NCBI GenBank assembly: GCA_025927765.1
Contig: JAICKU010000002.1
Coordinates: 51,853-115,852, forward strand
Length of the DNA: 64,000 bases
Direction of reading: 5' to 3'
From: Burkholderiales bacterium
Lineage (GTDB): Bacteria; Pseudomonadota; Gammaproteobacteria; Burkholderiales; Casimicrobiaceae
This document shows positions 1 through 64,000 of this stretch, one piece after another. The notes under the pieces were generated by a model, which ran no database searches, was not told the DNA's origin, and worked only from the letters and a program-made list of their open reading frames with translations. The translations under genes and the position numbers were made by a program. Within the stretch, counting starts at the first letter, position 1. Every line of letters begins with the position of its first letter.

Positions 1-119
1 GCGAGCCACGCCAGCGCGTCGTCGGCGGCCTGCGCCGTCGACGCAGCCAACGCAAGTACAAAGACGGCCGGGATCAGCCGGCCGGGAGTGAAACGGTGAC
101 GCCGCGCTCGGTGCTGCAT
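1..119 (-). CDS. rseB: RseB/MucB sigma-E regulatory protein, N-terminus only
   Basis: Only the first 39 codons lie in the window; the gene continues past the left edge. The translation starts at an ATG at 119 with a basic stretch, then a hydrophobic core (LIPAVFVLALAASTAQA) ending in an Ala-x-Ala signal peptidase site before ADDALAWL. RseB is a periplasmic protein that binds the anti-sigma factor RseA and shields it from proteolysis until envelope stress is sensed. Identification rests mostly on position, 33 bp downstream of rseA in an rpoE-rseA-rseB order, plus an exported N-terminus whose first mature residues resemble the family. Too short for confirmation by domain. It is absent from the ORF track because it is truncated. 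Confidence 0.75.
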   Translation of the reverse strand, partial: MQHRARRHRFTPGRLIPAVFVLALAASTAQAADDALAWL

Positions 120-152
120 GTTGCGATCGCTATCCTTCGCGCACGTCGGTGG

Positions 153-662
153 TCATTCCGCCACCGCGCGAAGCGGCGTGCTGGCGGCGACGTCGCGCAG
201 GTACGGACCGACGCCTTGCAGCGCGTTCGCCGGCGCGTATTCCTGATGCGCCAGCAGGTAGTCGGCGGGCAGCACCGTCGTGGGCCGCATTTGCGCGGCG
301 CTCATCGTGCCCGCCTCGCGCATCTTCGCGAACGCCGCCGGCGTGGTGTCGACCATCGAATACGCGGTCCAGCCGACGACCGTGACGGCCGCGAGCGAAG
401 CGGCCGCCGCGAACGCCCACGAGGCGGGGCGCGACAACGGCTGCGCACGCGGCGCCACGACCGTGGGTTCGGACGCGAGCGTACGCGACACGGCGCCCGC
501 CACGTTGCGCGTGGCCGCGGTTTCGCCGCGCAGCGCATCGCCGATCGTGTGATAAAGGTTCCACGTTGCCATCGCGTCGTCGCGGCGAAGCGTTGCGCAG
601 ACAGCGTCCATTTGCGTCGCGTCGATCTCACCATCCATCAGACGCGAAATCTGTTCGTTCAT
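153..662 (-). CDS. rseA: Anti-sigma-E factor RseA
   Basis: 169 residues. The N-terminal cytoplasmic part (MNEQISRLMDGEIDATQ, then a helix containing WNLYHTIGDALRGE) is the RseA anti-sigma domain that sequesters sigma-E. One membrane segment follows at about residues 82-103 (WAFAAAASLAAVTVVGWTAY). The remainder is a periplasmic tail of about 65 residues. The start at 662 was chosen because its ATG overlaps the rpoE stop in TAATG, which implies translational coupling; the ORF track start at 1043 runs over rpoE. An ATG two codons upstream is also possible. In the family, DegS and RseP cut RseA to release sigma-E; neither protease gene is in this window. Confidence 0.93.
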   Translation of the reverse strand: MNEQISRLMDGEIDATQMDAVCATLRRDDAMATWNLYHTIGDALRGETAATRNVAGAVSRTLASEPTVVAPRAQPLSRPASWAFAAAASLAAVTVVGWTAYSMVDTTPAAFAKMREAGTMSAAQMRPTTVLPADYLLAHQEYAPANALQGVGPYLRDVAASTPLRAVAE

Positions 663-1261
663 TACCATCTCCGGTTCTCGTCGGTGCCGAGCAACGGCCG
701 CAATTCGGCCGCGATCGACTCCCGAGCGCGAAAGATGCGCGATCGCACGGTACCGATCGGGCAATTCATCACGCTCGCAATTTCCTCGTAACTCAGGCCT
801 TCGATCTCGCGCAGGGTGATGGCCGTGCGCAGATCGTCGGGCAGCTGCTCCATCGCGCGATTGACCGTGGCGGCGATCTGCTTGCCCAGCAGCTCCGCCT
901 CCGGGGTCGCGGAATCGCGCAGTTGTTCCGCATCCTCGAAGCTCTCCGCGTCCTCGTGATCGAATCCCGTCGAGGTCGGCGCCCTCCGACCCATCGCGAC
1001 CAGGTAGTTCTTGGCCGTGTTGATCGCGATCCGATAAAGCCACGTATAGAACGCACTGTCCCCGCGAAAACTCGGAAGCGCGCGATAGGCCTTGATGAAG
1101 GCTTCCTGCGTCACGTCCTCGACCTCGGCGGGGTCGCGCACCAACCGGGACAGTAGTCGCCCCAGCTTCCGCTGGTATTTCGCGACCAGGAGCTCGAACG
1201 CGCGCTTGTCACCTCGTTGCGCGCGCAGTACGAGCTCGTGATCGACTTCGCGATCACCCAT
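662..1261 (-). CDS. rpoE: RNA polymerase sigma-E factor (ECF)
   Basis: 199 residues, the usual length for RpoE/AlgU. Sigma region 2 is seen at about residues 10-90 (VTQEAFIKAYRALPSF and FYTWLYRIAINTAKNYL). Region 4 is at about 135-190, with its helix-turn-helix in LSYEEIASVMNCPIGTVRSR. It directs transcription of the envelope stress regulon and is normally autoregulated. The start MGDREVDHELV at 1261 matches the length and N-terminus of known RpoE proteins; the ORF track extension to 1384 covers the intergenic region and is unlikely. First gene of the rpoE-rseA-rseB operon, with a 1-base overlap into rseA. I did not find a convincing sigma-E promoter in the 155-bp spacer upstream. Confidence 0.96.
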   Translation of the reverse strand: MGDREVDHELVLRAQRGDKRAFELLVAKYQRKLGRLLSRLVRDPAEVEDVTQEAFIKAYRALPSFRGDSAFYTWLYRIAINTAKNYLVAMGRRAPTSTGFDHEDAESFEDAEQLRDSATPEAELLGKQIAATVNRAMEQLPDDLRTAITLREIEGLSYEEIASVMNCPIGTVRSRIFRARESIAAELRPLLGTDENRRW

Positions 1262-1295
1262 CCGCCGGCAGTCCCTGATTTGAATCGTTGTTATG

Positions 1296-1311
1296 CCCGC
1301 CGAACGGCGGG
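1296..1311. other. Short GC hairpin in the asparaginase-rpoE spacer
   Basis: CCCGCC and GGCGGG flank a 4-base loop, a perfect 6-bp stem. It sits 105 bases after the asparaginase stop and 35 bases before the rpoE start. There is no T-run, so it is not a clear intrinsic terminator. It may be a pause or attenuation site in the rpoE leader, or chance in GC-rich DNA. Confidence 0.25.
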
Positions 1312-1416
1312 TGCGGCACCCGGCGACCCGGTGCGACGCCTCGGGCGAGGCTTCGCAGACGAGCGTGGCGCGCGCTTGGAGCAACAGACCGTTGCCGGCC
1401 CGGCAAGTTCAGCGAT

Positions 1417-2469
1417 CTACCCATTGGCGAACGCCGATAGTTGCGGGCGGGATCGACCAAGGTCAATGGCGGGGCGGATCTCGCCCGTTTCGAGGCCGCG
1501 ATAGTTGCGGATCGTGCGCCGCGCCCAGGGCGCCAGTACGTCGCGGGCGGCAGCATCGACGAGGCCCAGCTGCTCGAGGACGGCGACGATCGCGGGGTAC
1601 AGGCCGCGCTTCTGGCCATCGGCGACCTTGAACGCGATGCCGAGGCCACGGCTGCGCACGCCGATCGCCTGCACGCCTTCGGCACCGATCTTCGTGACCC
1701 AGTCGCCGCGCCCCGCCTGCATCAGGGCGAGATCGCTCCGATGCTCGCCCGACACCATTTCGGGGTGCGCCATCATCGCGTTCGCCAGCACGCGCGGCGC
1801 GAGCCCGTAGTCCGGATCGACCTCGGCCGCGGCGAGCCTTGCGAACGCGCGTGCAAGAGATGCGAGCGGGACCGCGTAGTTGGGCGCCGAGCAGCCGTCG
1901 ATGCCGGCGACGAGGCGATCCTCGGCGACGCCGGTGAACGTGGCGACCGACGTGCGAATGGCACGCTGCAGCGGATGGTCGTACGCGAGGTAGTCGCCGA
2001 TCGGCTCCTTGTGGTGCACACAGTACGCGAGCATGCCGGAATGCTTGCCCGAGCAGTTGTGCGAAAGCGGCGAGTACGGGGGCGGCGGCGGCACCTCGCC
2101 GCGCGCGTCGTAGAAGCCGGGCGCATGCGTGCCGCACTGCAGATCGCCGACCGAACAGCCGCAGCGCTGCAGCATGTCGGACACGGCTTCGACGTGCCGC
2201 GGTTCGCCCGAGTGGCTCGCACACATGAGCGCAACCTCCGCCTGCGAGAAGCCGAAGCGGTCAATGCCGCCGCCGGCGACCAACGGCAGTGCCTGCAGCG
2301 GCTTCAGCGAGCTGCGGGTGAACGTGAGGGTATGCGGATCGCCGGCAGCGTGCAGCACGTTGCCGTCGCGGTCGACGACGGCGACGGCGCCGTAATGGAT
2401 GCTTTCGACGGCGCCGCCGCGCAGGACTTCGGCGAGCGGAACGTGGGCGTTCGCGACGACGTCGGGCAT
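1417..2469 (-). CDS. Asparaginase, Rhizobium etli-type (PF06089 family)
   Basis: 350 residues from MPDVVANAHVPLAEV. This is the asparaginase class unrelated to E. coli AnsA/AnsB; it hydrolyses L-asparagine to aspartate and ammonia, probably in the cytoplasm because no signal peptide is visible. Motifs expected for the family are present in order: RSSLKPLQALPL (the Ser-x-x-Lys pair), CASHSGEP, HNCSGKHSGML (Cys and Lys of the metal site) and DGCSAPNYAVPL. The start at 2469 was preferred over the ORF track start at 2511 because family members begin just before the conserved LAEVLRGG. Upstream lies prpE at 165 bp, downstream rpoE at 155 bp, so it may be transcribed on its own. Confidence 0.88.
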   Translation of the reverse strand: MPDVVANAHVPLAEVLRGGAVESIHYGAVAVVDRDGNVLHAAGDPHTLTFTRSSLKPLQALPLVAGGGIDRFGFSQAEVALMCASHSGEPRHVEAVSDMLQRCGCSVGDLQCGTHAPGFYDARGEVPPPPPYSPLSHNCSGKHSGMLAYCVHHKEPIGDYLAYDHPLQRAIRTSVATFTGVAEDRLVAGIDGCSAPNYAVPLASLARAFARLAAAEVDPDYGLAPRVLANAMMAHPEMVSGEHRSDLALMQAGRGDWVTKIGAEGVQAIGVRSRGLGIAFKVADGQKRGLYPAIVAVLEQLGLVDAAARDVLAPWARRTIRNYRGLETGEIRPAIDLGRSRPQLSAFANG

Positions 2470-2634
2470 TCGGGCAGAGGAGGACAAACCGGCATTATCG
2501 CATTGCGGCAAATGCGGGGTGAGGGACGAAGGACGCGGGATGAGAGTGCCGCTCGAATCGCATCGTGCGGTTCGTCACACGTACCCGGCGTCTCGGCGAC
2601 GCGCCCTTCTCGTCCCCGGCCCCTCTTCCCGTGT

Positions 2635-4530
2635 TTACGCCTTTGCCAGCGCCTCCCGGATCTGCGTCAACGCCGACGGATCCTCGATCGTCGTCAGATC
2701 GCCCGGGTCGCGCGACTCGGCGAGCGCCTGGATCGAGCGGCGCAGGAGCTTGCCCGAGCGCGTCTTCGGCAGCAGCGTCACGAAATGCACCTGCGCCGGT
2801 CGCGCGATCGCGCCGAGCTCGCGGTCGACCGTCTGCATGACCTCGCGCGCCAGCGCGGCCTTGCCCGCGCCGTCCGCCACGCGCGATGCATCCTTCGCGA
2901 CCGCGAACGCGACCGGTACCTGCCCCTTGATCTCGTCGCGCACGCCGACGACGCCCACTTCGGCGATCGCCGGGTGCGCCTGCACCGCCTCCTCGATCTC
3001 GCGCGTGCCGATACGATGCCCCGCGACGTTGATCACGTCGTCGGTGCGGCCCAGCACGAAGTAGTAGCCGTCGGCGTCGCGCGTGGCCCAGTCGAACGTC
3101 GAGTAGAGCTGGCGGCCGGGAATCGTCTCGAAGTACGTCGACACGAAGCGCTCGTCGTTGCCCCACACGGTGGTCATGCAGCCGGGCGGCAGCGGCGGCT
3201 CGATCGCGATCACACCCTTCTCGTCGGTGCCGACGTCCTTGCCGGTCAACGTGTCGACGAGCTTCACGTCGTAGCCGTAGACAGGGAACGACGGCGACCC
3301 GAACTTGCGCGGCGTGTCCTCGACGCCGAGTTGCGCGGCGAGGATGGGCCAACCGGTTTCGGTCTGCCAGTAGTTGTCGACGATCGCGACACCCAGCGCC
3401 TCGTTCGCCCAGCGCGCGGTCGGCTCGTCGAGCGGCTCGCCGGCGAGGAAGAGGTAGGAGAGCGACGACACGTCGTGCCGCTTCATGTAGGACACGTCCT
3501 GCTTCTTCAACACGCGCGACGCGGTCGGCGAGCTGAACATCGTCTTGACCTTGTGCTCCTCGACGATCTTCCACCAGATGCCGGGATCGGGCTGGATGGG
3601 CAGGCCTTCGTACATGATCGTCGGCGACCCGTTGATGAGCGGCCCGTAGACGATGTACGAGTGGCCGACGACCCAGCCGATGTCGCTCGTCGTGAACATC
3701 GTCTCACCCGGCGCGAGGCAGAAGATCCGCCGCATCGACGAGGCGAGCGCGACTGCGTAGCCGCCGGTGTCGCGCTGCACGCCCTTCGGCTGGCCCGTGG
3801 TGCCCGACGTGAACAGGATGTACGACGGCTCGCTCGACTCGAGCCATTCGCACGGTACGCGCGCCCCGCGGTGCTGCTCGCGCAGTGTGCTCGCATCGAG
3901 GTCGCGCCCTTCGGTGCGCGTGAACGGCACGAGTCCGCGATCGACGAGGATCACCTTCTTCGGCGGATGGCGCGCGATCGACAGCGCTTCGTCGACGAGC
4001 GGCTTGTAGGCGATCGTCTTGCCGGCGCGCATGCCGGCGTCGGCCGTGATGAGCACCGACGGTTTCGCGTCGTCGATGCGCGTCGCGAGGCTTGCCGCCG
4101 CGAAGCCGCCGAACACGACCGAGTGGATCGCACCGATGCGCGCGCACGCGAGCATCGCGAACACCGCTTCCGCGATCATCGGCATGTAGATCAGCACGCG
4201 ATCGCCGCGACCCACGGCCTGCGACTTCAGCATCGCCGCCCACGCGTTCACTTCGTCGTGCAGCTCGGCGTACGTGTACGTGTGTCGCTGCCCGGTCTCG
4301 GTCGAGACGTAGATGAGCGCCGCCTGCGCGGCGCGCGATTGCAGATGGCGATCGACCGCGTTGTGGCACAGGTTCGTGCGGCCGCCGACGAACCACTTGG
4401 CGAACGGCGGCCGCGAATAGTCGAGCACCTCGGAAAACGGCGTCTGCCAGTCGATCAGCGCGGCCTCGTCGCGCCAGAACGCGTCGCGGTCCTCGATGCT
4501 GCGGCGGTGAAACTCCTGGTACGCCTCCAT
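2635..4530 (-). CDS. prpE: Propionyl-CoA synthetase (propionate--CoA ligase)
   Basis: 631 residues. It activates propionate with ATP and CoA to propionyl-CoA through an acyl-AMP intermediate, feeding the methylcitrate genes prpBCD at 19.6-23.1 kb. ANL-superfamily signatures are clear: LFTSGTTGQPKGVQRD (P-loop), DIGWVVGHSYIVYGPL, NYWQTETGWP, the hinge TDDVINVAGHR, and a C-terminal TRSGKLLRR with the catalytic and potentially acetylated lysine. The RDTGGYAVAL segment is more typical of PrpE than of acetyl-CoA synthetase. The start at MEAYQEFHRRS (4530) fits the family; the ORF track start adds an unrelated extension. It is followed after 165 bp by the asparaginase and preceded by acuI with a 47-bp gap. 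Confidence 0.92.
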   Translation of the reverse strand: MEAYQEFHRRSIEDRDAFWRDEAALIDWQTPFSEVLDYSRPPFAKWFVGGRTNLCHNAVDRHLQSRAAQAALIYVSTETGQRHTYTYAELHDEVNAWAAMLKSQAVGRGDRVLIYMPMIAEAVFAMLACARIGAIHSVVFGGFAAASLATRIDDAKPSVLITADAGMRAGKTIAYKPLVDEALSIARHPPKKVILVDRGLVPFTRTEGRDLDASTLREQHRGARVPCEWLESSEPSYILFTSGTTGQPKGVQRDTGGYAVALASSMRRIFCLAPGETMFTTSDIGWVVGHSYIVYGPLINGSPTIMYEGLPIQPDPGIWWKIVEEHKVKTMFSSPTASRVLKKQDVSYMKRHDVSSLSYLFLAGEPLDEPTARWANEALGVAIVDNYWQTETGWPILAAQLGVEDTPRKFGSPSFPVYGYDVKLVDTLTGKDVGTDEKGVIAIEPPLPPGCMTTVWGNDERFVSTYFETIPGRQLYSTFDWATRDADGYYFVLGRTDDVINVAGHRIGTREIEEAVQAHPAIAEVGVVGVRDEIKGQVPVAFAVAKDASRVADGAGKAALAREVMQTVDRELGAIARPAQVHFVTLLPKTRSGKLLRRSIQALAESRDPGDLTTIEDPSALTQIREALAKA

Positions 4531-4577
4531 TCTCTCGGCCTCCCCTCTGATCCCTGATACCCGGCCCCCGATCCCTG

Positions 4578-5582
4578 TCACGGATGCGTATCCGGTGCCA
4601 CCCGCACCACGGTGCGTCCTCGCGCCATGCCCTTCAAATACGCGTCGAAGTTGTGCGGCAGCTCGTCGAAGTCGATCGTGCGCACCGCGTCGTGCACGCG
4701 ATCGGGACGCCACTCGACGGCGAGCCTGTTCCACAGCGTCTGCCGCAGCGACATCGGCGTGTTCGCGCTATCCACACCCAGCAGCGACACGCCGCGCAGG
4801 ATGAACGGCGCGACCGTCGTGTTGAGCTTCATGTCGGCGGCGAGACCGACGGCGGCGACGTTGCCGCCGATCTTCGACGCCGCGAGCAGCCACGCGAGAA
4901 TGTCGCCACCGAGGTTGTCGACGGCGCCTGCCCACGTCGATTTCTCGAGCGGCCGGATCTTCGACAGATCGAGCGACGAGCGCAGCAGCACTTCGCTGGC
5001 GCCGATCTCGCGCAGGTAGCCGGATTCGCGTTCCTTGCCGGTGATCGCGACGACCTGGTAGCCGAGCTTGCCGAGGATTTCGATCGCGACGGAGCCTACG
5101 CCCCCCGTGGCGCCCGTCACGGCGACCGGGCCGGCGTCGGGCGTGAGGCCGTTGTGCTGCATCATGTGAATCGCGAGCGCCGCGGTGAAGCCCGCGGTGC
5201 CGAGCGTCATCGCGTCGAACGCCGTCATGCTTTCCGGCCGGCGCACCACCCAGTCGGCCGGCACGCGCGCGTATTCGGCGTAACCGCCGTCGTGCGACAC
5301 GCCAAGGTCGTAGCCGGTCACGATCACCTTGTCGCCGCGCTTGAAGCGCGGATCGCTGCTCGATTCGACCGTCCCCGCGAGGTCGATGCCCGCGACCGTC
5401 GGGAACTTGCGCATGATCTTGCCGGTGCCGTTGTACGAGAGCGCGTCCTTGTAGTTGATCGTCGAATACTTGACCTTGACGATCACCTCGCCGGGATCGA
5501 GCTCGTCGAGATTCATGTCGACGAATCGGCTCGACACCGCCTTGTCCTGCTCGAACGTGCGATATGCCTTGAATGTCTGCAC
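4578..5582 (-). CDS. acuI: Acrylyl-CoA reductase-like MDR family oxidoreductase (AcuI/YhdH)
   Basis: 334 residues. Medium-chain dehydrogenase/reductase fold without structural zinc. The GroES-like N-terminal domain has KYSTINYKDALSYNGTG and FPTVAGIDLAGTV; the Rossmann part has the NADPH-binding VTGATGGVGSVAIEIL. The YhdH/AcuI family reduces acryloyl-CoA to propionyl-CoA, and its position next to prpE supports a role in feeding propionyl-CoA. Start: a GTG at 5582 (codon before QTFKAYRTF) is preceded by AGGAG at good spacing; the ORF track version runs back into zapE. Alternative call: generic quinone oxidoreductase. Confidence 0.85.
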   Translation of the reverse strand: MQTFKAYRTFEQDKAVSSRFVDMNLDELDPGEVIVKVKYSTINYKDALSYNGTGKIMRKFPTVAGIDLAGTVESSSDPRFKRGDKVIVTGYDLGVSHDGGYAEYARVPADWVVRRPESMTAFDAMTLGTAGFTAALAIHMMQHNGLTPDAGPVAVTGATGGVGSVAIEILGKLGYQVVAITGKERESGYLREIGASEVLLRSSLDLSKIRPLEKSTWAGAVDNLGGDILAWLLAASKIGGNVAAVGLAADMKLNTTVAPFILRGVSLLGVDSANTPMSLRQTLWNRLAVEWRPDRVHDAVRTIDFDELPHNFDAYLKGMARGRTVVRVAPDTHP

Positions 5583-5620
5583 CGGAGTCTCCTCTCGCAG
5601 AAGGATCGGAACGTAAGGGA

Positions 5621-6763
5621 TTAGGTGACCTCCGCAGCGTCGGTGGTGACGTGGGGGAGCGCCATGTAGTCGCGCGTGCGCATTTCGGCGAGACGGCTCA
5701 CCGTGCGCGCGAACTCGCCGGCATTGCGGCCCGTCACGTACAGGGCCTCGGCCGGCACGGCCGCGGAGGCAACGAGCTTCACGCGATGATCGTACAGTAT
5801 GTCGACGAGCCACGTGAAGCGGCGTGCCTGATCGGCCGCGTCCGGGCCCATCTGCGGAACGTTCGAGAGGAACATCACCGAAAACCTTCGCGCGAGCTCC
5901 AGATAGTCGCGCTGCGAGCGCGGCGCGTCGCACAGCGTGCGGAAATCGAACCACACGAGGCTCCCGGCGCGCCGCTTCGCGACGAGCTGGCGGGCCTCGA
6001 CGGTGAGGTGCGTCGATTCCTCGGGGCTGCTGCGCATCCTCTCGTACGCCGCGCTCATGGCGGCATCCGCGGCCGCCCCGGACGGCACGTAGAACGCCTC
6101 CACGTGCTCGAGCGCGCGCAACCGATAATCGACGCCGGCGTCCACCTCCACGACGTCGAGGCGGCGCTTGATCGTCGCGATCGCGGGCAGGAAGCGCTCA
6201 CGCAAGAGGCCGTTCGCCCACAGGTCGTCGGGCGCGTAGTTCGACGTGACCACGAGCACGACGCCCTGCTCGAACAAGCCGTCGAGCAGGCGGCCGAGGA
6301 TCATCGCGTCGGCGATGTCGTCGACGTGGAACTCGTCGAGGCAGACCAGCCGGTAGCGGCGCGCGACTTGCGCGGCGACCGCCGCGAGCGGGTCCGCCTC
6401 GTGCGTGAGGCATCCCATCGCCGCGTGCACGTCGCGCATGAACGCGTGGAAATGGACGCGCATCTTGCGGCGGATCGCGACCGTCGCGTAGAAGCTGTCC
6501 ATCAGAAGGCTCTTGCCGCGGCCGACGCCGCCGTGGAGGTAGACGCCGTGCGGGACTTCGAGGTTGCCGAAGAGGCGCCGCAGCGCCGACTTGCGCGCCG
6601 CGGCGAATTCCGCGAGGTCGTCGGCGAGCTGCTGCAGGCGCTCGAGCGCCGCCATCTGCGCGTGGTCGAGCGTCGAGTGACGCTGGTCGAGCAGCGGCGC
6701 GAGGTAATCGATCAGGCCGCCGTGGCGGCGCGAGATCTGGCCGGGGTCGGACGACCCGAGCAT
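5621..6763 (-). CDS. zapE: Cell division protein ZapE (AFG1-like ATPase)
   Basis: 380 residues, standard for ZapE. Walker A HGGVGRGKSLLMD at about residues 77-89, Walker B LVCLDEFHVDDIAD, and sensor-like VVVTSNYAPDDLW are all present. ZapE is an ATPase that associates with the FtsZ ring and affects Z-ring stability, notably under stress or low oxygen in E. coli. Its ATG (6761-6763) directly abuts the lpd stop TAG with no spacer, so it is probably the last gene of the sucA-sucB-lpd transcript and translationally coupled to lpd. No catalytic residue appears lost. Confidence 0.93.
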   Translation of the reverse strand: MLGSSDPGQISRRHGGLIDYLAPLLDQRHSTLDHAQMAALERLQQLADDLAEFAAARKSALRRLFGNLEVPHGVYLHGGVGRGKSLLMDSFYATVAIRRKMRVHFHAFMRDVHAAMGCLTHEADPLAAVAAQVARRYRLVCLDEFHVDDIADAMILGRLLDGLFEQGVVLVVTSNYAPDDLWANGLLRERFLPAIATIKRRLDVVEVDAGVDYRLRALEHVEAFYVPSGAAADAAMSAAYERMRSSPEESTHLTVEARQLVAKRRAGSLVWFDFRTLCDAPRSQRDYLELARRFSVMFLSNVPQMGPDAADQARRFTWLVDILYDHRVKLVASAAVPAEALYVTGRNAGEFARTVSRLAEMRTRDYMALPHVTTDAAEVT

Positions 6764-8197
6764 CTACAGGTTGAGGGTACGCTTGTCGACGGCGAGCGCC
6801 GCCTCCTTCGTCGCCTCGGACAGCGTCGGATGCGCGTGCACGATGCGCGCGACGTCCTCGCTTGAGGCGCCGAACTCCATTGCCATCACGCCTTCGGCGA
6901 TCAGCTCGCTCGCCCAGGGTCCGATCACGTGCATGCCGAGGATGCGGTCGGTCGCGGCATCCGCGATGAACTTGAGGAAGCCGCTCGTCTCGCCGAGCGC
7001 GCGGGCGCGCCCGTTCGCCGAATACGGAAAGCTGCCGGTACGATAAGCGACGCCTTCCTGCTTCAACTGCTGCTCGGTCTTGCCGACCCACGCGATCTCG
7101 GGCCACGTGTAGATGACCCACGGAATCGTGTTGAAGTCGACGTGCGCATGCTGGCCGGCGATGCGCTCGGCGACCGCCACGCCCTCTTCCTCCGCCTTGT
7201 GCGCGAGCATCGGGCCGCGCACGACGTCGCCGATCGCGTAGACGTCCGCGAGGTTCGTGCGGCACGCGTCGTCCACTTCGACGAAGCCGCGCACGTCGAG
7301 CTTCAGACCCACGGTGTCCGCGCCGAGCCCCGCGGTATACGGCACGCGGCCGATCGACACGATCAGGCGGTCGAACTTCGCCGTCTCCCGTGCACCGTTT
7401 TCGCCGGTGTACTCGACGGTGACGTCGTTCTTGCCGACCTTCACCTTGTCGGTCTTGACGCCAAGCACGATGGCGAGGCCCTGCTTCGCGAAGAGCCTGG
7501 CCGCTTCCTTCGCCACCGCTTCGTCGGCCGCGCCGAGGAACTGCGGCAGCGCCTCGAGGATCGTGACGTCGGAGCCGAGGCGGCGCCAGACGCTGCCCAT
7601 TTCGAGACCGATCACGCCCGCGCCGATCACGCCGAGGCGCTTCGGCACGTCGGGAATCGCGAGCGCGCCGCCATTGTCGAGCACGCGCACGTTGTCGAAC
7701 GGCACGCCCGGCAGCGCGCGCGGCGCCGATCCCGTGGCGATGATCACGTGCTTCGCCGCGATCGTTTCCGGCTTCGCCCCTTCGACGCGAATCTGCCACA
7801 GATCGCCTTCACGGCCCGCGAACGCGCCGTGGCCGTGGAAGAACGAGACCTTGTTCTTGCGGAACAGGTATGCGATGCCGTCGTTGTTCTGCCCGACGAT
7901 CTTCGCCTTGCGCGCCAGCATCTTGCCGACGTCCATCGACAGCCCCGACACCTCGATGCCATGCTCGGCGAACGCGTGACCGGCATGCTCGTAGTTCTCC
8001 GTCGACTGCAGCAGCGCCTTCGACGGAATGCAGCCGACGTTCGTGCACGTGCCGCCGAGCGCGGGCTTGCCGCCTTCGCGCGTCCACTCGTCGATGCACG
8101 CCGTCGCGAGCCCGAGTTGCGCGGCGCGGATCGCGGCAACGTAACCACCGGGGCCGCCGCCGATCACGACGACGTCGAATGCTTGCGTGTCAGGCAT
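6764..8197 (-). CDS. lpd: Dihydrolipoamide dehydrogenase (E3)
   Basis: 477 residues. FAD flavoprotein that reoxidises dihydrolipoyl groups of the 2-oxoglutarate dehydrogenase complex using NAD+. Seen: FAD-binding [20 protein letters not shown] at the N-terminus, the redox disulfide [16 protein letters not shown] (Cys51 and Cys56), the NAD-binding [15 protein letters not shown], the second FAD contact [20 protein letters not shown], and the C-terminal catalytic His-Glu pair in HAHPTLSEA. It lies 96 bp after sucB and is the E3 of that complex by context. No N-terminal lipoyl domain, unlike some E3 proteins linked to pyruvate dehydrogenase. Confidence 0.97.
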
Positions 8198-8293
8198 GGG
8201 CTTCAGTTTTGGTCATTGCAGAGGATGCCTCCAGCGCAGGCCCTTGGATCGGCTGTAGTCGCGATCGGCGGTGATCCATTCGCAGAGGTCTCG

Positions 8294-9610
8294 CTACAGG
8301 TCCAGCAGCATCCGTGCGGGATCCTCGAGCGCGTCCTTGATCGCGACGAGCGACAGCACCGCCTCGCGGCCGTCGATGATCCGATGGTCGTACGACTGCG
8401 CGAGGTAGTTCATCGGTCGCGCCACGATCTGGCCGTTCTCGACGACCGGGCGTTCCTTCGTCGCGTGCACGCCGAGGATCGCCGATTGCGGCGGATTGAT
8501 GATCGGCGTCGACAGCATCGAGCCGAACACGCCGCCGTTGCTGATCGTGTAGGTGCCGCCCGTCAATTCCTCGATCGTCAGCTTGCCTTCCTGCGCGCGC
8601 TTGCCGTAGTCGGCGATCTGCTTCTCGATCTCGGCGAGCGACAGCTGGTCGGCGTCGCGCAGGATCGGCACGACGAGGCCGCGCGGGCTGCCCACGGCGA
8701 TGCCGATGTCGTAGTAGCCGTGATAGACGATGTCGTTGCCGTCGATCGATGCATTGACGAGCGGGAATTTCTTCAGTGCGTGCACGGCCGCCTTCACGAA
8801 GAAGCCCATGAAGCCGAGCTTCACGCCGTGCTCCTTCTCGAAGCGCTCCTTGTAGCGATTGCGCAGCTCGATCACGCCCTGCATGTTCACTTCGTTGAAC
8901 GTCGTGAGGATCGCCGCCGTCGCCTGCGATTCGACGAGACGCTCGGCGACGCGTGCACGCAACCGCGACATCGGCACGCGCTGCTCGGGGCGTGCGCCTT
9001 GTGCCGGTATCGGCGCGGGCGGCGTGGGTGCCTTCGCGCGCGGCTCGGTGACGACCGGCGCCGGCGCCTTCGCGGCCGGCGCTTCGGCGGGCTTCGCGGG
9101 CGCGCCCGTACCGCGAACGCCGATCGCCTCGACGACGTCGCCCTTGGTGATGCGCCCGCCGCGGCCGGTGCCGGCAACGGTGGCGGGGTCGATGCCCTGC
9201 TCGACCATCATCTTGCGCGCGCTCGGCAGCGCAGTGACGGGCGCCGCGGGCGCGGGGGCCGTCGAGGCCGAAGCGGCCGGGCGCGAGGCCACGGTCGCCG
9301 TGCTGGTCGTCGCGGCTGCCGCAGGTTGCGCCCGCGCGGCCGGCGCCGGCGCGGCCGCTGCCTCTGCCTTGGCCGCGGTATCGATCACCGCAATCACGTC
9401 GTTCGACGTGACCGTCGCGCCGTCTGGCTGCTTGATTTCCGCGAGGACGCCGTCGTTGGGCGCCGGCAACTCGAGCACGACCTTGTCGGTCTCGATGTCG
9501 ATCAGGTTTTCGTCGCGCTTGACGGCGTCGCCGGGCTTCTTGTGCCAGTTGACGAGCGTCGCCTCGGCGACCGACTCGGGCAACTGCGGGACCTTGACTT
9601 CGACTCTCAT
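8294..9610 (-). CDS. sucB: Dihydrolipoyl succinyltransferase (E2 of 2-oxoglutarate dehydrogenase)
   Basis: 438 residues. Order of domains: lipoyl domain at about 1-75 with the lipoylated lysine in [14 protein letters not shown] (Lys43); a long Ala/Pro linker; peripheral subunit-binding domain around [19 protein letters not shown]; a second Ala/Pro linker; and the catalytic acyltransferase core from about 215, ending in the active-site [12 protein letters not shown]. It transfers the succinyl group from E1 to CoA. The start at [14 protein letters not shown] (9610) is the family N-terminus. The 44-bp spacer from sucA holds a doubled 10-bp repeat (see repeat at 9629). Confidence 0.97.
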
Positions 9611-9628
9611 CGGTTCGTTCTCGTGGAG

Positions 9629-9653
9629 GACTTCGGGGGACTTCGGGGTCTGA
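9629..9653. repeat. Direct repeat related to the dispersed palindromes, sucA-sucB spacer
   Basis: Two back-to-back copies of GACTTCGGGG at 9629-9638 and 9639-9648, then TCTGA. Almost the same string, GACTTCGG-T-GACTTCGGGGTCAGA, occurs at 50674 where it forms the left arm of a perfect hairpin. This copy lacks its partner arm, so it looks like a half or decayed element. On the minus strand it occupies most of the leader between the sucA stop and the sucB start. Confidence 0.6.
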
Positions 9654-9654
9654 T

Positions 9655-12495
9655 TTATCCTGCGATGAGCATCTCGCCCGAGCGCAGCTTCGCGGCGAAC
9701 GCATCCTCGATCAGCTGCTTCTGCTCGGCGTTGTGCTTCGCGGCGTAGCCGACGGCCGGCGACGCCGACACCGGCCGTCCCGCATACGCGAGCACCTTGT
9801 CGGCAGCGATGTCGGCGCGCATGTACGCGTTGAGGCGGTACCACGCCCCCTGGTTCTGCGGCTCTTCCTGGCACCAGACCACTTCCTTCGCGTTGGTGTA
9901 CTTCGCGACCTCGCGCTTGTACTCGTCGTGCGGGAACGGGTACTGCTGCTCGAGCCGCAGGATCGCGACGTCGTCGATCTTGTGCTCGCGACGATAGCTG
10001 CGCAGCTCGAAATACACCTTGCCCGAGCACACGATCACGCGCCTCACCTTGACGGCGTCGATGTCCTCGACCTCGCCGATCACGTTCTGGAAGGAGCCGT
10101 GCGCGAACTCGTCGAGCGACGACACCGCTTCCTTGTGGCGGAGCAGGCTCTTCGGCGTGATCGTGATGAGCGGCTTTCTGAAGAAGCGCAGCATCTGCCG
10201 GCGCAGCAGGTGGAAGATCTGTGCCGGCGTCGTCGGCACGACAACCTGCATGTTGTGCTGCGCGCACAGTTGCAGGTAGCGCTCGGGCCGCGCCGACGAG
10301 TGCTCGGGACCCTGCCCTTCATAACCGTGCGGCAGGAACAGCACGAGATCGCAGATGCGGCCCCACTTCACTTCGCCCGCGCTGATGAACTGGTCGATCA
10401 CCACCTGCGCGCCGTTCGCGAAGTCGCCGAACTGCGCTTCCCAGATCACGAGCTGGTTGGGCTCGGACGTCGTGTAGCCGTACTCGAACGCGAGCACCGC
10501 GTTCTCGGTCAGCACCGAGTCGATGATCTCGAAATCGGGCTGGTTGTCCTTGACGTGCTGCAGCGGGATCCACGTGCCGAGGTCCCACTTCTCGCGGTTC
10601 TGATCGTGCAGCACCGCGTGGCGATGCGAGAACGTGCCGCGGCCGACGTCTTCGCCCGAGATGCGTACGCCGTAGTTCTGGTCGACGAGCGACGCGTACG
10701 CGAGGATCTCGCCCATGCCCCAGTCGACCGGCTGCTTGCCTTCGACCATCGCGCGGCGGTCGGCCATGATCTTCTCGACGCGCGGGTGCAGCTTGAAGTC
10801 GGGCGGCACGCTGGTGGCCTTCATGCCGAGCTCCTTCAGCTTCGGCATCGGCACCGCGGTGTCCACTTTCTCGGTCCACTGCCGTCCCTTGTACGGCGAC
10901 CAGTCGACGATGAACGGCGGCTTGTAGTTCGACAGCACCGTCGTGTTCGTGTGGTAGCCCTTGTCCATCGCCGCGCGGTAGGTCGTGACCATCGCCTCGG
11001 CGTCGTCCGACGTGACCACCCCTTCAGCGATCAGCCGATCCGCGTACAGCTTGCGGGTGCCCGGATGCTGGTTGATCTTCTTGTACATCAACGGCTGCGT
11101 GATCATCGGCTCGTCGGCCTCGTTGTGCCCGAGGCGGCGGAAGCACACGAGGTCGATGAACACGTCCTTGTGGAAGCGCTGCCGGTAATCGAGCGCGATC
11201 TCGGTCGCGAGCAGGCAGGCCTCGGGGTCGTCGCCGTTCACGTGGAAGATCGGCGCCTCGACCATCTTCGCGACGTCGGTCGCGTACAGCGTACCGCGCA
11301 CGTCGCGCGGGTCGGACGTCGTGAAGCCGATCTGGTTGTTGATCACGATGTGGATCGTGCCGCCGGTGTAGTAGCCGCGCGTCTGCGCCATGTTCAGGCA
11401 CTCCTGCACGACCCCCTGGCCTGCGATCGCAGCGTCGCCATGCAGCAGCACCGGCAGCACCTGGTCGCCGCGCGCATCCTTGCGGCGATGCTGGCGTGCA
11501 CGCACGCTGCCTTCGACGACGGGATTCACGATCTCGAGGTGCGACGGATTGAACGCGAGCGTGACGTGCACCGGGCCGCCGGTCGTCGAGATGTCCGACG
11601 AGAAGCCCTGGTGATACTTGACGTCGCCGGCCGGGAAGTCCTGCGGCGCCTTGCCCTCGAACTCGCTGAAGAGATCGGAGGGCATCTTGCCGAGCGTGTT
11701 CACGAGCACGTTCAGCCGCCCGCGGTGCGCCATGCCGAGCACGATCTCCTGCACGCCCGCGGCGCCTGCGCGCTGGATCAGGAGATCCAGCATCGGGATC
11801 ATCGAATCGCTGCCCTCGCCGGAAAAGCGCTTCTGCCCGACGTACTTCGTATGCAGGTAGCGCTCGAGCGTTTCGGCCGCGGTGAGCCGCTCGAGGATGT
11901 GCCGCCGCTCTTCCGGAGAAAACGTCGGATGCGAGCGGATGGGCTCGATGCGTTCCTGCACGAAGCGCTTCGTCGGCGTGTCCGAGATGTACATGTACTC
12001 GGCGCCGAACGTGCGCGTGTAAGTCTCCTCGAGCGCGGCGATGATGTCGCGCAGCCGCATGCGCGCGGGCCCCGCCTTGAACGAGCCGACGTCGAACAGC
12101 GTGTCGAGATCGGTTTCGGTGAAGCCGTACGTGCGAAGGTCGAGGTCGGGGATGTACGCGGGGTCCTGGCGCGCGAGCGGATCGAGGTTCGCGTGGAACA
12201 TGCCGAGCGTGCGGTACTTGCTGATGAGACGCAGCACGAGCACCTGCTTGTGCATCGTCGTCTCGTCGACCATCGCGCCCGCGACGCGGCGATTGCGAGC
12301 GAGCTGGCGGAACGACTCGACGACCGCGCCGTGCGCGACGTCCTGCGCCTCGCCGCGGAGCTCGTCGAAATACTTGCGCCATTCCGGCGACACGTTCTCC
12401 GGATTCGCGAGGTACGACTCGTAGAGCTCCTCGATGAACGGCGCGTTGCTGCCGTAGAGGGTGCTGGACTGCTCGAATTCCTGCATCGTGCCCAT
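9655..12495 (-). CDS. sucA: 2-oxoglutarate dehydrogenase E1 component
   Basis: 946 residues, typical for SucA. Thiamine-diphosphate-dependent decarboxylase of the 2-oxoglutarate dehydrogenase complex. Motifs: N-terminal [20 protein letters not shown], the substrate-pocket [15 protein letters not shown], the ThDP-binding segment starting [11 protein letters not shown], and the transketolase-like C-terminal half with [15 protein letters not shown] and [18 protein letters not shown]. Start: ATG at 12495 (MGTMQEF) has GAGG six bases upstream; the ATG at 12486 is a weaker alternative. It follows gltA by 61 bp in the same direction and is first of sucA-sucB-lpd-zapE. Confidence 0.98.
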
Positions 12496-12556
12496 GGGAA
12501 ACCTCGGGAAACTTCTGATGGACGCGGGGCGGCCGCGGAACGCCCCGACGTTGCGA

Positions 12557-13858
12557 CTATCGTTCGGAGATGGGACGCACGTTGCGCGGTGCGGCACCGG
12601 TGAACAGTTGCCGCGGCCGTCCGATCTTGTACTCGGGATCCGACACCATCTCGTTCAGCTGCGCGATCCAGCCCACGGTGCGCGCGAGCGCGAACACCGC
12701 CGTGAAGAGCTGCACCGGAATGCCGATCGCCTTCTGCACGATGCCGGAGTAGAAATCGACGTTCGGATAGAGCTTGCGCTGCACGAAGTACTCGTCCTCG
12801 AGCGCGATCTTCTCGAGCGCCATCGCGAGCTTGAACAGCGGATCGTCGTGCAGGCCGAGCGCGGTCAGCACCTCGTAGCACGTCTCGCGCATCAGCTTCG
12901 CGCGCGGGTCGTAGTTCTTGTACACGCGGTGGCCGAAGCCCATCAGCCGCACGCTCGAGCTCTTGTCCTTCACCTGTGCGATGAACTCGCCGATCTTCGC
13001 GACGCCGCCCTGCGCCTGGATCTCGTAGAGCATGGTGAGCGCCGCCTCGTTGGCGCCGCCGTGCGCGGGACCCCACAGGCACGCGACGCCCGCGGCGATG
13101 GCGGCGAACGGGTTCGTGCCGGACGATGCGCACATCCGCACCGTGGACGTCGACGCGTTCTGCTCGTGGTCGGCGTGCAGGATGAAGATGCGATCGAGCG
13201 CGCGCACCAGCACGTCGTTGACCTGGTAGTCCTCGCAGGGCGTGGCGAACATCATCCGCATGAAGTTCGCGGCGTACGACAGGTCGTTGCGCGGATAGAT
13301 GTATGGCTGGCCCATCGAATACTTGTAGGCCATCGCGACGAGCGTCGGCATCTTGGCGATCAGGCGGATCGCCGAGATGTCGCGCTGGTGCGCATCGTTC
13401 AGGTTGATCGAGTCGGGATAGAACGCCGACAGCGCGCCGACGAGGCCGGTCAGCACCGCCATCGGATGCGCGTCGCGCCGGAAGCCGCGCAGGAAGAACT
13501 GCATCTGCTCGTGCACCATCGTGTGGTGCGTGACGCGGCCGGCGAAATCGTCCTTCTCGGCCCGCGTCGGCAGCTCGCCGTAGAGCAGCAGGTAGCACGT
13601 CGCGAGGTAGTCACAGCGCGTCGCGAGCTGCTCGATCGGGTAGCCGCGATACAAGAGCTCGCCCTTGTCGCCGTCGATGTACGTGATCGCGGAGCTGCAG
13701 GCGGCCGTCGACAGGAAGCCCGGGTCGTAGGTGAACTTGCCGGTCTTCGCGTACAACGTGCGGATGTCGATCACCTGCGGCCCCATCGTGCCGGTCAGGA
13801 TCGGGAACGTGACGGCAGGCGAGCCGTCGGAAAACTGAAGCGTGGCGGTGTCGGTCAT
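12557..13858 (-). CDS. gltA: Citrate synthase (type II)
   Basis: 433 residues. It condenses acetyl-CoA with oxaloacetate. The N-terminal beta-domain ([18 protein letters not shown] and the following strands) marks the hexameric, NADH-sensitive type II enzymes of Gram-negative bacteria. Catalytic regions are [13 protein letters not shown] (His), [16 protein letters not shown] (His) and YPNVDFYSG (Asp). The second citrate-synthase-like gene in the window, at 20.5 kb, lacks the N-terminal domain and is the methylcitrate synthase. It is downstream of sdhE by 99 bp on the same strand. Start at MTDTATLQF (13858); the ORF track extension is not conserved. Confidence 0.97.
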
Positions 13859-13957
13859 CGAACGTCTCTTCGTATGAGGGGCCGGAAAGTCGAACCCTCC
13901 ATCATCCTCCTGCCGGCGATGCGTCTTCTCGGCATCTCGCAATTTGGCAGGCGTTCC

Positions 13958-14197
13958 TCAAGCGGCCCGCAGCCGCGCCACGAAGGGTGCGAGCGACGGC
14001 TCGGCCTCGGCGCGTCCCGCGAGCAGGTCCCACAGCCTGTCATCCGTCATATCGAGGAGCGCGTCGAGGTTTGCAACGTCGTCTTCGGTGAGCGCGACGG
14101 CGTTTGCGTCGAGAAAGCGGGCGAGGATCAGGTCGTTCTCCAGCATGCCGCGACGGCAGCGCCATCGAACGCGTCGAAGTCGTATCTCGTCGATCAT
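13958..14197 (-). CDS. sdhE: FAD assembly factor SdhE
   Basis: 79 residues. SdhE promotes covalent attachment of FAD to SdhA. The family signature is intact: RRVRWRCRRGMLENDLIL contains the RGMxE motif. It is placed between sdhB and gltA, the usual betaproteobacterial order. The start MIDEIRLRR at 14197 is preferred; the ORF track start would translate through the palindromic repeat that ends 6 bases upstream. That repeat leaves no recognisable Shine-Dalgarno sequence in front of the ATG. Confidence 0.93.
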   Translation of the reverse strand: MIDEIRLRRVRWRCRRGMLENDLILARFLDANAVALTEDDVANLDALLDMTDDRLWDLLAGRAEAEPSLAPFVARLRAA

Positions 14198-14202
14198 TAA
14201 AA

Positions 14203-14280
14203 TAGGGTCGGACTCCACTTATTCGGGCAACGGTGTCGCGAATCGGATGGCTGCGCGCGAACGAGTGGAGTCCGACCCTA
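14203..14280. repeat. Type I intergenic palindrome, sdhB-sdhE spacer
   Basis: A perfect 17-bp inverted repeat: TAGGGTCGGACTCCACT (14203-14219) and its complement (14264-14280), separated by 44 bases. It fills the spacer between the sdhB stop (3 bases away) and the sdhE start (5 bases away). The right arm plus the following CTTTC is shared with elements at 42065 and 55631 (consensus AGTrGAGTCCGACCcTaCTTTC), so this is a dispersed repeat and not a one-off hairpin. It could fold as a long stem in the sdh transcript and might affect the relative expression of sdhB and sdhE. Confidence 0.85.
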
Positions 14281-14283
14281 CTT

Positions 14284-14979
14284 TCATACGGTGCGCTTCA
14301 CCATCAGGTCCTTGATCTTCTCGATCGCGAGCGTCGGGTTGAGGCCCTTCGGACACACGTCGACGCAGTTCATGATCGTGTGGCAGCGAAAGAGCCGGTA
14401 CGGATCCTCGAGGTTGTCGAGCCGCGCGTTCACGTCCTGGTCGCGGCTGTCTGCAATGAAGCGGTACGCCTGCAGCAGCCCCGCGGGACCGACGAACTTG
14501 TCGGGGTTCCACCAGAACGACGGGCATGCGGTCGAGCAGCACGCGCACAGGATGCACTCGTAGAGGCCGTCCAGCTCCTCGCGCTCGGCCGGCGACTGCA
14601 GCCGCTCGCGCTCGGGCGGCGGCGTGTCGTTGACGAGGTACGGCTTCACCGAGTGGTACTGCTTGAAGAACTGGCTCATGTCCACGATCAGGTCGCGGAT
14701 CACGGGCAGTCCGGGCAGCGGGCGCAGCTCGACCGGTTCCTTCAGCGTTTTGAGGTTCGTGATGCAGGCAAGGCCGTTCTTGCCGTTGATGTTCATCGCA
14801 TCCGACCCGCACACGCCTTCGCGGCAGCTGCGCCGGAACGCGAGCGAATCGTCGACCGTCTTCAGGCGGATCAGCGCATCGAGCAGCATCCGGTCGTGCG
14901 AGTCGAGCGGAATGTCGTACTCCTGCAGGCGCGGCTTCGCGTCCTTTTCCGGATCGTAGCGGTAGATGCGGAACTTCAT
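14284..14979 (-). CDS. sdhB: Succinate dehydrogenase iron-sulfur subunit
   Basis: 231 residues. It relays electrons from SdhA to quinone through three clusters. Cysteine sets are intact: SCREGVCGSDAMNINGKNG with a following LAC for the 2Fe-2S cluster, CILCACCSTACP, and CHTIMNCVDVCP for the 4Fe-4S and 3Fe-4S clusters. The start at MKFRIYRYDPEKD (14979) is the family N-terminus. Immediately upstream of the ATG are four tandem 7-bp units, leaving no obvious ribosome binding site. Fourth gene of sdhCDAB. Confidence 0.97.
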   Translation of the reverse strand: MKFRIYRYDPEKDAKPRLQEYDIPLDSHDRMLLDALIRLKTVDDSLAFRRSCREGVCGSDAMNINGKNGLACITNLKTLKEPVELRPLPGLPVIRDLIVDMSQFFKQYHSVKPYLVNDTPPPERERLQSPAEREELDGLYECILCACCSTACPSFWWNPDKFVGPAGLLQAYRFIADSRDQDVNARLDNLEDPYRLFRCHTIMNCVDVCPKGLNPTLAIEKIKDLMVKRTV

Positions 14980-15007
14980 GGGGCGAGGGACGAGGGGCGA
15001 GGGGCGA
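14980..15007. repeat. Four tandem 7-bp units abutting the sdhB start codon
   Basis: GGGGCGA, GGGACGA, GGGGCGA, GGGGCGA in direct tandem on the plus strand, ending exactly at the base next to the sdhB ATG (minus strand). It occupies most of the 45-bp sdhA-sdhB spacer. On the mRNA this reads as TCGCCCC units, so the start codon has no purine-rich Shine-Dalgarno. Copy number could change by slippage. Confidence 0.7.
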
Positions 15008-15024
15008 GTGTAAGCATGCGGGCA

Positions 15025-16788
15025 TCAATACGTCCGCGCCTTCGGCGGGAACGATTCGACGGTCATCGGCGTCAGGTGCACCGGCTTGTAGTCGAGGCGA
15101 TTGCCTTCGCGATACCAGAGCGTGTGCTTCAGCCAGTGCACGTCGTCACGCTCCGGGTAATCGCTTCGCGCCTGCGCGCCGCGCGACTCGTGGCGCGCGA
15201 GCGCCGACACGACGCTCGCCTTCGCGACCTCGATCAGGTTGTCGAGCTCCAGCGCCTCGACGCGTGCCGTGTTGAACGTGCGGCTCTTGTCGCCGATCGA
15301 CGTACGCGCCACGCGCGCCTCGAGCTCCATCACCTTGGCCACCCCTTCGGCGAGCAGGCCCTCGTTGCGGAACACGCCGCAGTGCGACTGCATCGTGCGG
15401 CGCAATTCGTTGCCGACGTCGGCGACACGCTCGCCGCCGCCGGCCGAATCGAGCCGCGCGAGACGCGCGAGCGAGAAGTCGCCCGCGTCCGGCGGCAGCG
15501 GCTTGTGCACGAACGACGGCAGGTTGCGGCTGACGATGAAGTCGCCCGCCGAGCGGCCGAACACGAGCAGATCGAGCAGCGAATTGGTGCCGAGACGGTT
15601 CGCGCCGTGCACCGACACGCACGCACACTCGCCGACGGCGTACAGCCCTTCGACGACCGTCTCGGGATTCCCGTCCTTCGGCACGACCACCTGGCCGTGG
15701 ATGTTCGTCGGCACGCCGCCCATCATGTAGTGGATCGTCGGCACGACGGGAATCGGCTCCTTGATCGGGTCGACGTTTGCGAACTTGATCGCGATCTCGC
15801 GGATCGACGGAAGCCGCTTCAGGATGACCTCCGGGCCGAGGTGGTCGAGCTTCAGCAGCACGTAATCCTTGTGCGGTCCGCAGCCGCGGCCTTCCTTGAT
15901 CTCCTGGTCCATCGAGCGGCTCACCACGTCGCGCGATGCGAGGTCCTTCAGGTTCGGCGCGTAGCGTTCCATGAAGCGCTCGCCGTTGCTGTTCAACAGG
16001 ATCCCGCCTTCGCCGCGCACGCCCTCGGTGATCAGCACGCCCGCACCCGCGACGCCGGTCGGGTGGAACTGCCAGAACTCCATGTCCTCGAGCGGAATGC
16101 CGGCGCGTGCGGCCATGCCGAGGCCGTCGCCCGTGTTGATGAATGCGTTGGTCGACGCCGCGAAGATGCGCCCGGCGCCGCCGGTGGCGAGGATCGTCGC
16201 CTTCGCGTGGAGCGCGACGACGTCGCCCGTTTCCATGTCGAGCGCGGTGATGCCGAGCACCGTGCCCTCGGCATCGCGGATGAGGTCGAGCGCCATCCAT
16301 TCGACGAAGAACTGCGTGCGTGCACGCACGTTCTGCTGATACAGCGTATGCAGCATCGAATGGCCGGTACGGTCCGCAGAGGCGCACGCGCGGCGCACCG
16401 ACTTCTCGCCGAAATTCATCGAGTGGCCGCCGAAGGGCCGCTGGTAGATCGTGCCGTCGGCGTTGCGATCGAACGGCATGCCCATGTGCTCGAGCTCGTA
16501 GACGACCTGCGGCGCCATCCGGCACATGTATTCGATCGCGTCCTGGTCGCCGAGCCAGTCGGAACCCTTGACCGTGTCGTACATGTGCCACAGCCAGCTG
16601 TCCTCGGACATGTTGCCGAGCGACGCGCCGATGCCGCCCTGCGCGGCCACCGTGTGCGAGCGCGTCGGGAACACCTTCGAGAGCACCGCGACGGTCAGGC
16701 CGGCCGCGGACAACTGCAGCGATGCGCGCATGCCGGCGCCACCGGCGCCGACGATCAGTGCGTCGAAGCGGCGCGTCGGAAGCTTCAT
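15025..16788 (-). CDS. sdhA: Succinate dehydrogenase flavoprotein subunit
   Basis: 587 residues. It oxidises succinate to fumarate with covalently bound FAD. Seen: N-terminal DALIVGAGGAGMRASLQL, the flavinylation site TRSHTVAAQGGIGA (His), the substrate loop FWQFHPTG, the catalytic Arg region around VPTIHYMMGGVPTN, and the second FAD contact HGANRLGTNSLLDL. The start at MKLPTRRFDALIVG (16788) overlaps the sdhD stop by 4 bases (ATGA), so translation is coupled. The ORF track start at 17022 runs over sdhD and is wrong. SdhE at 13958 is the matching flavinylation factor. Confidence 0.98.
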   Translation of the reverse strand: MKLPTRRFDALIVGAGGAGMRASLQLSAAGLTVAVLSKVFPTRSHTVAAQGGIGASLGNMSEDSWLWHMYDTVKGSDWLGDQDAIEYMCRMAPQVVYELEHMGMPFDRNADGTIYQRPFGGHSMNFGEKSVRRACASADRTGHSMLHTLYQQNVRARTQFFVEWMALDLIRDAEGTVLGITALDMETGDVVALHAKATILATGGAGRIFAASTNAFINTGDGLGMAARAGIPLEDMEFWQFHPTGVAGAGVLITEGVRGEGGILLNSNGERFMERYAPNLKDLASRDVVSRSMDQEIKEGRGCGPHKDYVLLKLDHLGPEVILKRLPSIREIAIKFANVDPIKEPIPVVPTIHYMMGGVPTNIHGQVVVPKDGNPETVVEGLYAVGECACVSVHGANRLGTNSLLDLLVFGRSAGDFIVSRNLPSFVHKPLPPDAGDFSLARLARLDSAGGGERVADVGNELRRTMQSHCGVFRNEGLLAEGVAKVMELEARVARTSIGDKSRTFNTARVEALELDNLIEVAKASVVSALARHESRGAQARSDYPERDDVHWLKHTLWYREGNRLDYKPVHLTPMTVESFPPKARTY

Positions 16789-17144
16789 CCTTGTCCCCAC
16801 AGCACCTGGATCATCCAGCCGAGATACGCGACCAGCACGCCGATGACGACGATGTCGAGCGCGAGCCGTACGCCCATCGGCTTCGCGTAATCCATCAGGA
16901 TGTTGCGCACGCCCACCCACGCGTGCCACAGCAGCGCCGCCATGAACAGGAACGTCGCGACGCGAAATGCGTTGCTCGCGAAGAGCGCCTTCCACACCGC
17001 ATAGTCCATCCCGCCGTACCACAACACGATGCCGAGGAAGAGCAGCGTGTAGAGCGTGATGACGATCGCCGTGACGCGCTGCGACAGCCAGTCGCGAAGG
17101 CCGTAGTGCGCCCCGACGGGGCGCTTGTCGACGCCGGCTACCAT
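16785..17144 (-). CDS. sdhD: Succinate dehydrogenase membrane anchor subunit D
   Basis: 119 residues with three membrane helices (about 27-47, 56-77 and 95-115). The start MVAGVDKRPVGAHYGLRDW and the family motif LSQRVTAIVITLY at the first helix are typical of the proteobacterial anchor. The conserved haem-ligand His is probably that in LLWHAWVGVRNILMDY. It overlaps sdhC by 7 bases and sdhA by 4 bases, a tightly coupled arrangement. The ORF track start at 17558 covers sdhC and is not used. Confidence 0.92.
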   Translation of the reverse strand: MVAGVDKRPVGAHYGLRDWLSQRVTAIVITLYTLLFLGIVLWYGGMDYAVWKALFASNAFRVATFLFMAALLWHAWVGVRNILMDYAKPMGVRLALDIVVIGVLVAYLGWMIQVLWGQG

Positions 17145-17536
17145 AGCCGCACCGCGACGATCAGCGCGATCAGGATCGACAGCACGAGCACGACCGCTGC
17201 CGAGCTGCGCGCAGGCTGCAGGCGGATGCCGACGTGGAGGTCCAGTGCCAGGTGCCGCAGCCCGGCAAGCAGGTGATACACGTACGCCCACGCGAGCACG
17301 AGCAGCGCGATCTTGCCGACCACGCCGGTGAAAGGAGCCATCGCCGCGGCAAAGCCCTCCGGCGAGGCGAGCGAGCGCTGCACGAACCACAGCAGCAGCG
17401 GAATGCCTGCGAGGAACAGGAGCGCGCCGCTGATCCGATGCAGGATCGACACGATCGCCGGCAACGGCTGGCGGATCGAGAAGAGATCGAGATAGACCGG
17501 GCGCGGTCTTGCGACAGGACGATCGGCCGTCGCCAT
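17138..17536 (-). CDS. sdhC: Succinate dehydrogenase cytochrome b556 subunit
   Basis: 132 residues with three membrane helices. Family signatures: RPRPVYLDLFSIRQPLPAI at the N-terminus, ILHRISGALLF (quinone-site Ser/Arg) and the haem-b histidine region YHLLAGLRHLALDLHVG. First gene of the sdh operon; the operon continues through sdhD, sdhA, sdhB, sdhE and gltA. A TATAAT lies 95 bases upstream in the spacer to the GntR gene. Confidence 0.95.
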   Translation of the reverse strand: MATADRPVARPRPVYLDLFSIRQPLPAIVSILHRISGALLFLAGIPLLLWFVQRSLASPEGFAAAMAPFTGVVGKIALLVLAWAYVYHLLAGLRHLALDLHVGIRLQPARSSAAVVLVLSILIALIVAVRLW

Positions 17537-17631
17537 TTACGCTTCTCCCCGTTCGCACGCGCCGTCGACTGGCGCATTTGCGCGCTTTCGGCCTGCGACG
17601 CGCGATTCGTATCGTTTTTGCACGGCATCAA

Positions 17632-17637
17632 ATTATA
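17632..17637 (-). promoter_or_regulatory. Possible -10 box of the sdh operon
   Basis: A perfect TATAAT on the minus strand in the 179-bp spacer between the GntR gene and sdhC, in an otherwise GC-rich region. No good -35 is visible at 16-18 bp, so if real it may need an activator or an extended element. Confidence 0.4.
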
Positions 17638-17715
17638 CCGGCCGGCGGGAAGGCACTCGCGCGCCGCGCACCTGATGGCCTGCGTCGCGAGGCGTTCCAC
17701 CGAGCCGAACGCGGC

Positions 17716-18450
17716 CTACGTCAGCGCGTTCCAGTAATGCTCGTGGCGCGTCGTGCAAAGGCCGCGGCGCACCTCGACCGGGCGATCGCCGTACGTGTAC
17801 GCGACACGATCGACGGCGAGGAGCGGCGTGGCCGGCGCGACCTGCAGCAGGTTGGCGGAGCGCTCGTCCGCGGCTACGGCGCGAAGCCGCTCGTCGGCGC
17901 GCAGCATCCGCACGCCGAACGCGGTTTCGAAGAAGCCGTACATCGAGCCATGGTACGCGGCGAAGCGCGCGCGCGTGAGTCCGGGGAAGAGTTCGGCCGG
18001 CAGCGTGATCTCGTCGAGCACCGAAGGCTCGCCGCCGTACTCGAGGATGCGCCTCAGGACGAAGACCGGATCGGCCGGGTTCAGCGCGAGCACGGCTGCA
18101 ATGTCGGCGCTCGCCCGGGCGCGGCGCAGGTCGATCAGCCGGCTCTTCGGGTACTCGGCCTTGCCGTCATCGCGCCGGATGCGCAGAAAGCGGAAGTTCG
18201 ACGCCTTTTCCTCGGTGTGCGTCGCCACGAACGTGCCCTTGCCTTGCCTTCGCACCAGCAGGTTGTCGGCGGCGAGCGCCTGCACGGCCTTGCGCACCGT
18301 GCCCTGCGACACGCCGAAGCGCGACGCGAGCTCGAGCTCGGAGGGGATCGCCTGCCCGGGCGCCCACTCGCCGCTCTCGAGCGCGTGCTCGATCAGCGTG
18401 CGGATCTGCGCGTAGAGGGGACGGAACGTCGTGGCGGGCGCCGGGGTCAC
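17716..18450 (-). CDS. GntR/HutC-family transcriptional regulator of the TCA/methylcitrate locus
   Basis: 244 residues. N-terminal winged helix (about 10-75): FRPLYAQIRTLIEHAL, IPSELELASRFGVSQGTVRK, then the wing RRQGKGTFVA. The remainder is a UTRA-type ligand-binding domain (RFLRIRRDDGK, EPSVLDEITLPAELFPGL). Such domains bind small metabolites. In Burkholderiales a GntR gene lies in this position between sdhC and a divergent mdh, so control of one or both arms is likely; the ligand is unknown. The start is a GTG at 18450; no in-frame ATG occurs before the domain. An imperfect palindrome lies in its own leader. Confidence 0.85.
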   Translation of the reverse strand: MTPAPATTFRPLYAQIRTLIEHALESGEWAPGQAIPSELELASRFGVSQGTVRKAVQALAADNLLVRRQGKGTFVATHTEEKASNFRFLRIRRDDGKAEYPKSRLIDLRRARASADIAAVLALNPADPVFVLRRILEYGGEPSVLDEITLPAELFPGLTRARFAAYHGSMYGFFETAFGVRMLRADERLRAVAADERSANLLQVAPATPLLAVDRVAYTYGDRPVEVRRGLCTTRHEHYWNALT

Positions 18451-18453
18451 TCT

Positions 18454-18473
18454 TGTATCTTATATCAGTCATA
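18454..18473. promoter_or_regulatory. Candidate GntR operator
   Basis: TGTATCTTATATCAGTCATA is an imperfect palindrome (6 of 10 positions symmetric about the central TATA) in an AT-rich island directly before the gntR start and upstream of the mdh promoter. GntR-type proteins bind short palindromes of this kind. The placement would allow autoregulation and control of mdh-prpBCD. Confidence 0.4.
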
Positions 18474-18478
18474 GGACA

Positions 18479-18508
18479 TTGACACCAGGCCGCCCCGCCG
18501 CCTACCAT
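18479..18508 (+). promoter_or_regulatory. Candidate sigma-70 promoter for mdh-prpBCD
   Basis: TTGACA (18479-18484), an 18-bp spacer, then TACCAT (18503-18508). The -35 is perfect and the -10 is 3 of 6. It lies about 110 bases upstream of mdh and just downstream of the candidate GntR operator. Confidence 0.45.
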
Positions 18509-18614
18509 TGGACAGGTGGCGCGCGGCTCACGCCTCGCGCTCGCGCGCCCCTCACCCCGCGGCTCGCCCTACGCGGCCAGCTTCGTCCCAGCACGCGCCT
18601 TTGGAGTCCTCGCG

Positions 18615-19604
18615 ATGAAAGCACCCGTTCGTGTCGCCGTCACCGGCGCCGCCGGCCAGATCGGCTACAGCCTCCTTCCCCGCATCGCCGCCGGCGAGAT
18701 GCTCGGTCCCGACCAGCCCGTGATCCTCCAGCTGCTCGAGCTGCCCATCGACAAGGCGCAGTCCGCGCTGAAGGGCGTGATGATGGAGATGGAGGATTGC
18801 GCGTTTCCGCTGCTCGCCGGCATGACCGGCACCGGCGATGCGAAGGTCGCGTTCAAGGACGCCGACGTGGCGCTTCTCGTCGGCGCCAAGCCGCGCGGCC
18901 CGGGGATGGAGCGCAAGGACCTGCTGCTCGAGAACGCGAAGATCTTCATCGAGCAGGGCCAGGCGCTCGACGCGGTGGCGTCGCGCGACGTGCGCGTGCT
19001 GGTCGTGGGCAATCCGGCCAACACCAACGCGTACATCGCGATGAACTCGGCTCCGTCGCTGCCGAAGAAGAACTTCACCGCGATGCTGCGGCTCGATCAC
19101 AACCGCGCGCTCACGCAGCTCGCGCAGAAGAGCGGCACGCCGGTGGGGTCGATCGAGAAGCTGATCGTCTGGGGCAACCATTCGCCCACGATGTATCCCG
19201 ACTACCGGTTCGCGACCGCCGACGGCCAGTCGCTGAAGGACCTGATCCATGACGACGCGTGGAATCGCGACGTGTTCATCCCGACGGTCGCCAAGCGCGG
19301 CGCGGCGATCATTGCGGCGCGCGGGCTGTCGTCGGCGGCCTCCGCGGCCAACGCGGCCATCGATCACGTGCACGACTGGATCCTCGGCAGCAACGGCAAA
19401 TGGGTCACGATGGGCGTGCCGTCCGACGGCAGCTACGAAATCCCGCAGGGCATCGTGTACGGCGTGCCGGTGATCACGAGGAACGGCGAGTACACGCGCG
19501 TCGAAGGGCTGCCGATCGACGCGTTCTCGCGCGAGAAGATGAACGCCACGCTCTCCGAGCTCGAAGACGAGCGCGCGGGCGTCGCATCGCTGCTCGGCAA
19601 GTGA
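18615..19604 (+). CDS. mdh: Malate dehydrogenase
   Basis: 329 residues. NAD-dependent oxidation of malate to oxaloacetate. The nucleotide-binding [19 protein letters not shown], substrate Arg loops ([14 protein letters not shown]), [14 protein letters not shown] and the catalytic His in [15 protein letters not shown] are those of the cytosolic-type MDH found in betaproteobacteria. ATG at 18615 has GGAG 8 bases upstream; the ORF track extension to 18516 is spurious. First gene of the plus-strand block with prpB following after 8 bp. Confidence 0.96.
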
Positions 19605-19612
19605 CGCGCGCA

Positions 19613-20521
19613 ATGACCGCTGCCACCAACGTGCCGTGTCCGGCGACGGCGGGTGCGCGCTTTCGCGCCGCGGTCGCCGCCGAGCAGCCGCTGCAGGTCC
19701 CCGGCGCCGTATGCGCGTACCACGCGATCCTCGCGCAGCGCTCGGGCTTTCGCGCGCTGTACCTGTCGGGCGGCGGCGTGGCGGCGTCGTCGCTCGGCCT
19801 GCCCGATCTTGGCATCAGCAACCTCGACGACGTGTTGACCGACGTGCGCCGCATCACCGATGCCTGCGACCTGCCGCTCCTCGTCGACGCCGACACCGGC
19901 TTCGGCGCCTCGGCGTTCAACGTGGCGCGCACCGTCAAATCGCTGATCAAGGCCGGCGCGGCGGCGATGCACATCGAGGATCAGGTCGGCGCCAAGCGCT
20001 GCGGTCACCGGCCCGGCAAGGAGCTCGTCTCGCAGCAGGAGATGGTCGACCGCGTGAAGGCAGCCGTCGACGCGCGCACCGATCCCGCGTTCGTCGTCAT
20101 GGCGCGCACCGATGCGCTCGCCGTCGAAGGCCTCGACGCCGCGATCGAACGCGCACGCGCGTGCGCCGAAGCAGGCGCCGACATGATCTTTCCCGAAGCG
20201 ATCACCGAACTCGACATGTACCGCCGCTTCACCGACGCGGTGGGCGTGCCGGTCCTCGCGAACCTCACCGAGTTCGGCAAGACGCCGCTCTTCACGCTCG
20301 ACGAGATCCGCAGGGCGCACGTCGCGATCGCGCTCTACCCGCTGTCGGCGTTTCGCGCGATGAACGCCGCGGCGCTGCGCGTGTATCGGACGCTCCGTGA
20401 CGAAGGCACGCAAAGGAGCGTCGTCGACACGATGCAGACGCGCGCCGACCTCTACGACTTCCTCGGTTATCACGCGTACGAACAGAAGCTCGACGCGCTC
20501 TTCGCGCGCGACAAATCGTAA
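19613..20521 (+). CDS. prpB: 2-methylisocitrate lyase
   Basis: 302 residues. It cleaves 2-methylisocitrate to succinate and pyruvate, the last step of the methylcitrate cycle. The diagnostic loop [13 protein letters not shown] with the catalytic Cys is present, along with [18 protein letters not shown], the metal-binding VDADTGFG and [14 protein letters not shown]. Isocitrate lyases carry a different insertion and are much longer. It sits 8 bp after mdh and 7 bp before prpC, so one operon. Start [11 protein letters not shown] at 19613; the ORF track start lies inside mdh. Confidence 0.95.
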
Positions 20522-20528
20522 CCACGAC

Positions 20529-21692
20529 ATGGCCACGAACCCCAGCGAGACTCCTCCCGTCATCAAGCCGAAGAAATCGGTCGCACTCTCGGGTGTTGCC
20601 GCCGGCAACACCGCGCTTTGCACGGTGGGCCGCAGCGGCAACGACCTGCACTATCGCGGCTACGACATCCTCGATATCGCCGCGTCGGCCGAATTCGAGG
20701 AGATCGCGTACCTGCTCGTGCACGGGCAATTGCCGACGCGCGCCGAGCTCGCCGCGTATCACGAAAAGCTCGCGTCGCTGCGCGGCATTCCCGCGCCGGT
20801 GCGCAACGTCCTCGAGCAGATTCCCGCGTCCGCGCATCCGATGGACGTGATGCGCACCGCGTGCTCGATGCTCGGCACCGTGCACCCCGAGAACGACGCG
20901 CACGACGCCGCCGGCGCGCGCGACATCGCCGACCGGCTGATCGCGTCGTTCGGCTCGATGCTGCTCTATTGGTATCACTACAGCCGGGACGGCAAGCGCA
21001 TCGACGTCGAAACCGGCGACCGCTCGATCGCTGCACACTTCCTGCACCTGCTGCACGGCAAGCCGCCGTCGGAACGGTGGATCCGCGCGATGGACACGTC
21101 GCTCAACCTCTATGCCGAGCACGAGTTCAACGCGTCGACGTTCACCGCGCGCGTGATCGCCGGCACCGGCTCCGACATGTACTCGGCGATCACCGGCGCC
21201 ATCGGCGCGCTGCGCGGACCGAAGCACGGCGGCGCGAACGAGTTCTCGTTCGAGGTGCAGCAGCGCTACGCGAATCCCGACGAGGCCGAGGCCGACATTC
21301 GCCGGCGCGTCGGCGCGCGCGAAGTCGTGATCGGCTTCGGGCATCCGGTGTACACGATCGCCGATCCGCGCAACAAGATCATCAAGGACGTGGCGCGCGA
21401 GCTGTCGCAGGCGGCCGGCGACACGAAGATGTACGACATTGCCGAGCGCCTCGAGTCGGTGATGTGGGACGCGAAGAAGATGTTCCCGAACCTCGACTGG
21501 TTCTCCGCGGTGAGCTACCACATGATGGGCGTCCCGACGTCGATGTTCACGCCGCTCTTCGTCATCTCGCGCACGTCCGGCTGGTCCGCGCACGTGATCG
21601 AGCAGCGCGAGGACGGCAAGATCATCCGGCCGTCCGCGAACTACGTGGGCCCGGAGGATCGCAAGTTCGTGCCCGTCGACCAACGAGCCTGA
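20529..21692 (+). CDS. prpC: 2-methylcitrate synthase
   Basis: 387 residues. It condenses propionyl-CoA with oxaloacetate. It is a citrate-synthase fold protein lacking the N-terminal domain of gltA. Motifs: [19 protein letters not shown] near the N-terminus (a PrpC feature), [15 protein letters not shown] (His), [15 protein letters not shown] (His) and [16 protein letters not shown] (Asp). The linked prpB and prpD settle its specificity. Start at 20529, 7 bp after prpB. Confidence 0.95.
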
Positions 21693-21696
21693 TGAC

Positions 21697-23139
21697 ATGT
21701 CCGCCACCACCCCCAACGCCGCCCGCCCCGCCCCCGACCAGGTGCTGGTCGACATCGCCGACTACGTCGCGAACTACACGATCGCGAGCGAAGAGGCGTA
21801 CCGGACCGCGCACTACGACCTGCTCGACACGCTCGGCTGCGGCTTCGAAGCGCTTTCGTATCCCGCGTGCACGAAGCTCCTCGGGCCGATCGTGCCCGGC
21901 ACCGTCGTGCCGAATGGCGCGAAAGTGCCCGGGACGCCATACCAGCTCGACCCCGTGCAAGCGGCGTTCAACCTGGGCGCGACGATCCGCTGGCTCGACT
22001 TCAACGACACGTGGCTCGCCGCCGAATGGGGCCATCCGTCCGACAACCTGGGCGGCATCCTGATGACCGCCGACTGGCTGTCGCGCAACGCGATCGCCCA
22101 GGGGCGCTCGCCGCTGTGCGTCGCCGACGTGCTCACTGCGATGATCAAGGCGCACGAGATCCAGGGCGTGATCGCGTTGCAGAACGGCTTCAACCGCGTC
22201 GGCCTCGACCACGTCGTGCTGGTGAAGGTCGCAACGACCGCAGTCGTCGCGCAGATGCTGGGCCTGTCGCGGGACGAGATCATCAATGCCGTGTCGCTCG
22301 CGTTCGTCGACGGTCAGAGCCTGCGCACGTATCGGCATGCGCCGAACACCGGGTCGCGCAAGAGCTGGGCGGCCGGCGACGCCACGTCGCGCGGCGTGCG
22401 CCTCGCGCTGATCGCGAAGACCGGCGAGATGGGCTATCCGTCGGTGCTGACGGCGAAGACCTGGGGCTTCTACGACGTGCTCTTCAAGGGCCAGCCGTTC
22501 CGTTTCGACCGCCCGTACGGCAGCTACGTGATGGAGAACGTGCTCTTCAAGATCAGCTTTCCGGCCGAATTCCACGCACAGACGGCGGTCGAATGTGCCA
22601 TGCAGTTGCATCCGCTCGTTCGCGATCGCCTGAAGGACGTGCGGCGCGTCACCATCCGCACGCACGAATCGGCGATCCGCATCATCGACAAGACGGGCCC
22701 GCTCGCCAATCCCGCGGACCGCGACCACTGCATCCAGTACATGGTGGCGGTGCCGATGATCTTCGGGCACTTGACCGCAGCCGACTACGAGGACGCCGTC
22801 GCCGCCGATCCGCGCATCGACGCGCTGCGCGACAAGATGGTGTGCGTGGAGGATGCGCAGTTCTCGCGCGACTACCTCGACCCGAACAAGCGCTCGATCG
22901 CCAACGCGATCACCGTCGAGTTCAACGACGGCACCCGCACGCCGGAAGTGGTCGTCGAATATCCGATCGGCCATCGCCGCCGCCGCGAGGAGGGCATTCC
23001 GCTCTTGCTCGAGAAGTTCCGCGTGAACCTCGCGCGCCGCTTCGCGGCAAAGCAGCAGCAGGCGATCCTCGACGTCGCGCTGGATCGAAAGCGGCTGGCG
23101 GCGATGGCGGTGAACGAGTTCGTGGATCTCCTGGTGTGA
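21697..23139 (+). CDS. prpD: 2-methylcitrate dehydratase, MmgE/PrpD family
   Basis: 480 residues. It dehydrates 2-methylcitrate to 2-methyl-cis-aconitate without an iron-sulfur cluster. MmgE/PrpD features: [56 protein letters not shown], and the C-terminal [17 protein letters not shown]. The start is 4 bp after the prpC stop. The isomer produced would be rehydrated by the aconitase encoded 600 bp downstream; no acnD or prpF is present, so this is the PrpD-type branch of the pathway. Confidence 0.95.
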
Positions 23140-23140
23140 C

Positions 23141-23722
23141 GTGAGCGCAACCCTGCCTCGCCGGTCGTCGGTCGCGTTGCTGCTCGCGCTCTTCGCGCTG
23201 CCCGCCTGCGCCACCGACTTCCCCCATCTCAAGCCCGGATTGTGGGAAATGCAGCGCTCGTCCGACCGCCCGGGGGAGCCGCCCAATCGCGCGACGATGT
23301 GCCTCGACGATTCCGTGCAGAAGGAGATGTTCGACATGGGCGCGGGCGCGATGCAGGGCATGTGCAGCAGGCACGACTTCAAGTTCTCCGGCAATCGCGC
23401 GACCGGCGACTTCGTGTGCACGATGGGCGGCAGCACGATGCATTCGAAGTCGACGATGGTGCTCACCGGCAACACCGCCTATCGCACGGAAATCGTCACG
23501 ACGTACGAACCGCCGATGATGGGCCACGCACGCACGAAGACCGTCATCACGGCGAAGCACCTCGGCGCCTGCAAGCCGGGACAGCGGCCGGGCGACCTCG
23601 TGCTGCCGAATGGCCAGACGATGAACATGCACGACGTCATCACCGGAGCGCGCAACGCGCAGCGCGCGGCCCCGCCGAACACGCAACCGGGCGCGCGCAG
23701 GCCCGCGCCGCTCCAAAGATAG
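23141..23722 (+). CDS. DUF3617-type exported protein
   Basis: 193 residues starting at a GTG one base after the prpD stop. It has a signal peptide ([16 protein letters not shown]; the Cys is preceded by LPA, so a lipoprotein is possible but not ideal). The mature part contains [10 protein letters not shown] and CxxD-type repeats with four to five cysteines ([42 protein letters not shown]), the pattern of DUF3617 periplasmic proteins of unknown function. The C-terminus is a Pro/Ala/Arg-rich tail. Sitting inside a propionate/TCA operon is the only hint to its role. Confidence 0.7.
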
Positions 23723-23735
23723 AACGGACCCCACG

Positions 23736-26498
<2,763 letters not shown>

Positions 26499-26509
26499 CT
26501 TCCTCTCCC

Positions 26510-27391
26510 GTGGCAGCGCATCCGTTGCGGCATGCGCTGCCGCTCTTCCTGGTCGCGGGCCTTTGCCTGTCGTCGCTCGATGCAACGGCGAAGTGGCTCG
26601 TGCGCGACCATTCGCTGTGGGTGGTCGTGTGGGCGCGCTACGTCGGCCAGATGCTGGTCGTCACGCCGTTCGCGTGGCAGCGCGCCGGACGCGGCTTCTG
26701 GCGGGCGCGCAAGCCCGGGATGCAGCTTCTGCGCTCGCTCTTCCTGCTGCTCGCCACGCTCGGTTTCTGGGGTGGCCTGCGCTACCTGCCGCTCGCCGAA
26801 GCGTCGAGCATCACGTTCCTGGCACCCACGTTCGTCGTGCTGCTGTCGTGGCCGATCCTGCACGAGCGCGCGACGCGCGCCCGCCAGATCGCCTCCACCG
26901 CAGGCTTCATCGGCATCCTGATCCTGCTGCGTCCGGGTTCCGCGGTGATGCATCCGGCGGTGCTGCTGCTGCTCGCCGCGGCGCTGTCGAACGCGCTGTA
27001 CCAGCTGCTGACGCGCAAGCTCCTCGACGAGTCGCCGTACACCACGCTCTTCTACAGCGCCGTCGTCGGCACCGTTGCGATGACGCTGGCGCTGCCGTTC
27101 ACGATCGACGTCGCGCACCTGATGTCCGTGGGCGTTGGCCCGCTCGCGCTGCTCGGCGTGCTCGCCGGCCTCGGGCATTACGCGATGACGAACGCGTATC
27201 TGACGGCGCCCGCGTCGCTGCTGACGCCCTTCACGTACCTGCAGATCCTGTGGGCAACGGCATTCGGCTACCTGCTGTTCGACCAGCACCCGGATGCGCT
27301 GTCCGCGCTCGGCATGGCGATCGTCGTCGCGAGCGGCGTGGCGCTCGCGGCGTGGGAGCGCCAGTCGATGCGTCCCGCCGCCGCCCGTTGA
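26510..27391 (+). CDS. EamA/DMT-family transporter
   Basis: 293 residues, about ten predicted membrane helices in two EamA repeats (first from LFLVAGLCLSSLDATAKWLV, second from HPAVLLLLAAALSNALYQLL). Family members export small metabolites or amino acids; the substrate cannot be told. It starts at a GTG 12 bases after the acnA stop and has GxxxP-type helix endings typical of the DMT family. It may be co-transcribed with acnA. The ORF track start at 25550 lies inside acnA and is not used. Confidence 0.8.
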   Translation: MAAHPLRHALPLFLVAGLCLSSLDATAKWLVRDHSLWVVVWARYVGQMLVVTPFAWQRAGRGFWRARKPGMQLLRSLFLLLATLGFWGGLRYLPLAEASSITFLAPTFVVLLSWPILHERATRARQIASTAGFIGILILLRPGSAVMHPAVLLLLAAALSNALYQLLTRKLLDESPYTTLFYSAVVGTVAMTLALPFTIDVAHLMSVGVGPLALLGVLAGLGHYAMTNAYLTAPASLLTPFTYLQILWATAFGYLLFDQHPDALSALGMAIVVASGVALAAWERQSMRPAAAR

Positions 27392-27476
27392 ACGGCTGTT
27401 GTATTTGCGTTGCACAACAAGTTCTCGCCGGTCGCGAGCGTCCCCGGTTTTGCTGCACCGCAGCGCGCATGCGGAC

Positions 27477-27482
27477 TAGAAT
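27477..27482 (+). promoter_or_regulatory. Possible -10 box for the LEA-like lipoprotein gene
   Basis: TAGAAT, 58 bases upstream of the ATG in the 149-bp spacer after the EamA gene. No good -35 at standard distance (TGCACC at 17 bp is weak). The spacer is less GC-rich than its surroundings, consistent with a promoter region. Confidence 0.3.
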
Positions 27483-27540
27483 GTTTGGTGCGGCGTGCAA
27501 CCCACCTTACGCCCACCATTTCATTCCCAGGAGAACATCG

Positions 27541-27975
27541 ATGAAGAACGGAACGTTGGCCGCGCTCGCAGCCGTGGCGCTCGCCATGACGCTCGCGGCC
27601 TGCGGACAGCAGTCCGAACAGGCGGCAGACAAGGCGAAGGCCTCGGCCGCCGCCGCGGCGGATTCGGCCGCCACCGCCGCGAAGGATGCGGCCAACGCCG
27701 CCGGTGCGGCGGCGAAGGACGCGGCGAGCGCCACTACGGAAGCCGCCAAGGACGCGACGAACGCCACTGCCGACGCCGCGAAGTCGGCGGCCGACGCCAC
27801 CAAGGAAGCCGCAGACAAGGCCGCCGACGCGACCAAGGATGCAGGTGCGAAGGCCGCCGACGCGACGAAGGAAGCGGCGGACAAGGCCGCCGAGGCGAGC
27901 AAGGACGCCGCCGCGAAGGCCGACGACGCCGCGAAGAAGGCCAACGAAGCCGCGAAGGAAGAAGCCAAGAAGTAA
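27541..27975 (+). CDS. Ala/Lys-rich repeat lipoprotein, LEA-like
   Basis: 144 residues. Lipoprotein signal peptide with lipobox TLAAC at about residue 20 (MKNGTLAALAAVALAMTLAAC). The rest is almost entirely Ala, Lys, Asp, Glu and Thr in repeats near 11 residues (AADATKEAADK, AADATKDAGAK), predicted as one long amphipathic helix. This pattern resembles group 3 LEA and apolipoprotein-like proteins, which protect against desiccation or coat lipids, but low-complexity similarity is weak evidence. The ATG has AGGAG 8 bases upstream. A strong terminator follows 20 bases after the stop, so it is a single-gene unit or the end of one. Confidence 0.7.
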   Translation: MKNGTLAALAAVALAMTLAACGQQSEQAADKAKASAAAAADSAATAAKDAANAAGAAAKDAASATTEAAKDATNATADAAKSAADATKEAADKAADATKDAGAKAADATKEAADKAAEASKDAAAKADDAAKKANEAAKEEAKK

Positions 27976-27995
27976 GCGATGCTTCGGGTCAACGT

Positions 27996-28029
27996 GAAAC
28001 GGCCGTCTTCGGACGGCCGTTTCGCTTTG
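27996..28029 (+). terminator. Intrinsic terminator with TTCG tetraloop
   Basis: GAAACGGCCGTC, loop TTCG, GACGGCCGTTTC: a perfect 12-bp stem closed by a stable tetraloop, followed by GCTTTGG. Because the stem itself ends in AAAC/GTTT, the transcript has a U-rich 3' side. It starts 20 bases after the lipoprotein stop. Confidence 0.85.
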
Positions 28030-28148
28030 GCGCGCCCCTCCGGCGCCCCGCCGGTCGGGCGAGGCGCGTGCTTGGCATCACGCTTGCACACGCGCACACC
28101 GCTGTCGCGTGAAAGCGCAGCCCTTCGCCACGAATGGGACGGACCGCC

Positions 28149-29198
28149 ATGCAAGTGTCGACCGTCGTGACCCGCACGCCCGCCGGCAGCGCCGAGCTCG
28201 CCGCGCCGGCGCACGGCCTGTCGCTCACACAGCGCCGGTTTCTGACGCTGCTCGACAGCGCCTGCTCGATCGAGGCGCTGGCCGCGCGCCAACCGGGCGA
28301 CGCCGAGAAGCTCCAGCGCGACCTGGCGCGCCTCGCGAGCCTCGGCCTCGTCGCGTTCGATACGCCCGCCGCCAACGACGCGCACGCCGCGCTCGACACC
28401 GTCCGGCTCGGCCCGCCCGGCGCGTCGTCGCGGCTGCCGTACATCCTCGCGCCGCTCGTCGCGGCCCTGCTCGGCCTCGTCGCGTGGCATTTCCTCGCGT
28501 CGTCGCCGGCGCCTGCGCCGGCGCACAGCCCCGACACGCCGCATGCCGTCGCGTCGCCGCCGACCCCGCAGCGTGCGGCGTCACCGGCCGACGCGATCGC
28601 GACCCGGGTACTGCTGAGCGACCCGGCGCCGGCGCATCCGCGCGAGGCCGTCAAGGAGCCGCCGAGGGCCAAGCCGGTCGAAACGGAACCCAGGGCCGCG
28701 CCGGTCGACGCGTCCACTCCAGCACCCCTGCCGACGCTGCAGCCCATCGAAACCCGCCTGACGCCGCAGCCGTTCGTCGCCGCACCCATCGCGCTGCCCG
28801 TCGTGCGGCGCAGCCCGGCGCAGGAACTGCCTGCGCCGGTGCCGGGCGACGTTGCGCCGGCCAAGACCGATGGTCACGCGATGCCGCCGCCGGTCCACGT
28901 CGCGAGCGCGACCCCGGCGGCTGCGGCGCTCGTGCGCTCGCCGCCGCGCAAGCTCGTGCCCATCGCCCAGGAACCGCCGTCGTTTCCGCGCGAAGCGATG
29001 GCGGCGGGCCTCGCGAGCGGCAACGTGAAGGCGCGCCTGACCATCGACGCGAAAGGCAGCGTCAGCAGCGTCGATATCGACGAGGCGTCGCACCGCGCGT
29101 TCGATCGCGCCGTGCGCGACGCACTGTCGCGCTGGCGCTTCGAAGCGGGCGCGGCGGGCCGCACGACGACCGTCGACGTCGCCTTCAGGCGCGACTGA
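28149..29198 (+). CDS. TonB-family energy-transducer-like protein
   Basis: 349 residues from ATG 28149, which has GGGACGGA upstream; an ATG at 28134 is the alternative. Order of parts: an N-terminal cytoplasmic domain of about 85 residues with a winged-helix-like LSLTQRRFLTLLDSACSIEA and LARLASLGLVAFD; one membrane helix (ILAPLVAALLGLVAWHFLAS); a Pro/Ala-rich periplasmic spacer of about 150 residues; and a TonB C-terminal domain (PPSFPREAMAAGLASGNVKA, ending RWRFEAGAAGRTTTVDVAF). Classical TonB lacks the large cytoplasmic domain. No exbB, exbD or TonB-dependent receptor is adjacent, so its partner is unknown. Confidence 0.72.
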   Translation: MQVSTVVTRTPAGSAELAAPAHGLSLTQRRFLTLLDSACSIEALAARQPGDAEKLQRDLARLASLGLVAFDTPAANDAHAALDTVRLGPPGASSRLPYILAPLVAALLGLVAWHFLASSPAPAPAHSPDTPHAVASPPTPQRAASPADAIATRVLLSDPAPAHPREAVKEPPRAKPVETEPRAAPVDASTPAPLPTLQPIETRLTPQPFVAAPIALPVVRRSPAQELPAPVPGDVAPAKTDGHAMPPPVHVASATPAAAALVRSPPRKLVPIAQEPPSFPREAMAAGLASGNVKARLTIDAKGSVSSVDIDEASHRAFDRAVRDALSRWRFEAGAAGRTTTVDVAFRRD

Positions 29199-29260
29199 CG
29201 CATCGCGCGCGACGCGCTTCTCGCGAGGGGCACAGCAGACGCGACAGGTAAAATCGGCGG

Positions 29261-30217
29261 ATGGACGACGTCGCGGCACGCGCGCATTCGGATTCGCAGG
29301 AAGGCTTCGTCGGCGCAGCGACGAACGCGCGGCGCGACACGCGAAAGGCGGACTTCGAGCTGTCGAAACTGCGCAAGCGTTTGCGCCGCCAGGTCGGCCA
29401 GGCGATCGCCGATTTCGCGATGATCGACGCCGGCGACCGCGTGATGGTGTGCCTGTCCGGCGGCAAGGACAGCTACGGCCTGCTCGACATCCTGCTCACG
29501 TTGCGCGAGAGGTCGCCCGCGCCGTTCGAGATCGTCGCCGTCAACCTCGACCAGAAGCAGCCGGGCTTTCCCGCCGACGTGCTGCCCACGTACCTCCGTG
29601 CGCGCGACATTGCGTTTCGCATCGTCGAGCAGGATACGTACAGCGTGGTCAAGCGCGTGATCCCGGAAGGGCGCACGATGTGCTCGCTGTGCTCGCGGCT
29701 GCGCCGCGGCGTGCTGTATCGCGTCGCGGGCGAGATCGGCGCGACGAAGATCGCGCTCGGCCATCATCGCGACGACATCCTCGCGACGTTCTTCCTGAAC
29801 CTCTTCCACGGCGGCAAGCTGAAGACGATGCCGCCGAAGCTCGAGTCGGACGACGGCATGCACGTCGTGATCCGGCCGCTCGCCTACGTGCGCGAGCGGG
29901 ACCTCGCGCGCTACGCCGAGGCTTGCGCGTTCCCGCTGATCCCTTGCACGCTGTGCGGTTCGCAGGAAAACCTGCAGCGCAAGCAGGTGGCGGCGATGCT
30001 GCGCGAATGGGAGAAGCGCTTTCCCGGCCGCATCGAATCGATCTTCAACGCGATGGGAAACGTCGTGCCGACGCATCTGCTCGACACGTCGCTGCACGAC
30101 TTCGCGGCCGTGCATGCGACCGGCATGGCATCACCCGACGGCGACCGCGCGTTCGACTCCGACGACGCGCCTGCGCCGCGACCGCCGTTCGTCGACGAAG
30201 ACGACGCCGACGATTGA
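29261..30217 (+). CDS. ttcA: tRNA 2-thiocytidine(32) synthetase TtcA
   Basis: 318 residues. It adenylates and thiolates C32 of certain tRNAs using a 4Fe-4S cluster. The PP-loop [18 protein letters not shown] is at about residues 62-79. The cluster cysteines lie in [11 protein letters not shown] and [12 protein letters not shown], and [16 protein letters not shown] is the second nucleotide motif. About 20 extra residues precede the part conserved with E. coli TtcA. A TAAAAT ends 8 bases before the chosen ATG; if it is a -10 box the real start could lie a little downstream. The acidic C-terminal tail (FVDEDDADD) is unusual. Convergent with the GST gene, 12 bp apart. Confidence 0.95.
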
Positions 30218-30229
30218 GCGCGCGACGCG

Positions 30230-30928
30230 TCAGTGCTGGATCGTGTGGCGGTCCTGGCCGAACAGGATCCTGCGCGCTTCGTCGTCGCTCACCGACGGCT
30301 TCACGTTGACCTCTTTCGCGAGCTCGTAGGCGCGCTTCGTCGCCGGGCGCGCCGCGATCGCTTCGCGCCAGCGCTTCAGGTCGGGAAAGTCGTCGATGTC
30401 CTGCCCCTGCCGGGCCGGCTGGACCCACGGATAGCAGGCGATGTCCGCGATCGAATAGTCGCCAACGATGAATCGGCGACCGTGCAGCTGCTTGTCGAGC
30501 ACCGCGTAGAGGCGTCCCGTTTCCTTCACGTAGCGCTCGGTCGGATACACGAGCCGCTCCGGCGCGTAATGCGCGAAGTGATGGTTCTGCCCGGCCATTG
30601 GACCGAGGCCCGCCATCTGCCAGAACAGCCACTGGATGCATTGCCAGCGCTCGCGCGCGCCGTGCGGGATCAACTGGCCGGTCTTGTCGGCGAGGTAGAG
30701 CAGGATCGCCCCGGATTCGAACAGCGGCAGCGGACCGCCGCCGATCGCGGGGGCGTGATCCACGATCGCGGGAATACGGTTGTTCGGCGAGATCGCGAGG
30801 AACTCGGACGTGAACTGCTCGCCCTTCGAGATGTTGACGGGCTTCAGCGTGTACGGCAGGCCCGTCTCCTCGAGGTACATCGTGATCTTGTGGCCGTTGG
30901 GGGTGGTCCAGTAGTAGAGGTCGAGCAT
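30230..30928 (-). CDS. Glutathione S-transferase family protein (Nu/YfcG-like)
   Basis: 232 residues. N-terminal thioredoxin-like domain with YYWTTPNGHKITMYLEE; the TPNGHK motif is the active-site signature of Nu-class GSTs such as YfcG, which bind glutathione disulfide and have disulfide reductase activity. NNRIPAIVDHAP and LPLFESGAILLYLADKTG form the glutathione-binding cis-Pro and Glu-Ser region. The helical C-terminal domain contains QWLFWQMAGLGPMAGQ. It precedes the SDR gene by 9 bp in the MFS-SDR-GST unit. Confidence 0.9.
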   Translation of the reverse strand: MLDLYYWTTPNGHKITMYLEETGLPYTLKPVNISKGEQFTSEFLAISPNNRIPAIVDHAPAIGGGPLPLFESGAILLYLADKTGQLIPHGARERWQCIQWLFWQMAGLGPMAGQNHHFAHYAPERLVYPTERYVKETGRLYAVLDKQLHGRRFIVGDYSIADIACYPWVQPARQGQDIDDFPDLKRWREAIAARPATKRAYELAKEVNVKPSVSDDEARRILFGQDRHTIQH

Positions 30929-30937
30929 CGTCAGGGA

Positions 30938-31717
30938 TCAGAAAGTACCCGGGTAGGCGCCGCCGTCGGCGAGAATGTTCTGCCCGACGATGAAGCCCGC
31001 GTGCGTGCTGCAGAGGAACGCGCAGATCTCGCCGAACTCGCCTGGTGCGCCGAAGCGTCCCGACGGGTTCGCCGCCATCGCGGCGTCGCGTGCCACGTCA
31101 TACGTGGTGCCCGCCGCTTTCGCACGGCCTTCGAGCGTCACGCGCAGGCGGTCGGTGGCGAACTGTCCCGGCAGCAGGTTGTTGATCGTCACGTTGTGGC
31201 GCGCGACCTTGCGCGCAAGGCCGGCGACGAAGCCGGTCAGGCCCGAGCGCGCGCCGTTCGACAGGCCGAGCACGTCGATCGGCGCCTTCACCGCCCCCGA
31301 CGTGATGTTCACGATGCGCCCGAACTTGCGCTCGATCATCGTATCGATCGTCGCCTTGATGAGCTCGATCGGCGTCAGCATGTTCGCGTCCAGCGCGCGG
31401 ATCCACGCGGCGCGATCCCAGTCGCGAAAATCGCCGGGGGGCGGGCCGCCGGCGTTGTTGACGAGGATGTCGGGTTGCGGGCAGGCGGCCAGCGCCTTTG
31501 CGCGTCCGTCGGGCGTGGTGATGTCGCATGCGACCCACTGCACCGCACGCCCGGTCGCCTCGCCGATGTCCGCCGCCGTCTTCGCGACTTCGCTCTCGGT
31601 GCGCGCGCAGATCGTCACGTCGACGCCTTCACGCGCGAGCGCTTCCGCACAGCCGCGTCCGAGGCCCTTGCTCGCGGCACACACCAGCGCGCGTCGTCCC
31701 TCGATGCCGAGATCCAT
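30938..31717 (-). CDS. Atypical SDR-family oxidoreductase lacking the YxxxK pair
   Basis: 259 residues. Rossmann fold with ALVCAASKGLGRGCAEALA in place of the usual TGxxxGxG, NNAGGPPPGDF, and the C-terminal NILADGGAYPGTF. The catalytic segment reads NITSGAVKAPIDVLGLSN then GARSGLTGF; where a normal SDR has YxxxK followed by a helix, this has Ser and Arg, so the classical Tyr and Lys appear missing. Related proteins of this kind are common in betaproteobacteria and are annotated as 3-oxoacyl-ACP reductase homologues, but their reaction is not established here. A strong AGGAGG lies upstream of the ATG at 31717. It follows the MFS gene by 14 bp. Confidence 0.8.
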   Translation of the reverse strand: MDLGIEGRRALVCAASKGLGRGCAEALAREGVDVTICARTESEVAKTAADIGEATGRAVQWVACDITTPDGRAKALAACPQPDILVNNAGGPPPGDFRDWDRAAWIRALDANMLTPIELIKATIDTMIERKFGRIVNITSGAVKAPIDVLGLSNGARSGLTGFVAGLARKVARHNVTINNLLPGQFATDRLRVTLEGRAKAAGTTYDVARDAAMAANPSGRFGAPGEFGEICAFLCSTHAGFIVGQNILADGGAYPGTF

Positions 31718-31731
31718 CGCCTCCTCCTGTT

Positions 31732-33003
31732 TCAGCCCACGAGTTGCGGAACGCTCGCGCGGCGCAGGTTCACGACGGTGGCGAGCGTCACGGCGAGCAG
31801 CGCGCCGATCACGAACAGCACGTCGCGTGCGAGCCCGTGGTCGAGCATCGCGCCAAACCACACCGGCCCGAGCATCGATCCGATGTCGAGCCCCGAATAG
31901 ACGAAGCCGTACACGCGGCCGGTGGCGCCACGCGGCGTCGTGTTGCGCACGATCAGGTCGCGCGACGGCGACGTCGTGCCGAGCGCGAAGCCGATGGCGG
32001 CGAAGAGCGGCACGAGCGCCGCGGCCGCGACGGCGCCGCTCGCCGCGAACACGACGAGCAGTGCCGAGATCGACAACCCGATCACCGCGACGCGATCGTG
32101 ACGCGTCGTGTGCACGGCGAGGAAGCCGCCCGTCGCGATGCCGGCCGAGCCGCCGAGCAGATACGCCGTCACCGCCGAGGTGCCGAGCACCAGCGGCACG
32201 GCGAAGCCGACGTGCAGCGTCGGCGGCAGGAACGTCGACACGCCCACCGACGCCGTCGTCTGGAACACGAAGTAGAAGAGGCACAGCAGGATCGCCGGCT
32301 GCAGGAAGATCGAGATGCTTCCCCGCAGCGTATGCGAACGCGCGTCGGGCACGCGATGCGACGTCAGCCGTTGCCGCGCGATCGCGAGCACCGCGAGCGC
32401 GACGAGCCCCGCGGCGCCCATCACGAGCAACGCCACTCGCCAACTCACGGCACTGCCGATGCCGAAGCTCACCACCGGCGCGAGCGCGTAGCCGAGATTG
32501 CCACCGATGCCGTGCAGCGAATAGGCGTGCCCGAGCCGGCGCGGCGAGACGTTCGCGTTCAGCACCGCGAAATCGGACGGATGGAACACGCCGTTGCCGG
32601 CACCCATGAGGGCGGCGCAGGGAAACAGCCACCACGGGTTCGGCGCGAGCGCGGCAGCGAGGGTGCCGAAGGCGAGCAGCGACATGCCGCCGAGCAGCAC
32701 CGGGCGCGCACCGACGCGGTCGACGACGAACCCGGCGCAGAATTGGACGATGCCGCTCGCGACGTAGAACGTCGAGGCGACGAGGCCGAGCACCGTCCAC
32801 GACACGCCGAACTCGCCGCGCAGCAGCGGAAACAGCGGCGGCAGCGCGAGTTGCAGGAAGTGCGATGCGGCGTGCGCGAAGCCGATGACGCCGATCACCC
32901 GCGCGTCGCGGCGGAACGAGTCGGCGGACGCGTTATCCAATGGCGGGAACGATGCGGACCTGCAAGGACAAGCATCGACTATAGCGCAAACGACGTGCAG
33001 CAC
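31732..33003 (-). CDS. MFS transporter (fosmidomycin-resistance-like)
   Basis: About 400-423 residues with 12 predicted membrane helices. GFAHAASHFLQLALPPLFPLL, the loop 2-3 motif GFVVDRVGARPVLLGG and the second-half GLDIGSMLGPVWFGAML resemble the Fsr branch of the major facilitator superfamily, which exports drugs or metabolites. The start is uncertain: the ORF track begins at a GTG (33003) with no Shine-Dalgarno; conserved sequence begins around DARVIGVIGF, so initiation at a TTG near 32943 is possible. First gene of the MFS-SDR-GST unit, divergent from msrB. Confidence 0.8.
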   Translation of the reverse strand: MLHVVCAIVDACPCRSASFPPLDNASADSFRRDARVIGVIGFAHAASHFLQLALPPLFPLLRGEFGVSWTVLGLVASTFYVASGIVQFCAGFVVDRVGARPVLLGGMSLLAFGTLAAALAPNPWWLFPCAALMGAGNGVFHPSDFAVLNANVSPRRLGHAYSLHGIGGNLGYALAPVVSFGIGSAVSWRVALLVMGAAGLVALAVLAIARQRLTSHRVPDARSHTLRGSISIFLQPAILLCLFYFVFQTTASVGVSTFLPPTLHVGFAVPLVLGTSAVTAYLLGGSAGIATGGFLAVHTTRHDRVAVIGLSISALLVVFAASGAVAAAALVPLFAAIGFALGTTSPSRDLIVRNTTPRGATGRVYGFVYSGLDIGSMLGPVWFGAMLDHGLARDVLFVIGALLAVTLATVVNLRRASVPQLVG

Positions 33004-33067
33004 CGGGCGTCGGGCAAGATGAGCGGCGTGCGCCGTCCATCATTCGAGAACACGAGGAACCCAAGAG

Positions 33068-33475
33068 ATGACCGATCCAATTCACAAAACCGACGACGAG
33101 TGGAAGGCGCAGTTGACGCCCGAGCAGTACCGCGTCACGCGCCAGAAAGGCACCGAGCGCCCGTTCACCGGCGCGTACTGGGACAACGAGGCCGCGGGCA
33201 CGTACCGCTGCGTGTGCTGCGGCACGCCGCTCTTCCAATCGGACACCAAGTTCGACGCCGGGTGCGGCTGGCCGTCGTTCAACGCGCCCATGGACGAGGC
33301 GAACGTGCGCGAGCACGAGGACACGTCGTACAACATGCGGCGCACCGAGGTCGTGTGCGCGAACTGCGAAGCGCATCTCGGGCACGTGTTTCCCGACGGC
33401 CCGGCGCCCACTGGGCTTCGCTACTGCATGAACTCGGCGTCGCTCGACTTCGAGCCGAAAGGCGAGAAGCCGTAG
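33068..33475 (+). CDS. msrB: Peptide-methionine (R)-S-oxide reductase MsrB
   Basis: 135 residues. It reduces methionine-R-sulfoxide in proteins. Zinc-binding pairs are TYRCVCCG and [12 protein letters not shown]; the catalytic cysteine is Cys120 in [24 protein letters not shown] and [11 protein letters not shown] are family-typical. It is a cytoplasmic single-domain form, not fused to MsrA. The stop codon lies only 3 bases from the stop of the convergent esterase gene, with no terminator between them. Confidence 0.96.
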
Positions 33476-33478
33476 GTC

Positions 33479-34174
33479 CTACTTCGCCACGCGCGCGTCG
33501 CCGTCGCCGCCCAGCGCGCGCGCGATGAACGCACCCGCAGCCACGATCTCGTCGATGACCGCGCTGTGCTCCATCGGGTACGCGCGCCATTCGACGTGCC
33601 AGCCTTCGGCGTTCAGCACGTCGCGCGAGCGCTCGCCCCATTCATATGCGACCACCGGATCGTGCGTGCCGTGTGCCATGAAGATCGGCACGTCGCGATT
33701 CGCGGCGGAGGCCTCGCCGCCGATGCGCTCGGCGGCGACGAGGTATGTCGACAGCGCAACGATGCCGCCAAGGCGCTCGGGATAACGAAGGCCCGCGTAG
33801 AGCGCGATCGCGCCACCCTGCGAGAAGCCGGCGAGCAGCATGCGGCGCGCCGCGATGCCGCGCTCGGTTTCGCGGGCCAGCAGCGCGCCGATCTGCGCCT
33901 GCGAGCGGCGCACGCCCTCGACGTCGGCGCGCTCGGACAGATTGGCCTGCCGGATGTCGTACCACGCGCGCATCTGCATGCCGTTGTTGATCGTGACCGG
34001 CATGACGGGCGCGTGCGGGAACAGGAACCGGATCGCGAGATTCGAAGGCAACGCGAGCGAAGGCACGACTTCGGACCAGCCGCGGCCGTCGTCGCCGATG
34101 CCGTGCATCCAGATCACCGTCGCGTCGGGATTCGGTGCGGTTTCGATTTCGATCGCGGGAAGGAGGTCCGTCAT
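33479..34174 (-). CDS. Alpha/beta-hydrolase, phospholipase/carboxylesterase family
   Basis: 231 residues. The nucleophile elbow LLAGFSQGGAIAL puts Ser at 118; the acid is in HGTHDPVVAYEW and the histidine in YPMEHSAVIDE. The oxyanion region is VIWMHGIGDDG. The family hydrolyses short-chain esters or deacylates proteins. Its ATG overlaps the stop of the sulfatase gene in ATGA, so it is the last gene of the minus-strand transporter-sulfatase operon, which suggests it handles an ester linked to that substrate. This is inference from context. Confidence 0.88.
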   Translation of the reverse strand: MTDLLPAIEIETAPNPDATVIWMHGIGDDGRGWSEVVPSLALPSNLAIRFLFPHAPVMPVTINNGMQMRAWYDIRQANLSERADVEGVRRSQAQIGALLARETERGIAARRMLLAGFSQGGAIALYAGLRYPERLGGIVALSTYLVAAERIGGEASAANRDVPIFMAHGTHDPVVAYEWGERSRDVLNAEGWHVEWRAYPMEHSAVIDEIVAAGAFIARALGGDGDARVAK

Positions 34175-36468
34175 GGTTGGCGCTGTGCCTCGCGTTCGGG
34201 GAGATTCGCGTAGCTGTCGGCGGGATGCGTGCCGGGCTCGATGGTGACACAGGCGACGCGCCCGGTGTACGGCCACGCGCCGTTGCCTTCGTAGCGCTCG
34301 GTCACCGGCAGCTTGCGATCGACGCCGATGTCGAGCCCTTCGCCGACGCCAAGCCCCAGGATCGTCGTCGGTGACATATCGACCGTCGCGACGCGTTCGT
34401 CGTTCACCACGAGCGTGCCGCGGCCCCGTCGCGCGCCAAGCGCTTCGTGCCGCAGTTCGAAGCGATTCGTGCCGGCACGCACGCGCAACGCGTCGCTCGC
34501 CACCTCGCCGCCCTGCCCGCTCCGATACACGAACACGAGCGCGTCGCCGCGCGCGAAGAGCGCCAGGCCACCCAGGAGATCGCCGAGCGCGAAGAGCACG
34601 CCTTCGTCGCCCGGTTCGAACTCGAACGCGCAGGCGAGCCGATAGTCGCGGTCGTTGACGAGCGGCGCGACCACGCCGAGCGCGATCGTGCTGCCCGGAT
34701 GAAATGTGTGCGGTCGCGCATAGGCGCCCTCGAGAAACGGCGGCACCGTCAGCGAGCGGCGCACGCCGCGGTTGTCGAGCGGGTACACGTAATTCGCCTG
34801 CGCGTCGGCGTCGAACGCGGCGACGAGCTCGGCGAGCTTGTCCGGATGCGCCCTGGCGAGATCGTGCACTTCGGTGGCGTCGCACTCGAGGTCGAACAGC
34901 ATCCAGTTGTCGAGGTCGATGGCGCGCCCCGGCGGCTGCAGCGACACGATCTTCCAGCCGTTCTCGATATAGCCGCGATTGCCGGCGAGCTCGTAGTGCT
35001 GGCGCGAGCGCGCGCTCGTCGCATTCGCGCGCCGGAACAGCGCCTTCGCGCTGACACCATCGAGCGAGCGCGTGCGATAGCCGTTCAACGCCTCGGGATA
35101 GGGCTGACCGACGATGTCGAGGATCGTGGGCACGATGTCGGTCACGTGCAGCCACTGCTGCCGAATCGCGCCGCGCTCGGCGATGCCGCGCGGCCAGTGC
35201 GCGACGAACGGCACGCGGATGCCGCCGTTCATCGTCGTCGTCTTGTACAGGCGAAACGGCGCCGACGACACGTCCGTCCAGCCGAGCGGATACGCAGGCC
35301 ACGTTTCGGTCGCTCCCAACCGGCCGCTCGCCATCACGTCGCGCACGCGCTCGGGGTCCTCGCGTCCCGTCAGGCGCTTCGCGAGATTGTTGACCGCACC
35401 CTCGACGCCGCCGATGCCGTTCGCGCCGTTGTCGGAGGTGACGATGACGAGCGTGTTGTCGAGTCGCCCGAGCTTTTGCAGGCACGCCACGACGCGGCCG
35501 ACGTTCTGGTCGACGTTGTCGACGATCGCCGCATAGAGCTCCATGTAGCGCGCGTAGAGCGCACGCCGCTCCGCCGGCAATTCAGCCCAGGCCGGGACGC
35601 CGGGGCTGCGCGGTGCGACGGGCCATTCGCGCGCGAAGAGGCGCATCGCCTGCTGTCGCTCGCGGCGCGCATCGCGGAGCTCGTCCCATCCGCGGTCGTA
35701 CACGCCGCGATAGCGCACGAGGTCGGACGGCTTCGCCTGCAGCGGCGCGTGCGGCGCGTTGTACGGCAGGTACAGGAAGAACGGCTTGTCGCGCGACGAC
35801 GAGACGTGCGACGTGAGCCACGCCACGGCCTTGTCGGTCCAGTCGTCGGTGCAGTAGTAATCGCTCGCGTACGCGTCGCGGTCGACGATCGCGTTGTCCT
35901 CGAACAGCTGGAACGGCGAGAAGTAGTGCGTCTCGCCGCCGATGAAGCCGTAGAAGCGGTCGAAGCCGCGCGCGAGCGGCCACGACGCGCGCGACGCCGA
36001 CGCCGACACGTCGAAGTCGGCGGTGTTGTGCCACTTGCCGGCGCAGTAGGTCGCATAGCCGCTGCCGCGCAACAGTTCCGCGAGTGTGGGCGCATCGCGC
36101 GAAATCTCGCCCGCCTGATAACCGGGGTAGCCTGGCAGGTTGAAGGTGAGCCACCCGCAGCCGACCGCATGCGGGTTCTTGCCGGTCAAAAGCGCTGCAC
36201 GCGCGGGCGTGCACATCGGCACCGTCGTGTATTGCGAAAAGCGCAGGCCGTTGGCGGCGAGTGCGTCGATGTTCGGCGTGGCGATCTCGGCGCCGAAGCA
36301 GCCGACGTCGGAGAAGCCGAGGTCGTCGAGCAGCACGACGACGATGTCCGGCGAGCCGGCGCGCGCTTCGGGTCGCGGCGGCCACCACGGCGAGGACTCC
36401 TGCAGCGTGCGTCCGATCGTTCCCTGGTAACCCGCGCCCGGATCGCCGGAGGGCAACTTGTCGTCCAT
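34171..36468 (-). CDS. Type I formylglycine-dependent sulfatase (arylsulfatase-like)
   Basis: 765 residues. N-terminal metal ligands in DIVVVLLDDLGFSDVG; the FGly motif C-x-P-x-R is TTVPMCTPARAALLTGKNPH with Cys86 as the residue converted to formylglycine. Later metal and substrate contacts are CAGKWHN and VIVTSDNGANG. The last 200 or so residues form an extra beta-rich domain (FHPGSTIALGVVAPL onwards), common in long arylsulfatases. No signal peptide, so it should act in the cytoplasm on an imported sulfate ester. The start MDDKLPSGDPG (36468) overlaps the Bug receptor stop by one base. It needs a formylglycine-generating enzyme, which is not in this window. Confidence 0.92.
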   Translation of the reverse strand: MDDKLPSGDPGAGYQGTIGRTLQESSPWWPPRPEARAGSPDIVVVLLDDLGFSDVGCFGAEIATPNIDALAANGLRFSQYTTVPMCTPARAALLTGKNPHAVGCGWLTFNLPGYPGYQAGEISRDAPTLAELLRGSGYATYCAGKWHNTADFDVSASASRASWPLARGFDRFYGFIGGETHYFSPFQLFEDNAIVDRDAYASDYYCTDDWTDKAVAWLTSHVSSSRDKPFFLYLPYNAPHAPLQAKPSDLVRYRGVYDRGWDELRDARRERQQAMRLFAREWPVAPRSPGVPAWAELPAERRALYARYMELYAAIVDNVDQNVGRVVACLQKLGRLDNTLVIVTSDNGANGIGGVEGAVNNLAKRLTGREDPERVRDVMASGRLGATETWPAYPLGWTDVSSAPFRLYKTTTMNGGIRVPFVAHWPRGIAERGAIRQQWLHVTDIVPTILDIVGQPYPEALNGYRTRSLDGVSAKALFRRANATSARSRQHYELAGNRGYIENGWKIVSLQPPGRAIDLDNWMLFDLECDATEVHDLARAHPDKLAELVAAFDADAQANYVYPLDNRGVRRSLTVPPFLEGAYARPHTFHPGSTIALGVVAPLVNDRDYRLACAFEFEPGDEGVLFALGDLLGGLALFARGDALVFVYRSGQGGEVASDALRVRAGTNRFELRHEALGARRGRGTLVVNDERVATVDMSPTTILGLGVGEGLDIGVDRKLPVTERYEGNGAWPYTGRVACVTIEPGTHPADSYANLPEREAQRQP

Positions 36469-37451
36469 CAATCGAGCACGATCTTCGCGTCGGTGACCAC
36501 CTTCTTCCAGCGCGCGACGTCGTCGCGCATGAACCGACCGAAGTCGGCCGGCGTGTTCGGCTTCGCTGGATCGATACCCATGCCCTGCAGCCGGGCGACG
36601 ACTTCGGGGGTAGCGAGCACCTTCATCACCTCGGCGTTGACGCGATCGACGATCGCCTTCGGCGTGCCCTTGGGCATCGCGAGCCCGAACCACGTGCTCA
36701 TCACGAGATCGGGATGGCCGAGCTCGACCACCGTCGGCACGTCCGGCAGATGCGCATGTCGCGTCGCATCGAGGATCGCGAGCGGACGCAATTCGTTCGC
36801 CTTGATGTGCGGCTCGGCGAGGATCAGCCCGAGCGTCATGAACTGCACGCGCGCGGTGATGAGGTCGGGAATCGCGCTCGGCTGACCCTTGTAACCGATC
36901 ATCTCCATCACGATGCCGGTGTCGTGCATCAGAAGCTCGGTCGCGAGATGCACGACCGTGCCCCGCGCGCTCCCGCCGTACGACAGCGCGCCCGGTTTCG
37001 ACTTCGCGTACGCGACGAATTCCTGCAGCGTCTTCGCGGGAATCGACGCCGGCACGACGAACAGGAACGGGCTCGTGCCGATGAACGCCACCGGCTCGAA
37101 GTCGCGGATCGGCTCGTACTGCAGCGTCTTCGGCCGCACGCTCGGCTGGATGGTCGTCGGCGGGCTTGCCGCGAGCCACGTGTAGCCGTCCGGCGCGGCC
37201 TTCGCGACGAGCTCGGTGCCGATGTTGCCGTCGGCGCCGGGCTTCGCCTCGACGACGATCGGCTGACCGAGCACCGGCGAGACACGCTCTGCGATGAGGC
37301 GCGCGACGACGTCGAGCTGACCCCCCGCGGGAAACGGCACGATGAAGTGGATCGGCTTCGCGGGCCAGGCTGCGTCGGGCGCGGCGGCGAACGAGATCCC
37401 GCTCGCCAGCGCGACGAGCAAGGCCACGACGATCGATCGATGCATCTTCAT
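36468..37451 (-). CDS. Bug/TctC-family tripartite tricarboxylate receptor
   Basis: 327 residues with a signal peptide (IVVALLVALASGISFAAA) and the family opening WPAKPIHFIVPFPAGGQLDV. It continues with PGADGNIGTELVAKAAPDGY and DFEPVAFIGTSPFLFVV. Bug receptors are periplasmic binding proteins for carboxylates, very numerous in Burkholderiales, and often lack linked TctA/TctB membrane genes, as here. It sits between an ABC permease (13 bp) and a sulfatase (1-base overlap), so it is co-expressed with a different transporter type. Its ligand is unknown. Confidence 0.92.
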   Translation of the reverse strand: MKMHRSIVVALLVALASGISFAAAPDAAWPAKPIHFIVPFPAGGQLDVVARLIAERVSPVLGQPIVVEAKPGADGNIGTELVAKAAPDGYTWLAASPPTTIQPSVRPKTLQYEPIRDFEPVAFIGTSPFLFVVPASIPAKTLQEFVAYAKSKPGALSYGGSARGTVVHLATELLMHDTGIVMEMIGYKGQPSAIPDLITARVQFMTLGLILAEPHIKANELRPLAILDATRHAHLPDVPTVVELGHPDLVMSTWFGLAMPKGTPKAIVDRVNAEVMKVLATPEVVARLQGMGIDPAKPNTPADFGRFMRDDVARWKKVVTDAKIVLD

Positions 37452-37464
37452 CTCCCTCGCGAAA

Positions 37465-38292
37465 TCAGCGTTGCAGCAAGCCCCAGCGCGCCACGGTGCG
37501 GCGCTCGATCGGCGTGAAGATCGTGCGGTCCATCACGACCCACAGGATGCCGATCACGATCATGCCGAGGATGATCTTCTCGGTGCGCTGCCACTGCACC
37601 GCTTCCATCGTCATGTAGCCGAGCCCGTTGCTGCCGGCGATCATCTCGGAGGCGACGAGCGCGCGCCACCCGTAGGCGACCGACGTGCGGATGCCGAGCA
37701 GGATCTGCACCATTGCGCCGGGCAGGATCAGGTTCGTGAGGAGTGCCAGGCCGCGCCCGCCGTGGCTGCGTACCGCGCGATGCAGCGCGAGCGGAATCGA
37801 CTGCACGCCGATCACGGTGTTGTAGAGCGACGAGAAGAAGATCGTGTTGGCGATCACGAAGATCACCGAGCCGTTGCCCATGCCGAACCAGATGATCGTC
37901 AGCGGCACCCACGCGATGCCGGCGATCGCCTGCAGGAACGAAAGTACGGGCCGGAACACGTCGGCGACGTAGCGGTTGAGCGCGATGGCCAGGCCGAGCG
38001 GCACCGCGAGCGCCATGCCGATCGCGAAGCCGATCGCGAGGCGCCCGAGGCTTGCCACGATGTCGCGCAATAGCGAGCCGTCGAGGATCGACTCCCACGC
38101 GTAGTCGAGCACCGTGTCGATCGGCGGCAGCTTGTACGCCGGGTACTGCATGACGTGCGGCAGCAGCCACCACGCGGTGATCAGCAGCGCGAACGGCAGC
38201 GTGCCGAGCATCACCGCGTCCGGATGACGCGGGCGCATCGACCACGGCGCCGCTTCGCGCGGCCCGCTCGCCGCCACGTTGCCGACGCTCAT
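37465..38292 (-). CDS. ABC transporter permease, NitT/TauT type (1)
   Basis: 275 residues, six predicted membrane helices, with the binding-protein-dependent permease (EAA) loop around LPGAMVQILLGIRTSVAYGW. Relatives (SsuC, TauC, NrtB) import sulfonates, taurine or nitrate. The start at MSVGNVAASG (38292) overlaps the stop of the upstream permease by 4 bases. The C-terminal ERRTVARWGLLQR is similar to the ERATIQRWGL end of the upstream permease, so the two appear to be paralogues that together form a heterodimeric channel. Confidence 0.93.
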   Translation of the reverse strand: MSVGNVAASGPREAAPWSMRPRHPDAVMLGTLPFALLITAWWLLPHVMQYPAYKLPPIDTVLDYAWESILDGSLLRDIVASLGRLAIGFAIGMALAVPLGLAIALNRYVADVFRPVLSFLQAIAGIAWVPLTIIWFGMGNGSVIFVIANTIFFSSLYNTVIGVQSIPLALHRAVRSHGGRGLALLTNLILPGAMVQILLGIRTSVAYGWRALVASEMIAGSNGLGYMTMEAVQWQRTEKIILGMIVIGILWVVMDRTIFTPIERRTVARWGLLQR

Positions 38293-39119
38293 CGCCGGTC
38301 CTCGGCGTCCACGGTCAATCCCCAGCGCTGGATCGTCGCGCGCTCGATCGGCCGCAGGTAGAACTGATCGATCGCGAGCCACAAAAGGCCCATGACGATC
38401 ATGCCGACGATCGTGCGCGCGGTGTCGTGCGACTGCGCGCCGTCGAAGATCAGGTAGCCGATGCCGGTCTTCGCGGCGACCATCTCGGCGAACACGAGGC
38501 CGCGAAACGCGAAGCCGGCGCCGAGCCGCAGGCCGGTGATGATGCCGGGCAGCGCACTCGGCAGGATCACGAGGCGCAGCACCGCGAGCCGGCCCGCGCC
38601 GAGCGAGCGCACGGCGTTGACGAGGATCTGCGGCGCCGTGCGCACGCCGAGCAGCGTGTTGTAGAGCACGGGGAAGAACACGATGTAGATCAGCGCGAGC
38701 ACGATCGTCTCGATGCCGTAGCCGAACCACACGACGAAGATCGGGATCCACGCGACCTCGACGATCGCGAACAGGAACTTGAGGAGCGGCGACAGCGCGA
38801 GCGCGATCCGCCGATGCATGCCGATCGCCACGCCGAACACGATGCCGAGCGTCGCGCCGGCGAAGAGCCCGATCGCGTAGCGCCCCATGCTGTCGGCGAG
38901 ATACACCGGCAGGATGCCCTTCCGCAGGAGGTCGACGAACGCGCGAAAGACGTCGGCGGGCGACGGATAGAAATACGGCGACAGGCCAACGAGCGGCACC
39001 GACACCTGCCAGGCGACGAGCAGGATCGCGATCCCGGCGATGCCGCGCGCGGTCCTGCCGAGCCGACGGAACGGACGCGGCAGCCGCAGCGGCAAAGCGA
39101 GCGCCGCCGGGGGCGTCAC
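38289..39119 (-). CDS. ABC transporter permease, NitT/TauT type (2)
   Basis: 276 residues, six predicted membrane helices; EAA-type loop around LPSALPGIITGLRLGAGFAF. The start is a GTG at 39119 overlapping the small-protein stop in GTGA. Clearly paralogous to the downstream permease. Operons of this transporter type usually have one permease gene; two in tandem suggests a heterodimer. Confidence 0.93.
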   Translation of the reverse strand: MTPPAALALPLRLPRPFRRLGRTARGIAGIAILLVAWQVSVPLVGLSPYFYPSPADVFRAFVDLLRKGILPVYLADSMGRYAIGLFAGATLGIVFGVAIGMHRRIALALSPLLKFLFAIVEVAWIPIFVVWFGYGIETIVLALIYIVFFPVLYNTLLGVRTAPQILVNAVRSLGAGRLAVLRLVILPSALPGIITGLRLGAGFAFRGLVFAEMVAAKTGIGYLIFDGAQSHDTARTIVGMIVMGLLWLAIDQFYLRPIERATIQRWGLTVDAEDRR

Positions 39120-39421
39120 GGCCCGCTCCAGCGCGCGATCGACTCGACCCAGTAGTTGCGCGCGATCGACGCGAGCGCGTGCGGATCGACGTCCTTCATG
39201 AACACGGTGCTGCCCTTGACGCCGACGAGCCGCCCCTTGTCCTGCAGCAGCAGCTGATGGAAGCGCTCGGGCGCGAACCCGAGCGTGATCTCGTAGTTGC
39301 CTTTCGCGGCGAGCGGCTCGAGCGAAGCGAGCTTGCGATGCGCGCCGATCTCGCCGGCGGCGAGATACGCGAGCACCGCGGACGCGACGAGCACCGTCAC
39401 GACGACGGGCAGGCGCAGCAT
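39116..39421 (-). CDS. Small membrane-anchored protein of unknown function in the ABC operon
   Basis: 101 residues, start ATG 39421. It has one N-terminal hydrophobic segment (RLPVVVTVLVASAVLAYLAA), either an uncleaved anchor or signal peptide, then about 75 residues with no family I recognise (GNYEITLGFAPERFHQLLLQ, VKGSTVFMKDVDPHALASIA, RNYWVESIARW). It overlaps the ATPase gene upstream by one base and the permease gene downstream by 4 bases, which argues that it is truly translated and made in stoichiometry with the transporter. The ORF track shows it only as the tail of a longer out-of-frame ORF (39116-40087). It may be an accessory subunit. Confidence 0.75.
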   Translation of the reverse strand: MLRLPVVVTVLVASAVLAYLAAGEIGAHRKLASLEPLAAKGNYEITLGFAPERFHQLLLQDKGRLVGVKGSTVFMKDVDPHALASIARNYWVESIARWSGP

Positions 39422-40224
39422 CAGGCAGCCGCCTCGGCGGTTGCGGCGTGGTGCGACGGCTGCCGCACGAGATCGAGCAAGCGGTCCCGCATGGCGTTGA
39501 ACGACGCGTTCGCGTTCATCGCCGTCCACGTGCGCGTCTCGCGCGCGAACGGCACGTCGACGATCGTGCGAATGCGCCCGGGCCCCGGCGTCATCACCGC
39601 GACGCGATCGCCGAGGAAGATCGCCTCCTCGACGCTGTGCGTGATGAACAGCACGGTGAGCCGCGAGCGGAGCGAAATGCGGATCAGCTCCTCCTGCAGT
39701 GCCATGCGCGTCTGCGCATCGACGGCGGCGAACGGCTCGTCCATCAGCATCACCTCGGGGGCGTTCGCGAGCGTGCGCGCCACCGCCACGCGCTGCTTCA
39801 TGCCGCCCGACAGCTCGTGCGGATACTTGTGCTCGACATCGTGCAGGTTCGCGATCGCAAGGAAGCGGCGCGCCTCGGCGTAGCGCTCCTTCCTCGCCAT
39901 GCCCCGGAGCTTCAGGCCGAGCGCGGCGTTGTCGAGCACGGTCATCCATGGCAGCAGCGCGTATTCCTGGAACACGACGCCGCGCTCGGCGCCGGGACCG
40001 GTGATGGCGCGCCCGTCCATCAGAATGCTGCCGTGCGTAGGCGCGAGGAAGCCGGCAATGGCCGAGAGCAGCGTCGACTTGCCGCAACCGCTCGGGCCCA
40101 CGATGCAGAGGAATTCGTCGGCGGCGATGCGCAGGTCGCAGTGCTCGACCGCCCGGTGCGTCGCGCCGGTCTCGGCGTTCACGTAGTCGAGCGCGAGCTG
40201 GTCGACGACGATCCTGGTGCTCAT
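39421..40224 (-). CDS. ABC transporter ATP-binding protein, NitT/TauT type
   Basis: 267 residues. Walker A CIVGPSGCGKSTLLSAIAG, Q-loop VVFQEYALLPWMTV, signature HELSGGMKQRVAVARTL, Walker B VMLMDEPFAAVDAQTR and the H-loop VLFITHSVEEAIFLGDRV are all intact. It belongs to the SsuB/TauB group. The start MSTRIVVDQLAL (40224) lies 7 bases after the GntR stop; the ORF track start overlaps gntR. Confidence 0.96.
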   Translation of the reverse strand: MSTRIVVDQLALDYVNAETGATHRAVEHCDLRIAADEFLCIVGPSGCGKSTLLSAIAGFLAPTHGSILMDGRAITGPGAERGVVFQEYALLPWMTVLDNAALGLKLRGMARKERYAEARRFLAIANLHDVEHKYPHELSGGMKQRVAVARTLANAPEVMLMDEPFAAVDAQTRMALQEELIRISLRSRLTVLFITHSVEEAIFLGDRVAVMTPGPGRIRTIVDVPFARETRTWTAMNANASFNAMRDRLLDLVRQPSHHAATAEAAA

Positions 40225-40231
40225 GACGACC

Positions 40232-40921
40232 TCACATGCCCAGCGCACGCCGCTCGGCCGCACGCAGGTGCTGCTCGAGCGCCGCCGCCGCCTGGTCCGG
40301 GTCGCGCGCCTTCATCGCCGCGATCACCGCGAGATGCTCCTCCATCGCCAGCGGAAGATAGCGCGGCGAGCGGCCGTGCAGGCGAATCATCTTGATCTTG
40401 TCGAAGTTCTGGCGGTGCGCGCTCGTCATGATCCGGTTGCCGACCGATTCGACGATCATGTCGTGCATGCCCCAGTCGACCTGCAGCGCGGCGTCGATGA
40501 GCCGCGGGTCGGTCTGCCCGCCACCGTCGAAGCGGCGCAACACCGACGTCGTCAGTTTCTCGAGCTCGCCGAGCGTGCCATCGTCGGCAACGGTCACGAA
40601 GTGGCGGATGGCGGCGGTCTCGAGGATCGCGCGGAACTGGAACGCCTCGTGGATCAGCGACACGCCGATGTCGGCGATCTGGATGCCGCGCTGCGGGATC
40701 AGCCGCACGAGGTTCTCGGCCTCGAGCCGCTTCAGCGCCTCGCGGGTGGGCCCGAGCGGGACGTCGAGCAGTTCGCACAGCTCACCCTGCGACACGAACT
40801 GGCCGGGCGCGAGGTTGCGCTTGAAGAGCTCCGCCTTGAACCGCTGGTACGCGACTTCGCGCATCAGCGATTTGGGCTTCGCCTTTCGCGCGCCCGGTGC
40901 CGAAAGGATCTCGCGTTTCAT
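40232..40921 (-). CDS. GntR-family regulator, FadR/FCD type, of the sulfatase-transporter island
   Basis: 229 residues. N-terminal winged helix with FVSQGELCELLDVPLGPTRE and ALKRLEAENLVRLIPQRG; C-terminal all-helical FCD domain (HEAFQFRAILETAAIRHFV, DWGMHDMIVESVGN, EEHLAVIAAMKARDPDQA) carrying the metal-binding Asp/His residues seen in FCD proteins. These usually repress catabolic operons and release on binding a carboxylate or sugar acid. It is the first gene of the minus arm and divergent from the substrate-binding protein gene, so it probably controls both arms. Confidence 0.9.
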   Translation of the reverse strand: MKREILSAPGARKAKPKSLMREVAYQRFKAELFKRNLAPGQFVSQGELCELLDVPLGPTREALKRLEAENLVRLIPQRGIQIADIGVSLIHEAFQFRAILETAAIRHFVTVADDGTLGELEKLTTSVLRRFDGGGQTDPRLIDAALQVDWGMHDMIVESVGNRIMTSAHRQNFDKIKMIRLHGRSPRYLPLAMEEHLAVIAAMKARDPDQAAAALEQHLRAAERRALGM

Positions 40922-40929
40922 CGTGCCAC

Positions 40930-40958
40930 TTGTCAGCCTGCGCTGCGTCCACTAGGAT
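40930..40958 (+). promoter_or_regulatory. Candidate sigma-70 promoter for the ABC substrate-binding protein gene
   Basis: TTGTCA (40930-40935), exactly 17 bp, TAGGAT (40953-40958), about 50 bases upstream of the ATG at 41011. Both hexamers match the consensus at 5 and 4 positions. The only promoter-like pair in the divergent spacer on this strand. Confidence 0.5.
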
Positions 40959-40961
40959 GCG

Positions 40962-40978
40962 ACTGAGATCTTACCAGT
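40962..40978. promoter_or_regulatory. Candidate GntR operator overlapping the start of transcription
   Basis: ACTGAGATCTTACCAGT, with outer ACTG/CAGT in perfect dyad symmetry around a 9-base centre. It lies just after the -10 box in the spacer between the two divergent arms, where a bound repressor would block transcription. No second copy was seen. Confidence 0.3.
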
Positions 40979-41010
40979 ATCCCGCGAGGGATCAAACGAA
41001 GGAGGAGTCG

Positions 41011-42042
41011 ATGGGCAAGCTTTCCCGCGCAGTCGTCGCCGGCCTCGCCGCCGCACTCTTGACCGGCACCGCACTCGCCGAGCAGCTTCGCGTGGCCGTG
41101 ACTTCGGCCGCAGAAAACGCACCGTTCTTCTCGGCGATGGAGCACGGTACGTTCTCGAAGCTCGGCCTCGACGTCAAGGTCGACGTGATGCCGAGCGGCG
41201 TGGAAATCTCCAACGCGCTCGCCAGCGGCAGCGTCGACGTGGGCCTGTTCGGCACGTTCCCGTTCCTGACGGCTGTTGCGCGCGGCGTGCCGGTCGTGCT
41301 GATCGGCCATACCTGGAACAACGCGCTCAACAACCCGCAGAGCGAAATCCTGTCGGTGATCGCGCGCGAAGGCTCCGGCGTGCCGGCCGGCGACCTGAAG
41401 GCGCTCAAGGGCAAGAAGGTCGGCGTCACGCGCGGCGCCGGCGGCGAGCCGTACATCGTGGGCCTGCTGAAGCAGGTGGGCCTGTCGCCCGACGACGTCA
41501 CGCTCGTCAACACTGCGCCTTCGAACATGGCGACGGCGCTCGCGAACAAGGACGTCGACGTGATCACGTCGTGGGAGCCGTGGCCGAGCGCGGCGCTCAC
41601 CAAGGTGCCGGGCGCGTACAAGGTGATCTACGGCGGCTGCAAGAGCTGCTACGACGCCGGCACCGTGGTCACGACGCGCACCGCGATCAAGGACAAGCCG
41701 AAGGAACTCGCGCTCTTCATCCAGGGGTATGCCGAGGGGCAGCACTGGGCGCGGCTGCACCGCGATGAGGCCGCGACGATCGCCACGCGCTGGATTCCGG
41801 GCCTCGACGAGGCGACGCTCAAGCTCGCGTTCAAGACGCTGCCCATCGACGTGCGGCTGTCGAAGAACACGATCGAGGGGTTCAAGGAATACAGCATTCC
41901 GCTGCTGCTGCGCGACAAGCGCATTCCGAAAGCCTTCGACCCGGCGCCTGCCGTCGACAACCAGTTCGTGGCGAAGGCGGAAAAGGCCGATCCCGAGGCG
42001 TTCTCGGACCTGAAGCCGATTCCGGCGGACAAGCGGCTGTAG
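41011..42042 (+). CDS. ABC transporter substrate-binding protein, NMT1/SsuA-like
   Basis: 343 residues. Cleavable signal peptide (AVVAGLAAALLTGTALAEQ). The mature protein has the NMT1/SsuA fold features APFFSAMEHGTFSKLGLDVK, ISNALASGSVDVGLFG and LKGKKVGVTRGAGGEPYIVG. Homologues bind taurine, alkanesulfonates, nitrate or thiamine precursors. The ATG at 41011 has a strong GGAGGAG 3-10 bases upstream; the ORF track start is too long. It is transcribed away from the regulator and faces the ABC permease/ATPase genes, with which it should form one uptake system. Confidence 0.92.
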   Translation: MGKLSRAVVAGLAAALLTGTALAEQLRVAVTSAAENAPFFSAMEHGTFSKLGLDVKVDVMPSGVEISNALASGSVDVGLFGTFPFLTAVARGVPVVLIGHTWNNALNNPQSEILSVIAREGSGVPAGDLKALKGKKVGVTRGAGGEPYIVGLLKQVGLSPDDVTLVNTAPSNMATALANKDVDVITSWEPWPSAALTKVPGAYKVIYGGCKSCYDAGTVVTTRTAIKDKPKELALFIQGYAEGQHWARLHRDEAATIATRWIPGLDEATLKLAFKTLPIDVRLSKNTIEGFKEYSIPLLLRDKRIPKAFDPAPAVDNQFVAKAEKADPEAFSDLKPIPADKRL

Positions 42043-42064
42043 CGCGCGTGACCACGCCCGCGCA

Positions 42065-42140
42065 GAAAGCAGGGTCAGACTCTACTTTTTTGCCGTGGCG
42101 TGCGCGATGCGCGCAAAAGTAGAGTCCGACCCCTGCTTTC
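42065..42140. repeat. Type I intergenic palindrome between the binding protein and sulfatase genes
   Basis: Left arm starting GAAAGCAGGGTCAGACTC and right arm ending GAGTCCGACCCCTGCTTTC, with near-perfect complementarity over about 28 bases (one A/G mismatch, one extra C, two extra T) around a loop of roughly 19 bases. Its right arm matches the elements at 14203 and 55631. It ends 5 bases before the sulfatase ATG, replacing any normal Shine-Dalgarno position. Confidence 0.85.
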
Positions 42141-42145
42141 CGGCG

Positions 42146-43627
42146 ATGACCAAGCGCCCCAACCTGCTGTTCCTGTTCTCGGATCAGCACACGCAACGGA
42201 TCGCCGGCTGCTACGGCGATCCCGTTGCGCACACGCCGAACCTCGATCGCCTCGCGCACGAAGGCGTCGCGTTCGACAACGTCTATTGCCCGTCGCCGCT
42301 TTGCGTGCCGAGCCGCATGTCGATGCTGACCGGCCGCTATCCGTTCGAGCAGGAATGCTGGACGAACGACGACTACCTGCGTTCGGATGCGGCCACGTGG
42401 GTGCATGCCGTGGGCGCGGCCGGTTATCGGCCGGCGCTCGCCGGGCGACTGCATTCGATGGGTCCCGATCAGTTGCACGGCTACGCCGAACGCATGGTCG
42501 GCGACCACAGCCCGAACTGGGGCGGCGTGCCGCGGCACGATCTCGGCGTGCTCGACAAGGCGAACGACCCGTGGCGCCAAAGCCTCGAGCGTTCCGGCGT
42601 GGGCCAGTCTGCCTATCAGGTGAAGGACGCGGAAACCGCGGCCGCTGCCTGCGCGTACCTACGCGAGCGCAGCCGTGACCGACGCACCGGCAGGCTCGAC
42701 CCGTTCTGCCTGACCGTCGGCTTCCTGTTGCCGCATCCGCCCTATGTCGCGTGGCGCAGCGACTACGAGCGCTTCGCGGGTCGCGTACCACCGCCGACGT
42801 TCGGCGAACCGCCCTCCCCCACGCATCCCTGGGAAGCGTGGTGGCGCAACAATCGCAACATCGCCGACGTCGATGTCCCCACCGCGGAGCGCGCGCGCAC
42901 CGCGTATTACGCGCTCGTGTACCGCCTCGACGCGCTGATCGGCGACGTGCTGCAATGCCTCGCAGACGAAGGCCTCGACGACGACACGCTCGTCGTCTAC
43001 ACCACCGACCACGGCGATCAACTGGGTGAGCGCGGCCTGTGGTGGAAGCACACGCTCTACGAGGACTCGATCCGCGTGCCGCTGCTCATGCGCTGGCGCG
43101 AGCGACTGCCGGCCGGCGAGCGCCGCGGGAACGTCGCGAACCTGATCGACGTTGCGGCGACGATGGTCGACGCGCTCGGCGGACCGGCGTTGCCGCATGG
43201 CCGCGGCCGCAGCCTGCTTGGCGCGGCTCGCGATGCAGGCGCGTCGTGGAGCGACGAAGCGTTCTCCGAGCACTGCACCGATCGGGTACCCGCATGGACG
43301 GGGGGTCGCCCGACGCAGCAGCGCATGGTTCGCGCGGGGCGCTACAAGTTGATTCATTCGCACGGCGATCCGTCGCAATTGTTCGATCTCGCCACCGATC
43401 CCCACGAGCGACACGATCTCGCCGGCAATGCGCAATACGCCGACGTGCGCGCGCATCTCGAAGCGCGCGTGCTCGACGGCTGGGATCCGGACGCGATCGC
43501 GCGGCGCATCGTCGAGCGGCGCCAGGACAAGGACGTCATCGACGCGTGGGCGCGACAGGTGCGCCCGCCCGACGAGTTCCGCTGGAACCTGCTGCCGGAA
43601 CACAACCGGCTCGATCCCGTCGGTTGA
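42146..43627 (+). CDS. Type I formylglycine-dependent sulfatase (choline-sulfatase-like branch)
   Basis: 493 residues, start MTKRPNLLFLFSDQH at 42146. The FGly motif is PSPLCVPSRMSMLTGRYP with Cys53 (C-x-P-S-R). Metal ligands are in LFLFSDQHTQ at the N-terminus and VVYTTDHGDQLGERGLWWKH. Sequence style resembles the BetC/choline-sulfatase or phosphonate-monoester-hydrolase branch, different from the longer sulfatase at 34171. No signal peptide, so cytoplasmic. With that sulfatase on the other arm, the island has two desulfation enzymes. No betaine genes are adjacent, so choline-O-sulfate is not supported. Confidence 0.9.
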   Translation: MTKRPNLLFLFSDQHTQRIAGCYGDPVAHTPNLDRLAHEGVAFDNVYCPSPLCVPSRMSMLTGRYPFEQECWTNDDYLRSDAATWVHAVGAAGYRPALAGRLHSMGPDQLHGYAERMVGDHSPNWGGVPRHDLGVLDKANDPWRQSLERSGVGQSAYQVKDAETAAAACAYLRERSRDRRTGRLDPFCLTVGFLLPHPPYVAWRSDYERFAGRVPPPTFGEPPSPTHPWEAWWRNNRNIADVDVPTAERARTAYYALVYRLDALIGDVLQCLADEGLDDDTLVVYTTDHGDQLGERGLWWKHTLYEDSIRVPLLMRWRERLPAGERRGNVANLIDVAATMVDALGGPALPHGRGRSLLGAARDAGASWSDEAFSEHCTDRVPAWTGGRPTQQRMVRAGRYKLIHSHGDPSQLFDLATDPHERHDLAGNAQYADVRAHLEARVLDGWDPDAIARRIVERRQDKDVIDAWARQVRPPDEFRWNLLPEHNRLDPVG

Positions 43628-43630
43628 AAT

Positions 43631-43687
43631 GCCCCCGCGCTCGCTTCGCTCACTGCCCCCAATGGGGGCGCGTCAGTGGCTCGGGGC
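43631..43687. repeat. REP-like nested palindrome after the sulfatase gene
   Basis: Nested dyads: GCCCC...GGGGC (outer, 43631-43635 and 43683-43687), CACTG...CAGTG (43651-43655 and 43674-43678), and a core GCCCCC-AAT-GGGGGC hairpin (43655-43669). The string GCTCGCTTCGCTCACTGCCC is of a type I recall as widely repeated in Burkholderiales intergenic DNA. It starts 4 bases after the sulfatase stop and ends 5 bases before the next start. It may work as a transcript-stabilising or terminating hairpin. Confidence 0.7.
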
Positions 43688-43692
43688 CTGAC

Positions 43693-44670
43693 GTGACGTC
43701 CGGCGACGAGAAACGCTGGCCGCGCGTCGGCCTGGGCTGTGCCGCACTCGGCACACCCGCGCCGGGCCTCGCCGACTCGACGGCCGTCGCCGTGATCGAG
43801 GCGGCGATCGTGCGTGGCATCCGCTTCTTCGACGTGGCGCCTCTCTACGGCGGCGGACTCGCCGAGATGCGCCTCGGCCGCGCGCTCGCGGGACTCCCGC
43901 GCGACGACTACGTGCTGTGCACGAAGACCGGCGTAACGCGACCGTTCGGCGAGCCTCCGCTGCCCAAGGGGGCGACGCGCCGTCGCGCACACGACGTGTG
44001 GGACTACAGCGCCAGCGCGACACGCGCGTCGATCGAGCGCAGCCTCGAGCGGCTGCGCGTCGACCGCCTCGACGTCGCGCATCTGCACGACACCGAGGAC
44101 CATCTCGACCGCTGCCTCGACGCGCATGGCGAACTCGCGCGCCTTCGCGACGAAGGCGCCGTCGGCGCGATCGGGATCGGGTCGAACTGCGTCGAACCCG
44201 TCGCGCACCTGCTCACGCAAGCGCCGTTCGACGCGTTCCTGATCGCCGGCTGCTACACGCTGCTCGATCAGTCCGCGCGAACGCTGATCGACGATGCGCA
44301 CGCGCGTGGCCTTCGCGTCGTCGCGGGTGGCGTGTTCAACTCCGGCATTCTCGCGCGCTGGCCGCATCCGGCGCCGACGTTCGGCTATTCGCCGGCGGAC
44401 GAAGCCACGCTCGCCCGCACTGCGCGCATCGCCGCGCTCTGCGCTGCGCACCGCGTCCCCATCGCGGCGGCCGCGCTGCAGTTCGTGACGGCCAACCCCG
44501 CGATCGACACGGTGTTGCTCGGCCCGCGCAGCCTCGTCGAACTCGACGCGAACCTCGCGGCGCTGCGCTTTCCGATCCCGGAGGCGCTGTGGTCCGCGCT
44601 CGAGGCTGAAGCCATCATTCCGCGCGGCAGCCCGCGGCGATCGCACGCGCCGGACGACGCACTCGCGTGA
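43693..44670 (+). CDS. Aldo/keto reductase (D-threo-aldose/L-fucose dehydrogenase-like)
   Basis: 325 residues from a GTG at 43693, the first in-frame start after the REP-like repeat. Catalytic tetrad positions: Asp and Tyr in IRFFDVAPLYGGGLAEMRLG, Lys in VLCTKTGVTRPFG, His in VAHLHDTEDHLD. The NADP-binding end is TVLLGPRSLVELDANLAAL. This subgroup oxidises L-fucose, L-galactose or D-arabinose to lactones; the lactonase-like gene next door fits that chemistry. Its stop overlaps the next gene region by 4 bases if the GTG at 44667 is used. Confidence 0.85.
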   Translation: MTSGDEKRWPRVGLGCAALGTPAPGLADSTAVAVIEAAIVRGIRFFDVAPLYGGGLAEMRLGRALAGLPRDDYVLCTKTGVTRPFGEPPLPKGATRRRAHDVWDYSASATRASIERSLERLRVDRLDVAHLHDTEDHLDRCLDAHGELARLRDEGAVGAIGIGSNCVEPVAHLLTQAPFDAFLIAGCYTLLDQSARTLIDDAHARGLRVVAGGVFNSGILARWPHPAPTFGYSPADEATLARTARIAALCAAHRVPIAAAALQFVTANPAIDTVLLGPRSLVELDANLAALRFPIPEALWSALEAEAIIPRGSPRRSHAPDDALA

Positions 44671-44684
44671 CGCGCGAATCGAGC

Positions 44685-45521
44685 ATGCGCATCGACGCGC
44701 ACGTCCACTACTGGAAGCCCGAATGCGGCTTCGATAACCGGCCGATCAAGGACCACGAAGCCTATCGACGGGATTTCCTGCCGCGCGATCTCGAACCCGA
44801 GCTCGCCGCGAACCGCATCGACGGCGTGCTGCTCGTGCAGACCGCGCCGCAAACGGAGGAGACCGACTGGCTGATCGCGCTCGCCGAGCATGACGCCCAC
44901 ATCGTCGGCGTCACCGCGTGGGTCGACCTCGGCGCCGGGCACGTCGACTTCACTGCCCTCTGCGCGCGCCCGAAAATCGTCGGCATCCGCGCGCAGTTGC
45001 GGCGCATCGCCGATCCCGCGTTCGTCGCGGGCCCCGACGTCGTGCGCAATCTCGGGGTGGCGCTCGAAGCCAAGCTCGGCGTCACGATCCTCGCCGAGCC
45101 GCGGCATTACCCGTACGTCCGTGACGTGCTGCGCAAGCTTCCCGCGGGACCGATCACGCTCAATCACCTCGGCCTCGTCTTCCCCGACACCGATCGCGAC
45201 GCGTGGCGCGAAGCGATGCGCGCGTTCGCGACGCGCGATCGCCTGTTCGTGCAGCTCTCCGGCCTGCCGTTCCTGTTCGGCGAGCGCTGGCGGGGGCTGC
45301 AGGCGAAAGCGATCGTCGACGACGCGTTCGCGATCCTCGGCCCCGAGCGCCTGATGTTCGCGAGCGACTGGCCGATGCTCACGCGCTTCGCGACGTACGG
45401 CGACTGGGTACGCTATGTCGACGACTATCTCGACGCGCACGACTTCGCCGCCGACGCGCGCGACGCCCTCTTTTCCCGCAACGTCCATCTCGCCAATCCC
45501 CTGCTGGAGAACCGCTCATGA
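44685..45521 (+). CDS. Amidohydrolase-2 family lactonase (L-fuconolactonase-like)
   Basis: 278 residues from ATG 44685 (MRIDAHVHYW); a GTG at 44667 overlapping the upstream stop is the alternative. TIM-barrel metal-dependent hydrolase: HVHYW motif near the N-terminus, GPITLNHLGLVFPD, and the C-terminal Asp in LMFASDWPMLT. COG3618 members hydrolyse sugar lactones such as L-fucono-1,5-lactone or 4-sulfomuconolactone. The preceding aldose dehydrogenase supports a sugar lactone. It overlaps the isomerase gene by 4 bases (ATGA). Confidence 0.85.
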   Translation: MRIDAHVHYWKPECGFDNRPIKDHEAYRRDFLPRDLEPELAANRIDGVLLVQTAPQTEETDWLIALAEHDAHIVGVTAWVDLGAGHVDFTALCARPKIVGIRAQLRRIADPAFVAGPDVVRNLGVALEAKLGVTILAEPRHYPYVRDVLRKLPAGPITLNHLGLVFPDTDRDAWREAMRAFATRDRLFVQLSGLPFLFGERWRGLQAKAIVDDAFAILGPERLMFASDWPMLTRFATYGDWVRYVDDYLDAHDFAADARDALFSRNVHLANPLLENRS

Positions 45522-46210
45522 AGCGATCGCAGATCAACGCCGCCATCGAGAACGCGCATCGCGCGTTGCGCGAGCACGGCATCCGCCTGCCTGAATACGG
45601 GTACTGGAGCCCGGACGACTGGCGCCGCAATGCAGGGCCCGGGCATCACCGCATCTACGAGAACATGCTCGGCTGGGCGTGCACCGATTTTGGCCAGGGC
45701 GACTTCGATCGCTGCGGCATCACGATGTTCGACGTCCGCAACGGCACGCCGGAGCCCAATCTCGGCACACCGTACGGCGAAAAGATCTTCGTGCTGAAGC
45801 CCGGTCAGCGCCTGCCGTTCCACTTTCACTACAACAAGACCGAGGACATCATCAGCTACGCCGGCGGCACGCTGATGATCGAGCTCTACAACGCGAATCC
45901 CGACGAGACGATGGACGAGACGACGCCCGGTGTCGTGTATTGCGACGGTGTGCGAAAGCCGTTCGAGCCGGGGCAGATCTTCGAGATCCCGCACGGGCAG
46001 AGCCTGACGATCGTGCCCCGGCTTTATCACCGGTTCTGGGCAAAGGACGACGGCGCGGTGCTCGTCGGCGGCGAAATCTCGACGATCTCGGTCCCCAGGA
46101 CGGACAACAAGTTCACCGCGGGCGGCCGGCGCTTCGTGCCCATCGAGGAGGACGTCGAGCCCACGTACCTGCTGAACGTCGACTACGACAAGCTGCACGA
46201 GGTGGCGTGA
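45518..46210 (+). CDS. D-lyxose ketol-isomerase family protein
   Basis: 230 residues. Cupin fold of the enterobacterial D-lyxose isomerase family (DUF1498): N-terminus MKRSQINAAIENAHRALREHG and LPEYGYWSPDDWR; metal ligands in GQRLPFHFHYNKTEDIISY (two His and Glu) and a later His in VPRLYHRFWAKDD. Such enzymes interconvert D-lyxose and D-xylulose or D-mannose and D-fructose. Here the real substrate could be the desulfated sugar of this island. Coupled to the lactonase gene by an ATGA overlap. Confidence 0.88.
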   Translation: MKRSQINAAIENAHRALREHGIRLPEYGYWSPDDWRRNAGPGHHRIYENMLGWACTDFGQGDFDRCGITMFDVRNGTPEPNLGTPYGEKIFVLKPGQRLPFHFHYNKTEDIISYAGGTLMIELYNANPDETMDETTPGVVYCDGVRKPFEPGQIFEIPHGQSLTIVPRLYHRFWAKDDGAVLVGGEISTISVPRTDNKFTAGGRRFVPIEEDVEPTYLLNVDYDKLHEVA

Positions 46211-46211
46211 C

Positions 46212-46985
46212 ATGACGCGTCGGCTCGAAGGACGCGTCGCGATCGTCACCGGCGCCGCCGCGGGCATCGGCGCGGCGATCGCACGGCTCTATTGCGTCGA
46301 GGGCGCGTACGCGGTGATCGCCGACATCGACGGGACCGCCGCCGAGCGCGCCGCCGATGCGATCGGCGCGCAGGCGATGCCGATGCAGCTCGACGTGACG
46401 AACGAAGCCGACGTGCAGCGCACGGTGGCCGCGGCGCGGGAGCGCTTCGGGCGCATCGACATCCTCGTCAACAACGCGGGCATCATGCGCAAGTCGTACG
46501 TGGTCGACATGCCCGAGGCGATGTGGCGCGCCGTGCTCGACGTGAACCTGACCGCGACGTTCCTGTGCAGCAAGGCGGTACTGCCGGCGATGATCGAGGC
46601 GAAGCGCGGCCGCATCGTCAACATCGCCTCGATCGCCGGCAAGGTCGGCGAGCCCACGGCGAGCGCATACAGTGCGGCCAAGTGGGGCGTGATCGGCTTC
46701 ACGCGCTCGCTCGCGCTCGAAGTCGCGCGTCACAACATCCTCGTCAATGCGATCTGCCCGGGCCCGATTCCCACGGCGCTTGGCGAGCAGGGCTGGCGCG
46801 AGGGCGCGCTCGTGGAAGGCGTCGGGCTCGACAAGGTGATGGCGCGGGTCGGCAGCCGCGCGCCGCTCGGCCGCCTCGGCACGGTCGAGCAGGTCGCGAA
46901 GATGGCGCTGTTCGTGGCCTCCGACGATTGCGATTTCACCACCGGCTCGGCGTTCAACGTCGACGGGGGCATCGTGATGACGTAG
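46212..46985 (+). CDS. SDR-family NAD(P)-dependent dehydrogenase
   Basis: 257 residues, classical SDR: VAIVTGAAAGIGAAIARLY, LVNNAGIMRKSY, the catalytic NIASIAGKVGEPTASAYSAA with YSAAK, and the C-terminal GSAFNVDGGIVMT. It starts one base after the isomerase stop and closes the plus arm of the island. Similar enzymes oxidise sugars, sugar acids or 2-keto-3-deoxy acids; no finer call is possible. Confidence 0.88.
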   Translation: MTRRLEGRVAIVTGAAAGIGAAIARLYCVEGAYAVIADIDGTAAERAADAIGAQAMPMQLDVTNEADVQRTVAAARERFGRIDILVNNAGIMRKSYVVDMPEAMWRAVLDVNLTATFLCSKAVLPAMIEAKRGRIVNIASIAGKVGEPTASAYSAAKWGVIGFTRSLALEVARHNILVNAICPGPIPTALGEQGWREGALVEGVGLDKVMARVGSRAPLGRLGTVEQVAKMALFVASDDCDFTTGSAFNVDGGIVMT

Positions 46986-47014
46986 GCGATGCCGCTCCAG
47001 CGCGGCTTCCCCGG

Positions 47015-47043
47015 CTGACCCCGAAGGCGTTCGGGCGTAAGAT
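47015..47043 (+). promoter_or_regulatory. Possible promoter of the indolepyruvate oxidoreductase gene
   Basis: CTGACC (47015-47020), 17 bp, TAAGAT (47038-47043) in the 150-bp spacer after the SDR gene. Four of six matches to each hexamer. The -35 lies within a CTGACCCCGAAGG string that also resembles the arms of the dispersed palindromes, so this could be repeat remnant instead. Confidence 0.3.
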
Positions 47044-47135
47044 TCGCTTATGGGCAAGTGACACGATCGCTTCGCCTCAAGGCCGCGCCCACCCGTCGCG
47101 GCGCGATCCGGAACACGATTCTTGGAGCCTTGCCG

Positions 47136-50100
47136 ATGTCCCTGCCTGCTGCGGTTTCCGCCGTCGCGCTTCGCGACGTCACCCTCGACGACAAGTACGA
47201 ACTCGGCACCGGTCGCGTTTTCCTGACCGGCGTGCAGGCGCTCGTGCGCTTGCTGATCCTGCAACGACAACGCGATTCGCAGGCCGGCTTGAACACCGGC
47301 GGCTTCGTGTCCGGCTATCGCGGATCGCCTTTGGGCGGCCTCGACCAGGCGCTGTGGAAGGCGCAGAAATTCCTCGACCGCGCGCGCATCAAGTTCCAGC
47401 CGGGACTGAACGAGGACCTCGCCGCGACCGCCATCTGGGGTACGCAGCAGGTGACGATGTACAAGGACGCGAACGTCGACGGCGTGTTCGCGATGTGGTA
47501 CGGCAAGGGCCCGGGCGTCGACCGTTGCGGCGACGTGTTCAAGCACGCGAATTTCGCGGGGACGTCGAAGCACGGCGGCGTACTGGTGCTGGCCGGCGAC
47601 GACCACGCCGCAAAGTCGTCGACGCTGCCGCATCAGTCCGACCACCAGTTCTCGGCGGCGATGATGCCGGTGCTCTACCCGTCGTCGGTGCAGGAGATCC
47701 TCGATCTCGGCTTGCACGGGTGGGCGATGAGTCGCTACTCGGGTTGCTGGGTCGGCTTCAAGTGCGTGTCGGACACCGTCGAGAGCTCGGCCTCGGTCGA
47801 CGGTGACGCGAGCCACGTCGAGATCATCGTCCCCGACGACTTCCCGCTGCCGCCCGACGGCGTGTCGATCCGCTGGCCCGACGCGTTCCTCGCCACCGAG
47901 GCGCGGATGCAGGATTACAAGATCTACGCCGCGCTGCATTACTGCCGCGTCAACAAGCTGAACCGCATCGTCGTCGATTCGCCGAAGCCGCGGCTCGGCA
48001 TCATCACCAGCGGCAAGAGCTACCTCGACGTGCGCCAGGCGCTCGACGACCTCGGCATCACCGAGGCCGACGCCGCCGAGATCGGCATTCGCGTCTACAA
48101 GGTGGCGATGCCATGGCCGCTCGAGCCCGAGGGCGTGCGGAATTTCGCCGAAGGGCTGGACGAGATTCTCGTCGTCGAGGAAAAGCGGCAGATCGTCGAG
48201 TACCAGTTGAAGGAGCAGCTCTACAACTGGCGCGACGACGTGCGCCCGCGCGTCGTCGGCAAGTTCGACGAGAAGGGCGAATGGGTGCGCCCGCACGGCG
48301 ACTGGCTATTGCCGCCGCATGCGGAACTGACGCCGGCGATGATCGCGCGCGTGATCGCGCAGCGTATCCAGCGGCTCGAGTTGCATCCGCGGCACATGGA
48401 ACGCATTCGCCGCCGCGTCGACTTCATCAACCAGAAGGAACGCGCGCTCGCGAAGCCCAAGATCAGCCTGACGCGCATGCCCTACTTCTGCTCGGGTTGC
48501 CCGCACAACACGTCGACGAAGGTGCCCGAAGGCAGTCGCGCCAGCGCGGGCATCGGCTGCCATGTGATGGCGATCTGGATGGATCGCAGCACGTCGACGT
48601 TCACGCACATGGGCGGCGAAGGCGTGCCGTGGATCGGCCAGGCGCCGTTCACCGACGAGAAGCACGTGTTCGCCAATCTGGGCGACGGCACGTACTACCA
48701 CAGCGGGCTCCTCGCGATCCGCGCCGCCGTCGCGGCCGGCGTCAACATCACCTACAAGATTCTCTACAACGACGCGGTGGCGATGACCGGCGGGCAACCC
48801 GTCGACGGCCCGCTCTCGCCGCGCGACATCGCCGCGCAATGTGCAGCGGAAGGTGTCGCGAAGATCGTCGTCGTGACGGATCAACCGGACAAGTATCCGG
48901 CGCGGTACTTCACGGACGACATCGAGATCCATCATCGCGACGACCTCGACGACGTGCAGAAGCAGCTGCGCGAAGTGACCGGAACGACGATCCTGCTCTA
49001 CGACCAGACGTGCGCAGCCGAGAAGCGCCGGCGTCGCAAGCGCGGCACGTTCCCCGATCCGGCGAAACGTGTCGTGATCAACGAACTCGTCTGCGAAGGC
49101 TGCGGCGACTGCGGCGTGAAGTCGAACTGCGTGTCGGTGGCGCCGGTGGAGACGGAATTCGGGCGCAAGCGCACGATCGACCAGTCGTCGTGCAACAAGG
49201 ATTACTCCTGCGTCAACGGGTTCTGCCCGAGCTTCGTCACGGTCAATGGCGGCAAGCTGCGCAAGCCGAAGAAGGCCGAAAGCGTCGACTTCTCGCATCT
49301 GCCCGAGCCGACGCGGGCGTCGACCGCGAATCCATACGGCATGCTCGTGACCGGCATCGGCGGTACCGGCGTCGTGACGATCGGTGCCCTGCTCGGCATG
49401 GCCGCGCACCTCGAAGGCAAGGGCGTGTCGGTGCTCGACATGACCGGACTCGCGCAGAAGAACGGCGCGGTCGTGTCGCACGTGCGCATCGCGGATCGTC
49501 CCGAGCAGCTGCACGCGACGCGCATTGCCGCGGGGGAGGCGAAGCTCGTGCTCGCGTGCGACATCCTGACCGGCATCGGCAACGAGGCGCTCGCGAAGAT
49601 GCAGAAGGGCGTTACGAAGGCGCTCGTCAACACGTCGCTCGTGATGCCGGCGCAGTTCACGCGCGAGCCCGACCTGGTCTTCCCGCTCGGCTCGATGGAG
49701 CAGGAAATCCGCGATGCGATCGCGCCCGGCGACGCCGAATTCCTCGATGCGACGAAGCTCGCCACCGGCCTGATGGGCGACTCGATCGCAACCAACCTGT
49801 TCATGGTCGGCTATGCGTATCAACGCGGCCTGCTGCCGGTGGGCGAAGCGGCGATCCTGCGCGCGGTCGAGTTGAACGGCGCCGCCGTCGAATCGAACAA
49901 GCAGAGCTTCTACTGGGGACGTCTCGCGGCGGTCGAGCCGGAACGCGTCGCCGAAGCGGCGATTCCCGCGGCGCAGTCCGAATCGCAGCGGCTGTCGGCG
50001 TCGCTCGACGAAGTGATCGAGCGGCGTCGGGCGTTCCTCACGGACTACCAGGACGAGGCGTATGCGAAGCGGTATGCCGATTTCGTTGCGCGCGTGCGCG

Positions 50101-50675
50101 ACGTCGAGGCGACGAAGCAGCCGGGCATGACCGATCTCACCGAAGCGATCGCGCGCTATTACTTCAAGCTGCTCGCCATCAAGGACGAGTACGAAGTCGC
50201 GCGGCTGTATGCCGAAACCGATTTCGTCGAACGCGTGAAGGCGCAGTTCGAAGGCGACTACAAGCTCGAGTTCCACCTCGCGCCGCCGACGATGAACAAG
50301 CCCGACGCGACGACCGGCGTCGCGAAGAAATCGACGTACGGGCCGTGGATGTTGCCGGCGTTTCGCGTGCTCGCGAAGATGCGGCGCTTGCGCGGCGGCG
50401 CGTTCGACGTGTTCGGGAAGACCGAGGAGCGCAAGCGCGAGCGTGCGCTGATCGGCGACTACGAGAAGCTCGTCGACGAGTTGCTCGCGTCGCTGACGCC
50501 GCACAACTACGAAGACGCGGTGGCGCTGGCGTCGATCCCGGAACACATTCGCGGCTACGGGCACGTGAAGGAGCGGCATCTCGCCGACGCGAAGAAGCGC
50601 GAGGCCGAACTGCTCGCGCGCTTCCGCGCCGAGCGCGCGCCGCAGGCAACGCCGGTGCTCGCCGCCGCCGATTGA
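47136..50675 (+). CDS. Indolepyruvate ferredoxin oxidoreductase, fused alpha-beta form
   Basis: 1179 residues. It oxidatively decarboxylates aryl pyruvates from aromatic amino acid breakdown to aryl-acetyl-CoA. Layout: pyrimidine-binding and middle domains at the N-terminus (GLNTGGFVSGYRGSPLGGLD); ThDP-binding domain around GIGCHVMAIWMDR and FANLGDGTYYHSGLLAI; a cysteine cluster segment (VCEGCGDCGVKSNC, then CNKDYSC and GFCPSF); and a C-terminal gamma-type domain (MLVTGIGGTGVVTIGALLG, MTGLAQKNGAVVSHVRIA). Archaeal enzymes split this over IorA and IorB; the long fused form is known in betaproteobacteria. Start MSLPAAVSAVAL at 47136 with GGAG upstream; the ORF track GTG at 47058 is less likely. 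Confidence 0.93.
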   Translation: MSLPAAVSAVALRDVTLDDKYELGTGRVFLTGVQALVRLLILQRQRDSQAGLNTGGFVSGYRGSPLGGLDQALWKAQKFLDRARIKFQPGLNEDLAATAIWGTQQVTMYKDANVDGVFAMWYGKGPGVDRCGDVFKHANFAGTSKHGGVLVLAGDDHAAKSSTLPHQSDHQFSAAMMPVLYPSSVQEILDLGLHGWAMSRYSGCWVGFKCVSDTVESSASVDGDASHVEIIVPDDFPLPPDGVSIRWPDAFLATEARMQDYKIYAALHYCRVNKLNRIVVDSPKPRLGIITSGKSYLDVRQALDDLGITEADAAEIGIRVYKVAMPWPLEPEGVRNFAEGLDEILVVEEKRQIVEYQLKEQLYNWRDDVRPRVVGKFDEKGEWVRPHGDWLLPPHAELTPAMIARVIAQRIQRLELHPRHMERIRRRVDFINQKERALAKPKISLTRMPYFCSGCPHNTSTKVPEGSRASAGIGCHVMAIWMDRSTSTFTHMGGEGVPWIGQAPFTDEKHVFANLGDGTYYHSGLLAIRAAVAAGVNITYKILYNDAVAMTGGQPVDGPLSPRDIAAQCAAEGVAKIVVVTDQPDKYPARYFTDDIEIHHRDDLDDVQKQLREVTGTTILLYDQTCAAEKRRRRKRGTFPDPAKRVVINELVCEGCGDCGVKSNCVSVAPVETEFGRKRTIDQSSCNKDYSCVNGFCPSFVTVNGGKLRKPKKAESVDFSHLPEPTRASTANPYGMLVTGIGGTGVVTIGALLGMAAHLEGKGVSVLDMTGLAQKNGAVVSHVRIADRPEQLHATRIAAGEAKLVLACDILTGIGNEALAKMQKGVTKALVNTSLVMPAQFTREPDLVFPLGSMEQEIRDAIAPGDAEFLDATKLATGLMGDSIATNLFMVGYAYQRGLLPVGEAAILRAVELNGAAVESNKQSFYWGRLAAVEPERVAEAAIPAAQSESQRLSASLDEVIERRRAFLTDYQDEAYAKRYADFVARVRDVEATKQPGMTDLTEAIARYYFKLLAIKDEYEVARLYAETDFVERVKAQFEGDYKLEFHLAPPTMNKPDATTGVAKKSTYGPWMLPAFRVLAKMRRLRGGAFDVFGKTEERKRERALIGDYEKLVDELLASLTPHNYEDAVALASIPEHIRGYGHVKERHLADAKKREAELLARFRAERAPQATPVLAAAD

Positions 50676-50682
50676 CTTCGGT

Positions 50683-50773
50683 GACTTCGGGGTCAGAGCC
50701 GTAAGTCGGCAAAGCCGACTTACGGCTCTGACCCCGAAGTCTTCCCTGCCGACTTACCGCTCTGACCCCGAAT
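50683..50773. repeat. Type II palindrome: perfect 28-bp hairpin plus a third arm, convergent spacer
   Basis: A perfect 28-bp inverted repeat (50683-50710 and 50714-50741) with a 3-base AAA loop; the arm begins GACTTCGGGGTCAGAGCC and its inner end is GTAAGTCGGC. A third copy of the right arm, with one mismatch, follows at 50749-50773 and runs into the stop codon of the phosphoesterase gene. The left side also begins inside the TGA of the oxidoreductase gene. Between convergent genes such a hairpin would be expected to act as a bidirectional terminator, although no long T-run is present. Confidence 0.9.
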
Positions 50774-52173
50774 TACCGGCGCTTGCGCGTCCCCGGCTCC
50801 TGCCGCGGCATCTGCTGCACGCGGGGCGCCTCGGGCGCCGGCAGATCGAGCACCGTGCGCTCGACGGCCGCGAGGCGCTCGTGCGTTTCCGGCAACGACG
50901 GCACGTCGAAACGTGGTGACGTGCCAAGCCCGAGCGCCGACGTGAGATCGCCACAGGTGTCGCGCCGCCAGCGCGAAAGATACGGCACCTCGACCCCGAA
51001 CCGCGCTTCGATGAGCCGCAGTGTCGACGTGTGGTCGAGCGTGTCGCCGACTACGTAGCCGCCGCGCGAGAACGGCGAGATCACGAGGCACGGTACGCGA
51101 AAGCCCAGGCCCACCGGCAGGTCGCGCACGAATTCACCGGGCGTGCCTGGCGGCGCGGCGGGCGGCAGCACGTGGTCGAACTGCCCGTCGTTCTCGTCGT
51201 AGTTGATGATCACCACGCTCTTCGCCCACACGCGCGGATTCGACCACAGCGCCTCGAGCACTTCGCGCGTGTGGTTCTCGCCGGCAACGGGCAGGAAATC
51301 CGGATGCTCGCTCACCGTGGACGGCGGCACGATCCACGTCACCTGCGGCAGGTTGCCGGTGCGAAGGTCGTGCAGCAGTTCGTAGTGCGGGCGCGGCGTC
51401 AGCGCCGCGTCGCGCAGCGGCGAATTGCGTGCACTGCGGGCAAACGCCGAGAAGTACCGCAACACGTTGCAGCCGTAATCGTCCCATTCGTGATACACGC
51501 GCCACGTGATGCCCGCGCGCTGCAGCCGCTCGGGATAGGTCTCCCACTTGAAGTCGCGCCGGCCGTTCGCGACCACCGGCTCGCCGAAGCGCGCGTCGGC
51601 GTCGATCGAGCCCGTCATCAGGAACAGGCGGTTCGGATGCGTGGGACCGAACATCGACGCGTGATAGCCATCGCAGATCGTGAACGCCTCGGCGAGCGCG
51701 TGATAGAACGGCAGGTCGTCGCGCGTCAGATACCCCATCGTCAGCGGACCCGCCGCGCCGTCGACTGTGCGGTGTGTCGCCACCCACCCGTCCATCGCGC
51801 CGTGGTTCCAGCACGCGTGCATCGGCCTCCAGCTGTGGTTGAGATCGTGCAGGCGCTGCGCGCTCGTGCGCGACGTGTCGAGGCGAAACGGCAGCAGGTA
51901 GCCGTCGGGATGGCGTGCGTCGGGCTGCTGGAACACGGGCGCACCGTTCGGCAATGCGATCGCCGATGCATCGTCGAAACCGCGCACCCCCGCGAGCGTG
52001 CCGAAGTAGTGATCGAAGGAGCGGTTCTCCTTCATCAGGATGATGATGTGATCGACGTCCGACAGCCGCGCTGCATGGGCAGTCGCGGCGCGCACGTCGA
52101 ACGCCGCGGCGGCGAGCGTGGCGCCCGCGGCCTGCAGGAATCGCCTTCGCTCAGGGTCGTGGCCCGGTCTCAT
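50773..52173 (-). CDS. Tat-exported phosphoesterase (phospholipase C family)
   Basis: 466 residues. The twin-arginine signal DPERRRFLQAAGATLAAAAF is at the N-terminus. The phosphoesterase family PF04185 core follows: DHIIILMKENRSFDHYFGTL with the metal-binding Glu-Asn, FTICDGYHASMFGPTHPNR, and VVIINYDENDGQFDHVLPP. Family members include haemolytic and non-haemolytic phospholipases C and acid phosphatases; the substrate here is not determined. The ATG at 52173 follows no strong Shine-Dalgarno; a GTG 8 codons upstream is an alternative. Convergent with the oxidoreductase gene and divergent from the helicase. Confidence 0.9.
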   Translation of the reverse strand: MRPGHDPERRRFLQAAGATLAAAAFDVRAATAHAARLSDVDHIIILMKENRSFDHYFGTLAGVRGFDDASAIALPNGAPVFQQPDARHPDGYLLPFRLDTSRTSAQRLHDLNHSWRPMHACWNHGAMDGWVATHRTVDGAAGPLTMGYLTRDDLPFYHALAEAFTICDGYHASMFGPTHPNRLFLMTGSIDADARFGEPVVANGRRDFKWETYPERLQRAGITWRVYHEWDDYGCNVLRYFSAFARSARNSPLRDAALTPRPHYELLHDLRTGNLPQVTWIVPPSTVSEHPDFLPVAGENHTREVLEALWSNPRVWAKSVVIINYDENDGQFDHVLPPAAPPGTPGEFVRDLPVGLGFRVPCLVISPFSRGGYVVGDTLDHTSTLRLIEARFGVEVPYLSRWRRDTCGDLTSALGLGTSPRFDVPSLPETHERLAAVERTVLDLPAPEAPRVQQMPRQEPGTRKRR

Positions 52174-52307
52174 GGCGCGCGATTGTGCGCCATTCACGGC
52201 CTCCCTTGCATTTCCCCGCTTCGGCCGCCATCGTCGGCAAGCCCGTTCGCGCGCCGGGTCGTCCCAAGCACGAATCCATCCCGACGCGAAGCGCGGAGCA
52301 TAGCCAA

Positions 52308-54782
52308 GTGACCGCCGCCCACCTCGCTCCCCTCGTCGCCGACGCATTCGCGGCCGCCCGCGCGTGGTTCGCCTCGCAGGGCTTCACGCCGTTCGCGTTC
52401 CAGGAAGCCGCGTGGCGCGCGTATGCCGAAGGCCGCTCGGGGCTGTTGCATGCCCCCACCGGCATGGGGAAGACGTACGCGGCGCTCGTCGGACCACTCG
52501 CGCTCGGCGTACGCGGCGAGACGAACCGTCCGCCGCCGCTCACCGTGCTGTGGCTGACGCCGCTACGCGCCCTTGCCCAGGACACGACGCTCGCGCTGGC
52601 CAGGGCGGCGCAGGCGCTGCAGCCGCATTGGAGCGTCGGCGTACGAACCGGCGACACACCCACCTCCGAGCGCGCGCGCCAGGATCGCCGGCTGCCGACG
52701 ATCCTCGTCACCACGCCCGAGAGCCTGTCGCTGATGCTCTCGCGCGCCGATTGGCGCGAGCGTTTCGCGCATCTCGCGTGCGTGGTCGTCGACGAATGGC
52801 ACGAGCTGATGTCGACGAAGCGCGGCGTGCAGGTCGAGCTCGCGCTCGCGCGGCTCGAGACGAACACGCCCGAGCTTCGCATCTGGGGCCTGTCGGCAAC
52901 GCTTGCGAACCTCGAGGATGCGCGCGCGTGCCTGGTGGGTCCCGCGCACGCTGCGCACGCGTCGGTGATCGAGGGCATCGTGCCGAAGGACATCGCCATC
53001 GACACGGCGCGACCGCCGACGATCGAGCGCTTTCCGTGGGGTGGCCACATCGGCCTGAAGCTCCTGCCGCAGGTGATCCGCGCGATCGAGAACGCGCGCT
53101 CGACGCTGATCTTTACCAACGTACGTTCGGCCACCGAAATCTGGTATCGGGCGCTCCTCGACGCTCGTCCCGACTGGGCGGGGCAGATCGCGCTCCATCA
53201 CGGCTCGCTCGAGCGCGAGGTGCGCGACTTCGTCGAAGACGGCCTGCGCACGAACAAGTTGCGCGCGGTGGTATGTACGTCAAGCCTCGATCTCGGCGTC
53301 GATTTCGCACCGGTGGACCAGGTGCTGCAGATCGGCAGCCCGAAGGGCGTCGCGCGCCTGCTGCAGCGCGCGGGCCGCAGCGGGCACCGCCCGGGCGCCG
53401 TGTCGAAAATCACCGTCGTGCCGACGCAGGCGCTCGAGCTCGTCGAGGCCGCGGCCGCGCGCGAAGCCGCGCAAAATCGTGCGATCGAGCCGCGCACGCC
53501 GCTTCGCGCGCCCATCGACGTCCTCGTGCAGCACCTCGTCACCTGCGCGCTCGGCGGCGGCTTCCGGCCCACCGAGCTGCTGGCCGAAGTTCGGACCACA
53601 CATGCATACGCGGCGCTGGGCGACGACGAATGGCAATGGGCGCTCGACTTCGTCGCGCACGGCGGCGCCAGCCTCAACGCCTATCCTGAATATCGGCGCG
53701 TGGTGATCGGCGACGCCGGCATTGCGCAGGTGCCCGACCGTCAGATCGCCTATCGCCACAGGATGCAGATCGGCACGATCGTGTCCGACTCGAGCATCGT
53801 CGTGCATCTACGTAACGGCCGCAGGCTCGGCCACGTGGAGGAGTCGTTCATCGCGCGGCTGTCGCCCGGCGACTGCTTCGTGTTCGCCGGCCGCGTGCTC
53901 GAGTTCCTGCGCGTGCGCGAGATGACCGCATGGGTCGCGCCCGCGCCCGCGAAATCGGCCGTGGTCACGCGCTGGCTCGGCGCGAAGATGCCGCTGTCGA
54001 CGCTGCTCTCCGAACGCGTTCGGCGGCTCGTCGCCGAAGCCAAGCGTGGTCGTTACGATTCGCCCGAATTGGCACTCGTGCGGCCGCTCCTCGAGCTGCA
54101 GCGGCGCTGGTCGGCGTTGCCCGACGAGCGCGAATGGCTGTGCGAGCGCATGAAGCTGCGCGACGGTCATTACGCGTTCTTCTATCCGTTCGAAGGACGC
54201 CTTGCGCATCTCGGCCTCGCGACACTGTTCGCGTATCGGCTGTCGCGCGCAACGCCACGCTCGTTCAGCCTGATGATCAACGACTACGGCTTCGGCCTCC
54301 GCGCAGCCGAGCCCTTCGAGCTCGGCTTGCGCGACATCGGAACGCTGCTCGCGGCACCGGACGTCGAATCCGATATCCTCGCGGGCCTCAACGCCGCGGA
54401 ACTCGGGCGCCGGCAGTTTCGCGAGATCGCACGCGTCGCGGGGCTCGTGTTCCAGGGCTACCCCGGCCAGCCGCAATCGAACCGGCAGTTGCAGGCGTCG
54501 AGCGGCCTCTTGTGGGACGTCTTCAGCGAATACGATCCGCAGAACCGGCTGCTCGCGCAGGCCACGCGCGAAGTGCTCGAGCGGCAGATCGAAGCGCCGC
54601 GGCTCGAGGCTGCGCTCGCACGCATGCGGCGCGCGCGCGCCATCGTGACGACGCCTTCGCGCCCGACGCCGTTCGCGTTTCCGCTGGTGGTCGAGCTCTT
54701 TCGCGAGAAGCTGACGACGGAGGCGCTGGAAGCGCGTGTGGCGCGGATGGTGGCCGATCTCGAGAAGGCGGCCGGGGTTTAG
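52308..54782 (+). CDS. Lhr-Core type helicase of the ligase-associated repair cluster
   Basis: 824 residues from GTG 52308, which has GGAG 9 bases upstream; the ORF track GTG at 52185 is further from the conserved start. Superfamily 2 motifs: Q-motif region FTPFAFQEAAWRAYAEGRSG, Walker A LLHAPTGMGKTYAAL, DExH box as VVVDEWHELMSTKRG, motif III LSATLANLEDA, motif VI RLLQRAGRSGHRPGAV. The C-terminal winged-helix and Lhr-specific beta-barrel region follows to about 800. The short length matches the ligase-associated DEXH helicase (Lhr-Core) and not full-length Lhr. In other bacteria it is clustered with an exonuclease, an ATP-dependent ligase and PdeM; pdeM is 2.3 kb downstream here, the other two are not in the window. 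Confidence 0.88.
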   Translation: MTAAHLAPLVADAFAAARAWFASQGFTPFAFQEAAWRAYAEGRSGLLHAPTGMGKTYAALVGPLALGVRGETNRPPPLTVLWLTPLRALAQDTTLALARAAQALQPHWSVGVRTGDTPTSERARQDRRLPTILVTTPESLSLMLSRADWRERFAHLACVVVDEWHELMSTKRGVQVELALARLETNTPELRIWGLSATLANLEDARACLVGPAHAAHASVIEGIVPKDIAIDTARPPTIERFPWGGHIGLKLLPQVIRAIENARSTLIFTNVRSATEIWYRALLDARPDWAGQIALHHGSLEREVRDFVEDGLRTNKLRAVVCTSSLDLGVDFAPVDQVLQIGSPKGVARLLQRAGRSGHRPGAVSKITVVPTQALELVEAAAAREAAQNRAIEPRTPLRAPIDVLVQHLVTCALGGGFRPTELLAEVRTTHAYAALGDDEWQWALDFVAHGGASLNAYPEYRRVVIGDAGIAQVPDRQIAYRHRMQIGTIVSDSSIVVHLRNGRRLGHVEESFIARLSPGDCFVFAGRVLEFLRVREMTAWVAPAPAKSAVVTRWLGAKMPLSTLLSERVRRLVAEAKRGRYDSPELALVRPLLELQRRWSALPDEREWLCERMKLRDGHYAFFYPFEGRLAHLGLATLFAYRLSRATPRSFSLMINDYGFGLRAAEPFELGLRDIGTLLAAPDVESDILAGLNAAELGRRQFREIARVAGLVFQGYPGQPQSNRQLQASSGLLWDVFSEYDPQNRLLAQATREVLERQIEAPRLEAALARMRRARAIVTTPSRPTPFAFPLVVELFREKLTTEALEARVARMVADLEKAAGV

Positions 54783-54823
54783 GGTCGCACTCGAAATGCG
54801 GTACCGTATTTGGAGTGTGACCC
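54782..54823. repeat. Type II-like palindrome at the helicase stop codon
   Basis: GGGTCGCACTCGAAATGCGG and its near complement ending GGAGTGTGACCC, symmetric about a central GGTACC, with four single-base mismatches. It begins on the last base of the helicase stop codon and ends 19 bases before the next ATG. The right half continues CCGAATTTC, matching the third arm at 50749 (TGACCCCGAATT). Confidence 0.75.
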
Positions 54824-54842
54824 CGAATTTCCCGAGGACCCG

Positions 54843-55619
<777 letters not shown>

Positions 55620-55630
55620 CCGCAACAGCA

Positions 55631-55698
55631 GGGTCAGGCTCCACTTCCGGCGATCGCTCGGGAATTTCGCCGATCCGACCGGAAGTGGAGTCCGACCG
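55631..55698. repeat. Type I palindrome in the convergent SDR-DUF442 spacer
   Basis: Left arm GGGTCAGGCTCCACTTCCGG (55631-55650) and right arm CCGGAAGTGGAGTCCGACC (from 55679), complementary except for two positions, loop 28 bases. The right arm and following GTACTTTC match the elements at 14203 and 42065. A second TACTTTCT follows at 55713. It sits between convergent genes. Confidence 0.85.
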
Positions 55699-55722
55699 TA
55701 CTTTCGCTGACCTACTTTCTCG

Positions 55723-56076
55723 TCAGCGCTTTGCGGCGAGCGCCGCTGCCTGGCGAATCAGGTTGCCGGAACGCGTGCCGGAGCGGCAGAAGGCGAGTGT
55801 CGGCTTCGGCAGCGTGTCCAGGAGCTCACGCATGCGCGCGATTTCCTGCGGCGTTTGAAACCCGGACTGCACGGGCAGGAACGCGTAGGCGAGGCCCGCG
55901 TCGTTCGCGGCCTTTGCGATCGCCTCCGACGTCGGTTGGACCGGTCCGCCTTCGAAGTCGGGACGATTGTTGATGATGCTCTGGAAACCGCTTTGCGCCG
56001 CTTCTGCAATATCGCCGGGCGCAAGCTGCGGCGCGGTCGCGAGGTCGGGCGTGATCCAGGTGACGGTGAGTGCCAT
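55723..56076 (-). CDS. DUF442 / TIGR01244-type phosphatase or sulfurtransferase
   Basis: 117 residues. Single domain of the beta-lactamase-hydrolase-like phosphatase family (DUF442): ITPDLATAPQLAPGDIAEAA, GFQSIINNRPDFEGG, and the active-site loop LAFCRSGTRSGNLIRQAA with the catalytic Cys and Arg. Fused homologues detoxify sulfide in some bacteria, and stand-alone ones are of uncertain role. It follows the hydroxypyruvate isomerase gene by 18 bp on the same strand. Confidence 0.85.
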   Translation of the reverse strand: MALTVTWITPDLATAPQLAPGDIAEAAQSGFQSIINNRPDFEGGPVQPTSEAIAKAANDAGLAYAFLPVQSGFQTPQEIARMRELLDTLPKPTLAFCRSGTRSGNLIRQAAALAAKR

Positions 56077-56094
56077 TGAAGATCCTCGATGGGT

Positions 56095-56910
56095 TTACGG
56101 TGCGCCAGCGCGCGCGGGGCGCCGATCGAGCAGGCGATACAGCCAGCCCAGGCCCGCTGCCGTGCCGTTCGCCGGACGATACTCGCAGCCGACGTACCCT
56201 TCGTACTTCGACTCGTCGAGCACCTTGAAAAGCCACGCGTAGTTCACTTCGCCGACGTCGGGCTCGTGCCGGCCCGGCACGCCGGCAATCTGCACGTGCC
56301 CGATGTGCGGCAGGTAATGGCGGAACTTCTCGGTCAGGTCGCCTTCGACGATCTGCGCGTGATAGAAATCCATCTGCACCTTGAGGTTGCTCGCGCCCAC
56401 CTCCTGTCGGATCGCGTGCGCGTCGGCCTGCGTCTGCAGCAGGTAACCCGGCACGTCGCGCGGATTGATCGGCTCGATCAGCACCGTCACGCCCTGCGCG
56501 GCCGCTTCGCTCGCTGCCTGCTTGAGATTGCGCACGTACGTGCGTCGGCGCCGCGCACGCTCGTCGTCGTCGGCGCCCTCCGGCAGCACGCCCGCCATCA
56601 CGTGCACGTTCGTGCATTCGAGCGCGCGCGCGTATTGCAGCGCCTGCGCGATGCTCGCAGTGAACTCGTGCTCGCGCCCCGGCAGCGAGGCGAGGCCGCG
56701 ATCGCCCGCCTGCCAGTCGCCGGGCGGCGCGTTGATCAGTACGACGTCGACGCGATGCGCACGCTGCTCGGCCACGATCTCCTGCAGCCGATACTCGTAC
56801 GCGAACGCGAACTCGACGGCGCGAAATCCGGCGTGCGCCGCTTCGGCGAAGCGCTGCAGGAACGGCACTTCGTGGAACAGGAACGACAGGTTGGCGGAAA
56901 AGCGCGGCAT
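56095..56910 (-). CDS. Hydroxypyruvate isomerase / 2-oxo-tetronate isomerase family
   Basis: 271 residues. TIM-barrel sugar-phosphate isomerase-like (AP endonuclease 2 fold). Features are MPRFSANLSFLFHEVPFLQR, LINAPPGDWQAGDRGLASLP, TVLIEPINPRDVPGYLL (metal Glu), LKVQMDFYHAQIVEGDL and VGCEYRPANGTAAGLGW. Hyi interconverts hydroxypyruvate and tartronate semialdehyde; OtnI is a close relative acting on 2-oxo-tetronates. Both are consistent with an operon that also handles sugar acids (SDR at 54843). First gene of a two-gene minus-strand unit. Confidence 0.9.
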   Translation of the reverse strand: MPRFSANLSFLFHEVPFLQRFAEAAHAGFRAVEFAFAYEYRLQEIVAEQRAHRVDVVLINAPPGDWQAGDRGLASLPGREHEFTASIAQALQYARALECTNVHVMAGVLPEGADDDERARRRRTYVRNLKQAASEAAAQGVTVLIEPINPRDVPGYLLQTQADAHAIRQEVGASNLKVQMDFYHAQIVEGDLTEKFRHYLPHIGHVQIAGVPGRHEPDVGEVNYAWLFKVLDESKYEGYVGCEYRPANGTAAGLGWLYRLLDRRPARAGAP

Positions 56911-56932
56911 GGGTTCGGTGACGGTCGTCGCC

Positions 56933-56938
56933 TACAAT
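56933..56938 (+). promoter_or_regulatory. Possible -10 box for pdeM
   Basis: TACAAT in the divergent spacer between the isomerase gene and pdeM. A matching -35 is weak (TGGGTT at 17 bp). Transcription from here would allow either the GTG at 56998 or the ATG at 57058 as the pdeM start. Confidence 0.3.
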
Positions 56939-57057
56939 TGTGCCTGCGTTCGCGCGTCGCGAACATCGAAAGTGCGACGACGCCCTCGCCCACGCCCGTG
57001 TCAACCCTTCCGCTGCCGCTCGATACGCCCGGCCGATCGCCGGCGGGCGCGCCCACG

Positions 57058-57708
57058 ATGCCGCTCGCGATCGCCGGCGAGCGCGTGCTGCTGCATGCAG
57101 CGCGCGCGCTGTCTTGGCCGCGCGAGCGCACGGTGTTCGTCGCCGACGTGCATCTCGGCAAGGCGGCGGCGTTTCGCGCGGGCGGCGTCCCGCTGCCTCG
57201 CGGATCGACGGCGACGGACCTGCGCAAGCTCGCGGAGCTCGTGGCGCAATGCGACGCGCAACGGCTGGTGGTGCTCGGCGATTTCCTGCACGCGAAGGCG
57301 GGCCGCGTCGCGGCGCTCGACGCCGCGTTCGTTGCCTGGCGCGATGCGCACCCCGCGCTCGACGTCGTGCTCGTGCGCGGCAACCACGATGTGCGCGCCG
57401 GCGATCCGCCGGCCGCGTGGCGCGTCGACATCGTCGACGAGCCGCATGCGTTCGCCCCGTTTCTCGCCTGCCACCACGTCGTCTCGCCCCGCTCGGGCTA
57501 CGCGCTCTGCGGGCACGTGCACCCGGGCGTGCGCATCGTCGGCGAGGATGACGCTGCGCGGGTGCCTTGTTTCGTCGTCGGTGAGCGGCGCACGGTGCTG
57601 CCGGCGTTCGGTCGCTTCACCGGGCTCGCGGAAGCGACCGCCGACGCGAGCGATCGCGTGATCGCGATCGCCGGCCGCGCGCTCTTCGAGTTGCCCGTGC
57701 GCCGCTAG
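57058..57708 (+). CDS. pdeM: PdeM, ligase-associated metallophosphoesterase
   Basis: 216 residues from ATG 57058; a GTG at 56998 would add 20 residues. Calcineurin-type metal motifs in order: TVFVADVHLGKAAAFRAGGV (DxH), RLVVLGDFLHAKAG (GD), VLVRGNHDVRAGD (GNHD), LACHHVVSP and YALCGHVHPGVRI (GHxH). The LGKAAxFRxxGxPxPRG pattern is specific to the PdeM/MPE group of the ligase-associated DNA damage response cluster, a Mn-dependent phosphodiesterase. The helicase of that cluster is at 52308; ligase and exonuclease genes are not nearby. Confidence 0.88.
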   Translation: MPLAIAGERVLLHAARALSWPRERTVFVADVHLGKAAAFRAGGVPLPRGSTATDLRKLAELVAQCDAQRLVVLGDFLHAKAGRVAALDAAFVAWRDAHPALDVVLVRGNHDVRAGDPPAAWRVDIVDEPHAFAPFLACHHVVSPRSGYALCGHVHPGVRIVGEDDAARVPCFVVGERRTVLPAFGRFTGLAEATADASDRVIAIAGRALFELPVRR

Positions 57709-57815
57709 CGCGAGGACAACCCGCATCGTTCACGGCGCATGCGCGGTCGCGAAATTGTGCGACGCGGCAAATGCCCGCTGTCGCAAAACTGCAACGCCCG
57801 CGTAATCCCGTTCGG

Positions 57816-57837
57816 TGTGGACAAGACGGTGGATAGA
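57816..57837 (-). promoter_or_regulatory. Pair of DnaA-box-like sequences upstream of nrdA
   Basis: TTGTCCACA on the minus strand (57816-57824) differs from the E. coli consensus TTATCCACA at one base. A second, weaker copy (complement of GGTGGATAG, 57829-57837, 7 of 9) follows after 4 bases. DnaA boxes upstream of nrdAB link dNTP synthesis to replication initiation in E. coli. They lie about 110-120 bases upstream of the predicted -35. Confidence 0.45.
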
Positions 57838-57930
57838 CGGTGCACGCACCGGTGATGCTTCGTGCGGACGCACGTAGAGCGCTGTTTGCACACACGCTTT
57901 GAGCCCCCGGGCCTGTGGAGCAAAAAAGCC

Positions 57931-57959
57931 TTGCACGGCCCCCGTTGGACTACTATGCT
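57931..57959 (+). promoter_or_regulatory. Predicted sigma-70 promoter of the nrd operon
   Basis: TTGCAC (57931-57936), 17-bp spacer, TATGCT (57954-57959), about 75 bases upstream of the nrdA ATG. It is overlapped by the first NrdR-box-like sequence and followed by the second. The 326-bp space from pdeM to nrdA otherwise holds only the DnaA-like boxes and GC-rich sequence with no further feature. Confidence 0.6.
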
Positions 57960-57996
57960 TTGTGCCGCGGTATCCGAACAGTACAAGATATAGTAG
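57948..57996. promoter_or_regulatory. Two NrdR-box-like sites at the nrd promoter
   Basis: GACTACTATGCTTTGTG (57948-57964) and ACAAGATATAGTAG (57983-57996) each resemble the NrdR consensus ACAC-w-ATATaTw-GTGT in its ATAT core and flanking ACA/GTG bases. Their centres are about 33 bases apart, three helical turns, the usual spacing of NrdR box pairs. Position over and after the -10 fits repression by NrdR-ATP/dATP. Confidence 0.55.
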
Positions 57997-58034
57997 GTTT
58001 CGATCCAAGACGCCCGGAACAAAGGAGACCCTCC

Positions 58035-61000
58035 ATGCGCATCGCCCCCGCTCCCACATCGTCCACCGCCACGCCTTTGCGCGACACGATTGCGGGAGAC
58101 CCGGGAGACGCGATGACGACTGCGGCCGATCCGCGCTTCGCGCAATTCAAGGTGATCCGACGCAACGGCGCGGTGGTGGGGTTCGAGCCCGCGAAAATCT
58201 CGATCGCGATGACCAAGGCGTTCCTCGCCGTCAACGGCGGGCACGGCGCCGGCTCCGCACGCGTGCGCGATACCGTGACGCGGCTCACCGAAGTGGTGGC
58301 GGCGGCGCTCATGAAGCGCAAGCCCGACGGCGGCGCGATCCACATCGAGGAGATCCAGGACCAGGTCGAGCTCGCGCTGATGCGCGGCGGCGAGCACGAG
58401 GTCGCGCGCGCCTACGTGCTGTACCGCGAAAAGCGCACGCAGGAGCGCCAGCAGAAGCAGCGTGAGTCGCAGAAGGCCGAGGACACCACGCTCCACGTCG
58501 TCGACGACGGCGTGCGCAAGCCGCTCGATTTCGACCGCCTCTCCGGCCTCGTCAACGCGTCCTGCGAGGGGCTCACCGACGTCGAGCCCAACCGCATCCT
58601 GAAGGCGACGCTCAAGGACCTCTACGACGGCGTGCCGATGGAGGAAGTACGCAAGTGCGTCGTGCTCGCCGCGCGCACGTTGATCGAGAAGGATCCGGCC
58701 TATTCGTATGTGACCGCGCGCCTGCTGCTCGACGCGCTGCGCTTCGAGGCGCTGGGCTTCGAAGCGACGCAGGCCGACATGGTCACGCAGTACGCCGAGT
58801 ACTTCCCGCAGTTCGTCAAGCACGGCATCAAGATCGGGCTTCTCAACGAAGCGCTCGCGAGCTTCGACCTCGCGCGTCTCGGCGCGGCGCTGAAGCCAGG
58901 GCGCGACCTGCAGTTCGGTTACCTCGGCCTGCAGACGCTCTACGACCGCTACTTCCTCGTCGACCAGTACGTCGGCGGGCGTCACTTCGAGCTGCCGCAG
59001 TGCTTCTTCATGCGCGTCGCGATGGGCCTCGCGCTGAACGAGATCGACCGCGAGGCGCGCGCGATCGAGTTCTACGACGTGCTGTCGACGTTCGACTTCA
59101 TGAGCTCGACGCCCACGCTCTTCAATTCGGGCACGCATCGGTCGCAGCTGTCGTCGTGCTACCTCACGACGGTCGCTGACGACCTGGACGGCATCTACGA
59201 GGCGATCAAGGAGAACGCGCTCCTCTCGAAGTTCGCGGGCGGCCTCGGCAACGACTGGACGAACGTCCGCGCGATGGGCTCGCACATCAAGGGCACCAAC
59301 GGCAAGTCGCAGGGCGTGGTGCCGTTCCTGAAGGTCGTCAACGACACCGCGGTCGCGGTCAACCAATGCTTCGCGCCCGACACGCCCGTGTACACCGCGC
59401 GCGGCGTGCTGCCCATCCGCCAGGTGCGCGAGGGCGACCTCGTGGTCGGCCAGAGCGGCGTGTATCGCGAAGTGATGGAGAAGCTCGTCTACGAGCAGAA
59501 GGACGCGATGGTCGCGATCGACGTCAAGCACACGATCGCACCCATCGAAGTCACCACAGGCCATCCGTTCTGGGCGCTGACCGGCGTGCCGCTCGAGCAG
59601 GCGAGCGGGCGCACGCACGAGTGGCTCGCGAAGGGCAAGGTGGCGCCGCGCTGGGTGGACGCGGGCGAACTGCGTGTCGGCGATTACGTCGGCTTCACGG
59701 TGCCGAACGAAACGGTGGCGGTCGACGGCCTCACCGAGGACGATGCGCGCCTGTACGGCATCCTGCTCGGCGATGGCCACGTGTCGAAGGATGGCCGGCA
59801 ATGGAGCGTGTCGGGCAACCCGCAGCGCGACGAGCATCTCGCGTTCGTGCGCGCGTACCTCAGCGCCCGTGGCGTGGCGTTCCACGAGGTGCAGCGCGGC
59901 GAGCGCCATGCGCAGATGCAGTGGGCCGCCGACATGGGCGTCGTGCGCGACGCGACCACCGGCCGCGTCGTCGACTCGGTGGCGCACACCCTCCCCTTCA
60001 CCTACGACGATCTCTACGACGCCGATCACCGCAAGCGCGTCGCGCCGCGCCTTGCGCACCTGCCGCGCCCGCACACGCGCGCGCTGCTGCGCGGTGTGCT
60101 CGAATCCGACGGCGGCGTGTCGCGCGGCACCGAGATCTACTTCACCACCGCGTCGGCGCCGCTCGCCGAAGGCGTGCGCTACCAGTGCCTGCGGCTCGGC
60201 GTGCCCGTCGCGGGCCAGCGTCGCCGTCGTGATCACGTCACCCGCCGCGATGGCGCAGCCACCTTCCGCGGTGCCACGACCTGCATCGACCTGCGCATTC
60301 CGGCGGTGCCGGAGATCGCCGAACTCGTCGGCTGCAAGCCGATCGCCAAGCGCAACTGGATCACGCTCGGCAACACGGTGTTTTCGCGCATTCGCGCGGT
60401 GCAGCCGATCACGCCGAAGCCGCTCGTCGTCGATTTGAAGGTCGACGCCGATGCGTCGTACCTGACGGCGTCGGGGCTCGCGCACAACGGCGGCAAGCGC
60501 AAGGGCGCGGTGTGCACGTACCTCGAGACGTGGCACCTCGACATCGAGGAGTTCCTCGAGCTGCGCAAGAACACCGGCGACGACCGGCGCCGCACGCACG
60601 ACATGAACACGGCGAACTGGATTCCAGACCTCTTCATGAAGCGCGTGATGGAAGGCGGCGAGTGGACGCTGTTCTCGCCGGCCGACGTGCCCGACCTGCA
60701 CGACAAGTGGGGCCGCGCGTTCGAGGACGCGTACGCGCGCTACGAGGACAAGGCCGCGCGCGGCGAGTTGAAGCTCCACAAGCGCATTCCCGCCGTGCAG
60801 TTGTGGCGAAAGATGCTGTCGATGCTGTTCGAGACCGGGCATCCGTGGATCACGTTCAAGGACGCCTGCAACGTGCGCTCGCCGCAGCAGCACGTGGGAA
60901 CCGTGCATAGCTCCAACCTCTGCACCGAGATCACGCTCAACACGAGCGCCACCGAAATTGCCGTCTGCAACCTGGGCTCGGTGAACCTGCTCGCGCACAT

Positions 61001-62063
61001 GCGCGAAGTCGACGGCCGCTTCGAGCTCGACCACGCGAAGTTGAAGCGCACGATCACGACCGCGATGCGCATGCTCGACAACGTGATCGACATCAACTAC
61101 TACGCGGTGCCGAAGGCGCGCAACTCGAACCTGCGGCATCGGCCGGTGGGCCTCGGCATCATGGGCTTCCAGGATTGCCTGCACGCGATGCGCGTGCCGT
61201 ATGCGTCGGACGAGGCGCTCGCGTTCGCCGACACGTCGATGGAAGCGGTGTGCTTCCACGCCTACTGGGCGTCGACGGAGCTGGCGGAGGAACGCGGACG
61301 TTACGCGTCGTACAAGGGCAGCCTCTGGGATCGCGGCATCCTGCCGCAGGACACGCTCGCGCTGCTGCGCGACGAGCGCGGCGGCTACGTCGAGATCGAC
61401 GAGGCGGCCACCCTCGACTGGGACGCGCTGCGCAAGCGCATCGGCGAGCACGGCATGCGCAACTCCAACTGCGTCGCGATCGCACCGACGGCGACGATTT
61501 CGAACATCATCGGCGTGGCCGCATCGATCGAGCCCGATTACCAGAACCTCTACGTCAAGTCGAACCTGTCGGGCGAGTTCACCGTGGTGAACGAGCAGCT
61601 CGTTCGCGACTTGAAGGCGCGCAATCTGTGGGACGACGTGATGGTGTCGGACTTGAAGTACTTCGACGGCTCGCTCGCGAAGATCGACCGCATCCCGCCG
61701 GAGCTGCGCGCGTTGTATGCAACGGCGTTCGAAGTCGAGCCTGCGTGGATCGTCGAGGCCGGTGCGCGGCGCCAGAAGTGGATCGATCAGGCGCAGAGCC
61801 TCAACATCTACATGTCGGGCGTATCCGGCAAGAAGCTCGACGAAACGTACAAGCTCGCATGGCAGCGCGGCCTCAAGACCACCTACTACCTGCGCTCGCT
61901 CGGCGCGACATCGGCCGAGAAGTCGACGGGCCGCGGCGGCGAGCTCAATGCGGTGGCCGCGTCGGCGCCGGCGATCACGGCCGCGCCCGCGGCCGTAGCC
62001 GCGGAGCCGGCCGAGCCGAAGTTCTGCTCGATCGACAATCCCGAGTGCGAGGCGTGCCAGTAG
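58035..62063 (+). CDS. nrdA: Ribonucleoside-diphosphate reductase alpha subunit, class Ia, interrupted by an intein
   Basis: 1342 residues as translated; 968 if the intein (residues 445-818) is removed. The start at 58035 has AAAGGAGA in good position; the ORF track start at 57915 lies in the leader. It reduces ribonucleoside diphosphates with NrdB. Order: N-terminal ATP-cone (FKVIRRNGAVVGFEPAKISI) that binds ATP/dATP for activity control; ten-stranded barrel with the first redox Cys in HRSQLSSCYLTTV (Cys375); intein between VNQ and GGKRKG; then HSSNLCTEITLNTS (thiyl Cys), EIAVCNLGSVNL (second redox Cys), the NTP-site loops RHRPVGLGIMGFQD, and NCVAIAPTATISNI. The C-terminal redox tail is DNPECEACQ. 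Apart from the insertion all catalytic residues are present. Confidence 0.96.
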   Translation: MRIAPAPTSSTATPLRDTIAGDPGDAMTTAADPRFAQFKVIRRNGAVVGFEPAKISIAMTKAFLAVNGGHGAGSARVRDTVTRLTEVVAAALMKRKPDGGAIHIEEIQDQVELALMRGGEHEVARAYVLYREKRTQERQQKQRESQKAEDTTLHVVDDGVRKPLDFDRLSGLVNASCEGLTDVEPNRILKATLKDLYDGVPMEEVRKCVVLAARTLIEKDPAYSYVTARLLLDALRFEALGFEATQADMVTQYAEYFPQFVKHGIKIGLLNEALASFDLARLGAALKPGRDLQFGYLGLQTLYDRYFLVDQYVGGRHFELPQCFFMRVAMGLALNEIDREARAIEFYDVLSTFDFMSSTPTLFNSGTHRSQLSSCYLTTVADDLDGIYEAIKENALLSKFAGGLGNDWTNVRAMGSHIKGTNGKSQGVVPFLKVVNDTAVAVNQCFAPDTPVYTARGVLPIRQVREGDLVVGQSGVYREVMEKLVYEQKDAMVAIDVKHTIAPIEVTTGHPFWALTGVPLEQASGRTHEWLAKGKVAPRWVDAGELRVGDYVGFTVPNETVAVDGLTEDDARLYGILLGDGHVSKDGRQWSVSGNPQRDEHLAFVRAYLSARGVAFHEVQRGERHAQMQWAADMGVVRDATTGRVVDSVAHTLPFTYDDLYDADHRKRVAPRLAHLPRPHTRALLRGVLESDGGVSRGTEIYFTTASAPLAEGVRYQCLRLGVPVAGQRRRRDHVTRRDGAATFRGATTCIDLRIPAVPEIAELVGCKPIAKRNWITLGNTVFSRIRAVQPITPKPLVVDLKVDADASYLTASGLAHNGGKRKGAVCTYLETWHLDIEEFLELRKNTGDDRRRTHDMNTANWIPDLFMKRVMEGGEWTLFSPADVPDLHDKWGRAFEDAYARYEDKAARGELKLHKRIPAVQLWRKMLSMLFETGHPWITFKDACNVRSPQQHVGTVHSSNLCTEITLNTSATEIAVCNLGSVNLLAHMREVDGRFELDHAKLKRTITTAMRMLDNVIDINYYAVPKARNSNLRHRPVGLGIMGFQDCLHAMRVPYASDEALAFADTSMEAVCFHAYWASTELAEERGRYASYKGSLWDRGILPQDTLALLRDERGGYVEIDEAATLDWDALRKRIGEHGMRNSNCVAIAPTATISNIIGVAASIEPDYQNLYVKSNLSGEFTVVNEQLVRDLKARNLWDDVMVSDLKYFDGSLAKIDRIPPELRALYATAFEVEPAWIVEAGARRQKWIDQAQSLNIYMSGVSGKKLDETYKLAWQRGLKTTYYLRSLGATSAEKSTGRGGELNAVAASAPAITAAPAAVAAEPAEPKFCSIDNPECEACQ
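59367..60488 (+). mobile_element. Intein with LAGLIDADG homing endonuclease inside NrdA
   Basis: 374 in-frame residues from Cys to Asn, inserted between VNQ and GGKRKG of NrdA. Intein blocks in order: A, CFAPDTPVYTARGVLPIRQV, with the nucleophilic Cys1; B, IEVTTGHPFWAL, with the TxxH motif; endonuclease motif 1, LYGILLGDGHVS; motif 2, LLRGVLESDGGVS; a block H-like LAEGVRYQCLRLGVP; F, VVDLKVDADASYLTASG; and G, LAHN at the end with penultimate His and terminal Asn. Both LAGLIDADG aspartates are kept, so the endonuclease could be active. The next residue is Gly instead of Cys, Ser or Thr. Base composition matches the host gene, arguing for an old or well-adapted insertion. Confidence 0.92.
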
Positions 62064-62086
62064 CGACCTCCGTACGGCGCGCAGCG

Positions 62087-62848
62087 ATGACGGCGGCCCT
62101 CGCCCTGTCGATTGCACCGGAGGTGCAATCGGAGGCGCTTCGCGAGCGCGTGCAGGTGCTCGAATCGCGCTCCGGCGTGCGCGAGGTGCTGCTCGTCACC
62201 GAGGCCTGCGCGCCCGACGCGCGCGAGCAGCACGTGGTGATCGTGCTGGGCGGCGCGGGCGGTGGCTTCGCCGTCGTCTCGCACGACGGCCTGCCTCATG
62301 TGTATGGCGGCCTGCCGCTCGAGCAGCGGCAACGCCTCGCCAATGCGATCAACGGCGCAGTGATTGCGCTGTCGCCGCCGTCCGACCAGCCGGTGATGGA
62401 TCGCGACTGGCGGCTGTCGAACCAACACGTGTGCGACCTGCAGGCTGCCGTGCACTGGGCGCGCGCGCAATGGCCGGACGCGAAGACGTGGGTGCTCGGC
62501 ATGAACAACGGCGCGCTGTCGGCGGCGGTGGCGACCGCGAGCATCGACGACCTCGCCGGCGCGGTGCTGCTGTCGTGCGTCGACGAAGCACTCGACCAGC
62601 CGCAAAAATCCGAGCGCATGCGCGTGCTGGCCGTGCGTCACCGCGCAGTGGCGGCGAGTGCGCATGCCGGCGTTGCGAACTGCGCGCGGCGGACGCTCGT
62701 CCGCGTGCACGACGAGCGCCGCGCGGCCGTGCATGCGCTCGGCCGCGACCCGGTGCAGGCGCCGCACTTCAATGGCAAGGAACGGCAGGTCGTGGACGTC
62801 GTCGCGCGGTGGATCGTGACCGGCGACGCGCCCGACGAGATTCGGTGA
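62087..62848 (+). CDS. Protein of unknown function, alpha/beta-hydrolase-like
   Basis: 253 residues, start ATG 62087, 23 bp after nrdA. I do not recognise a family. A central VVIVLGGAGGGFAVV and the segment TWVLGMNNGALSAAVATASI resemble an alpha/beta-hydrolase nucleophile elbow (G-x-S-x-G) with Asn in place of Ser. A late His (VQAPHFNGKERQVVDVVARW) is where a catalytic His would fall. Together these suggest a hydrolase-fold protein without the usual nucleophile. It lies between nrdA and nrdB on the same strand and is probably co-transcribed with nrdA. Confidence 0.6.
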   Translation: MTAALALSIAPEVQSEALRERVQVLESRSGVREVLLVTEACAPDAREQHVVIVLGGAGGGFAVVSHDGLPHVYGGLPLEQRQRLANAINGAVIALSPPSDQPVMDRDWRLSNQHVCDLQAAVHWARAQWPDAKTWVLGMNNGALSAAVATASIDDLAGAVLLSCVDEALDQPQKSERMRVLAVRHRAVAASAHAGVANCARRTLVRVHDERRAAVHALGRDPVQAPHFNGKERQVVDVVARWIVTGDAPDEIR

Positions 62849-63008
62849 ACCGGTGAAGCGACAGTCAGCGATGCCTTCGAGAGCATGGCGCGGCGACACC
62901 GGGTGGAAGGATCCCGCGCGAACCCGGACAGGACGCGAAGTTGGCGTGGACGCGCCAGGGAAACCAAGACCGAAGGGGCCGGCAACGGCTCGCAGTCGTT
63001 CGACCGGG
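62849..63008 (+). ncRNA. Candidate structured RNA leader upstream of DUF2442-nrdB
   Basis: 160 bases with no credible ORF. Several short stems can be read by eye: GATGC-CTTCGAGA-GCATG; CCGGGT...ACCCGG enclosing about 17 bases; TGGCG-TGGACG-CGCCA (5 bp); and GCCG-GCAA-CGGC with a GNRA tetraloop (62978-62989). It leads straight into an intrinsic terminator at 63009, the layout of a riboswitch, attenuator or 3'-end-derived small RNA. It matches no riboswitch class I know. GC-rich DNA forms stems easily, so this is a proposal. Confidence 0.4.
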
Positions 63009-63045
63009 GGCGCGCGGCGGTGTCCGTGCCGCGCGCCGATTTTTT
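63009..63045 (+). terminator. Intrinsic terminator between the 253-residue gene and DUF2442-nrdB
   Basis: GGCGCGCGGC (63009-63018), 9-base loop, GCCGCGCGCC (63028-63037), then GATTTTTT: a perfect 10-bp GC stem followed directly by six T. It lies inside the nrd operon, 98 bases before the next start, so it should either separate nrdA from nrdB transcripts or be regulated by the RNA upstream of it. Confidence 0.88.
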
Positions 63046-63143
63046 CCCGGCACGAAGTCCCTGGAGTCGGCCACCGCTTCGCATCGATGCGCGGCATCGG
63101 CGCGACGGCGGCCCGTCAATCACCTCGCGAAAGGAGGATCCTG

Positions 63144-63407
63144 TTGGCTCGCTACGAGTACGCACCGCGCCACGTGGTGGAAGCGCGCTGGCTCGGTGAC
63201 TACAAGGTCTGGCTGGAATTCAACGATGGCCGCAAGGGCGTCGTCGATCTCGCGGACGAGCTGCATGGCGAAGAGCTCGAGCCGCTGCGCGATCGGCATC
63301 GCTTCTCGCAGTTCTACCTCGACTACGGGCTGGCGTCGATCGCCTGGCTCGAGGGCCAGGATTTCACGCCGGAATTCCTCTACGACAAATTGACGCCGAT
63401 GCATTGA
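63144..63407 (+). CDS. DUF2442-domain protein
   Basis: 87 residues. Short beta-rich domain: [34 protein letters not shown], then a C-terminal [15 protein letters not shown] typical of DUF2442, a family of unknown function often seen near toxin-antitoxin loci or small regulatory genes. Start: a TTG at 63144 preceded by a strong AAGGAGG at 6 bases; no ATG is possible in this frame near the domain start, so the ribosome binding site decides it. The ORF track entry from 62853 runs through the terminator and is not used. nrdB follows after 76 bp. Confidence 0.78.
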
Positions 63408-63483
63408 CGGCCACGAGGAGCGTCGCTCGCGGCGCTCCTCCATCGACCCGCTTCACGAAAAGAACACGAACACCGGAGACACC

Positions 63484-64000
63484 ATGCTGAGTTTCGACGA
63501 CGACCTTGCCGCCGCGCCCGCCCCTCGCGCAACGCCCCTGCCCGCGCCCATGCCGCGGACAGGCGCCGCGGGCATCGCGAGCGCGCGCGCGACGACCGAT
63601 GCGCCGAGCGCCCACGCCGATGCGACACCCTCGGCGTTCCGCCGCGTGCGCGTCGAGGACAAGCGCGTGATCAATGGGCAGGCCGACGTCAACCAGCTCG
63701 TCCCGTTCAAGTACAAGTGGGCGTGGGACAAGTACCTCGCGGGCTGCGCGAACCACTGGATGCCGCAGGAAATCAACATGCAGCGCGACATCGAGCTGTG
63801 GAAGAATCCGGCGGGCCTCACCGACGACGAACGGCTCATCGTCAAGCGCAACCTCGGCTTCTTCGTCACCGCCGACAGTCTCGCGGCGAACAACATCGTG
63901 CTCGGCACGTATCGCCACATCTGCGCGCCCGAGTGCCGGCAGTACCTGCTGCGCCAGGCGTTCGAGGAGGCGATCCACACGCACGCCTACCAGTACATCG
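63484..64000 (+). CDS. nrdB: Ribonucleoside-diphosphate reductase beta subunit, N-terminal part
   Basis: The first 172 codons are in the window; the gene runs off the right edge, which is why the ORF track lacks it. It begins [18 protein letters not shown] at an ATG (63484) 76 bp after DUF2442. The first about 55 residues are an Ala/Pro-rich extension before the conserved [20 protein letters not shown]. Iron-ligand region: Glu and His in [16 protein letters not shown]. It forms the diiron-tyrosyl radical partner of NrdA; the radical Tyr region lies past the window's visible start of that helix. Identity is clear from sequence and from linkage to nrdA. Confidence 0.95.

Follow-up and report, generated by a model that had tools for sequence, protein, structure and literature searches.

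The class I ribonucleotide reductase (RNR) gene nrdA in the window, which is the whole stretch of 64,000 nucleotides that was analysed, is interrupted by an intein whose terminal Asn is directly followed by glycine. RNR is central to the synthesis of DNA precursors. We propose, with a probability of about 0.64, that this mobile homing intein, seated at the glycine site of loop 2, still yields active ligated NrdA without Cys, Ser or Thr at the +1 position. In the standard splicing path, steps 2 and 4 need one of these three residues at +1 (PMC4031507), and efficient splicing by a route of the bacterial intein-like (BIL) type would be unusual. The original prediction had left the choice between unusual splicing and cleaved halves that reassociate; the sequence evidence leans to splicing.

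The intein and its junction

On the plus strand, 57915-62063 is a single stop-free open frame that encodes the interrupted class I NrdA. The gene, for the large subunit, was placed at 58113-62063 (+) from the ATG at 58113, with another ATG at 58035; a spliced product of 942 residues corresponds to the former start and one of 968 residues to the latter. Its product matched the Pfam domains ATP-cone, Ribonuc_red_lgN and Ribonuc_red_lgC as well as the NCBIfam model PRK07207 (1732 bits). An ORF that starts at 63484 and runs off the window (63484-64000, +) was assigned as a putative nrdB by its sequence and its position in the ORF list.

The intein occupies frame residues 485-858 (374 aa; 59367-60488, +). 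Its N-terminus reads CFAPDTPVYT and its C-terminus SGLAHN, and the full junction is VNQ/CFAP...GLAHN/GGKRKG, in which the slashes mark the intein ends. The codons CAC AAC GGC GGC at 60483-60494 specify His-Asn/Gly-Gly within the NrdA frame, and those after the intein (GGC GGC AAG CGC AAG GGC) specify Gly-Gly-Lys-Arg-Lys-Gly. In the genus, family and order of the window's organism, 30 intein-free NrdA loci read NDTAVAVNQGGKRKGAVC ungapped, with VNQGGKRKG uninterrupted at the insertion site (n = 30). The intein ends in Asn but is preceded by Gln, so that the boundary cannot slide. On sequence grounds, VNQ/C...HN/GG is the sole cut that restores native NrdA, with Gly at +1, and a shifted boundary was ruled out. 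The junction originally predicted, GLAHN followed by GGKRKG, is therefore the one borne out by these 30 relatives.

The Pfam model LAGLIDADG_3 scored above its cut-off on the insert and Hint_2 just below it. The two LAGLIDADG motifs were read from the sequence as LYGILLGDGHV (59751-59783, +) and LLRGVLESDGG (60084-60116, +). An AlphaFold model of the intein, with 20 aligned precursors as input, reached a pLDDT of 81.5 and a pTM of 0.83 and matched PI-SceI (E 3e-19) and TliVMA (E 1e-18); the best PDB sequence match was the BIL domain 2lwy, a weak one (E 0.012). Judged by its in-frame position, its exact boundaries, its absence from close relatives and its predicted Hint and LAGLIDADG parts, the insert is an intein.

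Conservation of the +1 glycine in loop 2

The alignment set comprised 44 distinct full-length inteins from 44 genomes (23 Burkholderiales and 21 Thiotrichaceae), with relatives from the genus and family of the window's organism and from the wider order. As read from this alignment, at least 44 bacterial genomes share the arrangement. Named genomes with relatives include Giesbergeria anulus, Simplicispira psychrophila, Macromonas bipunctata and Thiothrix lacustris, and in the Thiothrix family relatives were present in 22 of 63 genomes. All 44 inteins occupied the same site, with Gln at -1 and Gly at both +1 and +2 (60489-60494, +, in the QGGKRKG of loop 2). The predicted lack of Cys, Ser or Thr at +1 thus held in every NrdA intein aligned at this insertion site. 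All four glycine codons were used at +1 (GGC 25, GGT 10, GGA 5, GGG 4), and a sequencing error at Gly+1 is excluded by the 44 concordant genomes.

Five residues of the intein were invariant in the 44 copies, namely Cys1, the first nucleophile (59367-59369, +), Thr63 and His66 of block B (Thr63-x-x-His66, 59553-59564, +), Asp356 at position F:4 of block F (60432-60434, +) and the terminal Asn374. The penultimate His373, which together with Asn374 lies at 60483-60488 (+), was present in 43/44, the exception being G510 with Ser. Within the splicing part, the only invariant Cys, Ser or Thr residues were C1, T10, T63, S340, S364 and T367. The copy in G510 (L141) was the most divergent one; besides its penultimate Ser, it has His in block F where most copies have Glu or Ala.

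In alignments with solved R1 structures, 5im3 among them, the junction falls on the loop 2 QGG. In the E. coli enzyme, loop 2 consists of residues 292-301, of which Gln294 and Arg298 link the effector to the substrate and set specificity, and the Arg298Ala variant has negligible activity (PMC4728125). Since the loop 2 glycine probably cannot readily change to suit an intein, every copy would face the same +1 problem.

Other RNRs in the intein-bearing genomes

RNR genes were searched with PF02867 for class I/II, PF13597 for class III and TIGR02505 for monomeric class II. In the window's genome, a second RNR, the class II enzyme NrdJ, was found at G000:C7:49794-52493, and NrdD was not found. NrdA need not be essential in this genome, and since NrdJ is present, dependence on NrdA cannot be argued from the window's strain alone. 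This NrdJ (locus L002 1225-5319, G000:C7) carries an intein of its own, which reads ATNP/CVTADTW...LLVHN/CGEQ with a standard Cys at +1.

In 19 other intein-bearing genomes, however, no RNR besides NrdA was found with PF02867 and PF13597 or with TIGR02505 above its cut-off; the weak TIGR02505 matches were all within NrdA and below the cut-off. These genomes were G006 and G008 from the window's genus, Macromonas bipunctata (G102), Thiothrix lacustris (G105), Sphaerotilus (G107), Comamonas (G108) and 13 from the Thiothrix family (G472, G480, G485, G497, G498, G499, G501, G504, G508, G509, G513, G517 and G518). Drafts can miss genes; two of the 19 are near-complete, G509 with a 3.25-Mb contig out of 3.3 Mb and G518 with 4.26 Mb out of 4.4 Mb. 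The original prediction had made the need for active NrdA conditional on there being no other reductase. That dependence cannot be claimed for the window's strain, where the search for a second RNR returned NrdJ, but it can for the 19 genomes. The single-contig genome G272 has an anaerobic NrdD as well, but no class I/II enzyme other than NrdA. An NrdD match in G515 (G515:C1:2201790-2203586) contains one in-frame TGA, and this anaerobic RNR may be broken or misread.

Selection, endonuclease decay and mobility

In the Burkholderiales, the median pairwise dN/dS of the junction-flanking NrdA parts was 0.16 with the intein and 0.162 in the intein-free enzymes; around the junction in the Thiothrix family it was 0.038. 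The NrdA parts are under the same constraint with the intein as in the intein-free relatives. Their catalytic Cys motifs are present, and the 15 residues on each side of the junction are identical or nearly so to those of the intein-free enzymes. The Hint parts are also constrained and under purifying selection.

In at least two cases, decay of the endonuclease has left the splicing blocks in place. Between the Sphaerotilus copy L034 (309 aa) and L019, the dN/dS of HintN was 0.089 and the amino acids of HintC were identical, whereas the endonuclease was 72% identical and had a deletion. The LAGLIDADG catalytic aspartates are gone from L142 and L143 (315 aa; genomes G508 and G518), and the motifs of another copy, L032, are degenerate. 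The searches gave no other RNR in G107, G508 and G518, which carry decayed endonucleases. If selection acts for a working host protein, a selfish element is expected to keep its splicing domain intact even after it has ceased to home. Because NrdA is the sole RNR found in 19 genomes, the exteins are constrained and the endonuclease-decayed copies keep their splicing blocks, active NrdA must be made.

The NrdA flanks of G510 and Thiothrix lacustris are 98% identical, but their inteins only 49.5%, and G510 is placed differently in the intein tree and the extein tree. Judged by these comparisons, the intein has been acquired independently at the same glycine site, which is horizontal transfer. 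No close relative was found in viral contigs, phages or plasmids, where the only matches covered part of the intein at ~23-31% identity, and a phage or plasmid reservoir was rejected.

Several further inteins and Hint domains were seen. The third intein of the window's genome (L113; G000:C141, near 34881-35276) lies in a DnaB-like replicative helicase and ends in VSHN/SGAIEQDADVIV, with Ser at +1. Macromonas bipunctata (L027) and Sphaerotilus (L034) have a second NrdA intein at the active-site cysteine, SSNLC/CMTADQ...LITKN/TEITLN, with Thr at +1. Other Burkholderiales ORFs (L098, L102 and L110) contain Hint domains with a C-terminal HN that resemble BIL/pretoxin Hint domains.

Proposed splicing route and its alternatives

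We infer that ligation takes place, and likewise in what order and by what chemistry its steps proceed. In step 1, Cys1, aided by Thr63, His66 and Asp356, would form a thioester with Gln(-1) and so take up the N-extein. Transesterification would be absent from step 2, because Gly+1 has no side-chain nucleophile. In step 3, cyclisation of Asn374 would release the C-extein, and the Hint fold, together with the NrdA barrel as it folds, would keep its N-terminal Gly-Gly amine in place. The unhindered Gly amine would then attack the thioester directly in step 4 and so make the loop 2 peptide bond between Gln and Gly. Glycine has the least hindered alpha-amine. Since Cys1 and Asn374 are invariant and the +1 nucleophile is absent, aminolysis appears to be the simplest path. 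The path proposed for type A BILs likewise begins with a thioester, which the amine freed by Asn cyclisation then attacks (PMC4031507), and the BIL-like direct aminolysis that had been suggested for the window's intein stands as a candidate route. In known type A BILs, cleavage products predominate (PMC4031507, PMC7664689). Since BILs mostly cleave, the steps would have to be coupled better in the NrdA intein, perhaps through folding of the NrdA barrel.

The main rival to ligation is that the intein only cleaves, in which case hydrolysis of the Cys1 thioester and cyclisation of Asn would leave two NrdA pieces that reassemble into an active nicked enzyme. Cleavage is the default when the +1 residue is not a nucleophile (PMC7664689) and would likewise preserve Cys1, His and Asn. 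The two-polypeptide NrdA of phage Aeh1 has been reported to be fully functional (PMC2988022), and by analogy with this split enzyme ligation may not be strictly needed. However, the nick would fall inside loop 2, between the substrate-positioning Gln and the Gly (PMC4728125), nothing in the 15-residue flanks points to adaptation to a nick and the exteins have an unchanged dN/dS. We consider a nicked enzyme unlikely.

It also counts against ligation by the glycine amine that Ser340, Ser364 or Thr367, judged from their conservation, could substitute as the nucleophile. A branched intermediate on one of these internal residues would amount to a class 3-like relay with Cys1 retained. All three are invariant in the 44 inteins, down to ~45% identity, but F:4 is Asp in 44/44 and no Cys is invariant except Cys1. 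Polar residues at the positions of Ser364 and Thr367 occur in ordinary inteins too, which counts against an internal relay, and we regard it as rather improbable. The NrdJ of the window's genome would fit a dead intein, with NrdA a decaying pseudogene in a cell that lives on another RNR. However, the frame and the catalytic residues are kept, the extein and Hint parts are under purifying selection and the 19 intein-bearing genomes yielded no other RNR; a dead NrdA was rejected on the purifying selection and the RNR searches and has very little probability. Removal of the insert at the RNA level, or another protein boundary that puts a nucleophile at the junction, is of negligible probability, and no supporting point for either was found. 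An RNA intron was rejected, since 57900-62100 gave no Rfam match and the frame stays open and under codon constraint along its whole length, and one boundary alone restores VNQGGKRKG.

In several bacteria, the apparently sole RNR thus contains a natural intein without a +1 nucleophile. This leaves two options, both of them surprising: efficient ligation without a nucleophile, which is the preferred reading, or an RNR that works with a nicked specificity loop. Cultured strains of Thiothrix lacustris and Macromonas bipunctata are available for direct testing. If the intein ligates onto plain Gly-Gly, no Cys/Ser/Thr scar would be left, which would be useful for protein engineering. No report of a Gly+1 intein in NrdA was found in the literature searched, whose partial coverage makes this weak evidence of absence.

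Comparison with known systems

Among the class 1 features given in reviews, the NrdA intein lacks the +1 nucleophile only. It has the Cys at position 1, the block B Thr and His and the terminal Asn, all invariant (n = 44), but Gly instead of Cys, Ser or Thr at +1 in 44/44. With class 1 LAGLIDADG inteins (PI-SceI, TliVMA and those in NrdJ and DnaB of the same genome), it shares Cys1, the block B Thr/His, the block F Asp and the terminal His-Asn, as well as a Hint fold with an inserted LAGLIDADG domain, a patchy distribution and horizontal spread; with Gly at +1, however, step 2 cannot give rise to a branched intermediate. Class 2 inteins such as Mja KlbA also depart from the four-step path, but they have Ala1 in place of Cys1 and need Cys+1, which is the reverse of the NrdA intein, and class 2 was rejected on the Cys1 and Gly+1 of all 44 copies. 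Class 3 inteins likewise use a non-standard route, but they are without Cys1 and use a Cys at F:4; the NrdA intein is the opposite, with Cys1 invariant and Asp356 at F:4, and class 3 was rejected.

In phage Aeh1, an endonuclease gene also interrupts class I NrdA with function kept, but there the insertion of mobE has given two separate genes without an intein (PMC2988022). Type A BILs, of which 2lwy is an example, share with the NrdA intein Cys1, a C-terminal His-Asn, the absence of a +1 nucleophile and the proposed thioester aminolysis (PMC4031507). BIL domains are found in hypervariable, non-conserved proteins (PMC7765530), whereas the NrdA intein sits at a fixed loop 2 site of an essential enzyme in 44 genomes, has an endonuclease and must yield a working enzyme; it resembles type A BILs in chemistry, not in setting. 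Its structure is that of a LAGLIDADG homing intein; by chemistry, it departs from class 1 at +1 and belongs to neither class 2 nor class 3. We are inclined to regard it as a distinct intein lineage that ligates efficiently by attack of the Gly amine on the Cys1 thioester, with a sortase-like last step, and supplies the sole RNR, and hence as a fourth mechanistic class beside the three known ones.
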